The notes beneath the pieces were generated by a model. That model did no database searches and was not told the DNA's origin. It saw only the letters and a program-made list of their open reading frames with translations. Below, piece after piece: positions 1-64,000 of a stretch of DNA of 64,000 nucleotides (positions are counted from its first letter, which is position 1; the number at the start of each line of letters is the position of its first letter). Source of the stretch: Streptomyces sp. NBC_00286 (GTDB lineage Bacteria; Actinomycetota; Actinomycetes; Streptomycetales; Streptomycetaceae); contig NZ_CP108054.1 in NCBI RefSeq assembly GCF_036173125.1, forward strand, positions 186,001 to 250,000, given 5' to 3'. The position numbers and the translations under genes were made by a program.

Positions 1-274
1 CCCCGCCGCCACGACCGCGCAGACCAGTGACGCGTTCGCCGAGCCGCCGGCCTTCTTCTCCAACCAGCCGGACTTCTACACCCAGGCCTCCGAGATCGCG
101 AAGACGACCGCGCCCTCCGCATGGGGCCCGAACGTGAACGTCGCGTACACCACCTTCAAGGACGCCTTCGGCAAGGCCGCCACGGACAAGTCGGACTTCG
201 GTGCCGCCCTGAAGACGATGCAGGACGACACGATCGCCGACATGAAGAAGCAGGGCTTCGAGGTCGCGGAGTGA
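1..274 (+). CDS. Sugar ABC transporter substrate-binding protein, C-terminal fragment
   Basis: This is the 3' end of a gene that begins outside the window. About 90 codons are visible, starting at base 2. The peptide ends in the amphipathic, Lys/Asp-rich helix (around TMQDDTIADMKKQGFEVAE) typical of the last segment of family 1 extracellular solute-binding lipoproteins. It is followed directly by two MalF/MalG-type permeases, which supports this role: binding a sugar outside the membrane and delivering it to the permeases. Its TGA stop overlaps the GTG start of the next gene (GTGA), so translation is probably coupled. The substrate cannot be told from this fragment. The family call rests mostly on context. 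Confidence 0.8.
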   Translation, partial: PAATTAQTSDAFAEPPAFFSNQPDFYTQASEIAKTTAPSAWGPNVNVAYTTFKDAFGKAATDKSDFGAALKTMQDDTIADMKKQGFEVAE

Positions 275-1245
275 CGAGCGCACGCCGGAAGTCGTACGGG
301 GTCAAGGGGGCCCCGTATGCCCTCCCGTCTCCCACCACCACCCTCAAACGAGCGCGAAGCGCCCCCTATTTTTTCCTTCTCCCAGCGACGATTCTGTTCG
401 CCCTCTTCTTCGCGCTGCCCATCGGCTACGCGGTCTGGCTCAGCCTCCACAGGGTCCAGGTCAAGGGCCTGGGCCTGGGCTCGGGCGCCCGCAGCGAGGT
501 CTGGGCGGGCTTGCAGAACTACACCGACGCGCTCACCGATTCGGAGCTGCTGGCCGGCGCGCTGCGCGTGCTCGGGTACGGCGCCATCGTGATCCCGGTG
601 ATGCTCGGGCTCGCGCTGCTCTTCGCGCTGATGCTCGACAGTGACCGGGTCCGCCTCGCGCCCTTCACCCGGCTCGCGATCTTCCTGCCGTACGCCATTC
701 CCGGTGTCGTCGCGGCGATGCTGTGGGGCTTCCTGTATCTGCCGGACGTCAGCCCCTTCTACTTCGTCCTCGACAAGCTGGGGCTGCCGCAGCCGGACCT
801 GCTGGACGGCGGGCCGCTGTTTCTCGCGCTGTCCAACATCGCGGTGTGGGGCGGCACCGGCTTCAACATGATCGTCATCTACACCTCGTTGCAGGCCATC
901 CCTGCCGAGGTGCACGAGGCGGCGAAGCTCGACGGTGCGACCCCGCTGCAGATCGCACTGCGGATCAAGATCCCGATGGTGGCGCCCTCGCTGGTGCTGA
1001 CCTTCTTCTTCTCGATCATCGCGACGCTCCAGGTGTTCAGCGAGCCGACCACGCTCAAGCCGCTCACCAACTCCGTTTCCACCACCTGGAGTCCGCTGAT
1101 GAAGGTGTACGTGGACGCCTTCGGCAAGGGCGACATCCACTCGGCCGCCGCGGGCGCCGTGATCATCGCTCTCGTCACACTCGTCCTGTCCTTCGGGTTC
1201 CTCCGCGCCGCCAACTCCCGTACCAAGCAGGAGGAAGCACGATGA
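271..1245 (+). CDS. Sugar ABC transporter permease, MalF/UgpA type
   Basis: Membrane subunit (324 aa) of a carbohydrate importer (CUT1 class). The GTG at 271 overlaps the stop of the binding-protein gene; a more upstream ATG at 121 would lie inside that gene and give an uncharacteristic N-terminus. Hydrophobic segments include FFLLPATILFALFFALPIGY near the N-terminus, and about six segments are visible. The EAA cytoplasmic loop reads EVHEAAKLDGATPLQIALRI, the contact site for the ATPase subunit. The ATPase is not in this operon, as is usual for actinobacterial CUT1 systems that share an MsiK-type ATPase. The 3' end overlaps the next gene by ATGA. Confidence 0.92.
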   Translation: MTSARRKSYGVKGAPYALPSPTTTLKRARSAPYFFLLPATILFALFFALPIGYAVWLSLHRVQVKGLGLGSGARSEVWAGLQNYTDALTDSELLAGALRVLGYGAIVIPVMLGLALLFALMLDSDRVRLAPFTRLAIFLPYAIPGVVAAMLWGFLYLPDVSPFYFVLDKLGLPQPDLLDGGPLFLALSNIAVWGGTGFNMIVIYTSLQAIPAEVHEAAKLDGATPLQIALRIKIPMVAPSLVLTFFFSIIATLQVFSEPTTLKPLTNSVSTTWSPLMKVYVDAFGKGDIHSAAAGAVIIALVTLVLSFGFLRAANSRTKQEEAR

Positions 1246-2147
1246 GTTCTCTTGCCGTCCGCAAGGCGGCTCCGGCCGCCGGCACGACGCCAGGCACCGC
1301 GCAGGGGCCGCCGCTGCGACGCCGGATCGCCTTCGTCCCGACGCTCACCCTGCTGCTCGGTGCGATCTACTGTCTGCTGCCCGTGGCCTGGGTGGTGATC
1401 GCGGCGACCAAGTCGGGCCGTGAGCTGTTCTCGACGTTCACGTTCCTGCCGGGCACCGGCTTCGCGGAGAACCTGTCCGACCTCAACGCCTACCGTGACG
1501 GCGTCTACTGGAAGTGGATGGGCAACTCCGCCCTCTACGCGGGCCTGGGCGCCCTCCTCTCGACAGCGGTCTCGGCGCTCAGCGGCTACGCCCTCTCGAT
1601 CTACCGCTTCCGTGGCCGCGAGACCGTGTTCAGCATCCTCCTGGCCGGTGTGCTGATGCCGCCGGTGATCCTGGCGATCCCGCAGTATCTGCTGCTGGCC
1701 AAGGCCGACTTGACGGATTCGTACGCCTCGGTGCTGCTGCCGCTGATCCTCTCGCCGTACGGCGTCTACCTCGCTCGCATCTACGCGACGGCGGCCGTAC
1801 CGAGTGATGTGGTCGAGGCCGGGCGGATGGACGGGGCGAGCGAGTGGCGGATCTTCACACGGGTCGCGATGCCGATGATGGTGCCGGGCCTGGTGACCGT
1901 GTTCCTGTTCCAGTTCGTGGCGGTGTGGAACAACTTCCTGCTGCCGTTCATCATGCTCAGCGACGACGAGAAGTTCCCGATCACGCTGGGCCTGTTCACG
2001 CTCCTCGAACAAGGCTCCAACACCCCGGCCTTGTACACGCTGGTGATCACGGGAGCCCTGCTCGCGGTGATCCCGCTGATCGCGCTGTTCCTGGTCATCC
2101 AGCGGTTCTGGAGCCTCGACCTGCTGTCCGGAGCCGTAAAGTCATGA
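1242..2147 (+). CDS. Sugar ABC transporter permease, MalG type
   Basis: Second membrane subunit (301 aa) of the same importer. The ATG at 1242 overlaps the preceding stop (ATGA). After a Pro/Ala-rich basic tail there are about six membrane segments. The EAA motif is visible as VVEAGRMDGASEWRIFTRVA, followed by the PMMVPGL segment common in MalG homologues. Together with the upstream permease it should form the translocation pore. The stop overlaps the LacI gene by four bases, so all four genes of this operon are linked by stop/start overlaps. The transported sugar is unknown. An alpha-fucosidase 5.6 kb downstream is suggestive but is not in the operon. Confidence 0.92.
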   Translation: MSSLAVRKAAPAAGTTPGTAQGPPLRRRIAFVPTLTLLLGAIYCLLPVAWVVIAATKSGRELFSTFTFLPGTGFAENLSDLNAYRDGVYWKWMGNSALYAGLGALLSTAVSALSGYALSIYRFRGRETVFSILLAGVLMPPVILAIPQYLLLAKADLTDSYASVLLPLILSPYGVYLARIYATAAVPSDVVEAGRMDGASEWRIFTRVAMPMMVPGLVTVFLFQFVAVWNNFLLPFIMLSDDEKFPITLGLFTLLEQGSNTPALYTLVITGALLAVIPLIALFLVIQRFWSLDLLSGAVKS

Positions 2148-3175
2148 CCATGCACTCGACGGGGGGCCGGCGCAAGCCGCCGACGATCCATGACGTGGCG
2201 CGCGAGGCCGGTGTCTCGCGCGGCACCGTCTCCCGCGTTCTCAACGGCGGGCACTATGTGAGCCCGGCGGCGCAAGAGGCGGTCAACGCGGCCATCCGCA
2301 GGACGGGTTACGTCGTCAACCGGCACGCCCGCTCGCTGATCACCGGTCGCTCGGACTCGATCGGTTTTCTGCTCACGGAACCGCAGGAGAGGTTCTTCGA
2401 GGACCCCAACTTCAATGTCCTGCTGCGGGGTTGCACCCAGGCGCTGGCCGCGCACGACATCCCGCTCCTGCTGATGCTCGCCGGCACCGAGGACGAACGG
2501 CGGCGCATCACGCGGTACATCACCGCGGGCCATGTCGACGGAGTGCTGCTGGTCTCCAGCCACTCGGGCGACCCGGTCGCCGAACAATTGCGGGAGGCAG
2601 GGGTGCCTCTGGTCGCCTGCGGCAAGCCCATCGGCCTTGGCTCCAAGGTGAGTTACGTGGCGGCGGACGACCGAGACGGCGCCCGGGACATGGTGCGTCA
2701 TCTGCTGTCGCTCGGCCGCCGTCGCATCGGCGTGGTGACCGGTCCGCTGGACACACCGGGTGGCGTCGAACGGCTCGCGGGTTACCGGGAGGTGCTCACC
2801 GAAGCGGGCATCGAGACCGACGAGCGGCTCATCGTCTCCGGCGACTACAGCCGCTCCAGCGGCGAGGCGGGCGCCGAGCGACTCCTCGTCCAAGTGCCCG
2901 ACGTGGACGCCGTGTTCGTGGCCTCCGACCTGATGGCGCAGGGCGTACTGGCAGCGCTCCAGCGGTTCGGACGCCGAGTCCCGGAGGATGTCGCGGTCGG
3001 CGGCTTCGACGACTCCCCCGCCGCCACCGCTGCGAGCCCGGAACTGACCACGATCCGTCAGCCCTGGGACCGCATCAGCGCCGAGATGGTGCGCGTCCTG
3101 CTCGCCCAGATCGGCGGCGAGGACCCGGCGGCGGTGATCCTGCCGACGGAGCTTGTCAAGCGCCGCTCGACCTGA
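2144..3175 (+). CDS. LacI family transcriptional regulator
   Basis: DNA-binding repressor (343 aa). The N-terminal helix-turn-helix and hinge read TIHDVAREAGVSRGTVSRVL (about residues 14-33), followed by a periplasmic-binding-protein-like sensor domain with the usual SDLMAQGVLAAL and VAVGGFDDSP motifs. The ATG at 2144 overlaps the stop of the second permease. Being the last gene of the transporter operon, it very probably senses the imported sugar and represses the operon from an operator upstream of the window. Placing the regulator in a translationally coupled chain would keep its amount proportional to that of the transporter, giving negative feedback; this is inference. Confidence 0.93.
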   Translation: MTMHSTGGRRKPPTIHDVAREAGVSRGTVSRVLNGGHYVSPAAQEAVNAAIRRTGYVVNRHARSLITGRSDSIGFLLTEPQERFFEDPNFNVLLRGCTQALAAHDIPLLLMLAGTEDERRRITRYITAGHVDGVLLVSSHSGDPVAEQLREAGVPLVACGKPIGLGSKVSYVAADDRDGARDMVRHLLSLGRRRIGVVTGPLDTPGGVERLAGYREVLTEAGIETDERLIVSGDYSRSSGEAGAERLLVQVPDVDAVFVASDLMAQGVLAALQRFGRRVPEDVAVGGFDDSPAATAASPELTTIRQPWDRISAEMVRVLLAQIGGEDPAAVILPTELVKRRST

Positions 3176-3194
3176 GCCCAGCCGGACGGCTGCG

Positions 3195-3569
3195 TCAGGG
3201 CTCGCCGAGCAGCAGCCGTACGCCGTCCACCGACAGCGTCAGGCTGTCCGGCGAACCGGGGTCGATGATGAGCGAGTCGCCACCCTCGGGCCAATGGGCC
3301 GGGAGCAGGCCGAGGGGTACAAGGTGATACGTCTGAACGTCCGGCAGCGCGCGGACCATCCGCTCCTCCGAGGTGAAGACCTGAACCGTATGGCTTGTCG
3401 TCGTGAGCGTCAGTGCTGGGGCGTCCGCATCGTCGAGAGGGTCGGCCGGCACCAGCACCTTGCTCCCTGCCAAAAGGGCCCGTGCCTCACTGTCCTGGCC
3501 GTCGTACGCCAGGACACCCAGGGCGCGAAGGATGCCGGCGGACGTGTCTTCGTCGGGAGGGCTGGTCAT
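3195..3569 (-). CDS. SseB-like domain protein, paralogue 1
   Basis: Small protein (124 aa) starting MTSPPDEDTSAG. It has the pattern of SseB N-terminal-domain proteins: an acidic start, then a segment LLAGSKVLVPADPL, a VFTSEERM motif, and a C-terminal SLIIDPGSPDSLTLSVDG segment. The second copy at 5660-6058 shares VFTSExRM, YxLVPL and a P(D/H)SLTL-like end, so the two are paralogues. The function of this family in actinobacteria is unknown; SseB itself was first named in enteric bacteria in connection with serine sensitivity. The ATG at 3569 was chosen because the extension to 3665 runs into Arg-rich, non-conserved sequence. The gene converges on the LacI gene, with 19 bases between them. Confidence 0.65.
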   Translation of the reverse strand: MTSPPDEDTSAGILRALGVLAYDGQDSEARALLAGSKVLVPADPLDDADAPALTLTTTSHTVQVFTSEERMVRALPDVQTYHLVPLGLLPAHWPEGGDSLIIDPGSPDSLTLSVDGVRLLLGEP

Positions 3570-3692
3570 GGGGGTGGCGTTTCGTTCGTGTCCCGCGGAC
3601 GACGTTTTCCGTCCGCGTGGGACCGTCCTTGTGGGACAACTGTCGCCTACCCTCCGTCCGCACACTCATGCGGAGCACGCGCGGATGACCGG

Positions 3693-3698
3693 TAGACT
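3693..3698 (+). promoter_or_regulatory. Candidate -10 box TAGACT of the Mn exporter transcript
   Basis: TAGACT matches the actinobacterial TANNNT -10 pattern and lies immediately before the riboswitch aptamer, so a transcript starting near 3705 would begin just ahead of the aptamer. No convincing -35 hexamer is visible at the usual distance. Confidence 0.45.
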
Positions 3699-3699
3699 G

Positions 3700-3810
3700 G
3701 GTGATCGCGAAGGGGAGTAGCTCTGCGAACCGGTCGTCGACACACTGGAACCCACGGGTTCCCGGTGGCCGGGCCCGCGTGAACAGGCGGGTGGGCGAGA
3801 CCTTCGGCCA
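3700..3810 (+). ncRNA. yybP-ykoY manganese riboswitch
   Basis: The segment carries both signature blocks of the yybP-ykoY family: GGGGAGTAGC (3712-3721) on the 5' side and GCGAGACCTT (3795-3804) on the 3' side. A closing P1 stem pairs CGAAGG (3708-3713) with CCTTCG (3801-3806). Between them are GC-rich hairpins (around CCCACGGGTTCCCGGTGG and CCCGCGTGAACAGGCGGG). This aptamer class is known to bind Mn2+ and turn on exporter genes. The gene 126 bases downstream is a GDT1/TMEM165-type transporter, one of the families known to follow this riboswitch, so sequence and context agree. The expression platform (bases 3811-3936) could hide the start region, but I did not resolve it. Confidence 0.9.
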
Positions 3811-3936
3811 GGCATTGATGTGCTCACACGCCGTGCGGTGCACCCGTCATGCCGGGCCGATCGGTTCTCCCGTCGCCCCAGCCGAGGGCGCTTCGCAAAG
3901 ATCCGGAAGGCCCGGCCCGTACAGAAAGCCACCCGG

Positions 3937-4545
3937 ATGTCTCTCGCCCCTCTGGCGTCTCTCGACCTCGACCCCTTGGCGATCATCACCGCCTTCGGGC
4001 TGATCTTCCTCGCCGAACTGCCCGACAAGACGATGTTCGCGTCGCTGGCCATGGGCACGCGTATGCGGCCCTTGTACGTGTGGTTCGGCACGTCGACCGC
4101 GTTCGTCGTGCATGTCGCGATCGCCGTCGGCGCCGGCAGCCTCATCGGCCTGCTGCCCGACTGGACCGTCAAGACCGTCTCGGCCGCGCTCTTCGCCTTC
4201 GGCGCCTACATGTTGCTGCGCGGCGAAGAAGAGGACGACGAGGCGGACGCGGGCGGCAGCCGGACGGTCACCGGGTTCTGGCCGGTCTACACGACCGCCT
4301 TCATGGCCGTCTTCATCAGCGAGTGGGGCGACCTGACGCAGATCACGACCGCCAACCTCGCGGCCACGAACGGGCTCGCGTCCGTGGCCATCGGCTCCGC
4401 CGCGGCCCTCATGTCGGTCTCTGCCCTGGCCCTGCTGGCGGGCCGCTTCATCGCCAAGCGCGTACCCCTCAAGACCGTCCAGCGCATCGGCGGGCTGTGC
4501 ATGCTCAGCCTCGCCGTGTGGTCGGCGGTCGAGATCTTCACCTGA
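3937..4545 (+). CDS. TMEM165/GDT1 family cation transporter, probable Mn2+ exporter
   Basis: Integral membrane protein (202 aa) with about six membrane segments in two inverted halves. Each half carries the family signature acidic motif: AELPDKTMFASLA in the first half and SEWGDLTQITTANLA in the second (generic form E-x-G-D-[KRL]-[ST]). An acidic loop (EEEDDEADAGG) separates the halves. Family members export Mn2+ or Ca2+. The Mn2+ riboswitch in the leader argues for manganese efflux. The ATG at 3937 (MSLAPLASL) was preferred; upstream codons in the same frame fall in the leader RNA. The length matches the family. Confidence 0.88.
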   Translation: MSLAPLASLDLDPLAIITAFGLIFLAELPDKTMFASLAMGTRMRPLYVWFGTSTAFVVHVAIAVGAGSLIGLLPDWTVKTVSAALFAFGAYMLLRGEEEDDEADAGGSRTVTGFWPVYTTAFMAVFISEWGDLTQITTANLAATNGLASVAIGSAAALMSVSALALLAGRFIAKRVPLKTVQRIGGLCMLSLAVWSAVEIFT

Positions 4546-4557
4546 CTCGGGGCACTA

Positions 4558-4571
4558 GTTGCACAGGCAAC
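4558..4571. promoter_or_regulatory. Candidate MarR operator, GTTGC-N4-GCAAC
   Basis: A perfect 5-bp inverted repeat, GTTGCACAGGCAAC, lies 31 bases before the MarR start codon and just after the exporter gene. MarR proteins usually bind such short dyads and repress their own genes. The region is noticeably AT-richer than its surroundings, consistent with a promoter. Confidence 0.5.
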
Positions 4572-4601
4572 AAAACTTCCAGTTTCTGTTACCGTGCATA
4601 T

Positions 4602-4991
4602 ATGTCAGCGGAGACGGCCGATTCCCGGCTCGCGGAGCAGTGGCGGGAGATCCTGGCGGTGCATGCGCGCACGATCTGCGAGATCGACCGCGAGTTGCAT
4701 CCGCACGGCTTGGGCGCCAGCGACTTCGAGGTCCTCGACATCCTGGTCGCGGCCCCGCACCCGGGCGAAAAGTGCCGCGTCCAGGACATCGCCGACCGCG
4801 TCCACCTGAGCCAGAGCGCGCTGTCTCGCCTCATCGGCCGCCTGGAGAGGGAGGGTCTGGTCACACGCTCCCTCTGCCAGGAGGACCGCCGCGGGGTGTT
4901 TGTCACGCTCACCCAGAAGGGCCGCGACCTGCACACAGAGGTACGGCCCCTCCAGCGGGCCGCGCTGGCGCGCATGCTGAAGGGCGACTAA
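4602..4991 (+). CDS. MarR family transcriptional regulator
   Basis: Winged-helix repressor of 129 aa, slightly short for the family. The DNA-reading region is visible as VQDIADRVHLSQSALSRLIGRL followed by the wing EREGLVTRSLCQEDRRGVFV. The final dimerisation helix is short and ends LARMLKGD. The ATG at 4602 follows a probable operator dyad at 4558-4571, so autorepression is likely. There are 56 bases between the exporter stop and this start, with their own promoter-like AT-rich stretch, so it is probably transcribed separately. The ligand is unknown. A link to metal or oxidative stress is only suggested by the neighbour. Confidence 0.88.
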   Translation: MSAETADSRLAEQWREILAVHARTICEIDRELHPHGLGASDFEVLDILVAAPHPGEKCRVQDIADRVHLSQSALSRLIGRLEREGLVTRSLCQEDRRGVFVTLTQKGRDLHTEVRPLQRAALARMLKGD

Positions 4992-5095
4992 CCTCCCGGG
5001 GCTCCGCCCCAGGCCCCCGCGACTGCCCCCGGCGGTTGAGCAGGGCGCCTACCGGGAGGGTGGGTTCGGTTCGTAGGCGAGTGCGGGCCCATCTT

Positions 5096-5459
5096 GGCTG
5101 GTCGCGCAGTTCCCCGCGCCCCTAGAACCTGCGACTGCCCGCACTCCAATGCGCCAGCGACCCGAAAAGCCCACCCCCGACGAGCAAGCGAACCGAAATG
5201 GCCCGCTGCCCCGGAAGGGGCCCGCGCCCCGTATCCGCCCGCGCGGAAGGCCCGGACCCCCGACTACCCGCGGCTTCCCTCCGGTGGGAGGGGACGTGGG
5301 CCGGTGCGTCCTATGCCCGTCGCTTAGCTCCGGTCTGGGCACACCAGAACCCTGTGTCAGCAAGGGGCCGTATGCCCTGTTGGCGACGGGCTGACGCACC
5401 GGACCGCGGCCCCGCACCCACCACGCACCCCAGGGGCGCGGGGAACTGCGCGAGCAACC
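5096..5459. repeat. MITE-like element, copy A (28-bp terminal inverted repeats)
   Basis: The 364-bp stretch is bounded by 28-bp inverted repeats: 5096-5123 (GGCTGGTCGCGCAGTTCCCC and following GCGCCCCT) and its near-complement at 5432-5459 (26 of 28 positions pair). It contains a 102-nt hairpin core at 5301-5402. A second copy (33010-33345) lies in the opposite orientation with perfect 28-bp ends. There is no coding potential apart from frame shadows. No convincing target-site duplication is visible. GCGCAGTTCCCCGCGCC-type sequences are, to my knowledge, common in Streptomyces intergenic DNA, so this is likely one member of a dispersed family. Confidence 0.7.
5301..5402. repeat. 102-nt hairpin core of repeat copy A
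   Basis: The ends pair perfectly: CCGGTGCGTC (5301-5310) with GACGCACCGG (5393-5402). Inside, after a CTAT bulge, GCCCGTCGC (5315-5323) pairs with GCGACGGGC (5383-5391). The 59-nt apical part contains CGGTCTGGGCACACCAG and CCCTGTGTCAGCAAGGGG segments that can fold further. The second copy (33067-33168) has exactly the same length and about 90% identity. It could act as a structured RNA or as a single-stranded DNA hairpin. Confidence 0.65.
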
Positions 5460-5650
5460 ACCACGCACCCGCACCCGCCAACCGCCGGAGGCACCCCGCG
5501 GGGCTGTGTCAATTTGCGGCTCCGCCGCGTGGGCGCGACCAGCCACAACGGACCGTCAGCCGACAACGAACCCACCCGCCCAACCGCCGGAGGCACCCCG
5601 CGGGGCTGCGCGACCAGCCACAACGGACGCCGCAGCCGACAAACCGAGCC
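5460..5650. repeat. Repeat-rich tail next to element A
   Basis: This stretch holds two tandem blocks containing AACCGCCGGAGGCACCCCGC and GCGCGACCAGCCACAACGGA. The first block is nearly identical, in reverse complement, to 32890-33009 beside element B, so the homologous segment extends beyond the terminal repeats. I see no gene here. The next gene ends at 5660. Confidence 0.6.
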
Positions 5651-5659
5651 CGCGGAGCC

Positions 5660-6058
5660 CTACCGCACCAGGAGGGTGCGCACACCCTCCGAATCAAGCG
5701 TCAACCCGTGCGGAGAACTCGCGTCGATCGTCAGCGACAGATCCCCAGAAGGCCACTGAGAAGCCAGCGCAGCGAGCGGCACCAGCCGGTACCGGGACAC
5801 ATACGGCAGCAGCTCAGCCATCCGCATCTCCGACGTGAACACCGGCACAAGCGGGTCCTCGCCGTCCTGCTCCAGGACGGGCAGCGCCACCACCGTGGGA
5901 TCGGCCGCCGCCTCGTCGTCGGTGTCATCGGGCACCGGAACCAGCACATCCGTACCGGCCAGCGTGTCCAGCGCCGCATCATCCTCGGTGTTCTCGGCCA
6001 GCACACTCAGCGCCCGCTCCGCCGCCGACGTGACGCTGTCGTTCGAGGGTATTTCCAT
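5660..6058 (-). CDS. SseB-like domain protein, paralogue 2
   Basis: Small acidic protein (132 aa) starting MEIPSNDSVTSAAERALSVL. It shares with the copy at 3195-3569 the core LAGTDVLVPV, VFTSEMRM, YRLVPLAAL and SLTIDASSPHGLTL. Its acidic insert (DDTDDEAAADP) is longer than the insert in the other copy. The predicted location is cytoplasmic; no signal peptide or membrane segment is visible. Function is unknown. The pair sits around the riboswitch/exporter/MarR block on the opposite strand, which suggests a local duplication. The ATG at 6058 was chosen over the extended frame to 6166, whose extra residues are Arg/Thr-rich and unlike the family. Confidence 0.62.
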   Translation of the reverse strand: MEIPSNDSVTSAAERALSVLAENTEDDAALDTLAGTDVLVPVPDDTDDEAAADPTVVALPVLEQDGEDPLVPVFTSEMRMAELLPYVSRYRLVPLAALASQWPSGDLSLTIDASSPHGLTLDSEGVRTLLVR

Positions 6059-6173
6059 GGCACATCCCGACGTAGTGGCGTTTTCGGGCACCCGGACAAC
6101 CGTTCGCTCCGGGCGTGTGGCTCGCGTACCCGCCGTGGGGCATGGCATTCCTGCCCCACGCATCACGGATGGC

Positions 6174-7415
6174 TCACGGAATGAGGGGGACGTCGTCCGA
6201 GGGCAGCCCGAGCCGGTCGCGGCCGACCCGCCGTGCGAGCGGCTCCGCCATGTTGGGGCCGAGATGTGTCCAGTACGTGGCCGCGTCCCGGAAGTAGCGC
6301 TGCATCCGTTCCCCGTCGCGGGCGTACCGGGAGCCCGCCGTACGGAAGAGGGTGTTCTGCATCGCGTCCCAGGCCATACGGCCGGTGTTCAGGAAGACCA
6401 TCGCGAGGCGGTTGTCCTCGGCGGTGGTAAAGGGGGCCTTGCCCGTCACGTTGCGGTGGCAGGCCTCCATATAGTCCTCGGCGGTGCGCCGGAGAGCGGC
6501 GTGCGCCGTGTGGATCACACCCAGCGCCTCGCCCAAGTGGCGCTGGTAGTCGTGCAGTTCAGCCCGGGTGCGGTGGGGTTCCAGGGTCAGCGGGCGCTCG
6601 GCGACGATCCGCGCGTACTCGTCGGCGGCGGCGTACGCAGTGCCGATCATGATGGCGGCCAGCTCGCCGTGGAAGAAGCTGGGCGCGCGCCCCGCGTACA
6701 TCGGGTTGCCATGCAGCTCCGATCCGGGCGAGCCGCCCTCGACCGGCAGATCGAGCAGGCTCGCTTCCACGGTGAAGTAGGCGGGGATGCGCGCCCGTTC
6801 CATCCGGATGCTGTTGGAGCCGCTGCCGCGCAGACCCAGGACTCCGTGCCAGTCGTCGAGCAGCGTCCACACCGCGCGCGGCGCGACGAACAGCACCATC
6901 GGTCCTGGCGGGTCGCCCGGCTTCTCGGGGGCGCGCAGTATCTGGCCGACGAAGTGCGTGGAGTACGGGGAGCCCGAGGCATACGGCCAGGTGCCGTCGA
7001 GGACGACATGGCCGTGACCGTCCGGCTCGGCCACGCCGGCCGGCATCGCGGTGGACGCGGCCCGGAAGTCGCCCTCGTCACCGAAGATCTCGTCCTGCGC
7101 CTTCACCTCGAACAGGGAGGCCACTTGGAGGACATGGGCGGCGGTGAGCGAGAGGGCCCAGCCCGTCGAGGGGCAGCCACGGGCGATCTCGGTGACCACC
7201 CGGTAGAAGGTCGGCAGACCGAACTCGTATCCGCCGTAGCGGCGCGGTTGGAGGATCCGGTAGAAGCCGGCGCGTAAGAAATCCTCGTGGGTCTCTTTCG
7301 GGTAGCGCGTCAATCGCTCGGTCTCCGGCTGCCGTTCGAGCAGCGCGGGCCGCATGGCCACCGCCCGCTCGATCAACTCGCTTTCGGTCAGGGCGGGTTC
7401 GGGAGGGGCGATCAC
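6174..7415 (-). CDS. Acyl-CoA-dehydrogenase-fold flavin-dependent monooxygenase
   Basis: Protein of 413 aa with the group D flavin monooxygenase / acyl-CoA dehydrogenase fold (HsaA, HpaH and DszC-like oxygenase components). Visible cues are an N-terminal helical part with ERLTRYPKETHEDFLRAGFYRILQPRRYGG, the central CPSTGWALSLTAAH segment (conserved in HsaA-like proteins) and a substrate-gate region GLRGSGSNSIRMER. Such enzymes use reduced flavin delivered by a separate reductase to hydroxylate a small molecule; no reductase is adjacent. The GTG start at 7415 follows a strong AGGAGG site. The substrate is unknown. A plain acyl-CoA dehydrogenase role is less likely because the usual C-terminal GGTxEIQ motif is absent. 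Confidence 0.75.
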   Translation of the reverse strand: MIAPPEPALTESELIERAVAMRPALLERQPETERLTRYPKETHEDFLRAGFYRILQPRRYGGYEFGLPTFYRVVTEIARGCPSTGWALSLTAAHVLQVASLFEVKAQDEIFGDEGDFRAASTAMPAGVAEPDGHGHVVLDGTWPYASGSPYSTHFVGQILRAPEKPGDPPGPMVLFVAPRAVWTLLDDWHGVLGLRGSGSNSIRMERARIPAYFTVEASLLDLPVEGGSPGSELHGNPMYAGRAPSFFHGELAAIMIGTAYAAADEYARIVAERPLTLEPHRTRAELHDYQRHLGEALGVIHTAHAALRRTAEDYMEACHRNVTGKAPFTTAEDNRLAMVFLNTGRMAWDAMQNTLFRTAGSRYARDGERMQRYFRDAATYWTHLGPNMAEPLARRVGRDRLGLPSDDVPLIP

Positions 7416-7780
7416 GGTGCCTCCTGAAGTGTGGGGCCGTCCGTACGTAGCGCGGTACTGGTGATTGAACACGCGACCGGCACCCCTTGTACCCATCGGA
7501 TAACGCCAAGTAGGCCCAACCGAGGGTGATCCGGGGGCGATTCGGGGGCGCGCCGGGGGCGCACCGTCACGAGGCGTACGTCCGCACGCACCGGCTGGAG
7601 ACCGCCCAGGTCGAGGTACTGCTCGACCACCTCGGCGCGATCGGATGCCGGGTTTCGCCGCTGGTTCACGGCGCGGTATCCGGAGTCGTACTGCCTGAGC
7701 CTCGCCCCGTGGTGAAAACGGACCAGCAGTGGTGACCGCCGCCCACGCGTAGTCCGCGGTGCCGCGCCTAGCGTGGACGT
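7416..7780. other. Divergent intergenic region
   Basis: This 365-bp gap lies between the flavin monooxygenase (leftward) and the fucosidase (rightward) and holds no convincing gene. A TAGCGT -10 box at 7769-7774 ends six bases before the fucosidase ATG, implying a leaderless or nearly leaderless transcript. An open frame at 7526-7735 has no ribosome site or recognisable content and was not accepted. Confidence 0.5.
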
Positions 7781-9046
7781 ATGCCGATGCAACCCTGGTT
7801 TCCCGACGCCAAGCTGGGCGTGTTCATCCACTACGGCATCTATGCCGTGGGCGGCGCTGCCGAGTCCTGGTCCTTCTACACGGGCGAGATGACGCACGAG
7901 CAGTACATGAAACAGCTCGACGGCTTCACCGCGTCGCGCTACGACCCGGACGCCTGGGCCGAGTTGTTCGCCCGCGTGGGCGCGCAGTACGCGGTGCTCA
8001 CGACCCGGCACCACGACGGCGTGGCCCTGTGGGACACCGACCACCGCAATCTCGACGTCGTCCGCGACACACCGGCCGGCCGCGACCTCGTCACCGGATT
8101 CGTCGACGCGCTGCGTGCGCGGGACCTCAAGGTCGGCCTCTACTACTCGCACTCCGACTGGAACCACCCGGACTACGCGAGCGAGCGGCACCCGGGACCG
8201 CACCTCGTTCCGGCCAACGCCTACTCGCACGCCGAGCCCGGCAAGGAGGACCCGGCGGCCTGGGCGCGCTATCTCGCCTACCGCGACGGCCAGGTCCGCG
8301 AGCTCGTCGACCGCTTCCGCCCCGACATCCTCTGGTTCGACGGCGAGTGGGAGCGCTCGGAGGAGCAGTGGCGGATGCGGGAGCTGGCCGATCTCATCCT
8401 GGCGCGCAACCCGGACACCATCCTCAACGGTCGCATGCTCGGCTACGGCGACTACGCCACCCCGGAACAGGGTGCCCCGCTCCAGGCCCCGGAGGGTCCA
8501 TGGGAGCTGTGCCTCACGATCAACGACTCGTGGAGTTACCGGCCGCAGGACCGCGACTTCAAGTCGGTGCGCCAGTTGGTGCGTTACTTCGCGGAGACGA
8601 TCGGCATGGGTGGCAATCTGCTGCTCGGTGCGGGGCCGCGGGAGGACGGCACGATCCCCGAGGAGCAGGTCGAACGCCTGGAGGGCCTCGGCGCGTGGAT
8701 CGCTCGGCACGCCGACGCCGTGTACGGGACGGTCGCAGGGCTGCCCGCCGGGCACCACTACGGTCCCAGCACGCTGTCCGCCGACCGGCGCACGCTGTAC
8801 CTGGTGTGCTTCGACGCACCGCGCGAGACCGTCTCCGTACGCGGACTGCGCAACCGCGTCCTGCGAGCCACGGTTCTGGGTACGGGCGCCGAACTGGGCC
8901 ACCATGTCACCGGCGGCCTGGACGCGGTTCCGGGCGTGACCTGGATCGACGCGCCCGCTGGGGCCGATCTGGACGATCAGGCCACGGTGCTGGCCGTCGA
9001 GTTGGACGGGGAGCTGGATCTGTACCGGGGGGCGGGGCGGGACTGA
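7781..9046 (+). CDS. GH29 alpha-L-fucosidase, cytoplasmic
   Basis: Glycoside hydrolase family 29 protein (421 aa) that removes alpha-L-fucose from glycans by a retaining mechanism. Conserved landmarks are the N-terminal KLGVFIHYGIYAV, the paired-Trp substrate segment, TTRHHDGVALW, the nucleophile region DILWFDGEWE (Asp near residue 186) and GNLLLGAGPREDGTIPEEQV. No signal peptide is visible, so it probably acts on imported oligosaccharides in the cytoplasm. The start is ATG 7781 (a second ATG follows two codons later). The -10 box lies only six bases upstream. A short C-terminal beta-sandwich appears to follow the catalytic barrel. It may cooperate with the sugar ABC importer at the left end of the window, but there is no direct link. 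Confidence 0.9.
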   Translation: MPMQPWFPDAKLGVFIHYGIYAVGGAAESWSFYTGEMTHEQYMKQLDGFTASRYDPDAWAELFARVGAQYAVLTTRHHDGVALWDTDHRNLDVVRDTPAGRDLVTGFVDALRARDLKVGLYYSHSDWNHPDYASERHPGPHLVPANAYSHAEPGKEDPAAWARYLAYRDGQVRELVDRFRPDILWFDGEWERSEEQWRMRELADLILARNPDTILNGRMLGYGDYATPEQGAPLQAPEGPWELCLTINDSWSYRPQDRDFKSVRQLVRYFAETIGMGGNLLLGAGPREDGTIPEEQVERLEGLGAWIARHADAVYGTVAGLPAGHHYGPSTLSADRRTLYLVCFDAPRETVSVRGLRNRVLRATVLGTGAELGHHVTGGLDAVPGVTWIDAPAGADLDDQATVLAVELDGELDLYRGAGRD

Positions 9047-9088
9047 GGCTCCGCCGCGGTGGCGCTCGTATGCCCCGAGTACTCCGGA

Positions 9089-11880
<2,792 letters not shown>

Positions 11881-11887
11881 TCAGGGC

Positions 11888-12361
11888 TCAGGTCATGGGG
11901 TCGAACCAGGTGGGTGCGTCGGACAGTGCCTGCTTGATCCGGAACAGTCCGTGCTCGTTCAGCTCCGGCAGGGCGTCGACCGGAAACCAGCCGACGTCGA
12001 GGGACTCGTCGTCGTTGACCCGTGCCTCGCCTCCGACGGCCCGACAGCGGAAGGTGATGTCCATGTACTGGCAGGTGTCACCGTTCTCGTACGTGACCGG
12101 CGCCAGGGCCTGCACCAGGACGACCCGCTCGGCGACGCAGTGCACCGCCGTCTCCTCGTAGACCTCCCGTACCGCACAGGCCGCCGGCTGTTCGCCAGGG
12201 TCCGGGATGCCGCCGATCACCGACCATTTGCGGGTGTCGGAGCGGCGCCCCAGCAGCACTCTGTCCTCGTCGTCGAGGACGATGGCGGTGACTCCGGGGA
12301 GCCAGAGGAGTTGCTGGCCGGCGGTGGCCCGGATGGCGGTGATGAAGTCAGGAGTAGCCAT
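11888..12361 (-). CDS. Nudix hydrolase
   Basis: Protein of 157 aa that should hydrolyse a nucleoside diphosphate linked to another moiety using Mg2+ or Mn2+. The Nudix box is complete: GIPDPGEQPAACAVREVYEE (residues 51-70) followed by TAV, matching G-x5-E-x7-REUxEExGU. Upstream, WLPGVTAIVLDDEDRVLLGRR is the usual first beta-hairpin. The C-terminal part ends with a segment (ESLDVGWFPVDALPELNEHG) common in ADP-ribose or 8-oxo-dGTP type Nudix enzymes. The substrate cannot be assigned. It sits upstream of icd on the same strand, separated by 121 bases. Confidence 0.92.
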   Translation of the reverse strand: MATPDFITAIRATAGQQLLWLPGVTAIVLDDEDRVLLGRRSDTRKWSVIGGIPDPGEQPAACAVREVYEETAVHCVAERVVLVQALAPVTYENGDTCQYMDITFRCRAVGGEARVNDDESLDVGWFPVDALPELNEHGLFRIKQALSDAPTWFDPMT

Positions 12362-12428
12362 GGAGCGACCCTAACGGCCTGGGTCCGTCAGCTCCGGCGC
12401 TGACGAGGCGCGTACGACCGGCGTACGG

Positions 12429-14042
12429 CTACACGTCACCGGAGCGTCGACCGCGCACCCGCGCCGTCACCGCCCAGCCGAGTCCGCCGACCGCGACCAG
12501 CACGATCGCCAGCTCGGGAAGCTCGCCGAGACGCGTGGCCGGGGTCTCGGAGGACCGCAGTGGGACTTCCTGGACCAGCGAGTCCGCCACGAACATGCCC
12601 GTCTTCTGCGTGATCTTTCCGTCGGGCATGATCACGGCGCTGACGCCGCTGGTGACCGGGACCGTCACGGTCCGGCTGTGCTCGACGGCGCGGACCCGGG
12701 ACATGGCGAGCTGCTGGTAGGTCATCTCGCTGCGGCCGAACGTGGCGTTGTTGCTCGGTACGGAGATCATCTGAGCGCCGTCGGTGACCGTGTCGCGCAC
12801 GGCCCAGTCGAAGGCGGCCTCGTAGCAGGTCGCGAGTCCCACCTTGGTGCCCGCCATGGTGAACACGCCGGGCTCGCTGCCCCGGCTGAAGTTCTGGCGC
12901 ACCATGGACGTCCAGTCCTCGTTGATGGCGCCGACGAGCGAGCGCAGCGGGAGGTATTCGCCGAAGGGCTGGACCTGCCGCTTGTCGTAGGTGTCGCCGG
13001 GGCCCTTGTCGGGGTCCCAGAGGATCTGCTCGTTGTAGAGCTTGCCGTCCTTCGCGACGACGCCGCCGACCGAGACGGGCGCACCGATCGCCTTGACGGC
13101 CGTCTCGATCACGTCGCGGGCGTCGGGGTTGCTGAACGGGTCGATGTCGGAGGAGTTCTCCGGCCACAGCACGAAGTCCGGCTGGGCGACCTTGCCCGCC
13201 TTGACCTGTGCGGCCAGACGCTCGGTCTGCCGGGCGTGGTGGTCGAGCACGGCGCGCCGCTGGGCGTTGAAGTCGAGGCCCGCGCGCGGGACGTTGCCCT
13301 GGATGACGGCGACGGTCGCGGTGCCGTCCTCCGCCGTGTCGCTCATCAGGGGCCGGGCGGCAAAAGTGCCCACTACGGGGAGTACGAAACTGAGCAGTGC
13401 CGCCGCGGCGGCTCCCCGTCGTACTACTTGAGTGCGTCGGAACTCGACGACCTGGCGGACGATCTCGTACAGCCCGAAGCCGCACAGGACGACCGCGAAA
13501 CCGAGCACCGGAGTGCCGCCCACCGCGGCGAGCGGCAGGAAGATCCCGTCCGCCTGGCCGAAGGCGATCTTGCCCCAGGGGAAGCCGCCGAACGGCACGC
13601 GCGCGCGTGCCGCCTCGCCGGCGGTCCACAGGGCAGCCGCCCACAAGGGCCAGCCGGGCAGTTTCGACACCGCCGCGATGCCGGCGCCGACGAGCGCGAC
13701 GAACACCGCCTCGATGAAGGCGAGGGCCAGCCAAGGCCCCGGGCCGACCTCCACACCCGTCCATACGAGCAGGGGCAGCAGGAAGCCGAGGCCGAAGAGG
13801 TAGCCGAGCCGGAGGCCCGTCTTCCAGGTGCGTCCGCGCAGGCACCAGCCGAAGGCTGCGAAGGCGGGCAGGGCGAGCCACCACAGGGTGCGCGGCGGGA
13901 AGCTGACGTAGAGGAGCACTCCGGAGAGCGCCGCGACGACGGCCGGACCGAACCGCTGGACCAGCCGTGCCCCGCGCGATGCGGGCCGGGCCTCGGGTCC
14001 GAGCTGTTCCGGCTGGTCTACGGATGTTGCGGTGGCGGTCAC
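12429..14042 (-). CDS. lnt: Apolipoprotein N-acyltransferase
   Basis: Membrane enzyme (537 aa) that adds the third acyl chain to the N-terminal Cys of lipoproteins. About six hydrophobic segments come first (FGPAVVAALSGVLLYVSF onward), then a nitrilase-fold domain facing outside. The Glu-Lys-Cys catalytic residues fit FVLWPENS, TYDKRQVQPFGEYLP and GLATCYEAAF. The GTG start at 14042 is preferred; no strong ribosome site is visible. Streptomycetes commonly carry Lnt homologues, unlike most Gram-positives. Divergent from the O-antigen-ligase-like gene, with about 220 bp between the starts. Confidence 0.93.
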   Translation of the reverse strand: MTATATSVDQPEQLGPEARPASRGARLVQRFGPAVVAALSGVLLYVSFPPRTLWWLALPAFAAFGWCLRGRTWKTGLRLGYLFGLGFLLPLLVWTGVEVGPGPWLALAFIEAVFVALVGAGIAAVSKLPGWPLWAAALWTAGEAARARVPFGGFPWGKIAFGQADGIFLPLAAVGGTPVLGFAVVLCGFGLYEIVRQVVEFRRTQVVRRGAAAAALLSFVLPVVGTFAARPLMSDTAEDGTATVAVIQGNVPRAGLDFNAQRRAVLDHHARQTERLAAQVKAGKVAQPDFVLWPENSSDIDPFSNPDARDVIETAVKAIGAPVSVGGVVAKDGKLYNEQILWDPDKGPGDTYDKRQVQPFGEYLPLRSLVGAINEDWTSMVRQNFSRGSEPGVFTMAGTKVGLATCYEAAFDWAVRDTVTDGAQMISVPSNNATFGRSEMTYQQLAMSRVRAVEHSRTVTVPVTSGVSAVIMPDGKITQKTGMFVADSLVQEVPLRSSETPATRLGELPELAIVLVAVGGLGWAVTARVRGRRSGDV

Positions 14043-14261
14043 TCGGGGAGTGTACGGCGCGTGACCTGGTCGCCGACAGCGCGGTCCGTCCGCCTCTGGC
14101 CAGGCGGCTTCCACCCGACAGCTGCATCGTTTCTGCGCAAGTCGTCCACAAAGCGGCGCACCACCCGTTACCGTGTGCCGAAGCCCCTCACGTACGGCCG
14201 TATCCGGCCAGTCGGTCGGGGTCTGTCATGGGTCGGGGGTCGACGGGTGGGGTTCACGGGA

Positions 14262-15326
14262 ATGGCGTCGGCCGAGCCGATGCCGGCGCTCGGCAGACGT
14301 GCCGTTTCGGACGTGGCGGGCGTGATCGTGCTCGGTGGCTGCGCGACCTGGTCCGTGATCACGGCGTCGGTGAGCGGTGGCCGGCCCGAGGGTGTGCTGC
14401 TCGCGGTGCTCGCCGTGGCCGCCGGCTATGCCTCGGGGCGGATGTGCGGTACGTACGTGCCGGTCGCCGCCCCTGCCGCGGGTGCGCTGGCCGGTCTTGG
14501 CCTTGCGATCACCGCCCCGAACACGGCGCCGGGGTCGCAGGTCATCTCGCCGCTCGGACAGACCGGCTCCACCGCGGCTCTGCTGACCCTGTCCGCGGGG
14601 GCCGCGTGTTGTGCGGCGTGGGCGGCGCGCTCGCCGGCACTGCGGCTCGGGCTGCGGCTGCTGGCCGCCGGGATCGGGGTGGCCTCGGCCTTCCTGGGTT
14701 CGACGGCGGGCTGTGTCGCCTGTGCGGGCGTACTGCTGTGCTCCCTGGCCGCCGACCACATGCGCCGCGGCCCGGGACTCGCGGGCCTCGCCCTCACCGC
14801 GGGCCTGGTGACCGGAGCGACCTGGGCCGTCGCCGAGAACGTGCTGCCGGACGGCCTGACCTCCGCCCTGGAGGGGCAACTCACCCAGCAGCGGGTCCAG
14901 CTGTGGCGCGATGCGCTCGACCTGGCTCACCAGGAGCCGGGGCTTGGGGTTGGACCGGGACGGTTCCCGGAGCTGAGCCCGACGATCACGCAGTCGCCGA
15001 CGGCGGACGGCAAGCCGTACTCCGCGCCGTTTCAGCAGGCGGCCGAGCAGGGGCTCGTGGGCGTGGTGCTGCTCGCGGCGGTGTTCTGCTGGGTGCTGTA
15101 CGCGCTGTGGCGCACGGCGCGCCGCACGCCGGTCGCACTCACCGCGGGCGCCGCGCTCACGGCGCTGGCGGCGATCGCCGCGGTCGGCAACGCGCTGAGC
15201 TTTCCCACGGTGACAGCGGGCGCGGGACTGCTCGCGGGGCTGGCCACGGCGCGCCCGCTGCCCCAGGATCGGGACAGCGCGGTGGACGCGGGCCGACGTA
15301 CGCGCAGCGGCCGGCTGGGTCCCTGA
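14262..15326 (+). CDS. O-antigen ligase / polymerase-like membrane protein
   Basis: Polytopic membrane protein (354 aa) with about eight to nine hydrophobic segments rich in Ala, Gly and Leu. The conserved periplasmic-loop signature of Wzy/WaaL proteins is clear near residue 205: RVQLWRDALDLAHQEPGLGV followed by GPGRF. The usual HNxYL motif is replaced by SAPFQQAAEQGLVG. Such proteins join or transfer glycan repeat units at the outer face of the membrane; in streptomycetes a role in wall or capsule-like glycans is an inference. The ATG at 14262 is the first good start after the upstream divergent promoter region. The protein is shorter than typical members (about 400-450 aa). Confidence 0.72.
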   Translation: MASAEPMPALGRRAVSDVAGVIVLGGCATWSVITASVSGGRPEGVLLAVLAVAAGYASGRMCGTYVPVAAPAAGALAGLGLAITAPNTAPGSQVISPLGQTGSTAALLTLSAGAACCAAWAARSPALRLGLRLLAAGIGVASAFLGSTAGCVACAGVLLCSLAADHMRRGPGLAGLALTAGLVTGATWAVAENVLPDGLTSALEGQLTQQRVQLWRDALDLAHQEPGLGVGPGRFPELSPTITQSPTADGKPYSAPFQQAAEQGLVGVVLLAAVFCWVLYALWRTARRTPVALTAGAALTALAAIAAVGNALSFPTVTAGAGLLAGLATARPLPQDRDSAVDAGRRTRSGRLGP

Positions 15327-15335
15327 CCGGGCGCG

Positions 15336-15899
15336 TCAGTGCGCGGTGCCGCGGGTCGTGGAGGTCGTCGACGCGAGGCGGGCCCGGATGACCCGTACGG
15401 CTGCCTCCGCGTTGTCCACCGTGATCGTGAACGAATGGCCGTCGCCGAGCCGGAGCACGAGGCCCTCGCCGCGCCGGACGACTACGGCGGTTCCCTTCTC
15501 GGGCCGCCAGCGGTAGCCCCAGCCACCCCAGTGGCGCGGGGTCACCCGGGGCAGGAAGTCAGCGCCGGTGATGTGGGAGAGGGGGATCCGGCGGCGCGGC
15601 AGGCCCATGTGGCCGCAGCGCACTTCGAGGCACTCCTTGTCGACCTTCACGGCGACGTGGACGAACGCGAGCGTGCCGAAGAGGACCAGGAGTCCGCCTG
15701 CGATGCAGCCGACCACGGACATGAGGAGTGGCACGACGCCCGACGTCCAGGCCGAGTCGACGGCCAGCTCGATGCCCAGGGCCATGCAGCCGGCGCCGCC
15801 CAGGGCGAGCAGCCACTGCACACGGTTGGTCGCGCGGCCGTGCCACACGTCGGAGTGCGGGGCGTCGGCAGCGTCCTCTTCGCCGTGGGGGTGCCTCAT
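15336..15899 (-). CDS. Two-TM membrane protein of unknown function
   Basis: Protein of 187 aa (from MRHPHGEEDAADAP). There are two adjacent hydrophobic stretches (WLLALGGAGCMALGIELAV and VPLLMSVVGCIAGGLLVLFG), then a soluble C-terminal half with a basic, Trp-rich turn (RHWGGWGYRWRPEKGTAVV) and strands ending GDGHSFTITVDNAEAAVRVI. This layout resembles bacterial PH-like or DUF3093-type membrane proteins, but I do not recognise it with confidence. It converges tail-to-tail with the preceding gene, with nine bases between them. An extended start at 15947 is possible. Confidence 0.6.
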   Translation of the reverse strand: MRHPHGEEDAADAPHSDVWHGRATNRVQWLLALGGAGCMALGIELAVDSAWTSGVVPLLMSVVGCIAGGLLVLFGTLAFVHVAVKVDKECLEVRCGHMGLPRRRIPLSHITGADFLPRVTPRHWGGWGYRWRPEKGTAVVVRRGEGLVLRLGDGHSFTITVDNAEAAVRVIRARLASTTSTTRGTAH

Positions 15900-15995
15900 G
15901 GCTTTGAGAGTACTCAGGTTCCGCAGCGCGGGCACCGCGTTGCGCACAGTTACTGGTCCGGGTGGACGTCAGGGGTCCGGTTCGCGGCGGGACGC

Positions 15996-16781
15996 TCAGC
16001 GGGCGGGGCTGACGGCCTGCAGCAGCCGGCCCTCGTCGTACGTCAGCGCGGCCGCAGGCAGGGCCGCTTCTCGTCCGTTGAGCAACACCGTGAGGGTGCC
16101 CTGTGCGGGCGCTTCCGGTGCGGGGTGTTCGCCGATGCGGCGCAGCGCCTGGGCGGCTACGGCGCCGGCCGAGCCGTGCAGGACGAGCGGGGCTTCCCCG
16201 GGTTGCTGCACGGCCGCGCGGATGCGCTCGGCGACCAGTTCGTAATGCGTGCAGCCCAGGACGACGGCCCTTACATCGTCCGGGGTGAGCTTCGCGGCGG
16301 CGGCGATCGCCCGGTCGACGGCGGCCTCGTCGGCCTCCTCCACCGCGTCGGCGAGTCCCGGGCACGGCACTTCGGTGACGGTCACTCCGGCGGCGAACTC
16401 CTGGATGAGACCGCGCTGGTAGGGGCTGCCGGTGGTGGCGGGCGTGGCCCAGATCGCGACGGGTCCGCCGCCGGCCGCGGCGGGCTTGATCGCGGGAACC
16501 GTGCCGATGACCGGCAGGGCCGGTTCGAGGCGGGCGCGCAGGGCGGGCAGGGCGTGCACGGAGGCGGTGTTGCAGGCGACGATCAGCGCGTCCGGCCGGT
16601 GGGCCGCGGCCGCCTCGGCGACGGCGAGGGCGCGCTCGGTCACGTCCTCGGGAGCACGCGGCCCCCAGGGCATGCTCTCGGGGGCGGAGGACAGAACGAC
16701 ATCGGCGTCGGGCCGCAGTCGACGTACCACGGCGGCTGCCGCGAGCAGTCCGATTCCGGAGTCCATGAGCGCGATCTTCAC
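15996..16781 (-). CDS. Aspartate/glutamate racemase family protein
   Basis: Protein of 261 aa in the MurI/Asp-Glu racemase superfamily. The two catalytic Cys sites are present: VACNTASVHALP (first Cys) and VVLGCTHYELVAE (second Cys). The opening motif is MDSGIGLL rather than the FDSGVGGL of true MurI, and AIWATPATTGSPYQRG matches the superfamily's nucleotide-free substrate loop. It may racemise glutamate for peptidoglycan or act on another amino acid; given the altered opening motif, a non-MurI role is plausible. GTG start at 16781. Divergent from the HpnB-like gene with only 58 bp between starts. Confidence 0.82.
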   Translation of the reverse strand: MKIALMDSGIGLLAAAAVVRRLRPDADVVLSSAPESMPWGPRAPEDVTERALAVAEAAAAHRPDALIVACNTASVHALPALRARLEPALPVIGTVPAIKPAAAGGGPVAIWATPATTGSPYQRGLIQEFAAGVTVTEVPCPGLADAVEEADEAAVDRAIAAAAKLTPDDVRAVVLGCTHYELVAERIRAAVQQPGEAPLVLHGSAGAVAAQALRRIGEHPAPEAPAQGTLTVLLNGREAALPAAALTYDEGRLLQAVSPAR

Positions 16782-16839
16782 CCGGTCACCATAGACGATC
16801 CGCCTCAACAGGCCCCCGGCGTGGGGCAGACTGCGGCCC

Positions 16840-18015
16840 GTGAACGCCCTTGTGTGGACCGCCACCGGATCGCTGGCCGCCTGGCTGTGGCTGCTACTGG
16901 GACAGGGCTTCTTCTGGCGTACGGATCTACGGTTGCCGCCGTGCCAGGAGCCAGAGGACTGGCCTTCCGTCTGCGTCGTCGTACCGGCGCGGGACGAAGC
17001 CGCCGTACTCCCGGGCAGCCTGCCGTCGCTCCTCGCACAGGACTATCCAGGGCGGGCGGAGGTGTTCCTGGTCGACGACGGGAGTTCGGACGGCACCGGG
17101 GAGCTGGCCCGCGAGCTTGCCGAGCGGTACGGCGGGCTGCCGCTGACCGTCGGCTCGCCCGGAGAGCCGCCCGTGGGGTGGACGGGCAAGCTCTGGGCCG
17201 TACGGCACGGAATCGGTCTGGCACGCGCGCGTGCACCCGAATATCTGCTGCTGACGGACGCGGACATCGCCCACGCGCCGGACAGCCTGCGGGAGTTGGT
17301 GTCCACGGCCCGCACGGGAGGCTTCGATCTCGTCTCGCAGATGGCACGGCTGCGGGTCGAGAGCGTCTGGGAGCGGCTGGTGGTGCCCGCCTTCGTGTAC
17401 TTCTTCGCTCAGCTGTATCCGTTCCGCTGGATCGCCGTGAGGGGGTCGCGGACGGCTGCCGCGGCAGGCGGCTGCGTCCTGTTGCGCGCGGACGCCGCCG
17501 AGCGGGCGCGCATTCCGGATGCCATCCGGCACGCGGTCATCGACGACGTGGCGCTCGCGAAGGCGGTCAAGGGCTCCGGGGGCCACATCTGGCTGGGGCT
17601 CGCGGAAAAGGTCGACAGCGTGCGCCCGTATCCGCGGCTGCATGACCTGTGGCGGATGGTGTCGCGAAGTGCGTACGCCCAACTGCGGCACAACCCACTG
17701 CTGCTGGTCGGCACGATCGTGGGCCTCGCGGTGGTGTACCTGGTGCCGCCCGTGGCGCTCTATGCGGGTCTGGCCGCGGGGAGTGCGGGTGCAGCGATGG
17801 CGGGCGGGCTCGCTTGGCTGCTGATGACAGCGACGTATCTGCCGATGCTCCGCTACTACCGGCAACCGCTCCCGCTCGCCCTGTTGTTGCCGGTCACCGC
17901 GTTTTTGTACCTCCTCATGACGGTGGATTCCGCGGTGCAGCACTACAGGGGGCGCGGAGCGGCCTGGAAAGGCCGCACCTACGCCCGTCCCGACGCGGCG
18001 CCCGAACAGCGGTGA
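16840..18015 (+). CDS. Family 2 glycosyltransferase, HpnB-like
   Basis: Membrane-bound GT-A glycosyltransferase (391 aa). One N-terminal hydrophobic anchor is followed by the nucleotide-sugar domain: VCVVVPARDEAAVLPGSLPS, VFLVDDGSSDGT, LLLTDADIAH (DxD-type metal site near residue 140) and a C-terminal group of about four membrane segments. The overall architecture and the GWTGKLWAVRHG motif match HpnB, the glycosyltransferase named from hopanoid gene clusters. No hopanoid gene is nearby, so the acceptor lipid is unknown. A CAGACT -10 box seven bases before the GTG suggests a leaderless transcript. Confidence 0.85.
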   Translation: MNALVWTATGSLAAWLWLLLGQGFFWRTDLRLPPCQEPEDWPSVCVVVPARDEAAVLPGSLPSLLAQDYPGRAEVFLVDDGSSDGTGELARELAERYGGLPLTVGSPGEPPVGWTGKLWAVRHGIGLARARAPEYLLLTDADIAHAPDSLRELVSTARTGGFDLVSQMARLRVESVWERLVVPAFVYFFAQLYPFRWIAVRGSRTAAAAGGCVLLRADAAERARIPDAIRHAVIDDVALAKAVKGSGGHIWLGLAEKVDSVRPYPRLHDLWRMVSRSAYAQLRHNPLLLVGTIVGLAVVYLVPPVALYAGLAAGSAGAAMAGGLAWLLMTATYLPMLRYYRQPLPLALLLPVTAFLYLLMTVDSAVQHYRGRGAAWKGRTYARPDAAPEQR

Positions 18016-18034
18016 TTGATCACTCCCGGTCGGG

Positions 18035-19336
18035 TCACTTCCTGCCGGGGGTCCAGTTCATGCCCCACCCGTAGGCGTAGTCGACGGTGCGCTGCGGGCT
18101 CACGCCGCGCTCGGGAACCAGGAATCGGGCCTCGCGCTGGACGACGAGATCGCTGCCGGTGTTGGTGATGAGGGCCAGTGCGCACACCGTCGAGGGAACG
18201 GTGCACTCGCCGAGCGAGAAGTCGATGGGAGCGCCGTGCAGGGGCTGGAGGGTCACCGTGGCGTCCAGGTCGGCGAAGGACCGGGCTCCTTCGTAGATGG
18301 TGACGAAGATGAGAATGCGGCGGAAGTACTGCTGGTGGTCGAGGTTGATGCTCATGTTCTCGCCACTCGCCGAGGCACCGGTGCGGTCGTCGCCGTCGAG
18401 ATGGATGAACGGCGGCTGGTGCAGCGCCCCGAAGGCGTTGCCCAGTGCCTGGACGACGCCCTTGCTGCCGTCGGAGAGCTCGTACAGGGCGCACAGGTCG
18501 AGGTCGAGGTCGGAGTGCATGGCGACGGCCTGGCCGAGCTTGCTGCGCCACCCCGAGAACTGCTTACGTACTTGCCAGTTGAGGTTCACACGCATGGCGC
18601 CGGAGGTGCCGCCCTGCTTGGTGAGCGAGACCGACGGGGCTTCCTTGGTCAGCGTGACCTTGGTCAGACGTACCGGGGCGGCGGGCTGGGCGGGCGGCGC
18701 GGCCGGTGGTGGCGTCGGCGGGGCGGCCGTGACCGGCGGGGCGACGGACGCGGGCGGCGGTGGCGTCGAGGGCATGGGCGTCGGCGTGGTGGGCGCGGGC
18801 GCCGCCTGCTGCGGTTCGTCCACGGTGATGCCGAAGTCCGTGGCCAGCCCCTCGAGTCCGCTGCTGTAGCCCTGCCCGACGGCACGGAACTTCCAGGCGC
18901 CCTGGCGGCGGTAGAACTCCCCGAGCACGAAGGCGGTCTCCACGGTCGCGCCCTCGCTGTCGAAGCGCGCGACCTCTGTGCCCTGTTGGGCATCGAGGAC
19001 CCGGATGTACAGGCCGGGCACCTGCCCGAACGTGGCGCCGTCCGTGGAGGCGGCGAGCACCACGGTCTCGACCTCGGGCTCCACCCGCGCGAGGTCGACG
19101 ACCAGTGTGTCGCTCACCTGGCCGCCGGCGTTCTGCTTGCCCTCGTGCCGCACGGATCCGGAGGCGTGCGCGGGCTGGTTGTAGAAGACGAAGTCCTGGT
19201 CCGACCGGACCTTTCCGGAGACCAGCAACAGCGCCGAGGCATCCGCGTCGGGGACGCCGGGGCCAGCACGCCACCCCAACTCGACGCGAAGTCCGGCCGT
19301 CGGCATCGGAACATTCGAACCTTTAGGCATTGACAT
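18035..19336 (-). CDS. TerD-family tellurium resistance/stress protein with two domains
   Basis: Protein of 433 aa. The N-terminal TerD domain (about 1-170) begins SMPKGSNVPMPTAGLRVELG and contains DFVFYNQPAHASGSVRHEG, a Ca2+-binding loop region and EFYRRQGAWKFRAVGQGYSSGL. A Pro/Ala/Thr-rich linker (about 175-240) joins it to a second TerA-like beta-sandwich with SDLDLDLCALYELSDGSKG, LDGDDRTGASASGENMSI and a C-terminal YGWGMNWTPGRK. Such proteins belong to ter-type stress systems and are abundant in Streptomyces; their biochemical role is not settled. Alternative starts are ATG 19348 (with a GGAG site) and ATG 19330. Convergent with the glycosyltransferase, 19 bases apart. Confidence 0.87.
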   Translation of the reverse strand: MSMPKGSNVPMPTAGLRVELGWRAGPGVPDADASALLLVSGKVRSDQDFVFYNQPAHASGSVRHEGKQNAGGQVSDTLVVDLARVEPEVETVVLAASTDGATFGQVPGLYIRVLDAQQGTEVARFDSEGATVETAFVLGEFYRRQGAWKFRAVGQGYSSGLEGLATDFGITVDEPQQAAPAPTTPTPMPSTPPPPASVAPPVTAAPPTPPPAAPPAQPAAPVRLTKVTLTKEAPSVSLTKQGGTSGAMRVNLNWQVRKQFSGWRSKLGQAVAMHSDLDLDLCALYELSDGSKGVVQALGNAFGALHQPPFIHLDGDDRTGASASGENMSINLDHQQYFRRILIFVTIYEGARSFADLDATVTLQPLHGAPIDFSLGECTVPSTVCALALITNTGSDLVVQREARFLVPERGVSPQRTVDYAYGWGMNWTPGRK

Positions 19337-19629
19337 GTCCGCCCCCATCGGGTGTCTCCGCGCCGGATCGCGCTTCAGTTCAGTACATGAAGTCGTTCTT
19401 CGCCAACCTATTCCAGCGAACGGCGATCGCCCATGACCTCGTTCGCCGGAAGGACGTGCGACTGGCCGGTAACCCTCCCGGAACTTGGCCTTTACCAGAT
19501 CTCAACTTCAACCGCCGCCCCTTTTCTACAAGTTCGCTCACATTAGGGATGGCGCGTCACTGCCGACACGAAAAAGAACCCTCTTATCGGTCTCCCCAAC
19601 CAGCACATCGTGGGCTTAACTTATGTGCC

Positions 19630-20115
19630 ATGACCTCCCCCCGCTCCACCTATGGCGGCGGTTACTACTCCGCCTCCTTCCCGGACACTCCGATCTACGA
19701 CTCGCTCGTCGCTGAGCGGGGTACCCCGCAGATCGCGCCGATCCGGGTCCCCGCGGCGTACGACACGGGCAACCACCTGCCCGCGCTTCCGTCGGCGCTG
19801 CCCGCCCTGCCGGCCGCCCCGTCACCGCAGGCGCCGTCGTACGGCTACCCGCAGGCCCAGCCGCTGCAACAGGCCGCCACGCCGTACATCCCGCAACAGC
19901 AGACAGCCGGTCCGCGTGGCTACCCGGGCCCTCAGGCCCAGCAGCCCCAGCAGCCCCAGCGTCCCGTACAACCACAGCGTCCGGTACAACCCCAGCGTCC
20001 CGTGGCGGGCGGTACGGGCTACGAGGCGATGCGCCCCGCGGCTCCCCGTCCGGCTCCGGCGCCGTATCAGGACCCGTACAACGGTCAGCAGCAGCAATAC
20101 CGCGGCGGCTACTGA
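19630..20115 (+). CDS. Small Pro/Gln-rich conserved protein (DUF6643-type)
   Basis: Low-complexity protein (161 aa). It starts MTSPRSTYGGGYYSASFPDT, followed by PIYDSLVAERGTPQIAPIRV; the rest is Pro, Gln, Ala and Tyr rich, with three tandem RPVQPQ-type repeats and a QQQQYRGGY end. I recall this conserved N-terminus from streptomycete proteins labelled DUF6643, with no known function. No signal peptide or membrane segment is visible. The 290 bases upstream are unusually AT-rich for this genome and probably hold the promoter; I see no other gene there. A hairpin follows the stop. Confidence 0.7.
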   Translation: MTSPRSTYGGGYYSASFPDTPIYDSLVAERGTPQIAPIRVPAAYDTGNHLPALPSALPALPAAPSPQAPSYGYPQAQPLQQAATPYIPQQQTAGPRGYPGPQAQQPQQPQRPVQPQRPVQPQRPVAGGTGYEAMRPAAPRPAPAPYQDPYNGQQQQYRGGY

Positions 20116-20128
20116 GGTCTCGCTCCCT

Positions 20129-20166
20129 CAGCCGGCCACCTCCGAGGAGGTTGTCAGTGCCGGCTG
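20129..20166 (+). terminator. Hairpin after the Pro/Gln-rich gene
   Basis: CAGCCGGC (20129-20136) pairs with GCCGGCTG (20159-20166), and inside it ACCTCC pairs with GGAGGT around a GA turn. It lies 14 bases after the stop codon and ahead of the next gene, so it is a likely terminator. Confidence 0.55.
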
Positions 20167-20179
20167 ACAAGATGACCTC

Positions 20180-21004
20180 ATGTCGATGTCGGTGCTGCAC
20201 TCGATCCACGTCTACCCGCTCAAGGCGGCCAAAGGCCATGCCGCGCGCGAGGCCGTCGTGGAGCCCTGGGGCCTGGTGGGCGACCGGCGTTGGGTGCTGA
20301 TCGACGAGACGGGCAAGGTCATCACCCAGCGCGCGCATACGCGCATGGCGCTTGCCGCCGCCGAGCCACAGCCCGGCGGCGGTGTTCTGCTGTCCGGACC
20401 CGGCCGTGAACCGCTCGCTGTTCCCGTGCCCGAGCCGATCGGCACGACGACGGTCGAGATGCCGCGCGACAAGGTGGAGGGGGTTCCAGCCGACGCCGCG
20501 GCGCACGCCTGGTGCAGCGACTATCTCGGCATCGACGTGCGTCTCGTGCATCTCGACGAGCCGGCCACCCGACGTCCCCTCGATCCGGAGTACGCGCGTC
20601 CGGGCGAAACCGTCAGCTTCGCCGACGCCTATCCCCTGCTGCTCACCACCGTCGCCTCCCTCGACGCCCTCAACTGCCTGATAGCGCGCGGCGACCGGCC
20701 CGACGAGGGCCCCCTCCCCATGAACCGCTTCCGGCCGAACGTGGTGGTCGAGGGCACCGACGCCTGGTCCGAGGACGGCTGGTCGAGGATCGCCATCGGT
20801 GAGGCGGTCTTCCGCGTGGCCAAGCCGTGTGCGCGCTGTGTCGTGACCACCACCGACCAGGACACCGCCGAGCGCGGCGGGGAACCGCTGCGCACGCTCG
20901 GCCGCCACCGACGCATCGGCGGCAAGCTGCTCTTCGGGCAGAACCTCGTGCCGGAGTCCGTCGGCACCGTGCGCGTGGGAGACCCGGTCAGATTCCTCGA
21001 ATAG
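20180..21004 (+). CDS. MOSC domain protein (MOCO sulfurase C-terminal type)
   Basis: Protein of 274 aa with the mARC/YcbX architecture: an N-terminal beta-barrel (residues about 1-110, starting VLHSIHVYPLKAAKGHAARE, with GLVGDRRWVLIDE) and a C-terminal MOSC domain (about 125-270) containing RFRPNVVVEG and the conserved Cys motif FRVAKPCARCVVTTTDQDT. Members bind molybdenum cofactor and reduce N-hydroxylated compounds with electron partners, or handle sulfur for the cofactor; the actual substrate here is unknown. A shorter start at the next Met (codon 3) is possible. Confidence 0.88.
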   Translation: MSMSVLHSIHVYPLKAAKGHAAREAVVEPWGLVGDRRWVLIDETGKVITQRAHTRMALAAAEPQPGGGVLLSGPGREPLAVPVPEPIGTTTVEMPRDKVEGVPADAAAHAWCSDYLGIDVRLVHLDEPATRRPLDPEYARPGETVSFADAYPLLLTTVASLDALNCLIARGDRPDEGPLPMNRFRPNVVVEGTDAWSEDGWSRIAIGEAVFRVAKPCARCVVTTTDQDTAERGGEPLRTLGRHRRIGGKLLFGQNLVPESVGTVRVGDPVRFLE

Positions 21005-21062
21005 ACCCTCGCGTGGGGAACCACGGCGCCGGGCACGCCCGTTGAGGTCTTGTGAGAAGTTC

Positions 21063-21200
21063 TTGACTTCCTCCCCCGCGTGAACGAGGGGGATTCCTAC
21101 GGCTCGCGCCGTGGGGTTTTCTGCTTCACCGCCGACTGCCCGCCCGGAGTTCTCCGTTGAGGTCTTACACCGGCTCCACAGACAGACACCGCCAGCCCGG
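21063..21200 (-). ncRNA. Predicted omega (right-end) guide RNA of the TnpB element
   Basis: TnpB proteins are guided by an RNA made from the 3' end of tnpB and the right end of the element, with the guide lying just outside. Here the transcript would include the last part of tnpB and the hairpin at 21073-21092, ending in AGGAAGTCAA. The guide would read from about 21062 downward on the minus strand (AAGAACTTCTCACAAGACCT). The 5' limit is arbitrary. This is inferred from the known family mechanism. Confidence 0.45.
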
Positions 21201-22293
21201 CGGCCAGAAGGTTCTCAGCGGCGTTCACGTCCCGGTCATGGGCCGTGCCGCAACTGCCGCACGTCCAGGAACGGACATGCAGCGGCATCGCCTCAGAAAG
21301 GCTGCCGCAGGCGGAGCACAGCTTGGAGGAAGGAAAGAAGCGGTCCACCGCGATTACTTCCCGCCCGTACCAGTCGGCCTTGTACTCCAGCATGCTCCGG
21401 AACTGGGACCACGCGGCATCACTGATGGCGCGGGCCAGGCTCCGGTTTTTGACCATGTTGCGTACGGTCAGGTCCTCGATCACAAGCGTTTGGTTCTCAC
21501 GCACGAGTCGAGTGGTCAGCTTGTGCAGCACATCCCGCCTGCGGTCGGCGATCCGGGCATGGATCTTGGCGACCTTCTGGCGGGCCTTTTGCCGGTTGGC
21601 ACCCTCGCCCTTGGCCTTGCGGGACAGCTCCCGCTGGGCCTTCGCCAGTCGCTCGCGGTCGCGGCGCTCATGCCGCGGGTTGGCGATCTTCTCCCCCGTG
21701 GAGAGGGTCAGCAGGTGGTTAAGCCCGACGTCGATACCCACTGCCGCGTCGACCGCCGCGAGCGGCTTGACCCGCGGGTCCTCGCACAGCAGGGAGACGA
21801 ACCAGCGTCCGGCGCTGTCCCGGCTCACCGTCACCGTGCTCGGCGTCGCCCCCTCGGGCAGGGGACGCGACCAGACGATGTCCAGCGGGTCGGCCATCTT
21901 GGCCAGTGTCAGCTGGCCGTCGCGGAACCGGAAGGCGGAGGAGGTGTACTCCGCGCTCGCCCGGGAGGTCTTCTTCGCCTTGAAGCGCGGGTACTTGGCG
22001 CGTTTGGCGAAGAAGTTCGCGAAGGCGGCCTGCAGGTGCCGCAAGGCCTGCTGCAGCGGCACGGAGGAGACCTCGTTGAGGTAGGCGAGTTCCTCTGTCT
22101 TCTTCCACGCGGTCAGCAGGGCCGAGGTCTGGTTGTAGTTGACCCGTTCCTGCCGCGCCCAGGCCTCGGTACGGGCCGCGAGGGCCATGTTGTAGACCTT
22201 GCGCACGCATCCGAAGGTGCGCGACAGCTCGGCTGCCTGCGCATCGGTCGGATAGAAACGGTACTTGAAGGCCCGCTTCACGCCAGTGGCCAT
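21097..22293 (-). CDS. tnpB: TnpB RNA-guided endonuclease (IS605 OrfB)
   Basis: Protein of 398 aa with an intact RuvC-like nuclease. Catalytic acids fit Asp188 (VGIDVGLNHL), Glu273 (LVIEDLTVRNM) and Asp355 (HDRDVNAAEN). The zinc finger Cys set is C326/C329 (CSACG) and C345/C348 (CGSCG). The N-terminal OrfB helix-turn-helix region (KYRFYPTDAQAAELSRTFGC) is complete. Because all catalytic residues remain, the protein is probably active in guide-directed cleavage, which helps the element persist. ATG start at 22293, with GGTGAG upstream located next to a stem-loop. It lies alone, without tnpA. Confidence 0.95.
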   Translation of the reverse strand: MATGVKRAFKYRFYPTDAQAAELSRTFGCVRKVYNMALAARTEAWARQERVNYNQTSALLTAWKKTEELAYLNEVSSVPLQQALRHLQAAFANFFAKRAKYPRFKAKKTSRASAEYTSSAFRFRDGQLTLAKMADPLDIVWSRPLPEGATPSTVTVSRDSAGRWFVSLLCEDPRVKPLAAVDAAVGIDVGLNHLLTLSTGEKIANPRHERRDRERLAKAQRELSRKAKGEGANRQKARQKVAKIHARIADRRRDVLHKLTTRLVRENQTLVIEDLTVRNMVKNRSLARAISDAAWSQFRSMLEYKADWYGREVIAVDRFFPSSKLCSACGSLSEAMPLHVRSWTCGSCGTAHDRDVNAAENLLAAGLAVSVCGAGVRPQRRTPGGQSAVKQKTPRREP

Positions 22294-22299
22294 GACTCA

Positions 22300-22340
22300 C
22301 CAACTATCACATCAACTTGTGACCCCTGCTTGGTAGTTGG
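22300..22340 (-). promoter_or_regulatory. Leader stem-loop before tnpB
   Basis: CCAACTATCA (22300-22309) and TGGTAGTTGG (22331-22340) pair at nine of ten positions and place the GGTGAG ribosome site and start codon of tnpB at the edge of the stem. Such a structure could limit transposase translation, as leader hairpins do in IS200-type elements. Confidence 0.45.
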
Positions 22341-22551
22341 CGATGGACGCCGAACCGCCCAGGAGGCGAATCGGCTTTCCCTGCCCTGCTCCGCAGGAGT
22401 CCGCTTCCTCCCCCGCCTGAAGGCGGGGGTATCCACAGAGGAATCCGGATGAATGGCCGGTGCTGGGGTGATTTCGCTCTCTCTTCCCCGGCCACGTGCG
22501 TGGACGGCTCCGCCGGCGGGTTATGACGGATGGGGAAGGGGGTGCGGGACA

Positions 22552-23157
22552 TTGCGGACCATCAGGGGACTCTGGCGCTGGCGGCACAATCCGCTGTGCC
22601 GTAGGACCGACCTCGTCGAGGCCTGGCTGGCACTGGCGACGCTGCTGCTCATCCTGGTCGCCGCCCCCGTGGCCGGCGCGTGGGTCGGCTCAGTCGCCCA
22701 GGACGCCCTGCAGGAGTCCGTACGGCAACAGCGGCTGGACCGCCACCTGGTGGACGCGACCGTCGTGAAGAAGGCGGATAGCCGCCCGTTCGACCCCGAC
22801 CCCGAGACGTCCTCGGCACGCGACTCCCACAACCGAGTGGTCGCCGACTGGAAGGGCCCGGACGGCTCGGAGCGGCACGGCACGGTGACGGCCGCCCTCA
22901 AGTCCCCGCAGCCGGGCGACCGGTTCAAGCTGTGGACCGACGAACAGGGCCGAACAATCGGCCGCCCCCTGGACACCGCCACCGCGACGACGCACGCCGT
23001 GCTCGCCGGGTTCGGCACGGCAGCCGCCTGCGCCGGATTCCTCGAGGGTTCCCGGAGGCTGGTCGTGTGGCGCATGATGCGGCGCCGGTACGCCCGCCTG
23101 GACCGGGCATGGTCGCAGGCCGGACCGGACTGGGGCAGGACCGGCACGGGCAGTTGA
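22552..23157 (+). CDS. Rv1733c-like membrane protein
   Basis: Protein of 201 aa. It opens LRTIRGLWRWRHNPLCRRTD, followed by a hydrophobic segment (AWLALATLLLILVAAPVAGAWVG). An extracytoplasmic domain with VVADWKGPDGSERHGTV and GDRFKLWTDEQGRT comes next, then a second membrane segment (AVLAGFGTAAACAGFLEG) and an Arg-rich end. This two-TM plan with an RRTD start matches the Rv1733c family of actinobacteria (named after a dormancy-induced mycobacterial protein); function unknown. A TTG start at 22552 fits the family N-terminus and follows GGAAGGGGG; the longer frame to 22453 lies within IS-flanking DNA. Confidence 0.75.
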   Translation: MRTIRGLWRWRHNPLCRRTDLVEAWLALATLLLILVAAPVAGAWVGSVAQDALQESVRQQRLDRHLVDATVVKKADSRPFDPDPETSSARDSHNRVVADWKGPDGSERHGTVTAALKSPQPGDRFKLWTDEQGRTIGRPLDTATATTHAVLAGFGTAAACAGFLEGSRRLVVWRMMRRRYARLDRAWSQAGPDWGRTGTGS

Positions 23158-23337
23158 CAGCCTTCCGCTCCGGTCAACTCCCCCTGTCCGCGCACGCTAC
23201 GGTGGACCGGCCGAACTGTTCGGCACGTCGTGAGAGGCTGTTTCCGAACCCCCGTGAGCTGACCGGTCGGGGGCGAGGGGGAGCGACGAGGAGCCTCTCA
23301 GGACCCGCGTACGACGAGGTGGGGGCACAGCAGCGCC

Positions 23338-25782
23338 ATGGCACAGGGCACGGTCCAGGTGACGCACACCGGCACGTCTCGGTGGCGACGCCGCACGGGT
23401 GAGTACGCATCGCTCGCCGCCGCCCTGGAGGCCGCGGGCGACGGTGATGTGCTCACCGTCGCGCCCGGTACGTACAGGGAAAACCTCGTCGTCCGGCGGA
23501 CGGTGACCCTGCGGGGCCCGGAGGGCTCCCCCGGTTCCGTACGCATCGCGCCCGTTGACGGTGTGCCGCTCACGGTGCGCGCGTCCGCGGTAGTCCAGGA
23601 CCTGCTCGTGGAGGGCCAGGACGCGGCGGCGCCCGCGCTGCTCGTCGAGGAGGGCGCTCCGGAGCTCACGGACATCCGGATCGTCACGCGTTCCGCCGCC
23701 GGGATCGAGGTGCGCGGCGGTGCGCGTCCGACCGTGCGGCGCTGCACGGTCGACAATCCGGCGGGTGTCGGTATCGCCGTACTGGACGGCGGGGGCGGGG
23801 TGTTCGAGGACTGCGAGGTCGTGGCCGCAGGCCAGTCGGGCATCGCCGTGCGCGGCGCCGCCCATCCACGCCTTGAGCGCTGCCGGGTGCATCACGCGTC
23901 GGGCGCGGGCCTGTCGGCGACCGGTGAGCATTCCGCGCTGGAGGCTGTGGGCTGCGAGGTGTATGAGGTCAAGGGCAGCGGCGTCCAGGTCACCGCGCGG
24001 GCGACGGCGCATCTCACCGACTGCGTCGTGCACCGGACCACGGCGGACGGTGTCACGCTCGACACGGACGCCGTGCTCACGCTCGCCGACTGCCGGATCC
24101 ACGACATCCCGGAGAACGCGGTCGATCTGCGTTCCCGCTCGGTCCTGACGATGACCCGTTCCACGGTGCGGCAGTTCGGGCGCAACGGCCTTTCGGTGTG
24201 GGATCCCGGCACACGGGTGGACGCCGACCAGTGCGAGATCCATGACAGTACGGGCGACTATCCCGCGGTCTGGGTGAGCGACGGCGCGACCGTGGTGCTC
24301 GACTCGTGCCGGGTGCACGACGTGCCGGACGCCCTCTTCGTGCTCGACCGCGGCTCGCGCGCCGATGTCGTCGACAGCGATCTGTGGCAGGTGCGCAACA
24401 CGGCGGTGTCGGTGAGCGACGGAGCCACCGCACAGCTCGACGACTGCCGTATCCGGGACGCCGCGACCGGCGCCTGGTTCCGCGATCACGGCAGCGGCGG
24501 CACGCTCTCGGGGTGCACCATCGACGGTGCGCAGACGGGTGTGATCGTGACCAAGGGCGCCGACCCCACCGTCGAGCGCTGCACGGTCGACTCGCCCGCG
24601 GAGGCCGGTTTCTACGTCTCGGCCGGCGGCCGCGGCACGTTCCACGGCTGCCGCGTCACGGGCAGCGGAGGCTACGGCTTCCATGTGATCGACGGCTGCC
24701 GTACGACGCTCAGGAAGTGCCGTACGGAGCGCTGCGCGCGCGGGGGTTACGAGTTCGCCGACGCCGGCGGCGACCAAGGATCCGGCAACGGACCCGTCGT
24801 CGAGGAGTGCACGAGCGACGAGAGCGCCGGGGTACGGCCTCCGCCAGCTCAGACGGCCGTGGAGACGACGAGCCAGTCCCCCGGTCTGCTGGGCGCCATC
24901 CCAGGTCAGCGCACGACCGAGCAGGAGCCGCTGGTCACCGCGCAGCCGCCCGGGCAGCCCGAGCAGCCCGCACGCACGTCGAAGGCCGTGCTCGGTGAAC
25001 TCGACGCGCTGGTCGGCCTCGACAGCGTCAAGCGCGAGGTGCGGGCCCTCACCGACATGATCGAGGTGGGCCGCCGCCGTCAGCAGGCGGGCCTCAAGGC
25101 GGCCTCCGTGCGGCGCCATCTGGTCTTCACCGGCTCCCCCGGCACGGGCAAGACGACCGTCGCCCGGCTGTACGGCGAGATCCTGGCCTCGCTCGGTGTC
25201 CTGGAGAAGGGCCATCTCGTCGAGGTGTCCCGGGTCGATCTGGTCGGCGAGCACATCGGCTCCACGGCCATCCGTACGCAGGAGGCCTTCGACAAGGCGC
25301 GCGGAGGCGTGCTGTTCATCGACGAGGCGTACGCGCTGTCGCCGGAGGACTCGGGACGCGACTTCGGGCGCGAGGCCATCGACACCCTTGTGAAGCTGAT
25401 GGAGGACCACCGGGAGGCGGTGGTAGTGATCGTCGCGGGGTACACGGCCGAGATGGAGCGCTTCCTTCGCGTCAACCCCGGGGTGGCGTCCCGTTTCTCA
25501 CGGACCATCACATTCAGCGACTACGTTCCCGAGGAGCTGCTGCGGATCGTGGAACAGCAGGCTGAGGAGCACGAGTACCGGTTGGCGCCGGGCGCGGGCG
25601 AAGCGCTGCTGAAGTACTTCACGGCGATCCCGAAGGGGCCCGCGTTCGGCAACGGCCGCACCGCGCGGCAGACGTTCGAGGCGATGGTGGAGCGGCACGC
25701 GGGGCGGGTCGCCCAGCTCGCCGAGACGAGCACGGACGACCTCACCCTGCTTTACGCCGAGGACCTGCCCGAGTTGCCCTGA
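23338..25782 (+). CDS. Parallel beta-helix / CbxX-type AAA+ ATPase fusion
   Basis: Protein of 814 aa. Residues about 1-490 form a right-handed parallel beta-helix: many 22-24-residue coils such as ITRSAAGIEVRGGARPTVRR and TIDGAQTGVIVTKGADPTVE (PbH1-type, pectate-lyase-like fold). A Pro/Gln/Thr linker (about 500-540) follows. The C-terminal AAA+ module has Walker A GSPGTGKTT (near 600), Walker B GVLFIDEAYAL (near 660), a sensor region VVIVAGYTAEMERFL and the conserved FGNGRTARQTFE. The ATPase half resembles CbxX/CfxQ, SpoVK and the EccA ATPase of type VII secretion, with the helix replacing the EccA TPR domain. No signal peptide is visible, so it is cytoplasmic. The role is unknown; remodelling of a partner recognised by the beta-helix is plausible. 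Confidence 0.9.
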   Translation: MAQGTVQVTHTGTSRWRRRTGEYASLAAALEAAGDGDVLTVAPGTYRENLVVRRTVTLRGPEGSPGSVRIAPVDGVPLTVRASAVVQDLLVEGQDAAAPALLVEEGAPELTDIRIVTRSAAGIEVRGGARPTVRRCTVDNPAGVGIAVLDGGGGVFEDCEVVAAGQSGIAVRGAAHPRLERCRVHHASGAGLSATGEHSALEAVGCEVYEVKGSGVQVTARATAHLTDCVVHRTTADGVTLDTDAVLTLADCRIHDIPENAVDLRSRSVLTMTRSTVRQFGRNGLSVWDPGTRVDADQCEIHDSTGDYPAVWVSDGATVVLDSCRVHDVPDALFVLDRGSRADVVDSDLWQVRNTAVSVSDGATAQLDDCRIRDAATGAWFRDHGSGGTLSGCTIDGAQTGVIVTKGADPTVERCTVDSPAEAGFYVSAGGRGTFHGCRVTGSGGYGFHVIDGCRTTLRKCRTERCARGGYEFADAGGDQGSGNGPVVEECTSDESAGVRPPPAQTAVETTSQSPGLLGAIPGQRTTEQEPLVTAQPPGQPEQPARTSKAVLGELDALVGLDSVKREVRALTDMIEVGRRRQQAGLKAASVRRHLVFTGSPGTGKTTVARLYGEILASLGVLEKGHLVEVSRVDLVGEHIGSTAIRTQEAFDKARGGVLFIDEAYALSPEDSGRDFGREAIDTLVKLMEDHREAVVVIVAGYTAEMERFLRVNPGVASRFSRTITFSDYVPEELLRIVEQQAEEHEYRLAPGAGEALLKYFTAIPKGPAFGNGRTARQTFEAMVERHAGRVAQLAETSTDDLTLLYAEDLPELP

Positions 25783-25801
25783 GGCGCACCGTCCGCTCCT
25801 G

Positions 25802-26190
25802 GATCGGACTGAGCCTCACTGTCCGCGCCCCGACCGGGCTGCAGTTCGTCTTCAGCGCCCGGACCGGGCTACGGCTCGCCGTCCGCACCCGGCCCGGACT
25901 GAGGCTCACTGGCCGCGCCCCGACCGGGCTGCAGTTCGTCTTCAGCGCCCGGACCGGGCTACGGCTCGCCGTCCGCACCCGGCCCGGACTGAGGCTCACT
26001 GGCCGCGCCCCGACCGGGCTGCAGTTCGTCTTCAGCGCCCGGACCGGGCTACGGCTCGCCGTCCGCACCCGGCCCGGACTGAGGCTCACTGGCCGCGCCC
26101 CGACCGGGCTGCAGTTCGTCTTCAGCGCCCGGACCGGGCTACGGCTCGCCGTCCGCACCCGGGCCGGACTGAGGCTCACTGGCCGCGCCC
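25802..26190. repeat. 90-bp tandem repeat array with in-frame amber codons
   Basis: About four copies of a 90-bp unit are visible, each made of three 30-bp subunits. Read on the minus strand in the frame of the upstream gene, each unit encodes PGPGAEDELQ, PGRGAASEPQ and SGPGADGEP then TAG: the first two decapeptides end in CAG, the third in TAG. TAG codons fall at 26139-26141, 26049-26051, 25959-25961 and 25869-25871, exactly 90 bases apart. The leftmost, diverged copy keeps CAG at the corresponding place. The array is thus an amplified piece of the coding end of the membrane lipase gene, most of it now beyond that gene's stop. Confidence 0.92.
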
Positions 26191-28676
26191 GGACCGGGCT
26201 GAGGCGCAACGTCCGCACCCGAAGCGGGTGACTGCCCGCCTTGTGGGCGCGGACCGGACTGCGGCTCGCCGTCAGGTGGCGTGTCCGGATCAGGCTCACT
26301 AGGTCCTGGGGACCCGCCTTCCGGGCGCGGGCCCGGCACATCCGGCCTGAGTCGTGTGAGCAGTCGCTGCCGTTCCTCGGCGAATGCGGGGTCGGCCTGG
26401 TAGTCGGAGTGGCCGAGGATCGGTGCGGGCAGCGGGTGTTCGGCGGTGCGGCCGTATGCGAGGGGGTCCTTGAGTGGCTCGCGGTCGACTTTCGGGCCGC
26501 AGTCGCCGGGGAGCCGGACGGGGCCGCCGATGGGGTCGGTGGCCCGGTGGAGGTTGCGCCAGCAGTCGATCTCGCGGTGCAGGCCGCTGAGCGCGTCGGG
26601 ACCGAAGTGGGCCGGGAACCAGCGCCCGTAGAGCCGCTCCAGGGGTGAGCCGTAGGTCAGCAGCGCGACGCGCTTGCGGACCGACGGGGTGAGCTGCCAG
26701 GCCGCGGCGGCGGCGAGAACGCTGCCCTGGGAGTGCCCGGAGATGACGAGCCGTCCGCCCGTGGTGCGTGTCCAGGTGGCCATGCGCCAGGTCAGGTCGG
26801 GCACGGCGCGCTCGGCGTAGCAGGGGGGCGCGAAGGGATGTGCCGCGCGCGGCCAGAACGTACCGACGTCCCACAAGATGCCGATGGTGCGCCGTGCGGA
26901 GGGATCTTTGTAGGCGCGGCGGCCCCAGGTGACGAACAGTATGAAGCCGACGCCGATCAGCCAGGAGCCGAGCGCCTGCGCGGTCTCGGCTGCGCCCTCC
27001 ACGAAGGGGTGCGTGTCCTGCGCCGCCTTGCCCGGCACTTCGTCGGACGCTATGGCGCCCACCAGGGCCACGATGCCCAGCAGGAGCGTCACCACGGAGG
27101 TGATGCCGATGATGCGGGGAGCCCGGTCGGTGAGCGAGGCCATTGCGCGGGTGCGTGCGATGCGCCGGGTGCGCTCGGTGTCCTTGGGTTCGGCGGGGTA
27201 GTCCTGTTCCACCTCGCTCATCGCGGCGCGGCGCAGTTGCACCGTGCGCCGGGCCAGCCAGGCGAAGAGCAGCAGGAGGACGACGAGGAGGGGCGGGATG
27301 ACGGACGCCTGCCAGGTCAGGAACACCGGCGGGCCCTTGATCGAGCCGCCGGTGCCGTCCAGCCAGTCGGCGACGCGCTGGGCCACGCCGCCGGAGAACA
27401 CGCCGCCGAGCGCGCAGGCCAGCATGGCGACGGCGGGACCGGCCAGTCCGCGCATCGCGGTGCGGGCGTCGGGGTGGGAGCGGTAGAGGAGGTGGGCGAC
27501 CACGCCGATCGCGATCACGAGGAGGCCCTGGACGAGGACGATGCCGCCGAAGGTCGCGTCGCCCGGCAGCCGGTGGACCGAGCGCCACTCCGGACGCGAC
27601 CAGCCCGCGTAGACGACGGTGAGGGCGAGCAGGACCAGCGAGCCGATGGGCAGCCAGCGCACCAGGGCCTCGTCGAGTTGCCGGTCCAGACGGCGCTCGC
27701 TGCGGCCCCTGCGGCACACGACCCACACCACGACGAGCGCGCCCACCACGAGCGCCCCGTTCAGGAGCCAGCCCAGCACTTCCAGGACGACCGGCCCGCC
27801 GTCTCCGCGGTCGTGGCGGGCGGCGGAGGTGCCGACGCCGGCGGTGACCGTCAGCAGGCCCGCGGCAGTGTGGGCGGCGCGCAGCCGGGCCACCAGGCGG
27901 CGCCCGTACCAGAAGCCGGGGCGGCCCAGGCCCAGGCGGCTGGTGTCCTCGTCCAGGTCGGCCCCGTCGGTCATCGGCTGCTGGGACTCGTACGCACTCC
28001 AGGTGCGGTGGGAGAGGTACCACAACAGGCCGGTGAGGGCGGCCGGCACCAGGGCGGCCAGGGCGAGGCGGCGGCCCGGCTGACTCCACCAGCCGTCATC
28101 GGACTCGACGGGCGCCATGAAGCCCAGCCAGGAGTGGTCCGCCGCGCATGCGCGCGAGCCCGCGCACTGCCAGGCGGCCAGGTCCAGGGCCACCTCGCAG
28201 GCGGCGGCGACCAGCAGCACCGTGAGGGTCAGGCTCACCAGCCGGACGAGCAGGCCGTAGAGGCGTACTGTCCTGGTCCGGTTGTCGCTCACCGTGGGCC
28301 GCATCCAGTGGGCGAGATTGACCACCATGAACGGCAGGAGCAGCAGCCACAGGGCGCGGGCGCCGTTGCCGGAGGTGAGGTTGCACCATACGTACGCCTC
28401 GGGAACCGGCTTGCCGCGGTAGTCGTCGGGCCGCTGCTCCGCGTCGGCGTCGTCGATACGGCGGAAGACGGCGGCCGTCTCGTCGCCGGTGATCCGCACG
28501 GTGCGCGGATCGTTCAGCATCTCCTCGGGCGTGGTGCCGCCCACGCCGTGGACCAGGAGTTCAAGTGCGGTGTCGGCCGTTTCGGGCCGCCGCTCGGAGC
28601 TGGTCGCCTGCCCCGCCGAGGCACGTTCCTGTGAACGCTCCACTGTCCCTGCTTCCCCCGTACTGCCTGGTGACAT
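26139..28676 (-). CDS. Large membrane protein with C-terminal lipase/esterase-like hydrolase domain
   Basis: Protein of 845 aa. After a charged tail and an early ELLVHGVGGTTPEEML motif (an oxyanion-type His-Gly segment of alpha/beta hydrolases) come about ten membrane segments (residues about 110-590). A cytoplasmic hydrolase part follows, with LVISGHSQGSVLAAAAAWQL (nucleophile elbow GxSxG, Ser near 660), LLTYGSPLERLYGRW and a late PILGHSDYQ. The hydrolase is therefore split around the membrane region. The C-terminus is Pro/Gly/Gln-rich decapeptides running into the repeat array, where a TAG replaces CAG. The start at 28676 has no clear ribosome site; a GTG at 28643 after AGCAGGGA is an alternative. 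The substrate is unknown. Confidence 0.82.
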   Translation of the reverse strand: MSPGSTGEAGTVERSQERASAGQATSSERRPETADTALELLVHGVGGTTPEEMLNDPRTVRITGDETAAVFRRIDDADAEQRPDDYRGKPVPEAYVWCNLTSGNGARALWLLLLPFMVVNLAHWMRPTVSDNRTRTVRLYGLLVRLVSLTLTVLLVAAACEVALDLAAWQCAGSRACAADHSWLGFMAPVESDDGWWSQPGRRLALAALVPAALTGLLWYLSHRTWSAYESQQPMTDGADLDEDTSRLGLGRPGFWYGRRLVARLRAAHTAAGLLTVTAGVGTSAARHDRGDGGPVVLEVLGWLLNGALVVGALVVVWVVCRRGRSERRLDRQLDEALVRWLPIGSLVLLALTVVYAGWSRPEWRSVHRLPGDATFGGIVLVQGLLVIAIGVVAHLLYRSHPDARTAMRGLAGPAVAMLACALGGVFSGGVAQRVADWLDGTGGSIKGPPVFLTWQASVIPPLLVVLLLLFAWLARRTVQLRRAAMSEVEQDYPAEPKDTERTRRIARTRAMASLTDRAPRIIGITSVVTLLLGIVALVGAIASDEVPGKAAQDTHPFVEGAAETAQALGSWLIGVGFILFVTWGRRAYKDPSARRTIGILWDVGTFWPRAAHPFAPPCYAERAVPDLTWRMATWTRTTGGRLVISGHSQGSVLAAAAAWQLTPSVRKRVALLTYGSPLERLYGRWFPAHFGPDALSGLHREIDCWRNLHRATDPIGGPVRLPGDCGPKVDREPLKDPLAYGRTAEHPLPAPILGHSDYQADPAFAEERQRLLTRLRPDVPGPRPEGGSPGPSEPDPDTPPDGEPQSGPRPQGGQSPASGADVAPQPGPGAASEPQSGPGADGEP

Positions 28677-28875
28677 GTGTCATGCGCAGGTACAAGAATC
28701 CCGGCTACGCGGCCGGTGCGCACCCCTGGTCACCGAATCTCCCCGATCCGTGTGACGGTGACGGCCCCGCGTTGCCCGCGTGACGTGTGCGCATGAGCAC
28801 AGGCAGTGGCGCAAGGGGTGGGCACCCGTGCGAGTATGGGACGCCCTTGGGGTCCCGGACGGGAAGAATCTCCTC

Positions 28876-28927
28876 GTCGGAGGGGGTCGGAGGGGGTCGG
28901 AGGGGTCGAAGACGGGTCGGAGGGGGT
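28876..28927 (+). repeat. Short GTCGGAGGGG tandem repeat in the DeoR leader
   Basis: Units of GTCGGAGGGG or close variants occur about four times just before the DeoR-type gene. The G-runs could form a G-quadruplex on the coding strand or reflect slippage. No gene is present here. Confidence 0.6.
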
Positions 28928-28973
28928 TCGAGACAGTGTCGGGCGAATACGAGGCGAAGGGACCGGAGCGGAC

Positions 28974-29804
28974 GTGAGCGAGAATCAGAACCTCCTCGCG
29001 GAGCAGCGCCGCGCTCTGATCCTCGACGAGGTCCGGCGGCGCGGCGGCGTCCGCGTCAACGAGCTCACCAGAAAGCTCGGCGTCTCCGATATGACGGTCC
29101 GCCGCGATCTGGACGCGCTGTCCCGGCAGGGCGTGGTGGAAAAGGTGCACGGCGGCGCGGTCCCGATCGTCGAGGCCAGCACCCATGAGCCGGGCTTCGA
29201 AGCCAAGTCGGGACTGGAGCTGACCGCCAAGGAGGACATCGCGCGGGCCGCCGCGAGCCTGGTCGCGCCGGGCACGGCGATCGCGCTGTCCGGCGGCACG
29301 ACGACGTACGCGCTCGCCCATCAGCTCCTCGATGTGCCGGACCTGACCGTGGTGACCAACTCGGTGCGCGTGGCCGATGTCTTCCATGCCGCGCAGCGCA
29401 CTTCCGGGCAGCGGCAGGGTGCGGCCACGGTCGTACTGACGGGTGGTGTGCGTACGCCTTCGGACTCGCTCGTGGGACCGGTCGCCGACCAGGCGATCGG
29501 GGCGCTGCACTTCGATGTGCTGTTCCTCGGGGTGCACGGCATCTCGGTCGAGGCGGGCCTGTCGACGCCGAACCTGGCGGAGGCCGAGACGAACCGGCGG
29601 CTCGTGCAGTCCGCGCGGCGCGTCGTCGTGGTCGCGGACCACACCAAGTGGGGCACGGTGGGGCTGAGTTCGTTCGCCGCGCTGGAGCAGGTCGACACGC
29701 TGGTCACGGACGCCGGGCTGCCCGCCGAGGCACGCGCGGAGGTCTCCGAGCATTTGCGGCGTCTGGTGGTGGCGGGCGAGCCCGAGGAGGATACAGACAT
29801 CTGA
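28974..29804 (+). CDS. DeoR/GlpR family transcriptional regulator
   Basis: Protein of 276 aa. The N-terminal winged helix reads LAEQRRALILDEVRRRGGVR then NELTRKLGVSDMTVRRDLDAL, followed by EKVHGGAV, the family junction. The C-terminal DeoRC sugar-phosphate sensor has IALSGGTTTYALAHQL, VVTNSVRVADVF, GVHGISVEAGLSTPNLAEAE and VVVVADHTKWGTVGL. Members repress sugar or polyol genes and are relieved by a phosphorylated sugar. The GTG at 28974 has a GGAG site six bases upstream; the longer frame passes through the short tandem repeat. No sugar operon is adjacent, so its targets lie elsewhere or include itself. Confidence 0.92.
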   Translation: MSENQNLLAEQRRALILDEVRRRGGVRVNELTRKLGVSDMTVRRDLDALSRQGVVEKVHGGAVPIVEASTHEPGFEAKSGLELTAKEDIARAAASLVAPGTAIALSGGTTTYALAHQLLDVPDLTVVTNSVRVADVFHAAQRTSGQRQGAATVVLTGGVRTPSDSLVGPVADQAIGALHFDVLFLGVHGISVEAGLSTPNLAEAETNRRLVQSARRVVVVADHTKWGTVGLSSFAALEQVDTLVTDAGLPAEARAEVSEHLRRLVVAGEPEEDTDI

Positions 29805-29901
29805 CGGGCCGCCAGTTATCGTGACCGTACGCCCGTGTTCCACCGCTTCACCTCGGGTCTGACGCTGTCCGGATTCCGTTCCCGCGAGGGGGTTTTCGTA
29901 C

Positions 29902-30381
29902 GTGGCTCGCCAACTGCGCCCGGTTGGGCTCGACTTCCTCCAGGCCGCTCCAGTGCGTCTGGTGTTCGCGAGAGCGGTGAGCGCTCCCCCGGAGGCGGTC
30001 TTCCGTGCGCTGGCCGAGGACGTGGCGGGCTGGCCGGAGTGGTTCTCGGCGGTGACGCTGGCCCGGCCGACCGAGGACGGCAAGGGGCGGCAGATCCGGC
30101 TCAAGGGCGGTACGCGCTTCCAGGAGACGGTGCTCGCGGCCGAGCCCGCCGAGGTGTACGCGTATCGCGTGGACGAGACGAACGCCCCCGGGGTCCGTGC
30201 CCTCGTCGAGGAGTGGCGGCTGACCCCGCACGGGACGGGTACGCGCGTGCAGTGGACCTTTGCCGCCGACGGAACCGCGGCGTTCCGCTTCGCCCTGAAG
30301 CTTGGGCGACCGGGGCTGGGGCGCGCGTTCCGGGACGCGGTGACGAAGCTGGACCGGCGGCTCGCCTCAGCACGGACGTAA
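29902..30381 (+). CDS. SRPBCC (START-like) family protein
   Basis: Protein of 159 aa with the helix-grip fold used for binding hydrophobic ligands. Cues are the N-terminal strand VRLVFARAVSAPPEAVFRAL, the segment VAGWPEWFSAVTLARPT and the C-terminal amphipathic helix region LGRPGLGRAFRDAVTKLDRRL. This pattern is typical of the polyketide cyclase/dehydrase-like Polyketide_cyc2 group, where most members have unknown ligands. GTG start at 29902. It follows the DeoR gene in the same direction after 97 bases. No enzyme partner is apparent. Confidence 0.85.
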   Translation: MARQLRPVGLDFLQAAPVRLVFARAVSAPPEAVFRALAEDVAGWPEWFSAVTLARPTEDGKGRQIRLKGGTRFQETVLAAEPAEVYAYRVDETNAPGVRALVEEWRLTPHGTGTRVQWTFAADGTAAFRFALKLGRPGLGRAFRDAVTKLDRRLASART

Positions 30382-30414
30382 GGAGGTGCACGCGCGCGTG
30401 CGCCCCAAGTACAC

Positions 30415-31548
30415 CTAGTCCGGCCACACCCCCGTAGCCAGCAGTGACTCGATCGCCTTCGCGTACGGGGCGATGTCCAGCCCTTGTGCGCCCAGCCATT
30501 CGTCCGAGTAGTACTTGTCCAGGTAGCGGTCTCCAGGGTCGCACAGCAGCGTGACGACGCTTCCCGTGCGGCCCGCGGCCACCATCTCGGCGACGATCTT
30601 CAGGGCGCCCCACAGGCCGGTGCCGGTCGAGCCGCCCGCCTTGCGGCCGATCGACTGTTCCAGTGCGCGTACGGCGGCCACGCTCGCCGCGTCCGGGACC
30701 TTCATCATCCGGTCGACGGCGCCCGGTACGAAGCTCGGCTCCATGCGCGGCCGGCCGATGCCCTCGATGCGTGAACCGCAGTCGGTGGTGACGTCCGCGT
30801 TGCCCGTCGTCCAGCCCTCGAAGAAGCAGGAGTTCTCGGGATCGGCCACGCAGATGCGGGTGTCGTACTGCATGTAGTGCACATAGCGGGCGATGGTCGC
30901 CGACGTGCCGCCGGTGCCGGCCGTGGCGACGATCCACGCGGGCTCGGGGTAGCGCTCCAACTGCAGCTGGCGGTAGATCGATTCGGCGATGTTGTTGTTG
31001 CCGCGCCAGTCCGTGGCCCGTTCCGCGTAGGTGAACTGGTCCATGTAGTGGCCGCCGGTCTCGGCCGCCAGGGCGGCGGACTCCTCGTACATCTTGCGTG
31101 GGTCGTCCACGAAGTGGCACCGCCCGCCGTGGAATTCGATCAGTCGGCACTTCTCGGCGCTGGTCGTGCGGGGCATGACCGCGATAAAGGGGACTCCGAT
31201 CAGCTTCGCGAAGTACGCCTCCGAGACTGCCGTCGAGCCGCTGGACGCCTCGATGACGGGTCGGCCGCGCCGGATCCAGCCGTTGCACAGGCCGTACAGG
31301 AACAGCGAGCGGGCCAGGCGGTGCTTGAGGCTGCCCGTGATGTGGGTGGACTCGTCCTTGAGGTAGAGGTCGATGCCCCACGCCTCTGGCAGTGGGAAGC
31401 GCAACAGATGGGTGTCGGCGGAGCGGTTGGCGTCGGCCTGGACCTTGCGTACGGCTTCCTTGAGCCAGTGCCGGTACTCCGTGTCGCTGTGGTCGACGTC
31501 GAGTGTGGCCATCGGCTCATGGGTGCGGGCCTGCTCTGGGGTTGTCAC
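30415..31548 (-). CDS. PLP-dependent cysteine synthase family protein, probable L-cysteine desulfhydrase (Cds1-like)
   Basis: Fold-type II PLP enzyme (377 aa). The PLP lysine fits [20 protein letters not shown]. Substrate-binding loop: [20 protein letters not shown]; the phosphate-binding turn is [14 protein letters not shown]. The long C-terminal part with [16 protein letters not shown] and [16 protein letters not shown] is the pattern of mycobacterial Rv3684/Cds1, which releases H2S, pyruvate and ammonia from cysteine, rather than that of CysK/CysM. GTG start at 31548 with AAGGAG eight bases upstream; ATG 31512 is an alternative. Generation of H2S may link it to the CstR-like repressor elsewhere in the window, but the distance makes this speculative. 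Confidence 0.8.
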
Positions 31549-31871
31549 GGCCGGGCTCCTTATGGATGGGCCGACACCGGTTCGGCGGGTCGGACGCATC
31601 GATCATAGACAGCTTCCGCACGCTTCTCACCTGCATAAACATACCTTTGGGCACCTCAAAGGAACCACTGGCACTCAACGATGGGGGGCGCATCCGCGCG
31701 AGTGCGCCGGACCGTGCGCCCGACGTTCGCGTGGGCCCTGGTGCTCGACGCGCGGGACGTGCAGACTGCACCGCAGGGGACGGCGAACCCGACACGAGAC
31801 GGCGATCCCGAGCGCCACGCACACTGGACCAGGACGGAGCACAGCCGTAGCGCATAAGGGGGCGGGGCATC
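31549..31871. other. Divergent intergenic region
   Basis: The 323 bp lie between the cysteine desulfhydrase-like gene and the next rightward gene. The part at 31600-31660 is AT-richer (around CTGCATAAACATACCTTTGG) and probably contains a promoter. No supported gene, RNA or clear dyad was found. Confidence 0.4.
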
Positions 31872-32195
31872 ATGGCGGAGCCGGAGTTCACAGCCACGGG
31901 CGTACGGATCGGGAAGAGGCTGCGTTCGCTCACCCGGGCCGGACAGGTCCGGATCAGCGACGGCAGGCTGGAGTTGCTGACCAGCTACGGCAGCGAGATC
32001 GACAGCGCACCCGTGCGGGCGGTCCGCGCCTCGAAGCCGTGGTTCGCCCATGACGACCGCGCACTTGCGGAAGTCAACGGCACCCGCTATACGCTCACTC
32101 TGGGTGAGCACGACCCTGCTCCGGGGGAGGCCGGACCGCCCGCCGCCCGCCGGTTCATCGAGGCGGTGCGCAAGGCGGCGGGGCGCGGCCGCTGA
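31872..32195 (+). CDS. Conserved hypothetical small protein
   Basis: Protein of 107 aa. It starts MAEPEFTATGVRIGKRLRSL and contains an extended beta-type core (VRISDGRLELLTSYGSEIDS, RALAEVNGTRYTLTLGEHD) and a short C-terminal helix (ARRFIEAVRKAAGRGR). There is no signal peptide or membrane segment. I do not recognise a named domain. The lengths of the strands and the central YTLTLG turn suggest a small PH-like or barrel fold. The ribosome site GGGGGCGGGG is close to the ATG. It lies 185 bases ahead of the ATP-binding regulator and may not be in the same transcript. Confidence 0.6.
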   Translation: MAEPEFTATGVRIGKRLRSLTRAGQVRISDGRLELLTSYGSEIDSAPVRAVRASKPWFAHDDRALAEVNGTRYTLTLGEHDPAPGEAGPPAARRFIEAVRKAAGRGR

Positions 32196-32380
32196 GGGTG
32201 CCACGAGTTGCAGGACCCCATGCCCTGAGTCACGCTGATCCCACGTCACTCTGGGTTCACCGGTGATTACGCTGTGAACCAGCGCGCACCGGTCACAAAC
32301 AGCAGGCGGCCGTTGTACGCAGGCACCCTGCTGGATCCGTACTCGTCTTCTTCCGGACCTCAATTCGGGGAGTCGCAGCC

Positions 32381-32878
32381 GTGATCAGTCAGCCAAGCAG
32401 GCACTGCACGGTGGAGCTCCAAGCCCTGCCGTCGCGGATCGGCCAGGTCCGCAGGATCGTCTCGGCGCAACTGCGCTACTGGCATCTCGACGCCTTGATA
32501 GACCGGGCCGCGCTGGGGGTGACCGAGTTGCTGACCAACGTTCACCGGCATGCGGAGCCCGACAAGCTGTGCACCGTGGAGATCGAGCTGCTGCTCGACC
32601 GGCTCACGGTGTCGGTGCGGGACCGCGATCCGCGGCTTCCCGAAGTGCGGGACGCCTCGCCCTCCGCCACTTGCGGTCGTGGCCTTGCGATGGTCGCCGC
32701 GATGAGTGAGAGCTGGGGGGTGCGGCCGGACGGCGAGTCCGGCAAGGTCGTGTGGTTCACGCTTGCGGCGCCGGCGCCTGCGGTGACGCTGCCGCCGTGT
32801 CCGCCGTATGGGGCGGTTACGGAGACGGCGGTTACGGAGACGGCGGTGCACGGCGCTCCGCTGGGGGCGGTTGGTTAG
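32381..32878 (+). CDS. ATP-binding protein, RsbW-like anti-sigma factor type
   Basis: Protein of 165 aa with a histidine-kinase-like ATPase fold (HATPase_c_2). The N box is GVTELLTNVHRHAEPDKL, the G1-like region VSVRDRDPRLPEV and the G2 region CGRGLAMVAAMSESWGVRP. There are no sensor, receiver or transmembrane parts, so it should act as a soluble serine kinase or anti-sigma switch; streptomycetes encode dozens of these. The C-terminal 35 residues are Pro/Ala/Val-rich and include a perfect 15-bp tandem duplication giving AVTETAVTETAV. The start GTG/ATG choice is settled by MISQPSRHCTVEL at 32381. Confidence 0.85.
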   Translation: MISQPSRHCTVELQALPSRIGQVRRIVSAQLRYWHLDALIDRAALGVTELLTNVHRHAEPDKLCTVEIELLLDRLTVSVRDRDPRLPEVRDASPSATCGRGLAMVAAMSESWGVRPDGESGKVVWFTLAAPAPAVTLPPCPPYGAVTETAVTETAVHGAPLGAVG

Positions 32879-32889
32879 GGGTTCGTTGT

Positions 32890-33009
32890 CGACTGACGGT
32901 CCGTTGTGGCTGGTCGCGCCCACGCGGCGGAGCCGCAAATTGACACCGCCCCGCGGGGTGCCTCCGGCGGTTGGGCGGGTGGGTTCGTTGTCGGCTGACG
33001 GTCCGTTGT
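32890..33009. repeat. Repeat-rich tail next to element B
   Basis: The stretch includes GCGGAGCCGCAAATTGACAC and CCCCGCGGGGTGCCTCCGGC and is the reverse complement of the tail beside element A (5460-5580), with very few differences. Two copies of a GACGGTCCGTTGTGGCTGGT block bracket it. It shows that the duplicated inverted segment is longer than the TIR-bounded element. Confidence 0.65.
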
Positions 33010-33345
33010 GGCTGGTCGCGCAGTTCCCCGCGCCCCTTAGGTGCGTGGTGAGTGCGGGGCCGCGGGCCGGTGCGTCAGCCCGTCGCCAACAGGGCATACG
33101 ACCCCTTGCTGACACAGGGCGCAGGTCTGCCCAGACCGAAGCTAAGCGACGGGCATACGACGCACCGGCCCACGTCCCCTCCCACCGGAGGGAAGCTGCG
33201 GGTAGTAGGGGGTCCGGGCTTTCCCGCGCGGGCGGATACGGGGCGCGGGCCCCTTCCGGGGTGCGGGCTTTTTCGGTTCGCTGGCTCTTCGGGGGTGCGG
33301 GCACTCGCAGGTTTCTCAGGGGCGCGGGGAACTGCGCGACCAGCC
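33010..33345. repeat. MITE-like element, copy B (perfect 28-bp terminal inverted repeats)
   Basis: The 336-bp element is bounded by perfect 28-bp inverted repeats at 33010-33037 and 33318-33345 (core GCGCAGTTCCCCGCGCCCCT). It carries the 102-nt hairpin core at 33067-33168, which is in reverse orientation relative to copy A at 5096-5459. No coding sequence of its own was found. It sits beside the truncated end of an ABC transporter ATPase gene. Confidence 0.75.
33067..33168. repeat. 102-nt hairpin core of repeat copy B
   Basis: CCGGTGCGTC (33067-33076) pairs with GACGCACCGG (33159-33168). GCCCGTCGC (33078-33086) pairs with GCGACGGGC (33146-33154). Length is identical to copy A, with about ten substitutions, several of them in the apical loop, while all stem bases are conserved. 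Confidence 0.65.
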
Positions 33346-33440
33346 ACGAAGCACCCGCAGCCGCGACACGACTGTCACCTCCCCACCCCGGTAGGCACCC
33401 CACCCACCCGCCGGAGGCAGCGGGGCCTGGGGCGCAGCCC

Positions 33441-33560
33441 TCAGTTTCGGGAAGGGGTGTCCAGGGCACGCACGCTGGTGTCGCCGCTGCCGTACACCTT
33501 GACGGCGTCGGCGACGCGGGCGGCGGTGTGCGTGGTGGTCGTCGTTGTGGTCGTGGTCAT
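33441..33560 (-). pseudogene. Truncated ABC transporter ATP-binding protein (MacB/LolD-type N-terminus)
   Basis: An open frame of 39 codons begins MTTTTTTTTT, then HTAARVADAVKVYGSGDTSV and RALD. The second half is exactly the first beta-strand region of MacB/LolD-type ABC ATPases, which continue into the Walker A motif. Here it breaks off after RALD into unrelated TPSRN and a stop, just before the repeat region around element B. The start overlaps the stop of the SHOCT gene (ATGA), as in an intact operon. So the ATPase, and any permease behind it, has been lost, probably by a deletion or rearrangement at the repeat. Confidence 0.75.
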
Positions 33561-33841
33561 GCTGTGCCGCCCTTGCCGGTGCGGCCGAACTGCTCGTCCA
33601 GGACGGACAGTCGGCGCCAGTACTCGTCCTCGTCGATCTCGCCGGAGGCGAAGCGGTGGCCGAGCACGGTGATGGGTGAGTTGTCGGCTACGGCTTCGGT
33701 CCGCCAGGGGCCGCGGCGTCCGCGCCACACTGTGCGGCGCAGGAGCGCGATGCCGCCGCCGATGACCAGTGCCCAGATCACCGGGAAGAACAGGATCCAC
33801 GGGCCGGGCCCGCCGTCGCCGAAGTGCGCCAGGGTCTGCAT
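33557..33841 (-). CDS. Small membrane protein with SHOCT domain
   Basis: Protein of 94 aa with one N-terminal membrane segment (PWILFFPVIWALVIGGGIALL), a basic stretch, and a C-terminal SHOCT motif: SPITVLGHRFASGEIDEDEY then WRRLSVLDEQF. SHOCT (short C-terminal) domains are small helix pairs thought to mediate oligomerisation. In streptomycetes such genes commonly precede a MacB-like ABC transporter, which fits the truncated ATPase start overlapping its stop codon. ATG start at 33841. An 11-bp inverted repeat lies upstream at 33855-33900, and the TetR operator at 34008 may also control it. Confidence 0.82.
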   Translation of the reverse strand: MQTLAHFGDGGPGPWILFFPVIWALVIGGGIALLRRTVWRGRRGPWRTEAVADNSPITVLGHRFASGEIDEDEYWRRLSVLDEQFGRTGKGGTA

Positions 33842-33854
33842 GGTCGGTCAACTC

Positions 33855-33900
33855 CTCGGAAGCGATGTGCTGTGCGATGTCGTTGTGTGTCGCTTCCGAG
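33855..33900. promoter_or_regulatory. 11-bp inverted repeat upstream of the SHOCT gene
   Basis: CTCGGAAGCGA (33855-33865) is perfectly complementary to TCGCTTCCGAG (33890-33900), with a 24-base loop. On the minus strand the stem lies just upstream of the SHOCT start and includes part of the GAGGAG ribosome-site candidate. It may be an operator pair or a leader hairpin. Confidence 0.45.
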
Positions 33901-34007
33901 AGTCGTCCCTGAGGGGGTCCCAGGTCGTCGTACGGCCAGCGGCAGTGCGCGTACCTCTGCGGGAGTACGCGGGTGGCTCGCTGCTGCTTCTCAGGCGTCT
34001 CGACTTC

Positions 34008-34027
34008 TGTAACTACTAGTATGTACA
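34008..34027. promoter_or_regulatory. TetR operator palindrome
   Basis: TGTAACTACTAGTATGTACA is a 20-bp palindrome matching its complement at 16 of 20 positions (TGTA-nn-TACTAGTA-nn-TACA). It ends eight bases before the TetR start codon, and the region is markedly AT-rich. This is a classic autorepression site, and it also faces the divergent SHOCT gene. Confidence 0.78.
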
Positions 34028-34035
34028 GTGCGTGC

Positions 34036-34632
34036 ATGAGCACGTCGGAGCGTCTGATCGAGGCCACCCGTGGGCTGCTGTGGGAGCGCGGTTATGTGGG
34101 CACCAGCCCCAAGGCCATCCTGGAGCGCGCGGGCGCCGGCCAAGGCAGCATGTACCACCACTTCAAGGGAAAGCAGGACCTCGCCCTGGCCGCGATCCGG
34201 AAGACCGCCGAGGAGATGCGGGCTACCGCCGCGGGAGTACTCGACGGGCCTGGCACGCCGTACGAGCGCATCGAGGCGTATCTGCGGCGGGAGCGCGATG
34301 TGCTGCGCGGCTGTCCCATAGGGCGGCTCACGATGGACCCCGACGTGACTGCCAGTGCGGAGCTGCGCGCTCCGGTCGACGAGACGCTCGACTGGCTGCG
34401 TGAGCGGATCGCGCGGATCGTCGAAGAGGGCCAGGAACAGGGCCAGTTCGCGCCCTCGCTGGACGGCGAGGAGATCGGGGCGGCCGTCGTCGCGACCGTC
34501 CAGGGCGGTTATGTGCTGGCCCGCGCGTCCGGTTCACCCGTGGCGTTCGACGCGGGTGTACGAGGGCTGCTGTCACTGCTCGGGACCGCCGCCCCGAAAG
34601 ACCGTCCCGCCCGTCCCGCCCGTCCCGCCTGA
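34036..34632 (+). CDS. TetR/AcrR family transcriptional regulator
   Basis: Protein of 198 aa. The N-terminal helix-turn-helix is SERLIEATRGLLWERGYVGT then SPKAILERAGAGQGSMYHHF, followed by KGKQDLALAAIRKTAEEM. The ligand domain carries a Cys in RDVLRGCPIGRLTMDPDV, a feature of one TetR subgroup with the LmrA/YxaF-like C-terminal domain. ATG at 34036 is placed directly behind a strong palindromic operator. The DUF4865 gene follows after 11 bases, so the two form an operon that the repressor probably controls. The inducer is unknown. Confidence 0.93.
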   Translation: MSTSERLIEATRGLLWERGYVGTSPKAILERAGAGQGSMYHHFKGKQDLALAAIRKTAEEMRATAAGVLDGPGTPYERIEAYLRRERDVLRGCPIGRLTMDPDVTASAELRAPVDETLDWLRERIARIVEEGQEQGQFAPSLDGEEIGAAVVATVQGGYVLARASGSPVAFDAGVRGLLSLLGTAAPKDRPARPARPA

Positions 34633-34643
34633 GGAGGCACTCG

Positions 34644-35216
34644 TTGCACGCCATGCAGTACGCGCTCACTCTGCCCGCCGACTACGACATGACCGTCATC
34701 CGCGACCGGGTCGCCCGCAGGGGGCATCTGCTCGACGACTGGGAGGGCCTCGGCGTCAAGACGTACCTGATACGCGAGCGTGGTGTGCACGGATCTCCGG
34801 TGAACCAGTACGCCCCGTTCTATCTGTGGAACACGGTGGCGGGCATGAACTCCTTTCTCTGGGGCGGCGGTTTCCAGGGGATCGCCGATGACTTCGGCAG
34901 GCCGCAGGTCCGGCAGTGGACGGGGCTGACGTACGAGGAGGGCGTCGCCGCCCACTCCCCCGCTCGCGTCGCGGTGCTGCGGCGCCAACCTGCGGCGGAC
35001 GGCGTGCCGTTGGCCGAGATCGCGGAGGAGGCCGTATGCGAGACCGGTCGGCTGGCCGGGGAGGACGGCGCGCTGCTCGCGGCGGCTGCCGTGGACACCA
35101 GCCGTTGGGAACTCGTCCACTTCTCCCTCTGGGAACACGCCACGCCCAAGGCCGACGGCGACGCGTACGAGGTGCTGCATATGTCGGCGCCGGGGCGGGA
35201 TCGATTGCGTACCTAG
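34644..35216 (+). CDS. DUF4865 family protein
   Basis: Protein of 190 aa beginning MHAMQYALTLPADYDMTVIR. Conserved-looking segments are DDWEGLGVKTYLIRERGV, NQYAPFYLWNTVAGMNSFLW, GGGFQGIADDFGRP and WELVHFSLWEHATP. This is the pattern I associate with DUF4865, usually found beside a TetR regulator as here. It resembles a ferredoxin-like (dimeric alpha-beta barrel) fold that might bind a small molecule; no catalytic role is known. The TTG at 34644 has AGGAGG six bases upstream; ATG 34653 is an alternative. Its TAG stop shares CTAG with the stop of the convergent ilvC. Confidence 0.82.
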   Translation: MHAMQYALTLPADYDMTVIRDRVARRGHLLDDWEGLGVKTYLIRERGVHGSPVNQYAPFYLWNTVAGMNSFLWGGGFQGIADDFGRPQVRQWTGLTYEEGVAAHSPARVAVLRRQPAADGVPLAEIAEEAVCETGRLAGEDGALLAAAAVDTSRWELVHFSLWEHATPKADGDAYEVLHMSAPGRDRLRT

Positions 35217-36682
35217 ACCACGGCGATGTCCACGGACGGCCGGAGTTTCGCCGCCGCGGCCAGCGCCTCGTGTGCCGGGTTCGTGGTGAAGGTGTTCAAC
35301 AGGGCCTGGTCCGCGGGGTTTTCGGAGGCGGGAAAGGCGATCTGCTCGTACGCCGCCTGGAAGCGTGGGCCCCAGCGGCGGGCGCCCAGGCGGGCTGTGC
35401 GGGAGCAGTTGTCGACCATGTACGCGACGTGGCGGGCGTGCATGTAGGGCAGCAGTGAGTCGACGGCCTCGATGACCGACTCGTTGACGATCTCCGACCA
35501 GGGGTGGCCGCGTTCGGCGAACTCGTCGATCTGGGCTGTCATGGTGGCGATGAAGACGCCTGCCGTGAACGGGTCGACAGGCAGCGCGCGTTGGGCTCGC
35601 CGGGCGCGTACCTCTTCGCCCGCCGCCCACATGGGCGAGCCGCCGATCTCGGTCATCGGGCGGGTGCCGAGGCGCTGTTCGGCGAGGATCACGCTGCGCA
35701 GTTCGGTGCCGTCGGCGACCTCGTCGTAGATCTCGGCGATGAGGTCGCGGGCGGGGCCGTACGTCGCCGTGTACGCGCGGTCGAAGGTGTCCCGCCCCGC
35801 CGGGTCGAGGTTCTCGCGCACCGCCCGCAGTCCGGAGCCTGAGATGGTGCGGGCGATCGGGCCGGTGACGTTCTCGCAGGACCGTTCGTACGCCGTCACC
35901 GGGTCGTCACCGGCGAGGCGGAAGCGCGCGTACAGGCTCTCGACGATGCCGTGGACGGCGCCGAGCAGGATGGCGCGCTCGCCGACGATGTCGGAGCGGT
36001 ACTCGCTGTCCAGGGTGGTGTGGAAGGTGTACGGGGAGCCGAGCGCGACCGACCAGCCGAGCGCACGGTCGACGGCGTGACCGTCGGGGTCTGCGTGCAC
36101 GGCGAAACTGCTGTTGATTCCGGCACCGTTGACCTCCGCGCCCTGCAGATACAGCCGTCGCACCGAGTCGCCCATGCCCTTGGGGCAGACGGCGATCACG
36201 CCGTGCCCGACCGGGAACTCGCCGCCGGTTTCCCGGAGATGACCGAGCAGGAAGCCATGTGACAGGCAGATCGTGGCGCCGGGCTTCAGCGCCGCGAACA
36301 GCTCCTGGTGGTGGGCTGCGAGCGCGGCGTCCGCGATCAGCAGGATCACCAGGTCGCTCTCGGCGGTGACGGCGAGCCAGTCGCCGAGCGTGCCGTCCGC
36401 CTCGGTGAACCCGTGCGCGCGGGCGTCGGCGGCCGAGGCGGAACCGGGGCGAAGTCCGACGGCGACGCGGATGTCCGTACCGGCGAGGGAGTCCCTCAAG
36501 TTGCTTGCCTGGGCGCGGCCTTGAGGGCCCCAGCCGATGACGCCGATGCGGTGGACGCCCGCGAAGGCCTTCGGCAGCAGAGGGAAGAGATGGCGGCCGC
36601 CGCGCAGGATCGTCTCGGTGCCGCCGGGGACGGTCATGGTTTCGAGGGGGAAGACGGTGGACGCGTACGTCATCGAGGTCAT
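35213..36682 (-). CDS. ilvC: Ketol-acid reductoisomerase, class II, plant-type
   Basis: Branched-chain amino-acid enzyme converting acetolactate-type acids to dihydroxy acids with NADPH and Mg2+. The length of 489 aa marks the long class II form; typical actinobacterial enzymes are class I, about 335 aa. The NADPH loop is IGVIGWGPQGRAQASNLRDS. Catalytic and metal residues fit His142 (SHGFLLGH), Asp231/Glu235 (SDIVGERAILLGAVHGIVES) and Glu401/Glu405 (VNESVIEAVDSL). Long stretches (VIAVCPKGMG, RRLYLQG, NGAGINSSFAVH, ALGWSVALGSP, MHARHVAYMVDNCS) read almost like chloroplast KARI. The start is ATG 36682; divergent from ilvY. Acquisition by transfer and a special role are inferences. Confidence 0.92.
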   Translation of the reverse strand: MTSMTYASTVFPLETMTVPGGTETILRGGRHLFPLLPKAFAGVHRIGVIGWGPQGRAQASNLRDSLAGTDIRVAVGLRPGSASAADARAHGFTEADGTLGDWLAVTAESDLVILLIADAALAAHHQELFAALKPGATICLSHGFLLGHLRETGGEFPVGHGVIAVCPKGMGDSVRRLYLQGAEVNGAGINSSFAVHADPDGHAVDRALGWSVALGSPYTFHTTLDSEYRSDIVGERAILLGAVHGIVESLYARFRLAGDDPVTAYERSCENVTGPIARTISGSGLRAVRENLDPAGRDTFDRAYTATYGPARDLIAEIYDEVADGTELRSVILAEQRLGTRPMTEIGGSPMWAAGEEVRARRAQRALPVDPFTAGVFIATMTAQIDEFAERGHPWSEIVNESVIEAVDSLLPYMHARHVAYMVDNCSRTARLGARRWGPRFQAAYEQIAFPASENPADQALLNTFTTNPAHEALAAAAKLRPSVDIAVV

Positions 36683-36709
36683 GGTCGAGTTGTAGGCTCC
36701 GGCTGCGTG

Positions 36710-36724
36710 TTGCGGCAAGCGCAA
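36710..36724. promoter_or_regulatory. LysR-type operator between ilvC and ilvY
   Basis: TTGCGGCAAGCGCAA is a perfect inverted repeat (TTGCG-N5-CGCAA) and contains the T-N11-A core expected for LysR regulators. It lies in the 88-bp divergent region, about 28 bases before the ilvC start on one side and 46 bases before the ilvY start on the other. A further TTGCG half-site follows at 36741. Confidence 0.7.
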
Positions 36725-36770
36725 CTTGTGCAGCGGGGTGTTGCGTGAGATGAAAGGCACAGGTGAGGGC

Positions 36771-37628
36771 ATGCTCGATGACCATCGTGAGCTGCGGCTG
36801 TTCCTGCATCTGGCGCAGACACTGAACTTCGGCCGGACGAGTCTGGACTGTCATGTCAGTCCCGCGACGCTGACCCGTACCGTGCAGCGCCTCGAGGCCG
36901 GGCTCGGCCACCGGCTCTTCGACCGTGGCCCGCGCGGGGTGTCGCTGACGGCGGAGGGGCACCGCTTCCGCGCGTACGCGATGGAGGCGCTGGAGTTGTG
37001 GCGCACGTACCGCGAGGAGCATCCGGATCCGGCCGAACTCACCGGCAGGCTCGCCTTGTTCGCGACGGTGACGGCCTGTCAGGCGCTGCTGCCCGATCTC
37101 CTCGCACCCTTTCGCACCGCACGTCCCCAGGTACGCCTCGACCTGCGCACCGGCGACGCGGCAGCCGCGCTCGCCCGGCTCGACGAGGGCGAGGTCGACG
37201 CGGCGGTCGCGGGCATTCCGGCGAGACTGCCGGGTCCGCTGGTCAGCCGGACGGTGGCGGTCACCGAGCTGGTCTTTGTCACGGCCCGCGACCGTGCGGA
37301 CGACGGGCTCGGGCTCGACGGGCCGTTCGTGCTGCCCCACCGCGGACTGGTGCGCGAGGCGGCCGACCGCTGGTTTCGCACGCGGGGCCTCACGCCCGAG
37401 GTGGCGGCCGAACCCGACGGCCATGAAGGGCTGTTGACACTGGTCGCGCTGGGCTGCGGCACCGGTGTCGTACCCCGTCTCGTGCTCGAGCACAGTGCGG
37501 TGCGCGACCGGCTGGCCGTGCTTCCCGCCACTCCCCCGCCTGAGCGGTTCCCGATCGGCCTGTGCGTACGACGCGCCGATCTGCGGCGGCCGTTGGTGTC
37601 GGCGCTGTGGAGCCTTACCGGGGTGTGA
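36771..37628 (+). CDS. ilvY: LysR family activator, IlvY-like
   Basis: Protein of 285 aa. The winged helix reads LRLFLHLAQTLNFGRTSLDC followed by HVSPATLTRTVQRLEAGLGH. As I recall Escherichia coli IlvY, the phrases FLHLA, FGR, HVSP and QRLE occur in the same order, as do VTACQALLPDLLAPFR and GHEGLLTLVALGCG in the inducer domain. IlvY senses acetolactate and activates the divergent ilvC; here a divergent ilvC with a T-N11-A box is present, so the same circuit is likely. ATG 36771 follows AGGTGAGGG. The 3' end overlaps the convergent ROK gene by 14 bases. Confidence 0.87.
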   Translation: MLDDHRELRLFLHLAQTLNFGRTSLDCHVSPATLTRTVQRLEAGLGHRLFDRGPRGVSLTAEGHRFRAYAMEALELWRTYREEHPDPAELTGRLALFATVTACQALLPDLLAPFRTARPQVRLDLRTGDAAAALARLDEGEVDAAVAGIPARLPGPLVSRTVAVTELVFVTARDRADDGLGLDGPFVLPHRGLVREAADRWFRTRGLTPEVAAEPDGHEGLLTLVALGCGTGVVPRLVLEHSAVRDRLAVLPATPPPERFPIGLCVRRADLRRPLVSALWSLTGV

Positions 37629-38856
37629 GCGCGGCGAGCGGGTCGTCGAGCACCGGCTGCCAGGCCAACTCTGCCGCTCCCACCAGGCTGTTGTGGTCGA
37701 GCGTGCAGGGGAGAATCGGTACGCCGCCGCTCTGGCCCCACAGGCTGCGGTCGGCGACGACGGCGCGCAGGCGTTCCGGGTCGGCGTCGAGGAGGGTGCG
37801 GTGGAGTCCGCCGAGGATGATGCGGTCTGGGTTGAGGATGTTGACCAGCCCGGCAAGTCCCAGGCCCAGTCGGTCGATCAGTGTCTCGGTGGCCGTGCGG
37901 ACGGCCGGGTCGGTGTAGTGGTCGCGGATCAGATCGTTCGCTTCCTGGAGGAGCGAGACCTCGGAGCCGGGGTCGCGACCCGCCGCGGTGAGGAAGGCGA
38001 GGGGGTCCGCCTCGACGTCCAGGCAGCCTCGGCTGCCGCAGTGGCAGGGGCGGCCCTCGGGGTTGACCGTGAGGTGGCCGACTTCGAGTGCCAGGCCCGA
38101 ACTGCCCGTGTGCAGGCGGCCGTTGAGGACGAGCGCGCCGCCCACGCCGCGGTGTCCGGTGGCCACACACAGCAGGTCGCGGGCGCCGCGGCCCGCGCCG
38201 TGGCGGTGTTCGGCGAGCGCGGCGAGGTTGACGTCGTTGGCGGCGAAGGCGGGGCCGGTGATTCCGGCCGCGTGGATCCGCTCCGCGAAGATCTCCCGTA
38301 CGGGTGCGCCCGCCGGCCAGGCCAGATGGAGCGGGTTGAGGGCGGTGCCCTCGGGTTCGGCGACGGCGGAGGGCACGGCGAGTCCGGCGCCCACGCAGTA
38401 ACGTCCGGTCTGGTGGAGGAGCTGGGCGCCCGCGTCGACGACCGAGCCGAGCACCTTCGCCGGGTCGGCGTCGACGATCTCGCAGCCCGGCGTGGTCGCG
38501 ACGATACGGCCGCCGAGCCCGACCAGCGCCGCGCGGAAACCGTCGGCGTGCACCTGGGCGGCGAGGGCGACAGGACCGTCCTCGGCGACCCGGAGCCGGT
38601 GCGAGGGCCGCCCCTGCGAACCGGCGGCGGCGCCGGGGCGGGCGTCGACCCGGATCAGCCCGAGCGCCTCCAGCTCCGCGGCCACCGCGCCCGCCGTCGC
38701 CCGCGTGACCCCCAGTTCGGCGGTGAGCACGGCCCGCGTCGGCGCGCGTCCCGTGTGTACGAGCTCCAGCGCGGGCCCGAGCGCGCCGCGTCCGCGGTCG
38801 AGCCGGGTCCTCGTGGTTCCTTCTCCCGCTGCTCGGGGGGTCGGCTTGCCGTTCAT
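37615..38856 (-). CDS. ROK family transcriptional regulator / sugar kinase homologue
   Basis: Protein of 413 aa. The N-terminal winged helix (residues about 25-80) reads ALELVHTGRAPTRAVLTAEL then GVTRATAGAVAAELEALGL, typical of XylR/NagC-type ROK repressors. The ROK domain shows LEVGHLTVNPEGRPCHCGSR then GCLDVEA (zinc site C-x-C-x4-C) and an actin-like ATPase fold, although the usual ATP loop DxGxT is replaced by the degenerate IVATTPGCEIVD. It therefore acts as a regulator, probably responding to a sugar. ATG 38856. Upstream genes run the same way, so its target is unclear. Confidence 0.88.
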   Translation of the reverse strand: MNGKPTPRAAGEGTTRTRLDRGRGALGPALELVHTGRAPTRAVLTAELGVTRATAGAVAAELEALGLIRVDARPGAAAGSQGRPSHRLRVAEDGPVALAAQVHADGFRAALVGLGGRIVATTPGCEIVDADPAKVLGSVVDAGAQLLHQTGRYCVGAGLAVPSAVAEPEGTALNPLHLAWPAGAPVREIFAERIHAAGITGPAFAANDVNLAALAEHRHGAGRGARDLLCVATGHRGVGGALVLNGRLHTGSSGLALEVGHLTVNPEGRPCHCGSRGCLDVEADPLAFLTAAGRDPGSEVSLLQEANDLIRDHYTDPAVRTATETLIDRLGLGLAGLVNILNPDRIILGGLHRTLLDADPERLRAVVADRSLWGQSGGVPILPCTLDHNSLVGAAELAWQPVLDDPLAALTPR

Positions 38857-38896
38857 GAGGGCGAGTCTCCCATGATCCGCTCCGCAAGGTGCCCGG

Positions 38897-39559
38897 CTAG
38901 AAGCCGCTGGCCCGCAGCGTGACGTTGAGTCTGCCTGTCAGGCCGAGTTCCGGGGGCGCGGTGCCCGGGTGCACGCGCGGTACGCCGTGGTACGCGAGCC
39001 GGGCGGGGCCACCGAAGACGAAGAGGTCGCCGCTGCGCAGTTCCACGTCGGTGTAAGGGCGCGTACGGGACTGAGTGTTGCCGAAGCGGAAGACGCAGGT
39101 GTCGCCGAGGCTCAGAGACACCACCGGGGCGTCGGACTTCTCGTCGCTGTCGCGGTGCATGCCCATGCGGGCGTCGGCGTCGTAGAAGTTGATCAGGGCG
39201 ATGTCGTACGGAGCTGTCGGCTCGCCCTCGAAAGCCTCGTCGCCCCCGAAGGCATCGGCCACCGCGCGACGGCCGAGCTCGCCCAGCCACTCCGGGAACG
39301 GCTTCACGGGCGAGCCGTCGCCATCGACGACCGTGCGCGCGTACCCGTACGGATACCAGTGCCAGCCGAGACAGACCTGCCGCGACGTCATCGTGCCGCC
39401 GCCGGGTGTGTGGACCGTGCGCAGACCGGCGGGTGGGCGCGCCCAGTCGCGGCAGGCTTCGAGCAGTTCGCGCTGGCGTCCGGCGTCCAGCCAGTTCGGC
39501 ACATGCACCGCGCCCGGCGCGACCTCCGTACGACTCCGGGGAAACAGCTCGGCGTTCAT
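38897..39559 (-). CDS. AlkB-type 2-oxoglutarate/Fe(II) dioxygenase
   Basis: Protein of 220 aa that should oxidatively demethylate alkylated DNA or RNA bases. Iron ligands fit the HxD...H set: MGMHRDSDEKSDAP and LAYHGVPRVHPG, with the 2-oxoglutarate-binding Arg pair in GRLNVTLRASGF. Upstream core sequences include FPEWLGELGRRAVADAFGG and YDIALINFYDADA, conserved in AlkB. The ATG at 39559 (MNAELFPRSRTEV) was chosen. Divergent from rlmG with about 80 bp between the starts, which suggests a shared nucleic-acid-related location, although no joint regulation is visible. Confidence 0.92.
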   Translation of the reverse strand: MNAELFPRSRTEVAPGAVHVPNWLDAGRQRELLEACRDWARPPAGLRTVHTPGGGTMTSRQVCLGWHWYPYGYARTVVDGDGSPVKPFPEWLGELGRRAVADAFGGDEAFEGEPTAPYDIALINFYDADARMGMHRDSDEKSDAPVVSLSLGDTCVFRFGNTQSRTRPYTDVELRSGDLFVFGGPARLAYHGVPRVHPGTAPPELGLTGRLNVTLRASGF

Positions 39560-39638
39560 GGCTCCATGGTCGCGCACTGCTCGGAGACGTACGGGCGAAA
39601 AACGTCATGAGCTGCGGCTCCGCTAGCCTGGGCGCACG

Positions 39639-40799
39639 ATGACCGAGCGTATGGCGAAACCATGGGGCGAGTACGAGCTGGCCCGTTTTCCCGAGGACCC
39701 CCGTGAGCGGCTGCGCGCCTGGGACGCCTCCGACACGTATCTGCTGACGCATCTCGCGGAACTCAGGGAGCGGGGGCAGTCGCTGGACGGAACCGTCGTC
39801 GTGGTGGGCGACCGCTGGGGCGCCCTCGTCACCGCCCTTCACTCGCTGCGGCCGACGCAGATCACGGAATCGTTCCTCGCCCAGGAGGCGACCCGCGCGA
39901 ATCTGGCACGAGGCGGAGTCGACACGGACTCGGTGCGCCTGCTCACCGCCCAGGATCCGCCGCCCGACCGGATCGACGTGCTCTTGATCCGCGTACCCAA
40001 GAGCCTCGCGCTCCTGGAGGACCAGTTGCTGCGTCTGGCACCCGGAGTGCACGAAGGGACGGTCGTCGTCGGTACCGGAATGGTCAAGGAGATCCACACC
40101 TCGACGCTGCGGCTGTTCGAGCGGATCCTCGGCCCGACCAGGACCTCCCTGGCCGAGAAGAAGGCCCGGCTGATCTTCTGCGAGCCGGACCCCGCGCTCA
40201 TCCGGCCGAAGAACCCCTGGCCGCACACCTACACCCTGCCCGACGGCATCGGTCCCGTCTCCGGCCGCACCGTCGTCAACCACGCGGGCGTCTTCTGCGC
40301 CGAGCGTCTCGACATCGGCACCCGGTTCTTCCTCCAGCATCTGCCGTACGGGCCCGGGGCTGGGCGTGTGGTGGACCTGGGCTGCGGCAATGGCGTGGTC
40401 GGTACGGCGATGGCGCTGGCCGACCCGGAGGCCGAGGTGCTGTTCGTGGACGAGTCGTACCAGGCGGTGGCCTCGGCGGAGGCGACGTACCGCGCCAACT
40501 CCGAAGGGGCCGTCGGCAAGGCGGAGTTCCGCGTCGGCGACGGGCTGACCGGCGTCCCGCCCGAGAGCGTCGACCTCGTGCTCAACAACCCGCCCTTCCA
40601 CTCCCACCAGGCGACGACCGACGCAACGGCCTGGCGGATGTTCTCCGGGGCGCGCCGGTCACTGCGGCCGGGCGGCGAGCTGTGGGTGGTCGGCAACCGG
40701 CACCTCGGCTACCACGTGAAGCTGCGGCGCCTCTTCGGCAACAGCCAAGTCGTGGCCAGTGACGCGAAGTTCGTGGTCCTGAAGGCCGTCAAGAAGTAG
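39639..40799 (+). CDS. rlmG: 23S rRNA guanine N2-methyltransferase, RlmG-like
   Basis: Protein of 386 aa with the duplicated methyltransferase plan of RlmG/RsmC enzymes. The N-terminal half is degenerate (VVVVGDRWGALVTALHSL). The C-terminal half holds the SAM site VVDLGCGNGVVGTAMALADP and the catalytic NPPF motif in LVLNNPPFHSHQATTDA. It ends VVASDAKFVVLKAVKK, the usual RlmG close. The predicted job is m2G modification of 23S rRNA. A TAGCCT -10 box at 39624-39629, ten bases before the ATG, suggests a leaderless transcript. The start could also be ATG 39651. The 3' end overlaps the convergent AraC gene by 11 bases. Confidence 0.85.
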   Translation: MTERMAKPWGEYELARFPEDPRERLRAWDASDTYLLTHLAELRERGQSLDGTVVVVGDRWGALVTALHSLRPTQITESFLAQEATRANLARGGVDTDSVRLLTAQDPPPDRIDVLLIRVPKSLALLEDQLLRLAPGVHEGTVVVGTGMVKEIHTSTLRLFERILGPTRTSLAEKKARLIFCEPDPALIRPKNPWPHTYTLPDGIGPVSGRTVVNHAGVFCAERLDIGTRFFLQHLPYGPGAGRVVDLGCGNGVVGTAMALADPEAEVLFVDESYQAVASAEATYRANSEGAVGKAEFRVGDGLTGVPPESVDLVLNNPPFHSHQATTDATAWRMFSGARRSLRPGGELWVVGNRHLGYHVKLRRLFGNSQVVASDAKFVVLKAVKK

Positions 40800-41583
40800 C
40801 GCCGGAGGGGGACCCGGTCGCGCCGCGCAGGGCGCGTGGTGAGGCTCCCAGTTCGCGTCGACACGCCTTGTTGAAGGCCTGCAGGTCGGGGATGCCGACG
40901 GATGCGGCGACCGCCGGGATGGAGAGGGTCGAGGCGCGCAGCAGGTGGTGGGCCCGGTCCAGTCTGCGGCGTCGGACGTATGCGACGACCGTGCCGCCCG
41001 TCGTGGTGCGGAAGAGCCGGGTCAGGTGGTTGTGCGAGACGCCGGCGGCGTGGGCGACGGCTGGCACGGTGAGCGCGGCGGCCAGGTTCGCTTCGATGTA
41101 CGCGATCGCAGCGGTGACGGCCGGGTGAGGGCCGGGGCGCCCGGCGGCGTCCGGGGTGAGGTGGGCGATGCGCCACAGGGCCGTCCAGATCTCGGCCCTG
41201 GTGCGTTCGGGCGCGCCGGGCACGGAGGCGATCGCTTGGAGCAACAGGCTGGTGAGCGTGGGGAGTTCGGGCCCGGCGTCCTGCATCACGGGGAGGGTGC
41301 GCGGCGATCCGGCGGGGGCGATGCGCAGATGCGCGTAGAGGTGTTCGGAGCGGCCCTGGTAGCGGAAACGGACCGTCGTGCCGGGCGGTACGAGGCTGAC
41401 CCGGCCGGGGCGGACGGCGTGCGAGGTGCCGTCGACGATCAGCTCCGCTTCGTACTGGTACAGGTGAAGCTGCCATAGCTCGGGCAGCCGGAACACATCG
41501 GTACGGCTCGCGACGCCGTGCACACCGACGCCGGCGTTCACCACGACGGGCGGTTCTCCAAGGTGGACGTGCGTCTCCCGCAT
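40789..41583 (-). CDS. AraC family transcriptional regulator
   Basis: Protein of 264 aa. The N-terminal cupin-like sensor (GVHGVASRTDVFRLPELWQL, RPGRVSLVPPGTTVRFRYQG) is followed by the double helix-turn-helix: LTVPAVAHAAGVSHNHLTRL then FRTTTGGTVVAYVRRRRLDR and SIPAVAASVGIPDLQAFNKA. AraC regulators with this layout activate carbohydrate catabolism. It lies next to, and in the same direction as, the aldolase and SIS genes, so it may control them. Start ATG 41583; the upstream extension to 41622 is unlikely. Confidence 0.92.
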   Translation of the reverse strand: MRETHVHLGEPPVVVNAGVGVHGVASRTDVFRLPELWQLHLYQYEAELIVDGTSHAVRPGRVSLVPPGTTVRFRYQGRSEHLYAHLRIAPAGSPRTLPVMQDAGPELPTLTSLLLQAIASVPGAPERTRAEIWTALWRIAHLTPDAAGRPGPHPAVTAAIAYIEANLAAALTVPAVAHAAGVSHNHLTRLFRTTTGGTVVAYVRRRRLDRAHHLLRASTLSIPAVAASVGIPDLQAFNKACRRELGASPRALRGATGSPSGATS

Positions 41584-41655
41584 GGCGAAAAAATACCAGT
41601 GGTACCGAGCACGACCAGCCACTCGATCGGACTTCGTGGTGCTTCTGTGCTCAGC

Positions 41656-42510
41656 TCAGCCGGCTCGTACCACCCTCATGATCCGCGCCACCGCCACCGT
41701 CATCGCCTCGCGCGCCACCGTGAGGTACTGGCGCGAGTCCACCGCCTCGGGGTCTGCGGCGAGGAAGTCGCGGATCGCGCCCGTCATCGCGAGGTTCAGG
41801 GCTGTTCCGAAGTTGACCTTGGTGATTCCGCCGGTGACGGCTGCCGTCAGTTCGGTGTCCGGGAGGCCGGAGGAGCCGTGCAGGACGAGGGGGACGTCGA
41901 GGGTGGCGGCAAGTCGTTTGAGGAGGGCGTGGTCGAGGGCGGCAGTGCGGGTGGTCATGGCGTGGACGCTGCCGATCGCCACGGCGAGGGCGTCCACGCC
42001 GGAGTCGGCGACGAAGGCGCGTGCCTCGGCGGGATCCGTCCGGGCGGCGGGGGCATGGGCGTCCAGCCGTGGTCGGCCATTCTTGCCGCTGACCTCTCCC
42101 AACTCGGCCTCGATCCATAGCCCTTGGTCATGGGCCCAGCGGGCTGCGGTCCGCGTGGCGGTGAGATTCTCGGCGTATGGCAGCCGCGAGGCGTCGTACA
42201 TCACGGAGCTGAATCCGGCGTCGGGTGCCTGTCGCAGCAGTCCGTCGCTCTGTACGTGGTCGAGGTGCAACGCGACGGGTACGGAGGCCTGTTCGGCCGC
42301 CGCGGTGGCGGCGCGGGCCAGCGGGAGCAGTCGTCCGCGGCGGAACTTCACGGCGTTCTCGCTGACTTGGAGGATGACGGGGGCGTTCACGGATTCGGCG
42401 CCGGCGACGACGGCTTCGACATGCTCCAGCGTGATGATGTTGAACGCGGCGACAGCGGTGCCTTCCGTGGCCGCCCGGCTGACCAGCTCACCGGTTGCTG
42501 CGAGGGGCAC
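41656..42510 (-). CDS. Class II aldolase, tagatose/fructose-bisphosphate type (KbaY/GatY-like)
   Basis: Zinc-dependent aldolase (284 aa) cleaving a ketose 1,6-bisphosphate into dihydroxyacetone phosphate and glyceraldehyde 3-phosphate. Landmarks are AFNIITLEHVEAVVAGAE, the zinc and active-site segment VALHLDHVQSDG, EAELGEVSGKNG, the glycine loop VLHGSSGLPDTELTAAV and TKVNFGTALNLAMT. The GTG at 42510 has AAGGGAG upstream. Thirty-four bases separate it from the SIS gene, so both are one operon. With an AgaS-like SIS protein the pair fits the tagatose 6-phosphate route of N-acetylgalactosamine use. Confidence 0.9.
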   Translation of the reverse strand: MPLAATGELVSRAATEGTAVAAFNIITLEHVEAVVAGAESVNAPVILQVSENAVKFRRGRLLPLARAATAAAEQASVPVALHLDHVQSDGLLRQAPDAGFSSVMYDASRLPYAENLTATRTAARWAHDQGLWIEAELGEVSGKNGRPRLDAHAPAARTDPAEARAFVADSGVDALAVAIGSVHAMTTRTAALDHALLKRLAATLDVPLVLHGSSGLPDTELTAAVTGGITKVNFGTALNLAMTGAIRDFLAADPEAVDSRQYLTVAREAMTVAVARIMRVVRAG

Positions 42511-42544
42511 GGCTTCTCCCTTCCGTCTGACGGGGATCGCCGGT

Positions 42545-43429
42545 TCACGGCGTAGTGAGGATGACCGAGCGGGTGAGGTGGCGCGGCTGGTCGGGGTCGA
42601 GGCCGCAGGCCGCGGCGACGGCCACGGCGAGTCGCTGGGCTCGGACGAGTTCGGCGAGCGGGTCGAGGCCACCCTCGACCCACAACCCGCCCGTGGCCCG
42701 CACCTGTTCGGCCAGACCGTCCGGCGCCTCGCCGAGCATCCAGGTCGCGGTTCCGGCGGAGGTGATGCTGATCGGGCCGTGCCGGTACTCCATCGCCGGG
42801 TAGGCCTCGGTCCAGGCCAGGGCGGCCTCGCGCATCTTGAGCCCGGCCTCGTTCGCGAGCCCCACGCTCCAGCCGCGGCCCAGGAACGTGAACTGCGCGC
42901 AGTCGACGAGCCCTTCGGGCAGCGGCACCGACAGCGCGGTGCGGGCATCGGCGACGACGGACTCGGTGTGCAGGCCGAAGTGGGTCCGCAGCAGCGTGAG
43001 CGCGGTGGTGGCGAACCGGGTCTGCACCACGGACCGTTCGTCGGCGAAGTCGAGGACGATCACGTCATCCGCCGCCTCCATCACGGGAGTTCGCGGATCC
43101 GCGGTGATGGCGGCCGTGCGCGTACGCCCCTTCAGCCGGCCGAGCAGGTCGAGCACCTCGGTGGTGGTGCCGGAGCGGGTGAGGGCGAGGACGCGGTCGT
43201 ACGTCCGCCCGTACGGGAACTCGGAGGCGGCGAAGGCGTCCGTCTCGCCCTGGCCCGCCTGCTCGCGCAGCGCCGCGGCCGCCTGCCCCATGAACCACGA
43301 GGTACCGCACCCCACGATCGCGACCCGCTCCCCCGCGGCGGGCAGCACGGCCGCGTGCTCCGCGGCCCGCTCGGCGGCCCGGACCCAGCACTCGGGCTGG
43401 CTGTTCAGCTCGTTCTCGACATGGCTCAT
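42545..43429 (-). CDS. SIS-domain sugar isomerase/deaminase, AgaS-like
   Basis: Two-SIS-domain protein (294 aa), the fold of GlmS isomerase and AgaS. First SIS loop: RVAIVGCGTSWFMGQAAAAL; the phosphosugar loop is LALTRSGTTTEVLDLLG. The second domain has TFLGRGWSVGLANEAGLKMR and AMEYRHGPISITSAG, typical of AgaS/FrlB. AgaS converts galactosamine 6-phosphate to tagatose 6-phosphate, and the adjacent aldolase would finish the path after phosphorylation by a kinase not seen here. The ATG at 43429 (MSHVENELNSQPECW) with GGGGAGA upstream was chosen; a start at 43468 is also possible. Confidence 0.85.
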   Translation of the reverse strand: MSHVENELNSQPECWVRAAERAAEHAAVLPAAGERVAIVGCGTSWFMGQAAAALREQAGQGETDAFAASEFPYGRTYDRVLALTRSGTTTEVLDLLGRLKGRTRTAAITADPRTPVMEAADDVIVLDFADERSVVQTRFATTALTLLRTHFGLHTESVVADARTALSVPLPEGLVDCAQFTFLGRGWSVGLANEAGLKMREAALAWTEAYPAMEYRHGPISITSAGTATWMLGEAPDGLAEQVRATGGLWVEGGLDPLAELVRAQRLAVAVAAACGLDPDQPRHLTRSVILTTP

Positions 43430-43645
43430 GCCGTGCTCTCCCCGGATGGCCGAATGGCTGGCTGACATGGGTCCATCGTCGCGCACTGTTCGGGGACGGG
43501 CGGGCTGAGTGTTCTCGCGGGAGAGGCCGTGACCTGCCGCCTGCAGTGCGAGCACGCCGGCACCCCATATTGGTCGAGCGTCCAAGACAGGGCGCTAGCA
43601 TCGTCGTACGCATCCACTCTCAAAGCTTGAAGGAGCGGCGACCGT

Positions 43646-44242
43646 ATGGCTCGTATGGCAGCGAAGGACCGGCGGGAAGAGCTGATCGCCGCGGCGATCC
43701 GGGTCATGGTCCGCGACGGCGTCACCAAGGCCACGACACGCGCCATCGTGGGCGAAGCGGACATGCCGCTCGGTGTCTTCCACTACTGCTTCAACTCGCG
43801 CGAGGAGCTTCTGCAGGAGGTCATCACGCGCCTCACGGACAGCAGTGTCGCCAAGGCCAGGGACGTGTTCGCGGCGGAGGACGACGACCTCGGCGCTCGC
43901 GTCACCAAGACGCTGTTCACCTTCTGGGAGGGTGTGGAGCTCAGCCCGGGAGAGCACCAGGTGGGGTACGAACTCACCCACTACGCCCTGCGCCAGGCCG
44001 GGTTCGAGGAACTGGCCCGCCGGCAGTACGACCACTACCTGGAGGTCCACCAGGAGTTTCTGGTGGCGGCCGCCGAGAGCGCGGGGATCCGGTGGACCGT
44101 GCCCCTTCCCGTCCTGGCCCGCTATCTCAACTCGGTGCTGGACGGCGTGACGCTGTGCTGGCTGGCCGACCGCAACAGCGAGCACAGCCGCGAGGTGCTG
44201 CGCCTGGCGGGCGAGCACCTCATGACCCTCGCGGAGCGTTGA
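43646..44242 (+). CDS. TetR family transcriptional regulator
   Basis: Protein of 198 aa. Helix-turn-helix: ELIAAAIRVMVRDGVTKATT then RAIVGEADMPLGVFHYCFNS. The C-terminal half has EGVELSPGEHQVGYELTHYA and a conserved-looking LARYLNSVLDGVTLCWLADR close. A TAGCAT -10 box lies at 43596-43601 and a GAAGGAG site precedes ATG 43646. The D-threonine-aldolase-like and lactone oxidase genes follow in the same direction. TetR beside these two enzymes is an arrangement I recall in streptomycetes, which argues for it controlling them. The inducer is unknown. Confidence 0.92.
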   Translation: MARMAAKDRREELIAAAIRVMVRDGVTKATTRAIVGEADMPLGVFHYCFNSREELLQEVITRLTDSSVAKARDVFAAEDDDLGARVTKTLFTFWEGVELSPGEHQVGYELTHYALRQAGFEELARRQYDHYLEVHQEFLVAAAESAGIRWTVPLPVLARYLNSVLDGVTLCWLADRNSEHSREVLRLAGEHLMTLAER

Positions 44243-44351
44243 CTTCGGCTGGCCGGGAGTGAGATGGTCGCCCGTACGAGTCAAGCGTCTTGTACGAGTG
44301 ACCAACTCAGCCCGGGCAACCTAAGCCCCGCGCCAGCAGGGAGCCTCTGCA

Positions 44352-45584
44352 ATGCAACAGACGGCATCGGCCGCCTCCGCCCTGGTCCCTCTGAACGAGG
44401 TCCGGATGGCCCAACTCGACCGCGCCACCAAGCACTTGGATCCGCCGTTCGCCGTGGTGGACCTGGACGCCTTCGACGCCAACGCCGCCGATCTGGCACA
44501 CCGGACCGGCTCACGCGCCACCATCCGGCTGGCCAGCAAGTCGGTCCGCAGCCGCCATCTGATAGCGCGTGCGCTCGAGCGGGAGGGCTACCGCGGCATT
44601 CTGGCGTTCACCCTGCCCGAAGCCCTGTGGCTGGCTCGGGAGCACGAAGACGTGGTCATCGGCTATCCGACCACGGACCGCACCGCATTGCGGCAACTGG
44701 CGAAGGACGAGCGCGCGGCCTCACGCATCACACTCATGGTCGACTCCGTCAGCCAACTCGACTTCATGGACGACGTGTTGGGCTCGGTCCGACCGGACCT
44801 CCGCCTCTGCATCGACCTGGACGCCTCGCTGGAACTGGCCGGCGGACGCATCCACCTGGGCCCATACCGCTCCCCCGTGCACACCCCGGGACAGGCCGCG
44901 GAACTCGCCCGCGCGATCGTGGGCCGTCCCGGATTCCACCTCGCCGGGGTCATGTCCTACGAGGGCCAGATCGCCGGTCTCGGCGACAACCAGCCGGGGT
45001 CGCCCCTGAAGCGTGCCGCGCTCCGCGCCATGCAGCGCTTCTCGGCCCGGGAGCTGGCCGAACGGCGGGCAGCCACCATCGCCGCCGTCGAGGCCATACA
45101 GCCGCTGGAGTTCGTCAACGGCGGCGGCACCGGCTCCATCGAACAGACCGCGGCAGAGCAGGTGATCACCGAGGTCGGTGCGGGATCAGGTCTCTACGGG
45201 CCCGGACTGTTCGACTTCTACCGGCACTTCCGCCCGCGGCCCGCCGCCTTCTTCGTCATGCCGGTCGTACGCCGCCCTTCCCACCGGATCGCCACCGTCC
45301 TCGGCGGCGGCTGGGTCGCCTCCGGCCCGCACGGCAAGGACCGGCTGCCCACCCTGAGCTGGCCCCGGGGCCTGCGGATGAACCCCCTGGAGGGCGCGGG
45401 CGAGGTCCAGACACCGGTACTCGGCAAGGCCGCGTACGGACTGCGGCTCGGTGACCATGTGTGGTTCCGGCACGCCAAGGCGGGCGAGCTGTGCGAGCGC
45501 GTGAACACGCTCCAGCTGGTGGCGGGCGGGCAGGTCGTCGACCAGGTCCCGACGTACCGCGGTGAGGGACACGCCTTCCTCTGA
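44352..45584 (+). CDS. D-threonine aldolase / alanine racemase-type PLP enzyme
   Basis: Fold-type III PLP enzyme (410 aa), the alanine racemase barrel plus a D-serine/D-threonine dehydratase-like second domain. The PLP lysine lies in ATIRLASKSVRSRHLIARAL. Barrel motifs include PFAVVDLDAFDANAADLA, RLCIDLDASLELAGGRIHLG, and FHLAGVMSYEGQIAGLGD, then FVNGGGTGSIEQTAAEQVIT, which is the phosphate-binding end. Members split D-threonine to glycine and acetaldehyde or deaminate D-serine; the true substrate is open. ATG 44352 has GGGAG eight bases upstream. It forms an operon with the downstream oxidase, with 55 bases between. Confidence 0.85.
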   Translation: MQQTASAASALVPLNEVRMAQLDRATKHLDPPFAVVDLDAFDANAADLAHRTGSRATIRLASKSVRSRHLIARALEREGYRGILAFTLPEALWLAREHEDVVIGYPTTDRTALRQLAKDERAASRITLMVDSVSQLDFMDDVLGSVRPDLRLCIDLDASLELAGGRIHLGPYRSPVHTPGQAAELARAIVGRPGFHLAGVMSYEGQIAGLGDNQPGSPLKRAALRAMQRFSARELAERRAATIAAVEAIQPLEFVNGGGTGSIEQTAAEQVITEVGAGSGLYGPGLFDFYRHFRPRPAAFFVMPVVRRPSHRIATVLGGGWVASGPHGKDRLPTLSWPRGLRMNPLEGAGEVQTPVLGKAAYGLRLGDHVWFRHAKAGELCERVNTLQLVAGGQVVDQVPTYRGEGHAFL

Positions 45585-45639
45585 CCCGCCAACTCACCCA
45601 ACCTGGCAGCCAGTTACGTAGCAAGCAGGAAGGAAGGTC

Positions 45640-46983
45640 GTGGAGACAACCCGCTACCGTACGCCCCGGGACAAGGCCCCCGAGCGCAGGAGCGTCTGGC
45701 GGAACTGGGACGGGAACGTCACCGTCCGCCCGGCACGCGTCACCGCTCCCGCGTCGGTCCAGGAGCTCCAGGTCGTCGTACGCGAGGCAGCCGAGGACGG
45801 CCTGACGGTGAAGCCCGTCGGCAGCGGCCACTCCTTCACCCCCGCCGCCGCGACCGACGGCGTGCTGATACGACCCGACAACCTCACCGGCATCCGCGCC
45901 ATCGACCACGCGGCCGGCACCGTGACCGTGGCTGCGGGTACCCGGCTCGAGGTGCTGAACCTGGCCCTGGCCCGGGAGGGCCTGTCGCTCACGAACATGG
46001 GTGACATCATGGAGCAGACCGTCTCGGGCGCGATCAGTACCGGCACCCATGGCACGGGCCGCGAGTCGGCCTCGATCGCGGCACAGGTCCGCGGCCTTGA
46101 ACTGGTCACCGCCGACGGCTCCTTGATCACCTGCTCGGAGACGGAGAACCCGGACGTCTTCGCGGCCGCCCGCATCGGACTGGGCGCCTTGGGAGTCGTC
46201 ACCGCGGTCACCTTCGCCGTCGAACCGCTCTTCCTGCTCACGGCGCGCGAAGAACCGATGACCTTCGACCAGGCCACCGCCACCTTCGACGAACTCCACG
46301 CGGAGAACGAGCACTTCGAGTTCTACTGGTTCCCGCACACCGGCAACTGCAACACCAAGCGCAACAACCGCAGCGCGGGCCCGCCCGCCCCGGTGGGTCG
46401 GCTCAGCGGCTGGTTCGAGGACGAGTTCCTCTCCAACGGCGTCTACCAGGTGGCCAATTCGCTGGGCCGTGCCGTGCCCGCGACGATCCCGGCGATCGCG
46501 AAGATTTCCAGCCGGGCCCTTTCGGCTCGTACGTACACGGAAATCCCGTACAAGGTCTTCACCTCGCCGCGCCGGGTGCGCTTCACGGAGATGGAGTACG
46601 CCGTCCCGCGCGAGGCCCTGGTGGAGGCCCTGCGCGAACTGAAGGCCATGGTCGACCGCTCGGACCTGCGGATCAGTTTCCCCGTGGAGGTCCGCACGGC
46701 ACCCGCGGACGACATCACGCTCTCCACGGCGTCCGGCCGCGAGAGCGCCTACATCGCCGTCCACGTGTACCGGGGCACGCCGTACGACCAGTACTTCTCG
46801 GCCGCGGAACGCATCTTCACCGCCCACGACGGCCGCCCGCACTGGGGCAAGCTGCATACGCGGGACGCCGGCTACTTCGCCGAGGCGTACCCGCGCTTCG
46901 CGGAGTTCACGGCCCTGCGCGACCGCCTCGATCCCGACCGGCGGTTCGGCAATGCCTACCTGCGCCGGGTGCTGGGCGACTGA
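45640..46983 (+). CDS. FAD-linked D-arabinono-1,4-lactone oxidase
   Basis: Protein of 447 aa in the aldonolactone oxidase group (ALO, gulonolactone oxidase and alditol oxidase). The FAD-binding domain shows LTVKPVGSGHSFTPAAATDG, NMGDIMEQTVSGAISTGTHG and TGRESAS. The C-terminal ALO domain has a conserved HWGKLHTRDAGYFAEAYPRF and RFGNAYLRRVLG. It oxidises a sugar lactone or polyol with release of H2O2. The GTG at 45640 has AGGAAGG before it. It shares an operon with the D-threonine-aldolase-like gene under the TetR regulator; how the two activities connect is unclear. Confidence 0.9.
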   Translation: METTRYRTPRDKAPERRSVWRNWDGNVTVRPARVTAPASVQELQVVVREAAEDGLTVKPVGSGHSFTPAAATDGVLIRPDNLTGIRAIDHAAGTVTVAAGTRLEVLNLALAREGLSLTNMGDIMEQTVSGAISTGTHGTGRESASIAAQVRGLELVTADGSLITCSETENPDVFAAARIGLGALGVVTAVTFAVEPLFLLTAREEPMTFDQATATFDELHAENEHFEFYWFPHTGNCNTKRNNRSAGPPAPVGRLSGWFEDEFLSNGVYQVANSLGRAVPATIPAIAKISSRALSARTYTEIPYKVFTSPRRVRFTEMEYAVPREALVEALRELKAMVDRSDLRISFPVEVRTAPADDITLSTASGRESAYIAVHVYRGTPYDQYFSAAERIFTAHDGRPHWGKLHTRDAGYFAEAYPRFAEFTALRDRLDPDRRFGNAYLRRVLGD

Positions 46984-47052
46984 TGCGGTGACACGGGTCG
47001 ACGGGGCGGGGCCGCCCGCCGCTGCCGGGGTTCTGTGGGGCAGGATGGCCCC

Positions 47053-47370
47053 ATGAGCATCGTCAAGATCAACGTCCTCACCGTGCCGGCCGAGCAGCGC
47101 GAGACTCTGGAGAAGCGGTTCGCCTCGCGGGCCGGGCTCGTCGAGAGTGCCGACGGGTTCGAGTGGTTCGAGCTTCTCCGCCCGGTCGACGGCACGGACA
47201 ACTACCTCGTCTACACCCGGTGGCGTGACGAGGAGTCGTTCCAGGCCTGGATGGAGGGTTCGATGAAGGAAGCGCACCAGGGCGGGAGCGACCGTCCCAA
47301 GCCGGCTGCCTCCGGGTCGACCGTGTGGACCATGGAGGTCCTGCAGCAGGCTGAACCGAAGGCCGGCTGA
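47053..47370 (+). CDS. Antibiotic biosynthesis monooxygenase (ABM) domain protein
   Basis: Protein of 105 aa with a dimeric ferredoxin-like fold. It starts MSIVKINVLTVPAEQRETLE. Typical ABM segments follow: FASRAGLVESADGFEWFELL, DNYLVYTRWRDEESFQAWME and SMKEAHQGG. This subgroup also includes haem-degrading IsdG/HmoB-like proteins; the conserved WFELLRP and TRWRDEESFQAW pattern fits those mycobacterial and streptomycete homologues too. ATG 47053 with a CAGGAT -10 box six bases earlier suggests a leaderless message. A bidirectional terminator follows at 47387-47417. Confidence 0.87.
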   Translation: MSIVKINVLTVPAEQRETLEKRFASRAGLVESADGFEWFELLRPVDGTDNYLVYTRWRDEESFQAWMEGSMKEAHQGGSDRPKPAASGSTVWTMEVLQQAEPKAG

Positions 47371-47386
47371 CCGTTTTCCCGGCGAC

Positions 47387-47417
47387 GTGCTTGGGAGCGG
47401 AGGCCGCTCCCAAGCAC
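47387..47417. terminator. Bidirectional hairpin terminator
   Basis: GTGCTTGGGAGCGG (47387-47400) pairs perfectly with CCGCTCCCAAGCAC (47404-47417) around an AGG loop. It lies in the 69-base gap between two genes that face each other and should serve both. Confidence 0.85.
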
Positions 47418-47439
47418 CGGCCTCTTGGGCCACGTACCG

Positions 47440-48084
47440 TCACAGACCGTCGCGGACCATGGCGGCGACGATGTGGACGTGCCGGTCGGCCGCCGTGTTC
47501 GAGAACTCGTTCTCGTAGTTCAGTCCGTACGGCCAGAAGTGGCCGCCGCCGGTGGACAGTTTGGCGCCCGAACCGTCGTACTGCCTGACCAGTGCCGTGG
47601 CCTGCGCGCCGGTCCAGGTGCCGCTGCCGGCGAGACGGGACCAGCCCGAGCTCGTCCCCACGCCGATGGTGTGGGCGATCTCGTGCAGGGCGGTCCGCTG
47701 GGTCATGTAGCTGCGGTTGCTGCCGAAGCGGATGGTTCCGTTGATGTTGCCGTCGGCGGTGGGCACGCCCGGCTCGTAGCGGACCCTGATGTTCTTGCCG
47801 AGGTCGCTGAGGTTGTTGTAGCGGGCCACCGCGGCGTTCATGGCGGCCGTGATGCGGTTGTAGGCGTCCTGCTGGTCCGCGGTGGGGTTGCTCGCCCGCT
47901 CGAGGCTCCAGGTCATGCCGGCCGCCGCCACCCGTTCCTGCGTGGGTGCCGGTGCGGCTTGCGGGGCGGCCTGCGCGACGCCGGGCCCGGCCAGCATGGC
48001 GGCTGCCAGCGCGGCCACGGCCAGCTTGTTGCGCCGGGGTATGGATGGTCTCTTGGTGAGCACCAGTGTCCGTCTGCGGCTCAT
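47440..48084 (-). CDS. Secreted HEXXH zincin-like protein
   Basis: Protein of 214 aa with a clear Sec signal peptide (RNKLAVAALAAAMLAGPGVAQA, cut near residue 39). The mature part has MTWSLERASNPTADQQDAYN, a strand region INGTIRFGSN and the zinc motif ALHEIAHTIGVG (His134, Glu135, His138). A later GGHFWPYGLNYENEF and the C-terminal DRHVHIVAAM could supply a third ligand. The family resembles small extracellular proteins often attached to carbohydrate-binding modules, and a pectate lyase follows upstream on the same strand. Whether it is an active peptidase is unproven. ATG start at 48084. Confidence 0.72.
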   Translation of the reverse strand: MSRRRTLVLTKRPSIPRRNKLAVAALAAAMLAGPGVAQAAPQAAPAPTQERVAAAGMTWSLERASNPTADQQDAYNRITAAMNAAVARYNNLSDLGKNIRVRYEPGVPTADGNINGTIRFGSNRSYMTQRTALHEIAHTIGVGTSSGWSRLAGSGTWTGAQATALVRQYDGSGAKLSTGGGHFWPYGLNYENEFSNTAADRHVHIVAAMVRDGL

Positions 48085-48189
48085 GGAAGGGTCCTCCTGT
48101 GGGGGTGAGCCGTCGCTGTGGGGCTGACGGCGGATCAGTCCGTCCGTCTCGCTGCGGACGGAATGTCGTGGGGTGGCGAGCTCAGGCGC

Positions 48190-49245
48190 TCAGCCACCGG
48201 TCTTTCCGACGCCCGCCCCGGCCCGTACCAGCGAGGGAACGTCGGCAGCGGGGTCCAGCGCGTACGAGTAGTAGGTGCGCGGTTCGATCACGGTGCCGTT
48301 GGTCTCGCACGTACCGGAGCCGGTGAAGGTGTTGTTGCGCTGGACCAGTCGGCCCGGGCCCGACTCGTCGTATCCGCTCGCGGAGTAGCAGGGGTACTCG
48401 ACGCCTTCGAAGTGGTTGCCCTCGACCAGCACGCCCGCGTTCATGGTCGACGCGACGCCGTAGATGGCGTTGCCCTTGTAGTAGTTGTTGTAGACGTGCA
48501 CGGGTTCGCCGAACCGCACGCGCGGATGCCGCTGACGTGAGCCGTCGAAGAAATTGTGGTGGATGGAGACCTTCAACTTGCCTGTGTCCTGGCCGCCGTT
48601 GCTGTCGGAGTGGCCGAGCAGCATGCTCTTGTCGGTTTTGTTGAACCGGTTCCACGACACGGTGACGTACTCGGAGCCGCGAACGATGTCGATCGCCCCG
48701 TCGACGGCCCCGACGAACTCGTTGTGGTCGATCCAGATGTGGTGGGACTCCTGGCCGACGTTGACGGCGTCGTCCTCGGCGTTGGTGAACTTGATGTTCC
48801 GCACGATGACGTTGTGCGAGCGGTAGAAGTCCAGGCCACCGCCGTTGATGACGGCTGACGAACCGACTCCGACGATGGTCTTGTTCGGGCGCACGCCCTG
48901 CTTGCTGGTGATGTCGATGGTGCCCTGAACCTGGATGACCAGCGGACCGGTCGTGTCGATGTACTCCAGGAACTGCTTTGTGCTGGTGGCGGTGACGGTC
49001 GGGCCGCCGGCGCCGCCGGTGGTGCCGTTCTGGCCGAGTGTGTTGACCGCGGCGAAGCCGGTGGGCGGGGTCTCAGCCACTGGCGTCGACGTCTGCGCGG
49101 TGGCACTGCCGCTGCCTGCGGGCATCATGGTCGCGCCGAGCAACAGGGCGAGAGCGAGAGCGGGGACGCCGCGTGCGGTGCCTAACTGGCGCTTCCATGC
49201 GGGCGTCTTCGGGAACGACGCCGTCTTGCGGTTCCTCGAGTGCAT
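48190..49245 (-). CDS. Secreted pectate lyase, PL1
   Basis: Parallel beta-helix enzyme (351 aa) cutting polygalacturonate by beta-elimination with Ca2+. The signal peptide is at about 25-51 (ALALALLLGATMMPAGSGSA). The PL1 signatures are KTIVGVGSSAVINGGGLDFY, the NEFVGAVDG Ca2+/substrate segment preceded by SHHIWIDH, and the catalytic Arg region SIHHNFFDGSRQRHPRVRFG. The gene has a palindromic operator (GAAAGCGCTTTC at 49323) in its promoter, so it is likely repressed by a LacI-family protein and induced by plant polysaccharide. ATG start at 49245. The preceding secreted HEXXH protein gene (47440-48084) follows it on the same strand. Confidence 0.95.
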   Translation of the reverse strand: MHSRNRKTASFPKTPAWKRQLGTARGVPALALALLLGATMMPAGSGSATAQTSTPVAETPPTGFAAVNTLGQNGTTGGAGGPTVTATSTKQFLEYIDTTGPLVIQVQGTIDITSKQGVRPNKTIVGVGSSAVINGGGLDFYRSHNVIVRNIKFTNAEDDAVNVGQESHHIWIDHNEFVGAVDGAIDIVRGSEYVTVSWNRFNKTDKSMLLGHSDSNGGQDTGKLKVSIHHNFFDGSRQRHPRVRFGEPVHVYNNYYKGNAIYGVASTMNAGVLVEGNHFEGVEYPCYSASGYDESGPGRLVQRNNTFTGSGTCETNGTVIEPRTYYSYALDPAADVPSLVRAGAGVGKTGG

Positions 49246-49322
49246 GTCGGCACTCTCCCGTCAGGAGATGCACCCCGCGCTTCGGGTGCGCGGAGGCGTA
49301 AATGCAGAGGCTCGAGCAGAGA

Positions 49323-49334
49323 GAAAGCGCTTTC
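49323..49334. promoter_or_regulatory. LacI-type operator GAAAGCGCTTTC before the pectate lyase gene
   Basis: A perfect 12-bp palindrome with central CG, flanked by A/C (AGAAAGCGCTTTCC), lies 78 bases upstream of the start. LacI-family regulators recognise exactly such sites. The LacI gene at 2144 or another one could act here. Confidence 0.72.
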
Positions 49335-49430
49335 CAAGATTTCGTGAATGCTAATCAGGTGTTTTGAGCATGTCAACTGATCGGCGGAGCCATGTCAGGC
49401 TGTGCGGAGCCGGGCACAGGCGGCGGGGCA

Positions 49431-49865
49431 TCACGGTGCCCCCGGGGCTCGCCTCCCGGGCATCGCAACGGGGCGGGACGCGGCGGCCTTGAGGAGGCGG
49501 CGGAATGTGGGGCATTCCATGTGGCTCGGAGCGGGGCAGTCAGCGGCGTGCCGCAGGGAGTCGCGCAGGACGCCCAGTTCGCGGATCTTCCTGTCCAGCT
49601 CCTCCGCCTTGGCCGCGAGCATCTGCCGGTCGATACGCGGCTGTCCGTCCGGCGCGAACATGCGCGCGATCTCTTCGAGCGAGAACCCGGCCGTGCGCCC
49701 CAACGCGATCAGCGCCAGGCGCTCCAGTACACCGGGATCGTACTGACGGCGCAGGCCCCGCCTGCCCGACGAGGCGATCAGCCCCTTCTCCTCGTAGAAC
49801 CGCAGCGTCGAGGCGGGCACCCCGGCGCGCTGCGCCACCTCCGCGATGTCCAGTTCCTCCGCCAT
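49431..49865 (-). CDS. MerR family transcriptional regulator
   Basis: Protein of 144 aa. The winged helix reads LDIAEVAQRAGVPASTLRFY then EEKGLIASSGRRGLRRQYDP. The dimerisation helix spans about 85-115 (RIDRQMLAAKAEELDRKIRE) and the C-terminus carries DCPAPSHMECPTFRRLL, two Cys separated by eight residues, not the CxxCxC cluster of SoxR. The sensed signal is unknown; a metal or thiol is possible. The divergent promoter holds a SoxR-box-like palindrome between elements spaced for MerR control. ATG at 49865. Confidence 0.87.
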   Translation of the reverse strand: MAEELDIAEVAQRAGVPASTLRFYEEKGLIASSGRRGLRRQYDPGVLERLALIALGRTAGFSLEEIARMFAPDGQPRIDRQMLAAKAEELDRKIRELGVLRDSLRHAADCPAPSHMECPTFRRLLKAAASRPVAMPGRRAPGAP

Positions 49866-49869
49866 ACCC

Positions 49870-49897
49870 TTGACCTCAAGTCGACTTGAAGTAGCAC
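49870..49897 (+). promoter_or_regulatory. MerR-type promoter with SoxR-box-like palindrome
   Basis: TTGACC (49870-49875) is a -35 box. The palindrome TCAAGTCGACTTGA (49876-49889) sits in the spacer, and TAGCAC or the following bases act as the -10. MerR activators bind just such spacer palindromes to unwind the promoter. It drives the methyltransferase gene at 49940 and overlaps the MerR gene's own promoter. Confidence 0.72.
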
Positions 49898-49939
49898 GCT
49901 TTCACCTCGCCCCGATGTGGACAAGCCCAGGAGACGACC

Positions 49940-50806
49940 ATGGACGCCACGCGCAAGACCGATGACGAACAGGCAGCCCGTTGGAGCGGGCCCGCCGGCA
50001 ACGCCTGGGTCGATGCACAGGCAGTGATGGACGAGCTGCTCAGGCCGTTTGAAGAGCTCCTCGTCGAAGCGATGTCCGTCGGACCCGGAGCTCACGTTCT
50101 CGACGTGGGCTGCGGCACCGGCAGCACCACAGTGACCGTCGCACGACGGCTCGGTCCGGCGGGTCGCTGCGTCGGCGTCGACATTTCCGATCCGATGCTC
50201 AGCGCCGCCCGGGTGCGTGCCGAGGAAGCCGGTACACCGGCGTCGTTCATCCACGCCGACGCAGAGGACCACGCATTCGGCAGCGGCGTTTTCGACGCCG
50301 TCATTTCGCGCTTCGGCGTCATGTTCTTCAACGACTCCGTCCGGGCCTTCTCGAATCTACGGCGCGCCGCGAAGGACGAAGCCGAGCTCCGGTTCATCAC
50401 CTGGCGCGGCCCCGCCGAGAATCCGTTCATGACGACGGCCGAACGCGCCGCGGCACCGTTCCTGCCGGATCTGCCCGCCCGGAAGCCGGACGAGCCGGGG
50501 CAGTTCGCCTTCGCGGACCCGGACCGGATTCACCGCATCCTGACGGAGAGCGGCTGGGCCGGTATCGACATCCGGCCGGTCGACGTGGCCTGCACCCTGC
50601 CCGAGAAAGAGCTGGTCGGCTACTTCACCCGGTTCGGTCCCGTCGGCCTGGCCCTGCGGGAGGGGGACGAGCGGACCCGCGCGCAGGTCGTCGAAACGGT
50701 CCGTGCCGCGTTCGAGACCTATGTGCGGGGCTCGGATGTCTGCTTCACCGCGGCCTGTTGGATGGTGGGCGCCCGGGCTTCTTCCGCGTCGACCGCTCCG
50801 GAGTAG
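49940..50806 (+). CDS. Class I SAM-dependent methyltransferase
   Basis: Protein of 288 aa. The SAM-binding motif I is VLDVGCGTGSTTVTVARRLG, motif II CVGVDISDPMLSAARVRAEE and the following FDAVISRFGVMFFNDSVRAF matches UbiE/COQ5-like small-molecule methyltransferases. An N-terminal helical region starts ARWSGPAGNAWVDAQAVMDE, and the C-terminal part holds DRIHRILTESGWAGIDIRPV. No membrane segment is visible. It is divergent from a MerR gene and starts 43 bases after the predicted promoter, so it is the likely target. The substrate is unknown. ATG 49940. Confidence 0.92.
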   Translation: MDATRKTDDEQAARWSGPAGNAWVDAQAVMDELLRPFEELLVEAMSVGPGAHVLDVGCGTGSTTVTVARRLGPAGRCVGVDISDPMLSAARVRAEEAGTPASFIHADAEDHAFGSGVFDAVISRFGVMFFNDSVRAFSNLRRAAKDEAELRFITWRGPAENPFMTTAERAAAPFLPDLPARKPDEPGQFAFADPDRIHRILTESGWAGIDIRPVDVACTLPEKELVGYFTRFGPVGLALREGDERTRAQVVETVRAAFETYVRGSDVCFTAACWMVGARASSASTAPE

Positions 50807-51065
50807 GGCGCGCGGTCCGATGCTCACCACGGGGTGGGAGGCGTCAGGGTCACTCGCGCTGCACGATCGGGCAGGTGGACTCTTCAGGCCCATCCGGTCC
50901 GTCGGATCCGGTCCCGTCGGGTTCGGTCGCGTCGGGTTCGGTCGCGTCAGTCCCATCGGGTCCGTTCCGGTCGTCGAAACTTTCGTGTTGTCCGGCGCCC
51001 CTTTCGGGGTCGTGGGCGGCTGAAGGATAGTGATGGCGCTGTCTACGGCCTCATGAAGGGACAAG

Positions 51066-51767
51066 ATGACGCGGAAGAAAGCCCTGGTCGTCAGAGGCGG
51101 ATGGGAGGGGCACCAGCCGGTCAAGGCCACGGAGCTGTTTCTGCCTTTCCTCGAGAGCAATGGATACACCGTCCGGGTCGAGGAGTCGACCGACGTCTAC
51201 GCCGACACCGCCGAGATGGCCGGCACCGACCTCGTCGTGCAGTGCATCACCATGTCGGAGATCGCCCCCGAGCAGCTCGCGGGACTGAGTGCGGCAGTCG
51301 TGGCGGGCACCGGCTTCACCGGCTGGCACGGCGGCATCGCCGACTCCTTCCGCGCCTCCTCCGACTATCTCCACCTGGTGGGAGGCCAGTTCGCCACGCA
51401 TCCGGGCAAGGAACCGTGCGAGCGACGCGGTGACGAGACGGACTACTACCAGCCGCACGCCATCAACATCACCGAGCTGGGCCGCGACCACCACATCACC
51501 GCGGGCATCGAGGACTTCGAGCTGGACACCGAGCAGTACTGGGTGCTCCACGACGACCTCATCGAGGTCCTGGCCACCACCACCCATCCCGCCCAGCCGT
51601 GGCAGCCCTGGCACCGGCCGGTCACCACGCCGGCGATCTGGACCCGCCGTTGGGGCGCCGGACGCGTCGTGGTGACGACACCGGGCCACAGCCTCGACGT
51701 ACTCGAGAACCCCAACGTCCGCACCATCATCGAAAGGGGCATGCTGTGGGCGACGCGCACCGCATAG
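51066..51767 (+). CDS. ThuA domain protein
   Basis: Protein of 233 aa with the glutamine-amidotransferase-like ThuA fold. Motifs include KALVVRGGWEGHQPVKATEL, VVAGTGFTGWHGGIADSFRA, and DDLIEVLATTTHPAQPWQPW. ThuA proteins occur in trehalose and other sugar utilisation clusters; their reaction is still not well established, though 3-keto-sugar handling has been proposed. Here it overlaps by 22 bases a Gfo/Idh/MocA dehydrogenase, a combination fitting oxidised-sugar metabolism. ATG 51066 with GAAGGGA upstream; the 259-bp gap before it holds direct repeats of GTCGGGTTCGGTC and a probable promoter. Confidence 0.88.
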   Translation: MTRKKALVVRGGWEGHQPVKATELFLPFLESNGYTVRVEESTDVYADTAEMAGTDLVVQCITMSEIAPEQLAGLSAAVVAGTGFTGWHGGIADSFRASSDYLHLVGGQFATHPGKEPCERRGDETDYYQPHAINITELGRDHHITAGIEDFELDTEQYWVLHDDLIEVLATTTHPAQPWQPWHRPVTTPAIWTRRWGAGRVVVTTPGHSLDVLENPNVRTIIERGMLWATRTA

Positions 51768-52858
51768 GCGTCGTAGGTCTCGGAGTCATCTCCCGCGCGT
51801 ACCTGGACACGCTCATCGGCCATCCCGCCGTGCAGGTCACCGCGGTCGCCGACCTCGACGCCTCCCGGTCGGCCGCGGTCGCCGCCGAACTGCCCGGCGT
51901 CCAGGCGCTGTCCGTCGAGGAGTTGCTGAGCAGCCCGGACGTGGACACGGTGCTGAACCTCACCGTGCCCGCAGCTCATGCCGAGATCGCCCTCGGTGCG
52001 ATCGGCTACGGCAAGAACGTATACGGAGAGAAGCCGCTGGCCGCGACCCTGCCCGAGGCCCGTGCCGTCATGGAGGCCGCCGCGCGGGCGGGTGTCGGTG
52101 TGGGGTGCGCGCCGGACACCGTCCTGGGCACCGGAATTCAGACGGCGCGGGCGGCGGTGGCAGCGGGGAGCATCGGGCGCCCGTTGTTCGCTTCGGCCGT
52201 CATGGTCACCCCGGGGCACGAACGCTGGCACCCGCACCCCGACTTCTACTACACCGCCGGGGGCGGCCCTCTGCTGGACATGGGTCCGTACTACCTGGCG
52301 TCGCTCGTTCACCTGCTGGGGCCGGTGCGTGCCGTGACCGGGGCGGCCGGGCGGCTGCGCGGCGAGCGCGTCATCGGTTCCGGGCCGCGTGCGGGCGAGC
52401 GGATACCGGTCGAGGTGGACAGTCATGTCTCCGGTGTGCTCGAGCACGTGAGCGGGGTCCTGACGACGATCACGACGAGCTTCGACGGTGTGGCCACCAC
52501 GGCCGCGCCGATCGAGGTCCACGGCGAGACGGGGACCCTCGCGGTTCCGGATCCGAACGGTTTCGACGGCGCGGTGCGGCGCTTCGAACTCGGCGATACG
52601 CAGTGGCGCACGCTTCCGGCGTCGGCGGGGTACGTCGGTGGCGCGCGGGGCGTCGGACTGCTCGACTTCGTCTCCGCCGACGCGCAGCGGGCGCCTCGCG
52701 CGAACGGCGAACTCGCCCTGCATGTACTGGAGACGATGAGTGCCCTTCTCCGCTCGTCGGCCGAGGGGCGGCGGATCGAGCTGACGTCGGCGGCGGAGCC
52801 GCCCGTTCCCGTTCCGCTGACGGCTGCCGAGGAGTGGAGTGGGCTCGCCGCCTGGTGA
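51746..52858 (+). CDS. Gfo/Idh/MocA family oxidoreductase
   Basis: NAD(P)-dependent sugar dehydrogenase-type protein (370 aa). The dinucleotide-binding region begins HRIGVVGLGVISRAYLDTLI; the conserved EKP site is KNVYGEKPLAATLPEAR and the C-terminal alpha/beta domain has GGGPLLDMGPYYLASLVHLL, where the catalytic Lys/His segment lies. The GTG at 51746 lies within the ThuA gene (22-base overlap), so expression is coupled. Together they may oxidise or isomerise a sugar or inositol. The inducer and transporter are not seen next to it. Ends 40 bases before the convergent GCS2 gene. Confidence 0.92.
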   Translation: MGDAHRIGVVGLGVISRAYLDTLIGHPAVQVTAVADLDASRSAAVAAELPGVQALSVEELLSSPDVDTVLNLTVPAAHAEIALGAIGYGKNVYGEKPLAATLPEARAVMEAAARAGVGVGCAPDTVLGTGIQTARAAVAAGSIGRPLFASAVMVTPGHERWHPHPDFYYTAGGGPLLDMGPYYLASLVHLLGPVRAVTGAAGRLRGERVIGSGPRAGERIPVEVDSHVSGVLEHVSGVLTTITTSFDGVATTAAPIEVHGETGTLAVPDPNGFDGAVRRFELGDTQWRTLPASAGYVGGARGVGLLDFVSADAQRAPRANGELALHVLETMSALLRSSAEGRRIELTSAAEPPVPVPLTAAEEWSGLAAW

Positions 52859-52897
52859 AGCCGGGGGCTGAAGGCGACGGGCTGAGGGCGACGGGCG

Positions 52898-54376
52898 TCA
52901 GTCCACGGGCCATGTGTGGGCGGGCGCGTTCATGTGCATGTAGTCGATGTACGTCGTGGTCATCTGCCGCAGCGCCTCCCCCCGGTCGGAGGTGCCGGCC
53001 TTCTCCAGGTGGTGGACCATCTCCGCCTGCCACAAGGCGCCGTTTCGAGCCGTCACGCAGCGCTGCTCGATGATCCCCAGCAGGGGTTCGCGCCACTCCG
53101 CGTCCATGCCGGTCAGCTCGAGGCCGCGGTGGGCCAGGGGTAGCAGGCGCCGCAACACCAGTTCCGTAACGGGCACTTCGCCGACGCCGGGCCAGTAGAG
53201 GCGGGCGTCGATGCCGTCGCGGGCCGCGGTGTGCAGGTTCTCCTCGGCGACCGAGAAGGACATCCGCGTCCACACCGGCCGGTCCTCGTCGACCAGGGCG
53301 CGGGTCAGGCCGTAGTAGAAGGCGCCGTTGGCGATGATGTCGGCCACGGTGGGGCCGGCTGGCAGGACGCGGTTCTCGATGCGCAGATGGGGCCGGCCTT
53401 TGGTGACGGCGTAGACGGGGCGGTTCCAGCGGTAGATGGTGCCGTTGTGCAGCGTCAGTTCGCCCAGTTGCGGGATGCCTCCGCCGTCGAGCGCCTGCTG
53501 TGGGTCCTCGTCGTCGCACAGGGGCAGCAGCGCCGGGTAGTAGCGCACGTTCTCCTCGAAGAGGTCGAAGACGCTGGTGATCCAGCGCTCACCGAACCAC
53601 ACGCGGGGTCGTACCCCCTGGGCCTTGATCTCCTCGGGGCGGGTGTCGGTGGCCTGCTCGAACAGGGGGATACGGGTCTCGCGCCACAGCTCCCTGCCGA
53701 ACAGGAAAGGCGAGTTCGCCGCCAGGGCGATCTGTACGCCAGCGATGGCCTGGGCCGCGTTCCAGTAGTCCGCGAACTGCTTCGGGTCGACCTGCAGGTG
53801 GAACTGGGTGCTGGTGCAGGCCGCCTCGGGGGTGATGGCGTCGGCGTACATCGACAGGCGCTCCACGCCGTCCACTCTGATCCGCAGGTCCTCGCCGCGT
53901 GCCGCGAAGATCTGCTCGTTGAGCAGGCGGTAGCGCGGATCGCCGGACAGGGCGCTCTCGCCGACGTCGCTCTCCCCCAGGGTCGGGAGAATGCCGATCA
54001 TGATCAAGTGCGCGCCCACGGCGGAGGCGCGTTCCTCGGCGTGGTTGAGTGCGTCGCGGATCTCCTGTTCCCAGTCGCCGGGGCCGCCGGCCGTCAGCTG
54101 CCGGGGCGGGATGTTGATCTCCAGGTTGAAGCGGCCCAGTTCGCTCGCCCAGGCGGGGTCGGCGATCGCCTGGAGGACCTCGGTGTTCCGCATCACCGGC
54201 CGACCGTCGGCGTCCACCAGGTTGAGCTCGATCTCCAGCCCGACCTGGGGGCGCTCGCTCTCGAAAGCCGACTCCCGCAACATCTGCGTCAGCACATCGA
54301 GGCAGGTGTGCATCTTCTCCCGGTACCGACGGCGGTCCTCCCGCGTGAACACCAGGGCCGGCACATCACGTCCCAT
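52898..54376 (-). CDS. Glutamate-cysteine ligase family protein (GCS2)
   Basis: Protein of 492 aa with the GCS2 ATP-grasp-like fold: ESERPQVGLEIELNLVDADG and GRFNLEINIPPRQLTAGG at the metal and substrate site, SGDPRYRLLNEQIFAARGED, and ITPEAACTSTQFHLQVDPKQ. The C-terminal part has HLRIENRVLPAGPTVADIIA. The family joins glutamate with an amino compound; EgtA makes gamma-glutamylcysteine for ergothioneine, but this protein is longer than EgtA and the usual egt neighbours are missing, so the actual amine partner is unknown. ATG 54376. A possible stress- or antibiotic-related role is not shown by the context. Confidence 0.85.
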   Translation of the reverse strand: MGRDVPALVFTREDRRRYREKMHTCLDVLTQMLRESAFESERPQVGLEIELNLVDADGRPVMRNTEVLQAIADPAWASELGRFNLEINIPPRQLTAGGPGDWEQEIRDALNHAEERASAVGAHLIMIGILPTLGESDVGESALSGDPRYRLLNEQIFAARGEDLRIRVDGVERLSMYADAITPEAACTSTQFHLQVDPKQFADYWNAAQAIAGVQIALAANSPFLFGRELWRETRIPLFEQATDTRPEEIKAQGVRPRVWFGERWITSVFDLFEENVRYYPALLPLCDDEDPQQALDGGGIPQLGELTLHNGTIYRWNRPVYAVTKGRPHLRIENRVLPAGPTVADIIANGAFYYGLTRALVDEDRPVWTRMSFSVAEENLHTAARDGIDARLYWPGVGEVPVTELVLRRLLPLAHRGLELTGMDAEWREPLLGIIEQRCVTARNGALWQAEMVHHLEKAGTSDRGEALRQMTTTYIDYMHMNAPAHTWPVD

Positions 54377-54509
54377 CGTGGCCCTCCCGAGTTCCCTCGG
54401 CGGATGCCTCTTGTCCCCCTAGGGTCGCACTTCGGGCGGAACTCGGACAGTCAGCGAACGGTGGCGGTTCCGCGGTACCGAGTGAGCAGGCGGTGCCGTG
54501 CCGGGCCGG

Positions 54510-55469
54510 TTACAGGTCGAGTACGAGGCGAGGCCCGCATGAGCGGGAGACGCAGATGAGCATGGTGTCGCCGGTGGCCTGCTCGTCCTCACTGAGCAGG
54601 GAGTCGCGGTGGTCGGGCGTGCCGTCGAGTACGTCGGTCTCGCAGGTGCCGCAGGTGCCTTCGCGGCAGGAGAAGTCCACGTCGACGCCTGCCTCCTCCA
54701 GGGATTCGAGCACCGAGCGGTCGGGCGGCACGGTGAGAGTGAGCCCGGCGCGTGCGAGCACCACCTCGAAGGCCGCGGCGGGGCGGGCATCGGCTGCCTG
54801 CACCGGGGCGAACCGCTCGATGCCCAGCGTGCCGGCCGGCCAGTCGGCGCACTGCTCCTGTGCCGCGCGCAGCAGGGGTTCGGGGCCACAGGCGTGCACC
54901 AGGGTGCTCTCCTCGGGTGAGCCGAGAAAAGCTGCGAGGTCCAGCAGGCCGTACTCGTCCTGTGGGCGGACGAGCACACGGTCCCCGTAGGGCGTGAGTC
55001 GGTCCAGGAACGCCATGGAGGTGCGGGTGCGGCCGCCGTACAGCAGACGCCAGTCGGCCCCGGCAGCCTCGGCGGCCTCGACCATCGGCAGGATCGGTGT
55101 GATGCCGACGCCGCCGGCGATGAACAGATGGCGTGAGGCCGGCCGCAGCGGAAAGTTGTTCCGCGGCCCGCGGACGCGCACGGCGGTGCCTTCCGGCAGG
55201 TGGTCGTGGACGTACGCGGAGCCGCCCCGGCCCTGCGGCTCACGCAGGACGGCGATGCGCCACGCGTCCGGTTCGGCGGGGTCCCCGCACAGCGAGTACT
55301 GGCGGATCAGGCCGCCGTCCAGGAGCAGATCGATGTGCGCTCCCGGCGTCCAGGGCTGGAGCGGCCGGCCGTCGGGGCGGCGCAGCGTGAGGGAGACGAC
55401 GCCGTCGGCGACGTGGGTACGGGTCGCCACGACGAGGGTCTGCTCGTCCAGGGGCAGCTGGTCGGTCAT
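54510..55469 (-). CDS. PDR/VanB-type flavoprotein reductase with C-terminal 2Fe-2S ferredoxin
   Basis: Electron-transfer protein (319 aa) made of FMN/FAD-binding barrel (PGAHIDLLLDGGLIRQYSLC, the R-x-Y-S flavin motif), NAD(P)H domain (HLFIAGGVGITPILPMVEAA, CGPEPLL) and a C-terminal plant-type ferredoxin, DVDFSCREGTCGTCETDVLD, with a further Cys near the end. It passes electrons from NADH to a monooxygenase such as a Rieske or P450 enzyme, which is not in the window. ATG 55469 preferred over TTG 55478. Last gene of the leftward operon, 57 bases after the thiolase. Confidence 0.92.
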   Translation of the reverse strand: MTDQLPLDEQTLVVATRTHVADGVVSLTLRRPDGRPLQPWTPGAHIDLLLDGGLIRQYSLCGDPAEPDAWRIAVLREPQGRGGSAYVHDHLPEGTAVRVRGPRNNFPLRPASRHLFIAGGVGITPILPMVEAAEAAGADWRLLYGGRTRTSMAFLDRLTPYGDRVLVRPQDEYGLLDLAAFLGSPEESTLVHACGPEPLLRAAQEQCADWPAGTLGIERFAPVQAADARPAAAFEVVLARAGLTLTVPPDRSVLESLEEAGVDVDFSCREGTCGTCETDVLDGTPDHRDSLLSEDEQATGDTMLICVSRSCGPRLVLDL

Positions 55470-55526
55470 GTGGGTCAACCTGGTCTAGTACGGATGTGGG
55501 GATGGACGCGGGTGGGAGGTGCGGGG

Positions 55527-56720
55527 TCAGGCTCGCGGTGGTACGTGCAGCAGCAGTGCGTCGCCCTGGCCGCCGCCGCCGCACAGGGCCGCGGCTCCGG
55601 TACCGCCTCCGCGCCGCGCCAGTTCTGTCGCGAGGGTCAGCACCAGCCGGGTGCCGGTCATGCCGACCGGGTGTCCCAGGGCGATCGCGCCGCCGTTGAC
55701 GTTCACCTTCTCCAGGGGGATGTCCAGCTCCCGTACAGAGGCCAGGGCCACACCGGCGAACGCCTCGTTGATCTCGAACAGGTCGAGGTCGGCGGTCTTC
55801 AGCCGGCCGTCCCGGGACAGGGCGTCACGGATCGCGCCGGCCGGCTGGACGAGCAGGGAGGGGTCGGGGCCCGCGACGGTGCCGTAGGCGCCGATCTCCG
55901 CGAGCGGGGTCAGGCCGTCCCGCCGGGCGCGTTCCGCGCTCATGACGATGACGGCCGCTGCGCCGTCGGAGAGCTGTGAGGAGTTGCCCGCGGTGACGGT
56001 GCCCTCGGAGGAGAACGCGGGTTTCAGACGCCCCAGGCTGTCCGCGGTACTTCCCGGCCGTATCCCCTCGTCGGCCGCCACCACCGTCTCCTCGCCCCGG
56101 CGCCCGGCCACCGCGACCGGGGCGATCTCCGCGGCCAGTGCGCCGGACTCCCGGGCGCGCAGGGCGAGTCGGTGCGATCGTGCGCTGTACTCGTCCTGCT
56201 CCTCGCGGGTGAAGCCGAACGGCTGCTGGTACCGCTCGGTGGCCGCGCCCATGGAGACCCCGTCGAAGGCGCAGACGAGGGCATCCCGGTCGAGGGCGTC
56301 CTCGATCGCGGCCGGGCCGTACTTCCAGCCGGTGCGGGCTCCGCGCAGCAGGTGCGGGGCCCCCGACATGGACTCCATCCCGCCCGCGACGACCACCTCG
56401 TGGCGCCCGGAGGCGATCATGAGGTCGGCCAGGGCGATGGCGTGCAGGCCGGACAGGCAGAGCTTGTTGACGGTGCTCGCCGGTACGGCGAACGGAATGC
56501 CGGCGCTGACGGCGGCCTGCCGTGCGGGATTGGGACCGGCTCCGGCCTGGACGACATGGCCCATGACGACGGCTTCCACCGCGGCCGGGTCCAGGTGTAC
56601 GGCGGCCAGGGCGGCGCTGATGGCGTGTGCGCCGAGGTCGGCGGCGGACAGCGGGCTCAGGGCGCCCATCAGTTTGCCGATGGGTGTTCTGGCGCCGGCG
56701 ACGATGACGGATCCGGGCAC
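55527..56720 (-). CDS. Acetyl-CoA C-acetyltransferase (thiolase)
   Basis: Protein of 397 aa in the biosynthetic/degradative thiolase family. Catalytic residues: Cys88 in [20 protein letters not shown], the His in [20 protein letters not shown], and the last Cys in [13 protein letters not shown]. Other landmarks are [20 protein letters not shown] and [20 protein letters not shown]. It removes two carbons as acetyl-CoA or condenses two units. Upstream genes in the same operon encode an acyl-CoA ligase and a phosphatase; the divergent operon has an acyl-CoA dehydrogenase, so a beta-oxidation-like route is likely. ATG 56720. Confidence 0.93.
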
Positions 56721-56751
56721 GGACGGGACCTCCTGAAGGGGATGGGGCAGG

Positions 56752-57357
56752 TCAGGCGACGGCGTCGACGGCGCGCTCGGCGACCATGTGGGCCGTCTCG
56801 TTCACCGAGTGAAGGACGATGCGTCCGCCCGGCATCCGTCGCACCCGGCTGACCGAGGTGTAGCCGGGGTGGAACCAGAACATGCGGGAGAGGCCGAGCA
56901 CCGTCGCCAGGTAGGTGTTGGTGATGCCGCCGTGGCACACGACCGCGACCCGCCCGCCGGGGTGGGCGTCCAGGATGGTGTCCATGGCCCGCGCCGCCCG
57001 CTCCCGGAAGGCGTCCCAGTCCAGGTCGGGCACGAAGTCCTCGTACCGTCCCTCGGAGAGCGCCACCGAACGGGGGTCGTCGGCGTTGATCTGCTCCGGC
57101 GGCGTGTAGGGGTGCGAGACGTCGGTGTCCCACTCGCGCAGGTCGTCGAGGACGGCGGCGGTCATGCCGGTGAGCCGCTCCAGCGGGGCCACTGTTTCGC
57201 GGGCCCGCTGGAAGGGGCTGGTGTAGAGGGCGTCGACGTTCTCGTGCACGAGCCAGGCCGCGAGACGCTCGGCCTGGGCGGTGCCCTCCGGCGACAGGCC
57301 CGGGTCGTAGACGCCCGCCATGGGGAGGCCGTGCCGGATGAGGAGGAGTTCAGTCAT
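56752..57357 (-). CDS. Histidine phosphatase superfamily protein
   Basis: Protein of 201 aa. The phospho-His motif LLLIRHGLPMAGV is at the start, with DALYTSPFQRARETVAPLER and the second His in VAVVCHGGITNTYLATVLG. The fold is that of cofactor-independent phosphoglycerate mutase/acid phosphatases such as PhoE or CobC. It is cytoplasmic. It sits within the CoA operon between the ligase and the thiolase (48 and 31 bases), so it might remove a phosphate from a pathway intermediate, such as a phosphorylated alcohol; this is inference. ATG start at 57357. Confidence 0.92.
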   Translation of the reverse strand: MTELLLIRHGLPMAGVYDPGLSPEGTAQAERLAAWLVHENVDALYTSPFQRARETVAPLERLTGMTAAVLDDLREWDTDVSHPYTPPEQINADDPRSVALSEGRYEDFVPDLDWDAFRERAARAMDTILDAHPGGRVAVVCHGGITNTYLATVLGLSRMFWFHPGYTSVSRVRRMPGGRIVLHSVNETAHMVAERAVDAVA

Positions 57358-57405
57358 GAGGATCCTTCGTACGTACGTGGGGCGGGCACAGGTGCTTGTC
57401 GCGGC

Positions 57406-58944
57406 TCAGCCGGCGATGGTGCGCTCGGAGCGCCAGTAGGGGCGGCGCATCGCGCGTTTGTCGAGCTTGCCCATCGCGTTGCGCAGGAGGCTCGGGACGA
57501 ACTCGTACGACTTGGGGCACTTGTAGGCGGCCAGCCGGTCGCGGCAGAACCGGTCCAGCTCCTCGGCCGACGACTCGTCCCCGGCGGCCACAACCAGGGC
57601 GCGCAGCGACTCGCCGAAGTCCGGGTGGGGCACACCGATGACCGCGATCTCGGCGACCGCAGGGTGGCGGCGCAGTACCGCCTCGCTCTCGGCCGGGTAC
57701 AGATTGACCCCGCCGGAGACCACGACGTCGGCGGCCCGGTCGGTGATGAAGATGTAGCCGCTCGCGTCGACGTAGCCGATGTCGCCGAGGGTGAAGACGC
57801 CCGGCGCGATATAGGCGGCCTTGGTCTTGTCCGGGTCCGCGTGATAGCGCACTCCGCCGCCCTCGGGTGCCTGGAACGCGAGCAGTCCGAGCTCGCCGGG
57901 CGGCAGCGGACGGCCGTCGTCGTCGGCCACCAGGACCTCGTACGGGGGCTGGACTCGCCCGACCGAACCGGGATGCTCCAGCCACTCGGTGCTGCTGATG
58001 CGTGCCACGGTGCCCGCCTCGCTGGCGCCGTAGGACTCGGTCAGCACCGGGCCGAACCACTCGATCATGGTCCGCTTCACGTCCGGCGGGCAGGCAGATC
58101 CGGTGTGGGAGACCTGGAGGAGGCTGGAGACGTCGTACCGGCTTCGGACCTCTTCCGGTAGGGCGAGCAGGCGTTGGAAGTGGGTGGGCACCATGACCGT
58201 GGAGGTGACCCGCCACTCCTCGACGCGGCGCAGGAAAGCCTCCGCGTCATATCCGCCGAGTACGACCACCTGCTGACCGGCCGCCAAGTGCCGCAGGGAC
58301 GTCAGCGGCGCGTTGTGCTGCAGCGGGCCGCACACGAGGTGCGGTCCCGGCGGGAATCCGGGGCGGGCCGCCATCGCGGCCAGGTACGCGGAGCTGTCGG
58401 CGACCGGGCCGCTCACCCAGCGCACCTCGGTGCCGCGTGCCCTGCCGGTGGTTCCGGAGGTGTAGACGAGGGGCGGCCGGGCGGCACGGCCCGTGGGCAA
58501 GGTCTGCCCGGTGGGCGTCGCCGCCAGCCACAGGTCCCACTCGAAGGCGTGCCCGATGGCTGGGGTTCCGTGCGTCACGAGCGGCAGGCCCAGTTCGCGG
58601 GCCGCCTCCAGGGCGGCGACCGCGCCGACGGGTCCGGTGATGATCCCGGTCGCGCCCGCGTCGGTGATCTGGTCGACGAGTTCGCCCACCATCAGGTGCC
58701 GGGACGTGGCGACGGTTCCCACTCCGGCGCGCAGGCCGGCCAGATGGGCCACCAGGGTGGGGATCGCGTTGTCGCCGAGGACGGCGACCCGGTCGTCGGG
58801 GCCGGGCGCGATCTCCAGCAGCCGTGCCGCCACCCGCGCGACCTGGTCGGCGAGCTCCGACCAGGTCAGCACGTCCTGGTCGTCGACGAGAGCGGGCTCG
58901 TGGGGTGTCTCTTGGGCACGACGGTCGAGTGGTAGCAGAGACAT
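57406..58944 (-). CDS. AMP-binding acyl-CoA synthetase
   Basis: ANL-superfamily ligase (512 aa) activating a carboxylic acid with ATP and CoA. P-loop: PLVYTSGTTGRARGTEVRWV; A5 motif region VLTESYGASEAGTVARISS; A7/A8 DIGYVDASGYIFITDRAADV then VVSGGVNLYPAESEAVL; and the C-terminal catalytic Lys in RNAMGKLDKRAM. The length is typical of medium-chain and aromatic acid-type ligases. It is the first gene of the leftward operon and probably commits the substrate to the pathway. ATG 58944 follows GGAGGAGAC. The substrate is unknown. Confidence 0.93.
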   Translation of the reverse strand: MSLLPLDRRAQETPHEPALVDDQDVLTWSELADQVARVAARLLEIAPGPDDRVAVLGDNAIPTLVAHLAGLRAGVGTVATSRHLMVGELVDQITDAGATGIITGPVGAVAALEAARELGLPLVTHGTPAIGHAFEWDLWLAATPTGQTLPTGRAARPPLVYTSGTTGRARGTEVRWVSGPVADSSAYLAAMAARPGFPPGPHLVCGPLQHNAPLTSLRHLAAGQQVVVLGGYDAEAFLRRVEEWRVTSTVMVPTHFQRLLALPEEVRSRYDVSSLLQVSHTGSACPPDVKRTMIEWFGPVLTESYGASEAGTVARISSTEWLEHPGSVGRVQPPYEVLVADDDGRPLPPGELGLLAFQAPEGGGVRYHADPDKTKAAYIAPGVFTLGDIGYVDASGYIFITDRAADVVVSGGVNLYPAESEAVLRRHPAVAEIAVIGVPHPDFGESLRALVVAAGDESSAEELDRFCRDRLAAYKCPKSYEFVPSLLRNAMGKLDKRAMRRPYWRSERTIAG

Positions 58945-59140
58945 GTCTCCTCCGGCGGCTCCTCGGGCCCCTCCCGGTGCGTGGGAGAGCGAATGCCGAG
59001 ACTGTAGCGTTTATCAAGAAAGTACGGAACACTCTGACCCGAGCCGGAAGCATCCGCCCATGGCTCCGGCGGGCACGGGGCCGCACACGCCCTCTCCGTT
59101 ACTGAACCCGCCATCTGGTAACTGCACTTGAGGAGGAGCC

Positions 59141-60370
59141 ATGTCCCAGCCTGATCTGGACGCATGGCGCACACAGGTCCGGCAGTGGCTGGCCACCGTG
59201 CTCGAACCGGCCCGGGAAACCGAGGCCACCGGTGACCTCGCCGTCTTCCACAACCTCCCCGAGGACGAGGAACGCCTGCTGCTGGAACGCTGCCGCGTCT
59301 ACCAGCGCGCCCGCTTCGACGCCGGGTACCAGGCCCTGACACTCCCCGGGGACAAGGGCGGAGCGGGCCTGACCGCCGCCCACGTGGCGGCCTTCGCCCA
59401 GGAGGAGTCGGCCTTCGAGGTGCCGACCTCCACCGAGCTGATCAGCGTCACCGTGCGCCTGGTCGGGATGTCGGTCTCCCTGTTCGGGACGGCCGAGCAA
59501 CGCGACGAGTACGCACGGGCGTTTCTTCGTACGGACCTGCTGGCCTGCCAGCTCTTCAGCGAGCCCGGCGCCGGTTCCGACCTCGCCGCGGTGCGTACGC
59601 GCGCCCGGCGGGAGGGCGAGGACTGGGTGATCGACGGTCAGAAGGTGTGGACCTCGGGAGCCCAGTTCGCCGACTACGGGCTGCTGCTCGCCCGCACCGA
59701 TCCGGACGTCGTGAAGCAGGCGGGCATCACCGCGTTCCTGGTCCCGATGGACGCGCCCGGCGTGGAGGTGCGTCCCATCCGCCAGATGAGCGGCGGGGCC
59801 TCGTTCAACGAGGTCTTCCTCAGCGGCGTACGCGTTCCGGACCGGCTGCGGATCGGGCGTCCGGGGCAGGGCTGGGAGGTCGCCAGTACCACCCTCGCCT
59901 TCGAGCGGACCGCCTCCGGCAGCGGCAACCGGCGCAAGGGCGGCACTTTCCCGGACGTACTCGCCCTCGCGCGCTCGCTCGAGCGCACGGGAGATCCGCT
60001 GGTTCGCCAGCAGCTCGCCGACCTGTACGTGCGTACCGCACTCCGTGCCGCCACGGTGGACCGCGTCGCCAGGGCGAGTGCCGCCGGTGACAAGCCGGGC
60101 CCGGAGGCGTCCCTGACCAAACTCATGGCATCCGACCTGCTGAGCCGCACCGGGCAGGTCGCCGCCGAACTGATGGGCGCCCGGATCAGCGCCGACACCG
60201 GGGAACAGGGCACGTTCGCCTGGACCCAGCACCTGCTCGGCGCCCCTGGGTACCGGCTGGCCGGTGGCACCGACCAGATCCAGCGCAACCTCATCGGCGA
60301 GCGCGTACTGAAACTGCCGCCGGAACCGCGGGTGGACCGGGTGCCGTTCTCACAGCTTCCCGGCAACTGA
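59141..60370 (+). CDS. Acyl-CoA dehydrogenase
   Basis: FAD enzyme of 409 aa. The N-terminal helical domain is slightly long; FAD and substrate motifs are LLACQLFSEPGAGSDLAAVR, DWVIDGQKVWTSGAQFADYG and FNEVFLSGVRVPDRLRIG. The C-terminal part has GAPGYRLAGGTDQIQRNLIG then ERVLKLP, the standard close. It should introduce a double bond in the CoA-thioester made by the ligase of the divergent operon. ATG 59141 with GAGGAGGAG upstream (strong). First gene of the rightward operon; the 196-bp divergent region between the ligase and this gene likely holds both promoters. Confidence 0.93.
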   Translation: MSQPDLDAWRTQVRQWLATVLEPARETEATGDLAVFHNLPEDEERLLLERCRVYQRARFDAGYQALTLPGDKGGAGLTAAHVAAFAQEESAFEVPTSTELISVTVRLVGMSVSLFGTAEQRDEYARAFLRTDLLACQLFSEPGAGSDLAAVRTRARREGEDWVIDGQKVWTSGAQFADYGLLLARTDPDVVKQAGITAFLVPMDAPGVEVRPIRQMSGGASFNEVFLSGVRVPDRLRIGRPGQGWEVASTTLAFERTASGSGNRRKGGTFPDVLALARSLERTGDPLVRQQLADLYVRTALRAATVDRVARASAAGDKPGPEASLTKLMASDLLSRTGQVAAELMGARISADTGEQGTFAWTQHLLGAPGYRLAGGTDQIQRNLIGERVLKLPPEPRVDRVPFSQLPGN

Positions 60371-60449
60371 CACACCGGCCGCTACGGCCTTCACCGCATC
60401 ACGGCATAGCCGCATCACGGCATCACGGCATCACAAAGGAGTGGCATCG

Positions 60450-61214
60450 ATGGATCTGGGACTGACAGGTGCGAAGGCACTGGTGACCGGTGCGAGCCGC
60501 GGCATCGGGCGGGCGATCGCGGGAACCCTCGCCGCCGAGGGCTGCGCGCTGGCGCTGTGCGCCCGGGGCGAGGAGGCACTCGCGAAGGCCGCCGCCGAGT
60601 TGCGCGGCGAGGGGGCGACGGTGTTCGCCGAGGCGGTCGACGTCACCGATCCGGCCGCGCTCGCGGGCTTCGTGGAGCGGGCGGGCGGCGAACTCGGCGG
60701 CCTGGACCTGCTGGTGTCCAACGTGTCGGCGGGCAACGTCAAGGGCCCCGAGTCGTGGGAGGCCAGCCTGCGCGGTGACCTGGTCCCGTTCGCCGGACTC
60801 GTCGAGGCGGCCATGCCCTACCTGGAGGCCTCCGACCGGGCAGCTGTGGTCGCCATCGGCACCACCAACGCCTCCGACACCGCCCGCCCGGCCGGAGCCA
60901 ACTCGTACTCCGCAATGAAGGCCGCGGTCGTCCAGCACGCTTCGGCTCTGGCGCACTCCCTCGCTCCGAAGGGCATCCGCGTCAACACGGTGTCCCCCGG
61001 CCCGATCGACTTCCCCGGTGGCGCCTGGGAGACCATCCGCACCAGTCGTCCGGAGGTCTACGAGGAGGTGCTCGCCAAGCTGCCCATCGGCCGCTACGGC
61101 ACCGCCGAGGACGTGGCCGCGGCGGTGGCGTTCCTGCTCGGGCGGACCGGCTCGTTCTGCGTCGGCGTCAACCTCGTGGTGGACGGCGGGCTGTTGACCC
61201 GCGTCCAGTACTGA
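60450..61214 (+). CDS. Short-chain dehydrogenase/reductase
   Basis: Classical SDR of 254 aa. NAD(P) site: ALVTGASRGIGRAIAGTLAA; NxxG region LVSNVSAGN; catalytic Ser/Tyr/Lys region GTTNASDTARPAGANSYSAM then KAAV (Y-x3-K), and the C-terminal INTVSPGPIDFPGG-like segment. The final VGVNLVVDGGLLTRVQY is the usual FabG-like end. It probably oxidises a hydroxyl or reduces a keto group in the same route as the acyl-CoA dehydrogenase. ATG 60450 with AAGGAG eight bases upstream, preferred over the GTG at 60441. The gap to the preceding gene has CGGCATCA repeats. Confidence 0.92.
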   Translation: MDLGLTGAKALVTGASRGIGRAIAGTLAAEGCALALCARGEEALAKAAAELRGEGATVFAEAVDVTDPAALAGFVERAGGELGGLDLLVSNVSAGNVKGPESWEASLRGDLVPFAGLVEAAMPYLEASDRAAVVAIGTTNASDTARPAGANSYSAMKAAVVQHASALAHSLAPKGIRVNTVSPGPIDFPGGAWETIRTSRPEVYEEVLAKLPIGRYGTAEDVAAAVAFLLGRTGSFCVGVNLVVDGGLLTRVQY

Positions 61215-61217
61215 GCC

Positions 61218-62045
61218 GTGGCGGGCCCGGCCGGCCGCCTGGACGCCGTGCTGGTCTGCGGCGGCAAATGGCACGACTTCGACTACGCGCGGCTGCGGCT
61301 GCTGGAACTGCTCGGCGAGCACCCCCAGGTACGTACTACGGTCCACCGGGACTACGACTGCGTGGCCGAGTTGGAGAAGGCCGACCTGCTGGTCACGTAC
61401 ACCTGCGACGTCCGTCCCCGCCCGGCCGAGCGGGCCGCGCTGGCCCGGTTCGTCGAGCGGGGCGGGCGCTGGCTCGCCCTGCACGGCACCAACGCGGTGA
61501 TCGAGGCACCGGCACCCAACGGGCCGCGGGTGTTCACCACTCCGCGGCTCCTCGGGGAGCTCGCCGAGGTGCTCGGCAGCCAGTTCGTCGCCCACCCGCC
61601 GATCGAGCCGTACGAGGTCCAGGTCACCCGGCCCGGCCATCCGCTGGTCGCCGGGATCGAGCCGTTCACGGTCACCGACGAGCTGTACGTCTGTGAGCTG
61701 CACGGGGAGCTGGAGGTGCTGCTGCATGCCGAGTACACGGGGCCGTGTCGCGGTTTCGCCGAGGGGGACACGGCGGCGCTCGACGATGCGCCGCGGCCTG
61801 TGCTGTATCTGAAGCGGCACGGCTTGGGGGAGGTGTGCTGCTTCACCCTCGGGCACTGCCGGGGGCGGTACGACGTGCAGGACCTCGGTGTGGATGACAC
61901 CGGGCGGGTGGACCGGGGGCCCTGGGAGACGCCGGAGTTCGTGACGGTGTTGGGGCGGTGTGTGGAGAGGGTGGTTTCGCCCCCGCCGCCCCTTCCCGTC
62001 CCGTCCCTGGGGGCTGCCGCCCCCAGACCCCCGCTTTCGGCCTGA
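61218..62045 (+). CDS. ThuA domain protein with repeat-derived C-terminus
   Basis: Protein of 275 aa. The ThuA domain reads LDAVLVCGGKWHDFDYARLR, DLLVTYTCDVRPRPAERAAL and RWLALHGTNAVIEAPAPNGP, then LGEVCCFTLGHCRGRYDVQD at the conserved LGH end. GTG at 61218, four bases after the SDR stop, so it belongs to the same operon. The last 20 residues (PPPPLPVPSLGAAAPRPPL and following) come from the 32-bp inverted repeat that begins at 61979 and look unlike the family; the natural C-terminus was probably near residue 255. The function may be sugar-like substrate handling. Confidence 0.85.
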   Translation: MAGPAGRLDAVLVCGGKWHDFDYARLRLLELLGEHPQVRTTVHRDYDCVAELEKADLLVTYTCDVRPRPAERAALARFVERGGRWLALHGTNAVIEAPAPNGPRVFTTPRLLGELAEVLGSQFVAHPPIEPYEVQVTRPGHPLVAGIEPFTVTDELYVCELHGELEVLLHAEYTGPCRGFAEGDTAALDDAPRPVLYLKRHGLGEVCCFTLGHCRGRYDVQDLGVDDTGRVDRGPWETPEFVTVLGRCVERVVSPPPPLPVPSLGAAAPRPPLSA

Positions 62046-62298
62046 ACGGCCTCGTCCTCAATCGCCGGACGGGCTGATTGATGCGGGACTGGGCTGCAAA
62101 GTGCCCCTGGGCAAGGATCCACTTGGGCAGCGGAACCTCAGCTGCGGAAATCAGCCCAGGTCCGCGGAAAATCAGCCCCTCCGGCGTTTGAGGAGCGGGG
62201 GTCCGGGGGCTGGCCCCCGAAACGGGGCCGGGGGCGCAGCCCCCAGCGGGGCTCTGGGGCCAGGCCCCAGGGACGGGACGGGAAGGGGCGGCGGGGGC
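61979..62298. repeat. Inverted-repeat element (32-bp perfect arms) with palindromic interior
   Basis: GCCCCCGCCGCCCCTTCCCG and following bases at 61979-62010 are perfectly complementary to 62267-62298, outer span 320 bp. The interior carries further short palindromes (CTCAATCGCCGGACGGGCTG near 62058; CCTCCGGCGTTTGAGGAGCG near 62180) of a type common in Streptomyces intergenic DNA. The left arm enters the 3' end of the ThuA gene. Apart from that overlap there is no gene here, only the repeat. Confidence 0.75.
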
Positions 62299-62323
62299 GA
62301 AAAAACCACGCCCGCATCCCGGC

Positions 62324-63367
62324 TCACCCGCGCGGCAGCACCACCGCCCGGCCGACGATCTCCCCGGCATGCAAGCGCTCGTACGCCAACGGAGCATCCT
62401 CGATCGAGAACGTCTCCACATGGGAGGAGACCAACCCCTCCCGCGCAAGCCCGACAACGTCGATGAGTTCCACCCGGCTCCCCCAGTACGGCGCCGACGC
62501 GGACACCCCGAACGGCAACCCCCCACCGAAGCCGACCGCCAGAGTCCCGCCCCCGATGCCGACGACGGTCACATCCCCCGCCACCGCCACCGCCGCGGCG
62601 GCCACCGCCAAGGTCGCCTCGGCCCCCACGAAGTCCAGCACGACCTCCGCCCCGGTGCCGCCGGTCAGCTCCCGTACCCCTGCCGCCGCCTCGCCGTCGG
62701 AGAGCAACGTCTCGTGGGCGCCCACCGTGCGCGCCAGCTCCAGCTTCTCCTTGCTCACATCGAGAGCGACCACCCGGGCCGACGTCAGCGCACGCAGCAG
62801 CTGCACGGCGAGATGCCCCAGACCACCGACACCGATCACCACTGCCGTGCTGCCGGGGACCAGCTTCGGCAACACCTGCCGGATCGCGTGATACGGCGTC
62901 AGCCCGGCATCGGTGAGCGGTGCCGCCTGCACCGGGTCCAGTCCGCCCAACGGCACCAAGTGGCGGGGCGAATCCACCACCATGTACTCGGCGAGGGCAC
63001 CGGGAGAGCCCAGGCCGGGCGGCATGATGCCGAGCCCGGCGGCGTGCGGGCAGTAGTTCTCCCTGCCCTCGGCGCAGGTGCGGCAGCGGCCGCAGCCCCA
63101 CGGGCCGTACACCGCCACCTCGTCGCCCTCCGCGACCTCGGTGACACCGCTGCCCAGAGCCGCTACCGTGCCGACACCTTCGTGTCCGAGCGTCATCGGC
63201 AGCGGGTAGGGGAAGATTTCCTCCGGCCAGCTCATGACCGCCAGGTCGGAGTGGCACAGCCCCGCCGCCGTCACCTTCAACAGCACCTGGCCCGGGCCCG
63301 GCTCGGGCACCGGAACCTCGACCACCTCGGGCGCGCTGCCCACCGTGCGGTACTGAACCGCTTTCAT
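62324..63367 (-). CDS. Zinc-dependent alcohol dehydrogenase
   Basis: Protein of 347 aa. Catalytic zinc ligands Cys (AAGLCHSDLAVM) and His (TLGHEGVG); the structural zinc site is CGRCRTCAEGRENYC. The NAD(P) fold is VVIGVGGLGHLAVQLLRAL. The MDR family converts alcohols to aldehydes or ketones. ATG 63367 overlaps the stop of the upstream permease by one base (TGATG), so both are translated together. A hydrophobic Val/Gly-rich segment near 265 is the usual coenzyme domain. A sugar-alcohol or related substrate is suggested by the coupled ABC permease. Confidence 0.93.
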   Translation of the reverse strand: MKAVQYRTVGSAPEVVEVPVPEPGPGQVLLKVTAAGLCHSDLAVMSWPEEIFPYPLPMTLGHEGVGTVAALGSGVTEVAEGDEVAVYGPWGCGRCRTCAEGRENYCPHAAGLGIMPPGLGSPGALAEYMVVDSPRHLVPLGGLDPVQAAPLTDAGLTPYHAIRQVLPKLVPGSTAVVIGVGGLGHLAVQLLRALTSARVVALDVSKEKLELARTVGAHETLLSDGEAAAGVRELTGGTGAEVVLDFVGAEATLAVAAAAVAVAGDVTVVGIGGGTLAVGFGGGLPFGVSASAPYWGSRVELIDVVGLAREGLVSSHVETFSIEDAPLAYERLHAGEIVGRAVVLPRG

Positions 63368-64000
63368 CAGCAGATCTCCTTGTCAGGGGTGGCTACGGGC
63401 TCGGCGGGCGGCGACTTCCGGCGGCGCAGAACCGTCGGCAGCGCGATCCGCCCACCCGTGAGGACCAGCGCAACGATGAGGACCGAGCCGGTGAACAGGC
63501 TCGCTGCCCACTGCGCGCTGGTGGCGAGCCCGAGCCCGGTGATGCCGGTGCCGAGGAGCAGTACGGCGAGCACGGTGCCCCAGGCGTTGAAGCGACCCGC
63601 GCGCAGCTGGGTCGCCCCGACGAAGGCCGCCGCGTAGGCGGAGAGCAGATACGGCGTGCCGGCGGTCGGCGACCCGGATCCCACCGAGGACGCGAAGACG
63701 ATCCCGGCGAAACCGGAGAGCAGCGCGGACGCCACCAGTGTCAGGAAACGCAGCCGGTCGGTGCGTACTCCTTGCAGGCGTGCCGCGTCGGCGTTGAATC
63801 CGGTCGCGTACAACCGGCGCCCGCCGGCGGTGTGTTCGAGCAGGAACCAGATGGCCGTCGCGGCGAGCAGCAGATACAGCACCGGCAGCGTGATGCCGCC
63901 CGCGTCCAGCTGGGCGATGCTCGCAAACGGCTTGTCGAGCAGCTGCACACCGGTGATGGAGCTGTCGTTCGTGACCATGGTGATCAGGGACTGGATCAGT
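63367..64000 (-). CDS. Ribose-type ABC transporter permease, C-terminal part
   Basis: The gene continues beyond the right edge; about 210 codons are visible. Segments LPVLYLLLAATAIWFLLEHT, LVASALLSGFAGIVFASSVG and LSAYAAAFVGATQLRAGRFN are characteristic of RbsC/AraH-like permeases (CUT2 class), which pass sugars such as ribose or rhamnose through the membrane. The G-x-N-x4-R-like motif ATGFNADAARLQGVRTDRLR is the loop that contacts the ATPase. The TGA stop overlaps the alcohol dehydrogenase ATG. The start and the ATPase and binding protein lie outside the window. Confidence 0.88.
   Translation of the reverse strand, partial: LIQSLITMVTNDSSITGVQLLDKPFASIAQLDAGGITLPVLYLLLAATAIWFLLEHTAGGRRLYATGFNADAARLQGVRTDRLRFLTLVASALLSGFAGIVFASSVGSGSPTAGTPYLLSAYAAAFVGATQLRAGRFNAWGTVLAVLLLGTGITGLGLATSAQWAASLFTGSVLIVALVLTGGRIALPTVLRRRKSPPAEPVATPDKEIC

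Follow-up and report, generated by a model that had tools for sequence, protein, structure and literature searches.

Gain of a stop codon, later amplified with the repeat that bears it, probably ended the overlap of two convergent genes in a Streptomyces strain

Introduction

Bacterial coding minisatellites are intragenic tandem repeats (VNTRs), and higher-order repeats, in which three monomers are amplified as one block, are known from satellite DNA. For convergent genes it is established that stops move and thereby create and abolish overlaps; in the stop-codon-movement model of PMC2174442 and PMC4161906, a gene that loses its stop is lengthened as far as the following stop of its frame, which lies within the convergent neighbor, and a new upstream stop alone is enough to end such an overlap. 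Among the literature matches listed, none dealt, by its title or the start of its abstract, with the hydrolase-AAA+ locus described here or with a comparable stop-bearing tandem array.

We analyzed a stretch of 64,000 nucleotides from Streptomyces sp. NBC_00286, referred to as the window, which comprises bases 186001-250000 of one 9.85-Mb contig in a genome that is 99.98% complete. Within it a membrane hydrolase gene converges on an AAA+ gene, and the hydrolase gene ends in a tandem array whose units repeat the stop codon of the gene. The array locus is a case of ordinary gene-end evolution of a known kind. Its value is as a clean example of convergent bacterial genes ceasing to overlap, in which the former and the present stop, the product of the crossover and the young repeat copies are all still legible at a single locus.

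Results

The membrane hydrolase CDS in its present form is positioned on the minus strand at 26139-28676 (845 aa, frame start at 28676). Searches of Pfam (E up to 0.001), of NCBIfam (E up to 0.01) and of the PDB sequences (E up to 0.1) gave no match to the protein, and they assigned it to no protein family. Some of its relatives carry the source names 'lipase family protein' or 'integral membrane protein' and many are named 'hypothetical protein'; the GHSQGS stretch of the protein resembles a hydrolase nucleophile elbow. The facing gene, on the plus strand at 23338-25782, encodes a protein of 814 aa composed of a right-handed beta-helix and an AAA ATPase with an AAA lid (PF13229, PF00004 and PF17866), the beta-helix half being joined to an AAA half similar to SpoVK, EccA and CbbX at scores under the NCBIfam cut-offs. 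A TnpB/OrfB-type gene (21097-22293; PF01385, PF07282 and PF12323) lies about 1 kb upstream of the AAA+ gene start. The hydrolase-AAA+ gap is now 356 bp and is occupied by the array, which bears out the proposal of the initial annotation that the array separates the two convergent genes.

Tandem Repeats Finder placed the 90-bp array on the minus strand at 25789-26201 (4.6 copies, 97% matches, score 770) and also reported a 30-bp period at 25792-26268. The array is a higher-order repeat of three 30-bp units, which in the gene frame read PGPGAASEPQ or PGRGAASEPQ (A), SGPGADGEP followed by a stop (B) and PGPGAEDELQ (C), and which follow one another along the gene in the order A1 B1 C1 A2 B2 C2 A3 B3 C3 A4 B4 C4 A5 B5. 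The copies stand in tandem, head to tail, and are highly identical, as in a minisatellite or VNTR; the three C-A-B 90-mers between 26138 and 25869 show 0 differences in each pair. When the hydrolase frame was read onward, the four in-frame TAGs at exact 90-bp spacing that had been described earlier were confirmed on the minus strand. The first, at the end of unit B1 (26139-26141, codon 846), is the current hydrolase stop, and the others are found in units B2 (26049-26051, codon 876), B3 (25959-25961, codon 906) and B4 (25869-25871, codon 936). The earlier reading of a frame that is otherwise open for 129 further codons was equally correct, since codons 846 up to 975 lead to a minus-strand TAA at 25752-25754 (codon 975), in phase with the hydrolase and antisense to the Leu(CTT)-Tyr(TAC) codons of the AAA+ gene, which we call the backstop.

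From base composition alone 0.86 TAG is expected in 130 codons here, so a single in-frame TAG is unremarkable and requires no special cause; the second to fourth TAGs are copies of the first and not independent events. A 30-nt pattern spanning the stop (C or T at the changed base, at most 3 mismatches) was found at four places in the window's genome, all of them in the array, while its reversed control was found at none. A dispersed repeat was ruled out, the array being confined to one place in the genome, and so was a plasmid-borne repeat, no plasmid match being returned by a search that may omit near records. The copy number given here is that of one assembly. No long match to the array part was found in other genomes across overlapping draws of 41, 392, 395, 394 and 379, which represent part of the genus. 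In two draws the only strong match beyond the window's genome was G393, located on the same S. ureilyticus contig as the nearest relative of the hydrolase gene (L002, below) and spanning query positions 1-264 and extending to the first TAG; one draw also gave three matches confined to query positions 1-97, and in two further draws nothing but the window's genome matched. With a more permissive threshold, matches came from 13 of the 40 other genomes in the draw of 41, the longest match being about 90 bp and some matches of 26-55 bp falling within the array part, and these were taken as chance or tail matches.

A contig scan confirmed at least 560 relatives of the hydrolase gene, and the best 80 loci, all titled Streptomyces, were kept. 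In the nearest of these, L002 from S. ureilyticus (97% in the catalytic part), both the TAG and the 90-bp array are missing. The hydrolase frame there continues past a few decapeptides and closes at a TAA, so that it overlaps the facing AAA+ gene by exactly 31 nt (-31), and the L002 tail shows only weaker 30-, 36- and 60-bp periods by Tandem Repeats Finder. S. ureilyticus thus provides the orthologue with a longer frame and without ambers that had been named as a check on the locus. Both genes were placed in 77 of the 80 loci, with no AAA+ gene placed in the DNA examined for L050, L061 and L077, and among these 77 the hydrolase ends at -31 in 34, at -41 in 4 and apart from the AAA+ gene in 39; L024 and L066, whose AAA+ match is just 57-58% identical and perhaps a paralogue, are counted both in the 77 and in the 39. 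In a quick tree of the catalytic part, 27 of whose 78 inner branches are open, the window pairs with L002 (-31), and L005 (-31) lies next outside; because both neighbors overlap, the simplest reading is that separation is the derived state in the window. As expected of an overlap lost by stop gain, the nearest relatives retain the overlap and the longer frame, and downstream, at 25752-25754, the window keeps the old stop in phase. Hydrolase stops move often within the family, the quick tree requiring at least 16 changes between the overlapping and separated states over 78 scored rows.

The protein sequences extend this picture. Among the best 120 of 2086 homologous proteins, 54 of the 96 tails that could be placed by motif end like the overlap frame (GRSSA and similar), the 24 tails without the search motif being excluded from the count. 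The protein from Streptomyces sp. CA-288835 (P0001, 97% identical) ends ...PGPGAASEPQSSPGADGEP (...SSPGADGEP), at the same residue as the window; as this comparison is of protein sequence, a stop common to the two strains is read from protein length. Three proteins of 917-945 aa (P0061, P0063 and P0088) carry a similar extra hydrophobic C-terminal segment (AVLLLVS...AFLVAWAC) past the hydrolase, possibly a fusion with a neighbor.

The overlap stop is formed, in reverse complement, by the last part of a Leu codon together with the first part of the Tyr codon that follows it shortly before the AAA+ gene ends, such that CTC-TAY on the AAA+ strand gives the facing hydrolase a TAG and CTT-TAY gives it a TAA. 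In 42 of 77 loci the hydrolase strand has TAG or TAA at this site. Over the AAA regions of the relatives Leu is encoded by CTG in 65.5%, CTC in 31.4% and CTT in 1.6% of cases, and the window and L002 both have TAA at the backstop, that is, the rare CTT. Since the two share it, the most fitting reading of the TAA at 25752 is as a remnant of the former hydrolase end. With the window included, and with L024, L066 and L072 (gaps >900 bp) omitted, the AAA+ site offers the hydrolase a stop in 36 of the 42 in-phase pairs as against 7 of the 33 out-of-phase ones (Fisher p 1.9e-8). The association shrinks because relatedness among the loci counts: of 10 phylogenetically independent pairs about 3.9 are concordant and 0 discordant (median p 0.125, not significant). 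At 25748-25757 a synonymous choice of Leu codon in the AAA+ gene (CTC or CTT versus CTG) decides whether the facing gene has a stop there. The hydrolase-AAA+ family also lends itself to testing, in nature, whether a synonymous codon in one gene is held in place because the opposing gene needs a stop.

The individual units were compared with one another and with those of S. ureilyticus. The stop unit ends GACGGCGAGCCGTAG, and because GACGGCGAGCCGCAG occurs further upstream in the window's own tail, one C-to-T change is enough to make the stop. Compared with all L002 units, B1 and C1 show at least 8 and at least 9 differences of 30, respectively, and have no close counterpart, so the CAG form of the mutated unit B1 is not seen in L002. 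Units A5 and B5 (25779-25838 on the minus strand, with B5 at 25808-25779), in which CAG is kept, mark the old tail end by position and likely correspond to the last S. ureilyticus units. The leftmost CAG unit had earlier been regarded as a diverged copy of the stop unit, a view that the comparison contradicts: B5 differs from B1 at 8 of 30 positions and from the S. ureilyticus units Lu2 and Lu4 at 3 and 4, and being nearer to these it looks like a unit of the old tail. With unit Lu3 the differences number 3 for A5 and 2 for A1, and as A1 is thus the nearer of the two, A5 is assigned to the old tail mainly by position. Units A2, A3 and A4 are identical, agreeing with A5 at position 8 and with A1 at positions 17 and 25, and any cut between positions 8 and 16 of A5/A1 yields all three exactly. 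On these three informative positions, A2 is an exact mosaic of A5 and A1, as unequal crossover predicts, and the two parental units would lie 90 bp apart in an arrangement A1 B1 C A5 B5.

Between the window and L002, dN is 0.016 and dS 0.131 for the catalytic part (774 codons), versus 0.138 and 0.329 for the tail (71 codons, in which repeat units may be misaligned); the tail as aligned thus evolves faster than the catalytic part. Identical 90-mers set against a dS of 0.13 indicate that growth or homogenization of the array is much younger than the window-L002 split. Tandem arrays (period of at least 9) occur in the hydrolase-AAA+ junction in 9 of 74 loci, and the junction is repeat-prone: 18 of the 139 arrays found in these loci fall within it, while it accounts for 7133 of their 764289 bases, rows of overlapping period being counted apart. 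In S. albiflavescens (L006) an imperfect array whose periods are about 27 and 53 bp (L006:6366-6503) begins at that gene's own TGA and sits in a 147-nt gap, providing a looser parallel to the array in the window.

As RNA of the gene strand, the array folds better than its shuffles (z -4.2, 0 of 100 shuffles), and on the opposite strand its folding is ordinary (z -0.9). A perfect 13-nt hairpin, GCCCG-GTC-CGGGC (GCCCGGTCCGGGC), is positioned on the minus strand at 26127-26139, starting at the G of the first TAG, and recurs at 26037-26049, 25947-25959 and 25857-25869 as well as once in the upstream coding part (26187-26199). A scan of 25400-26600 for terminators of the hairpin plus T run type gave 0 sites, against 0.4 in shuffles, so the hairpin followed by a T run that defines a bidirectional intrinsic terminator was not found; no Rfam family reached its gathering score at 25000-29000. 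A known structured RNA or a T-run terminator in the array was set aside on these two scans.

The genome has 64 Rfam tRNA matches, and the cognate CTA-anticodon tRNA that stop recoding would use is not among them; anticodons were assigned by ARAGORN for 63 and by eye, from the sequence and the Rfam alignment, for one (G000:C1:5320445-5320516), whose anticodon loop holds UCC. The genome thus has no cognate amber suppressor among these matches, and readthrough by a suppressor tRNA was rejected. The match read by eye (L153:2646-2717, minus strand) is an atypical glycine-like tRNA with an unusual T arm, uncalled by ARAGORN and adjoining a tRNA-Gly(GCC), and the weakest match (G000:C1:6318618-6318715, tRNA-Gly by ARAGORN) was absent when stretch L161 was searched again.

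Discussion

The comparisons point, with good confidence, to a stop gain in the hydrolase gene that ended its overlap with the AAA+ gene, and to a later amplification of the stop-bearing block into a recent, probably neutral, untranslated minisatellite. We infer the following order of events. In the ancestor the hydrolase would have ended, after its decapeptide tail, antisense to the last codons of the AAA+ gene, with an overlap of 31 nt. One CAG of the tail would have become TAG in the lineage of this strain, shortening the hydrolase and leaving the remainder of the tail untranslated. An unequal exchange between A5 and A1, tail units 90 bp apart, would have duplicated the 90-bp block that holds the stop, and further rounds of exchange would have produced the present array, a recent and probably neutral non-coding minisatellite that spaces the genes by 356 bp. 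Gene conversion could also have spread the TAG after amplification. The initial annotation had proposed a single stop gain followed by amplification, and the open frame of L002, the mosaic units and the identical 90-mers support that history. Its suggestion of a truncated protein tail agrees with the longer, TAG-free frame of L002, and its description of the array as a repeat stretch 3' of the stop also stands.

The amber readthrough that it had offered as a further possibility found no such support. Under readthrough some ribosomes would pass the TAGs and produce a ladder of tails, each 30 residues longer than the last, up to the old TAA; the frame is open between the TAGs and on to that TAA, and UAG is known to be misread at a low level by glutamine tRNA. 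Ribosomes would, however, need to get past four stops in a row in a genome with 0 of 64 tRNA matches carrying a CTA anticodon, and the full tail is dispensable in the hydrolase family given that 39 of 77 loci end before the AAA+ gene, which leaves readthrough highly improbable. Coding in another frame, by way of the minus-strand ORF at 25742-26341 (199 aa) reached through a frameshift or from a start of its own, is barely credible: the ORF is open throughout in the window and also over the tail of L002, but its product is Arg/Ser-rich, and its length is no evidence because a stop-free 90-bp unit stays open at any copy number. An assembly error, in which copies were misassembled or a TAG arising as a sequencing error was multiplied, would account for the identity of three array copies, and assembly errors are known to arise at tandem repeats (PMC6868369). 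We consider it very unlikely, as the genome forms one 9.85-Mb contig (99.98% complete), the independent relative CA-288835 ends at the same residue, and the differences in the edge units form an exact mosaic, which is unexpected of random error.

The array might instead be a selected 3' untranslated spacer, with hairpins that stop or pause transcription, protect the end of the hydrolase mRNA and insulate it from the AAA+ transcript. The gene-strand fold (z -4.2) leaves room for a selected RNA role, though the opposite strand is ordinary and a repeat of palindromic units may fold well by its nature. Similarly, the mean 40-nt folding energy is -15.8 in the array, compared with -12.3 for the gene body and -13.1 for the tail of L002, yet the lowest 40-nt window in the array (-25.1) is no lower than that of the gene body (-25.8). 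Each TAG contributes its G as the first base of a 13-nt hairpin, but the presence of this hairpin in the upstream coding part indicates that it comes with the repeat unit. A second species, S. albiflavescens, has an imperfect array in an untranslated gap; against this, 38 of 77 loci overlap and hence have no spacer at all, and the array contains neither a terminator-like site nor an Rfam family. A selected spacer is on this evidence unlikely. Distinctly doubtful, too, is the proposal that the new stop freed a coding repeat to expand and that hairpins and in-frame fail-safe stops now insulate the formerly overlapping genes; if it were true, the array would serve as a transcript separator that is still evolving and whose length can be tuned. 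With no CTA tRNA, no terminator and no Rfam family found in these searches, and with a hairpin that comes with the unit, we therefore regard the array as non-coding and probably neutral, although it may have an insulating role.

Like the bacterial coding minisatellites, the array in the window has an in-frame 30-bp unit (10 codons), here within a 90-bp higher-order period, and it combines identical copies with a mosaic edge unit of the kind expected from unequal exchange; it differs from them in that the unit carries the gene's own stop and most of the array falls outside the protein. With the higher-order repeats of satellite DNA it shares diverged 30-bp monomers inside near-identical 90-bp blocks, whereas it is a tiny array at a bacterial gene end with no known function. 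The pattern of the hydrolase-AAA+ family fits both steps of the stop-codon-movement model (PMC2174442, PMC4161906), and to those steps the window adds the tandem amplification of a stop-bearing block, with the gap between the two genes widened to 356 bp.
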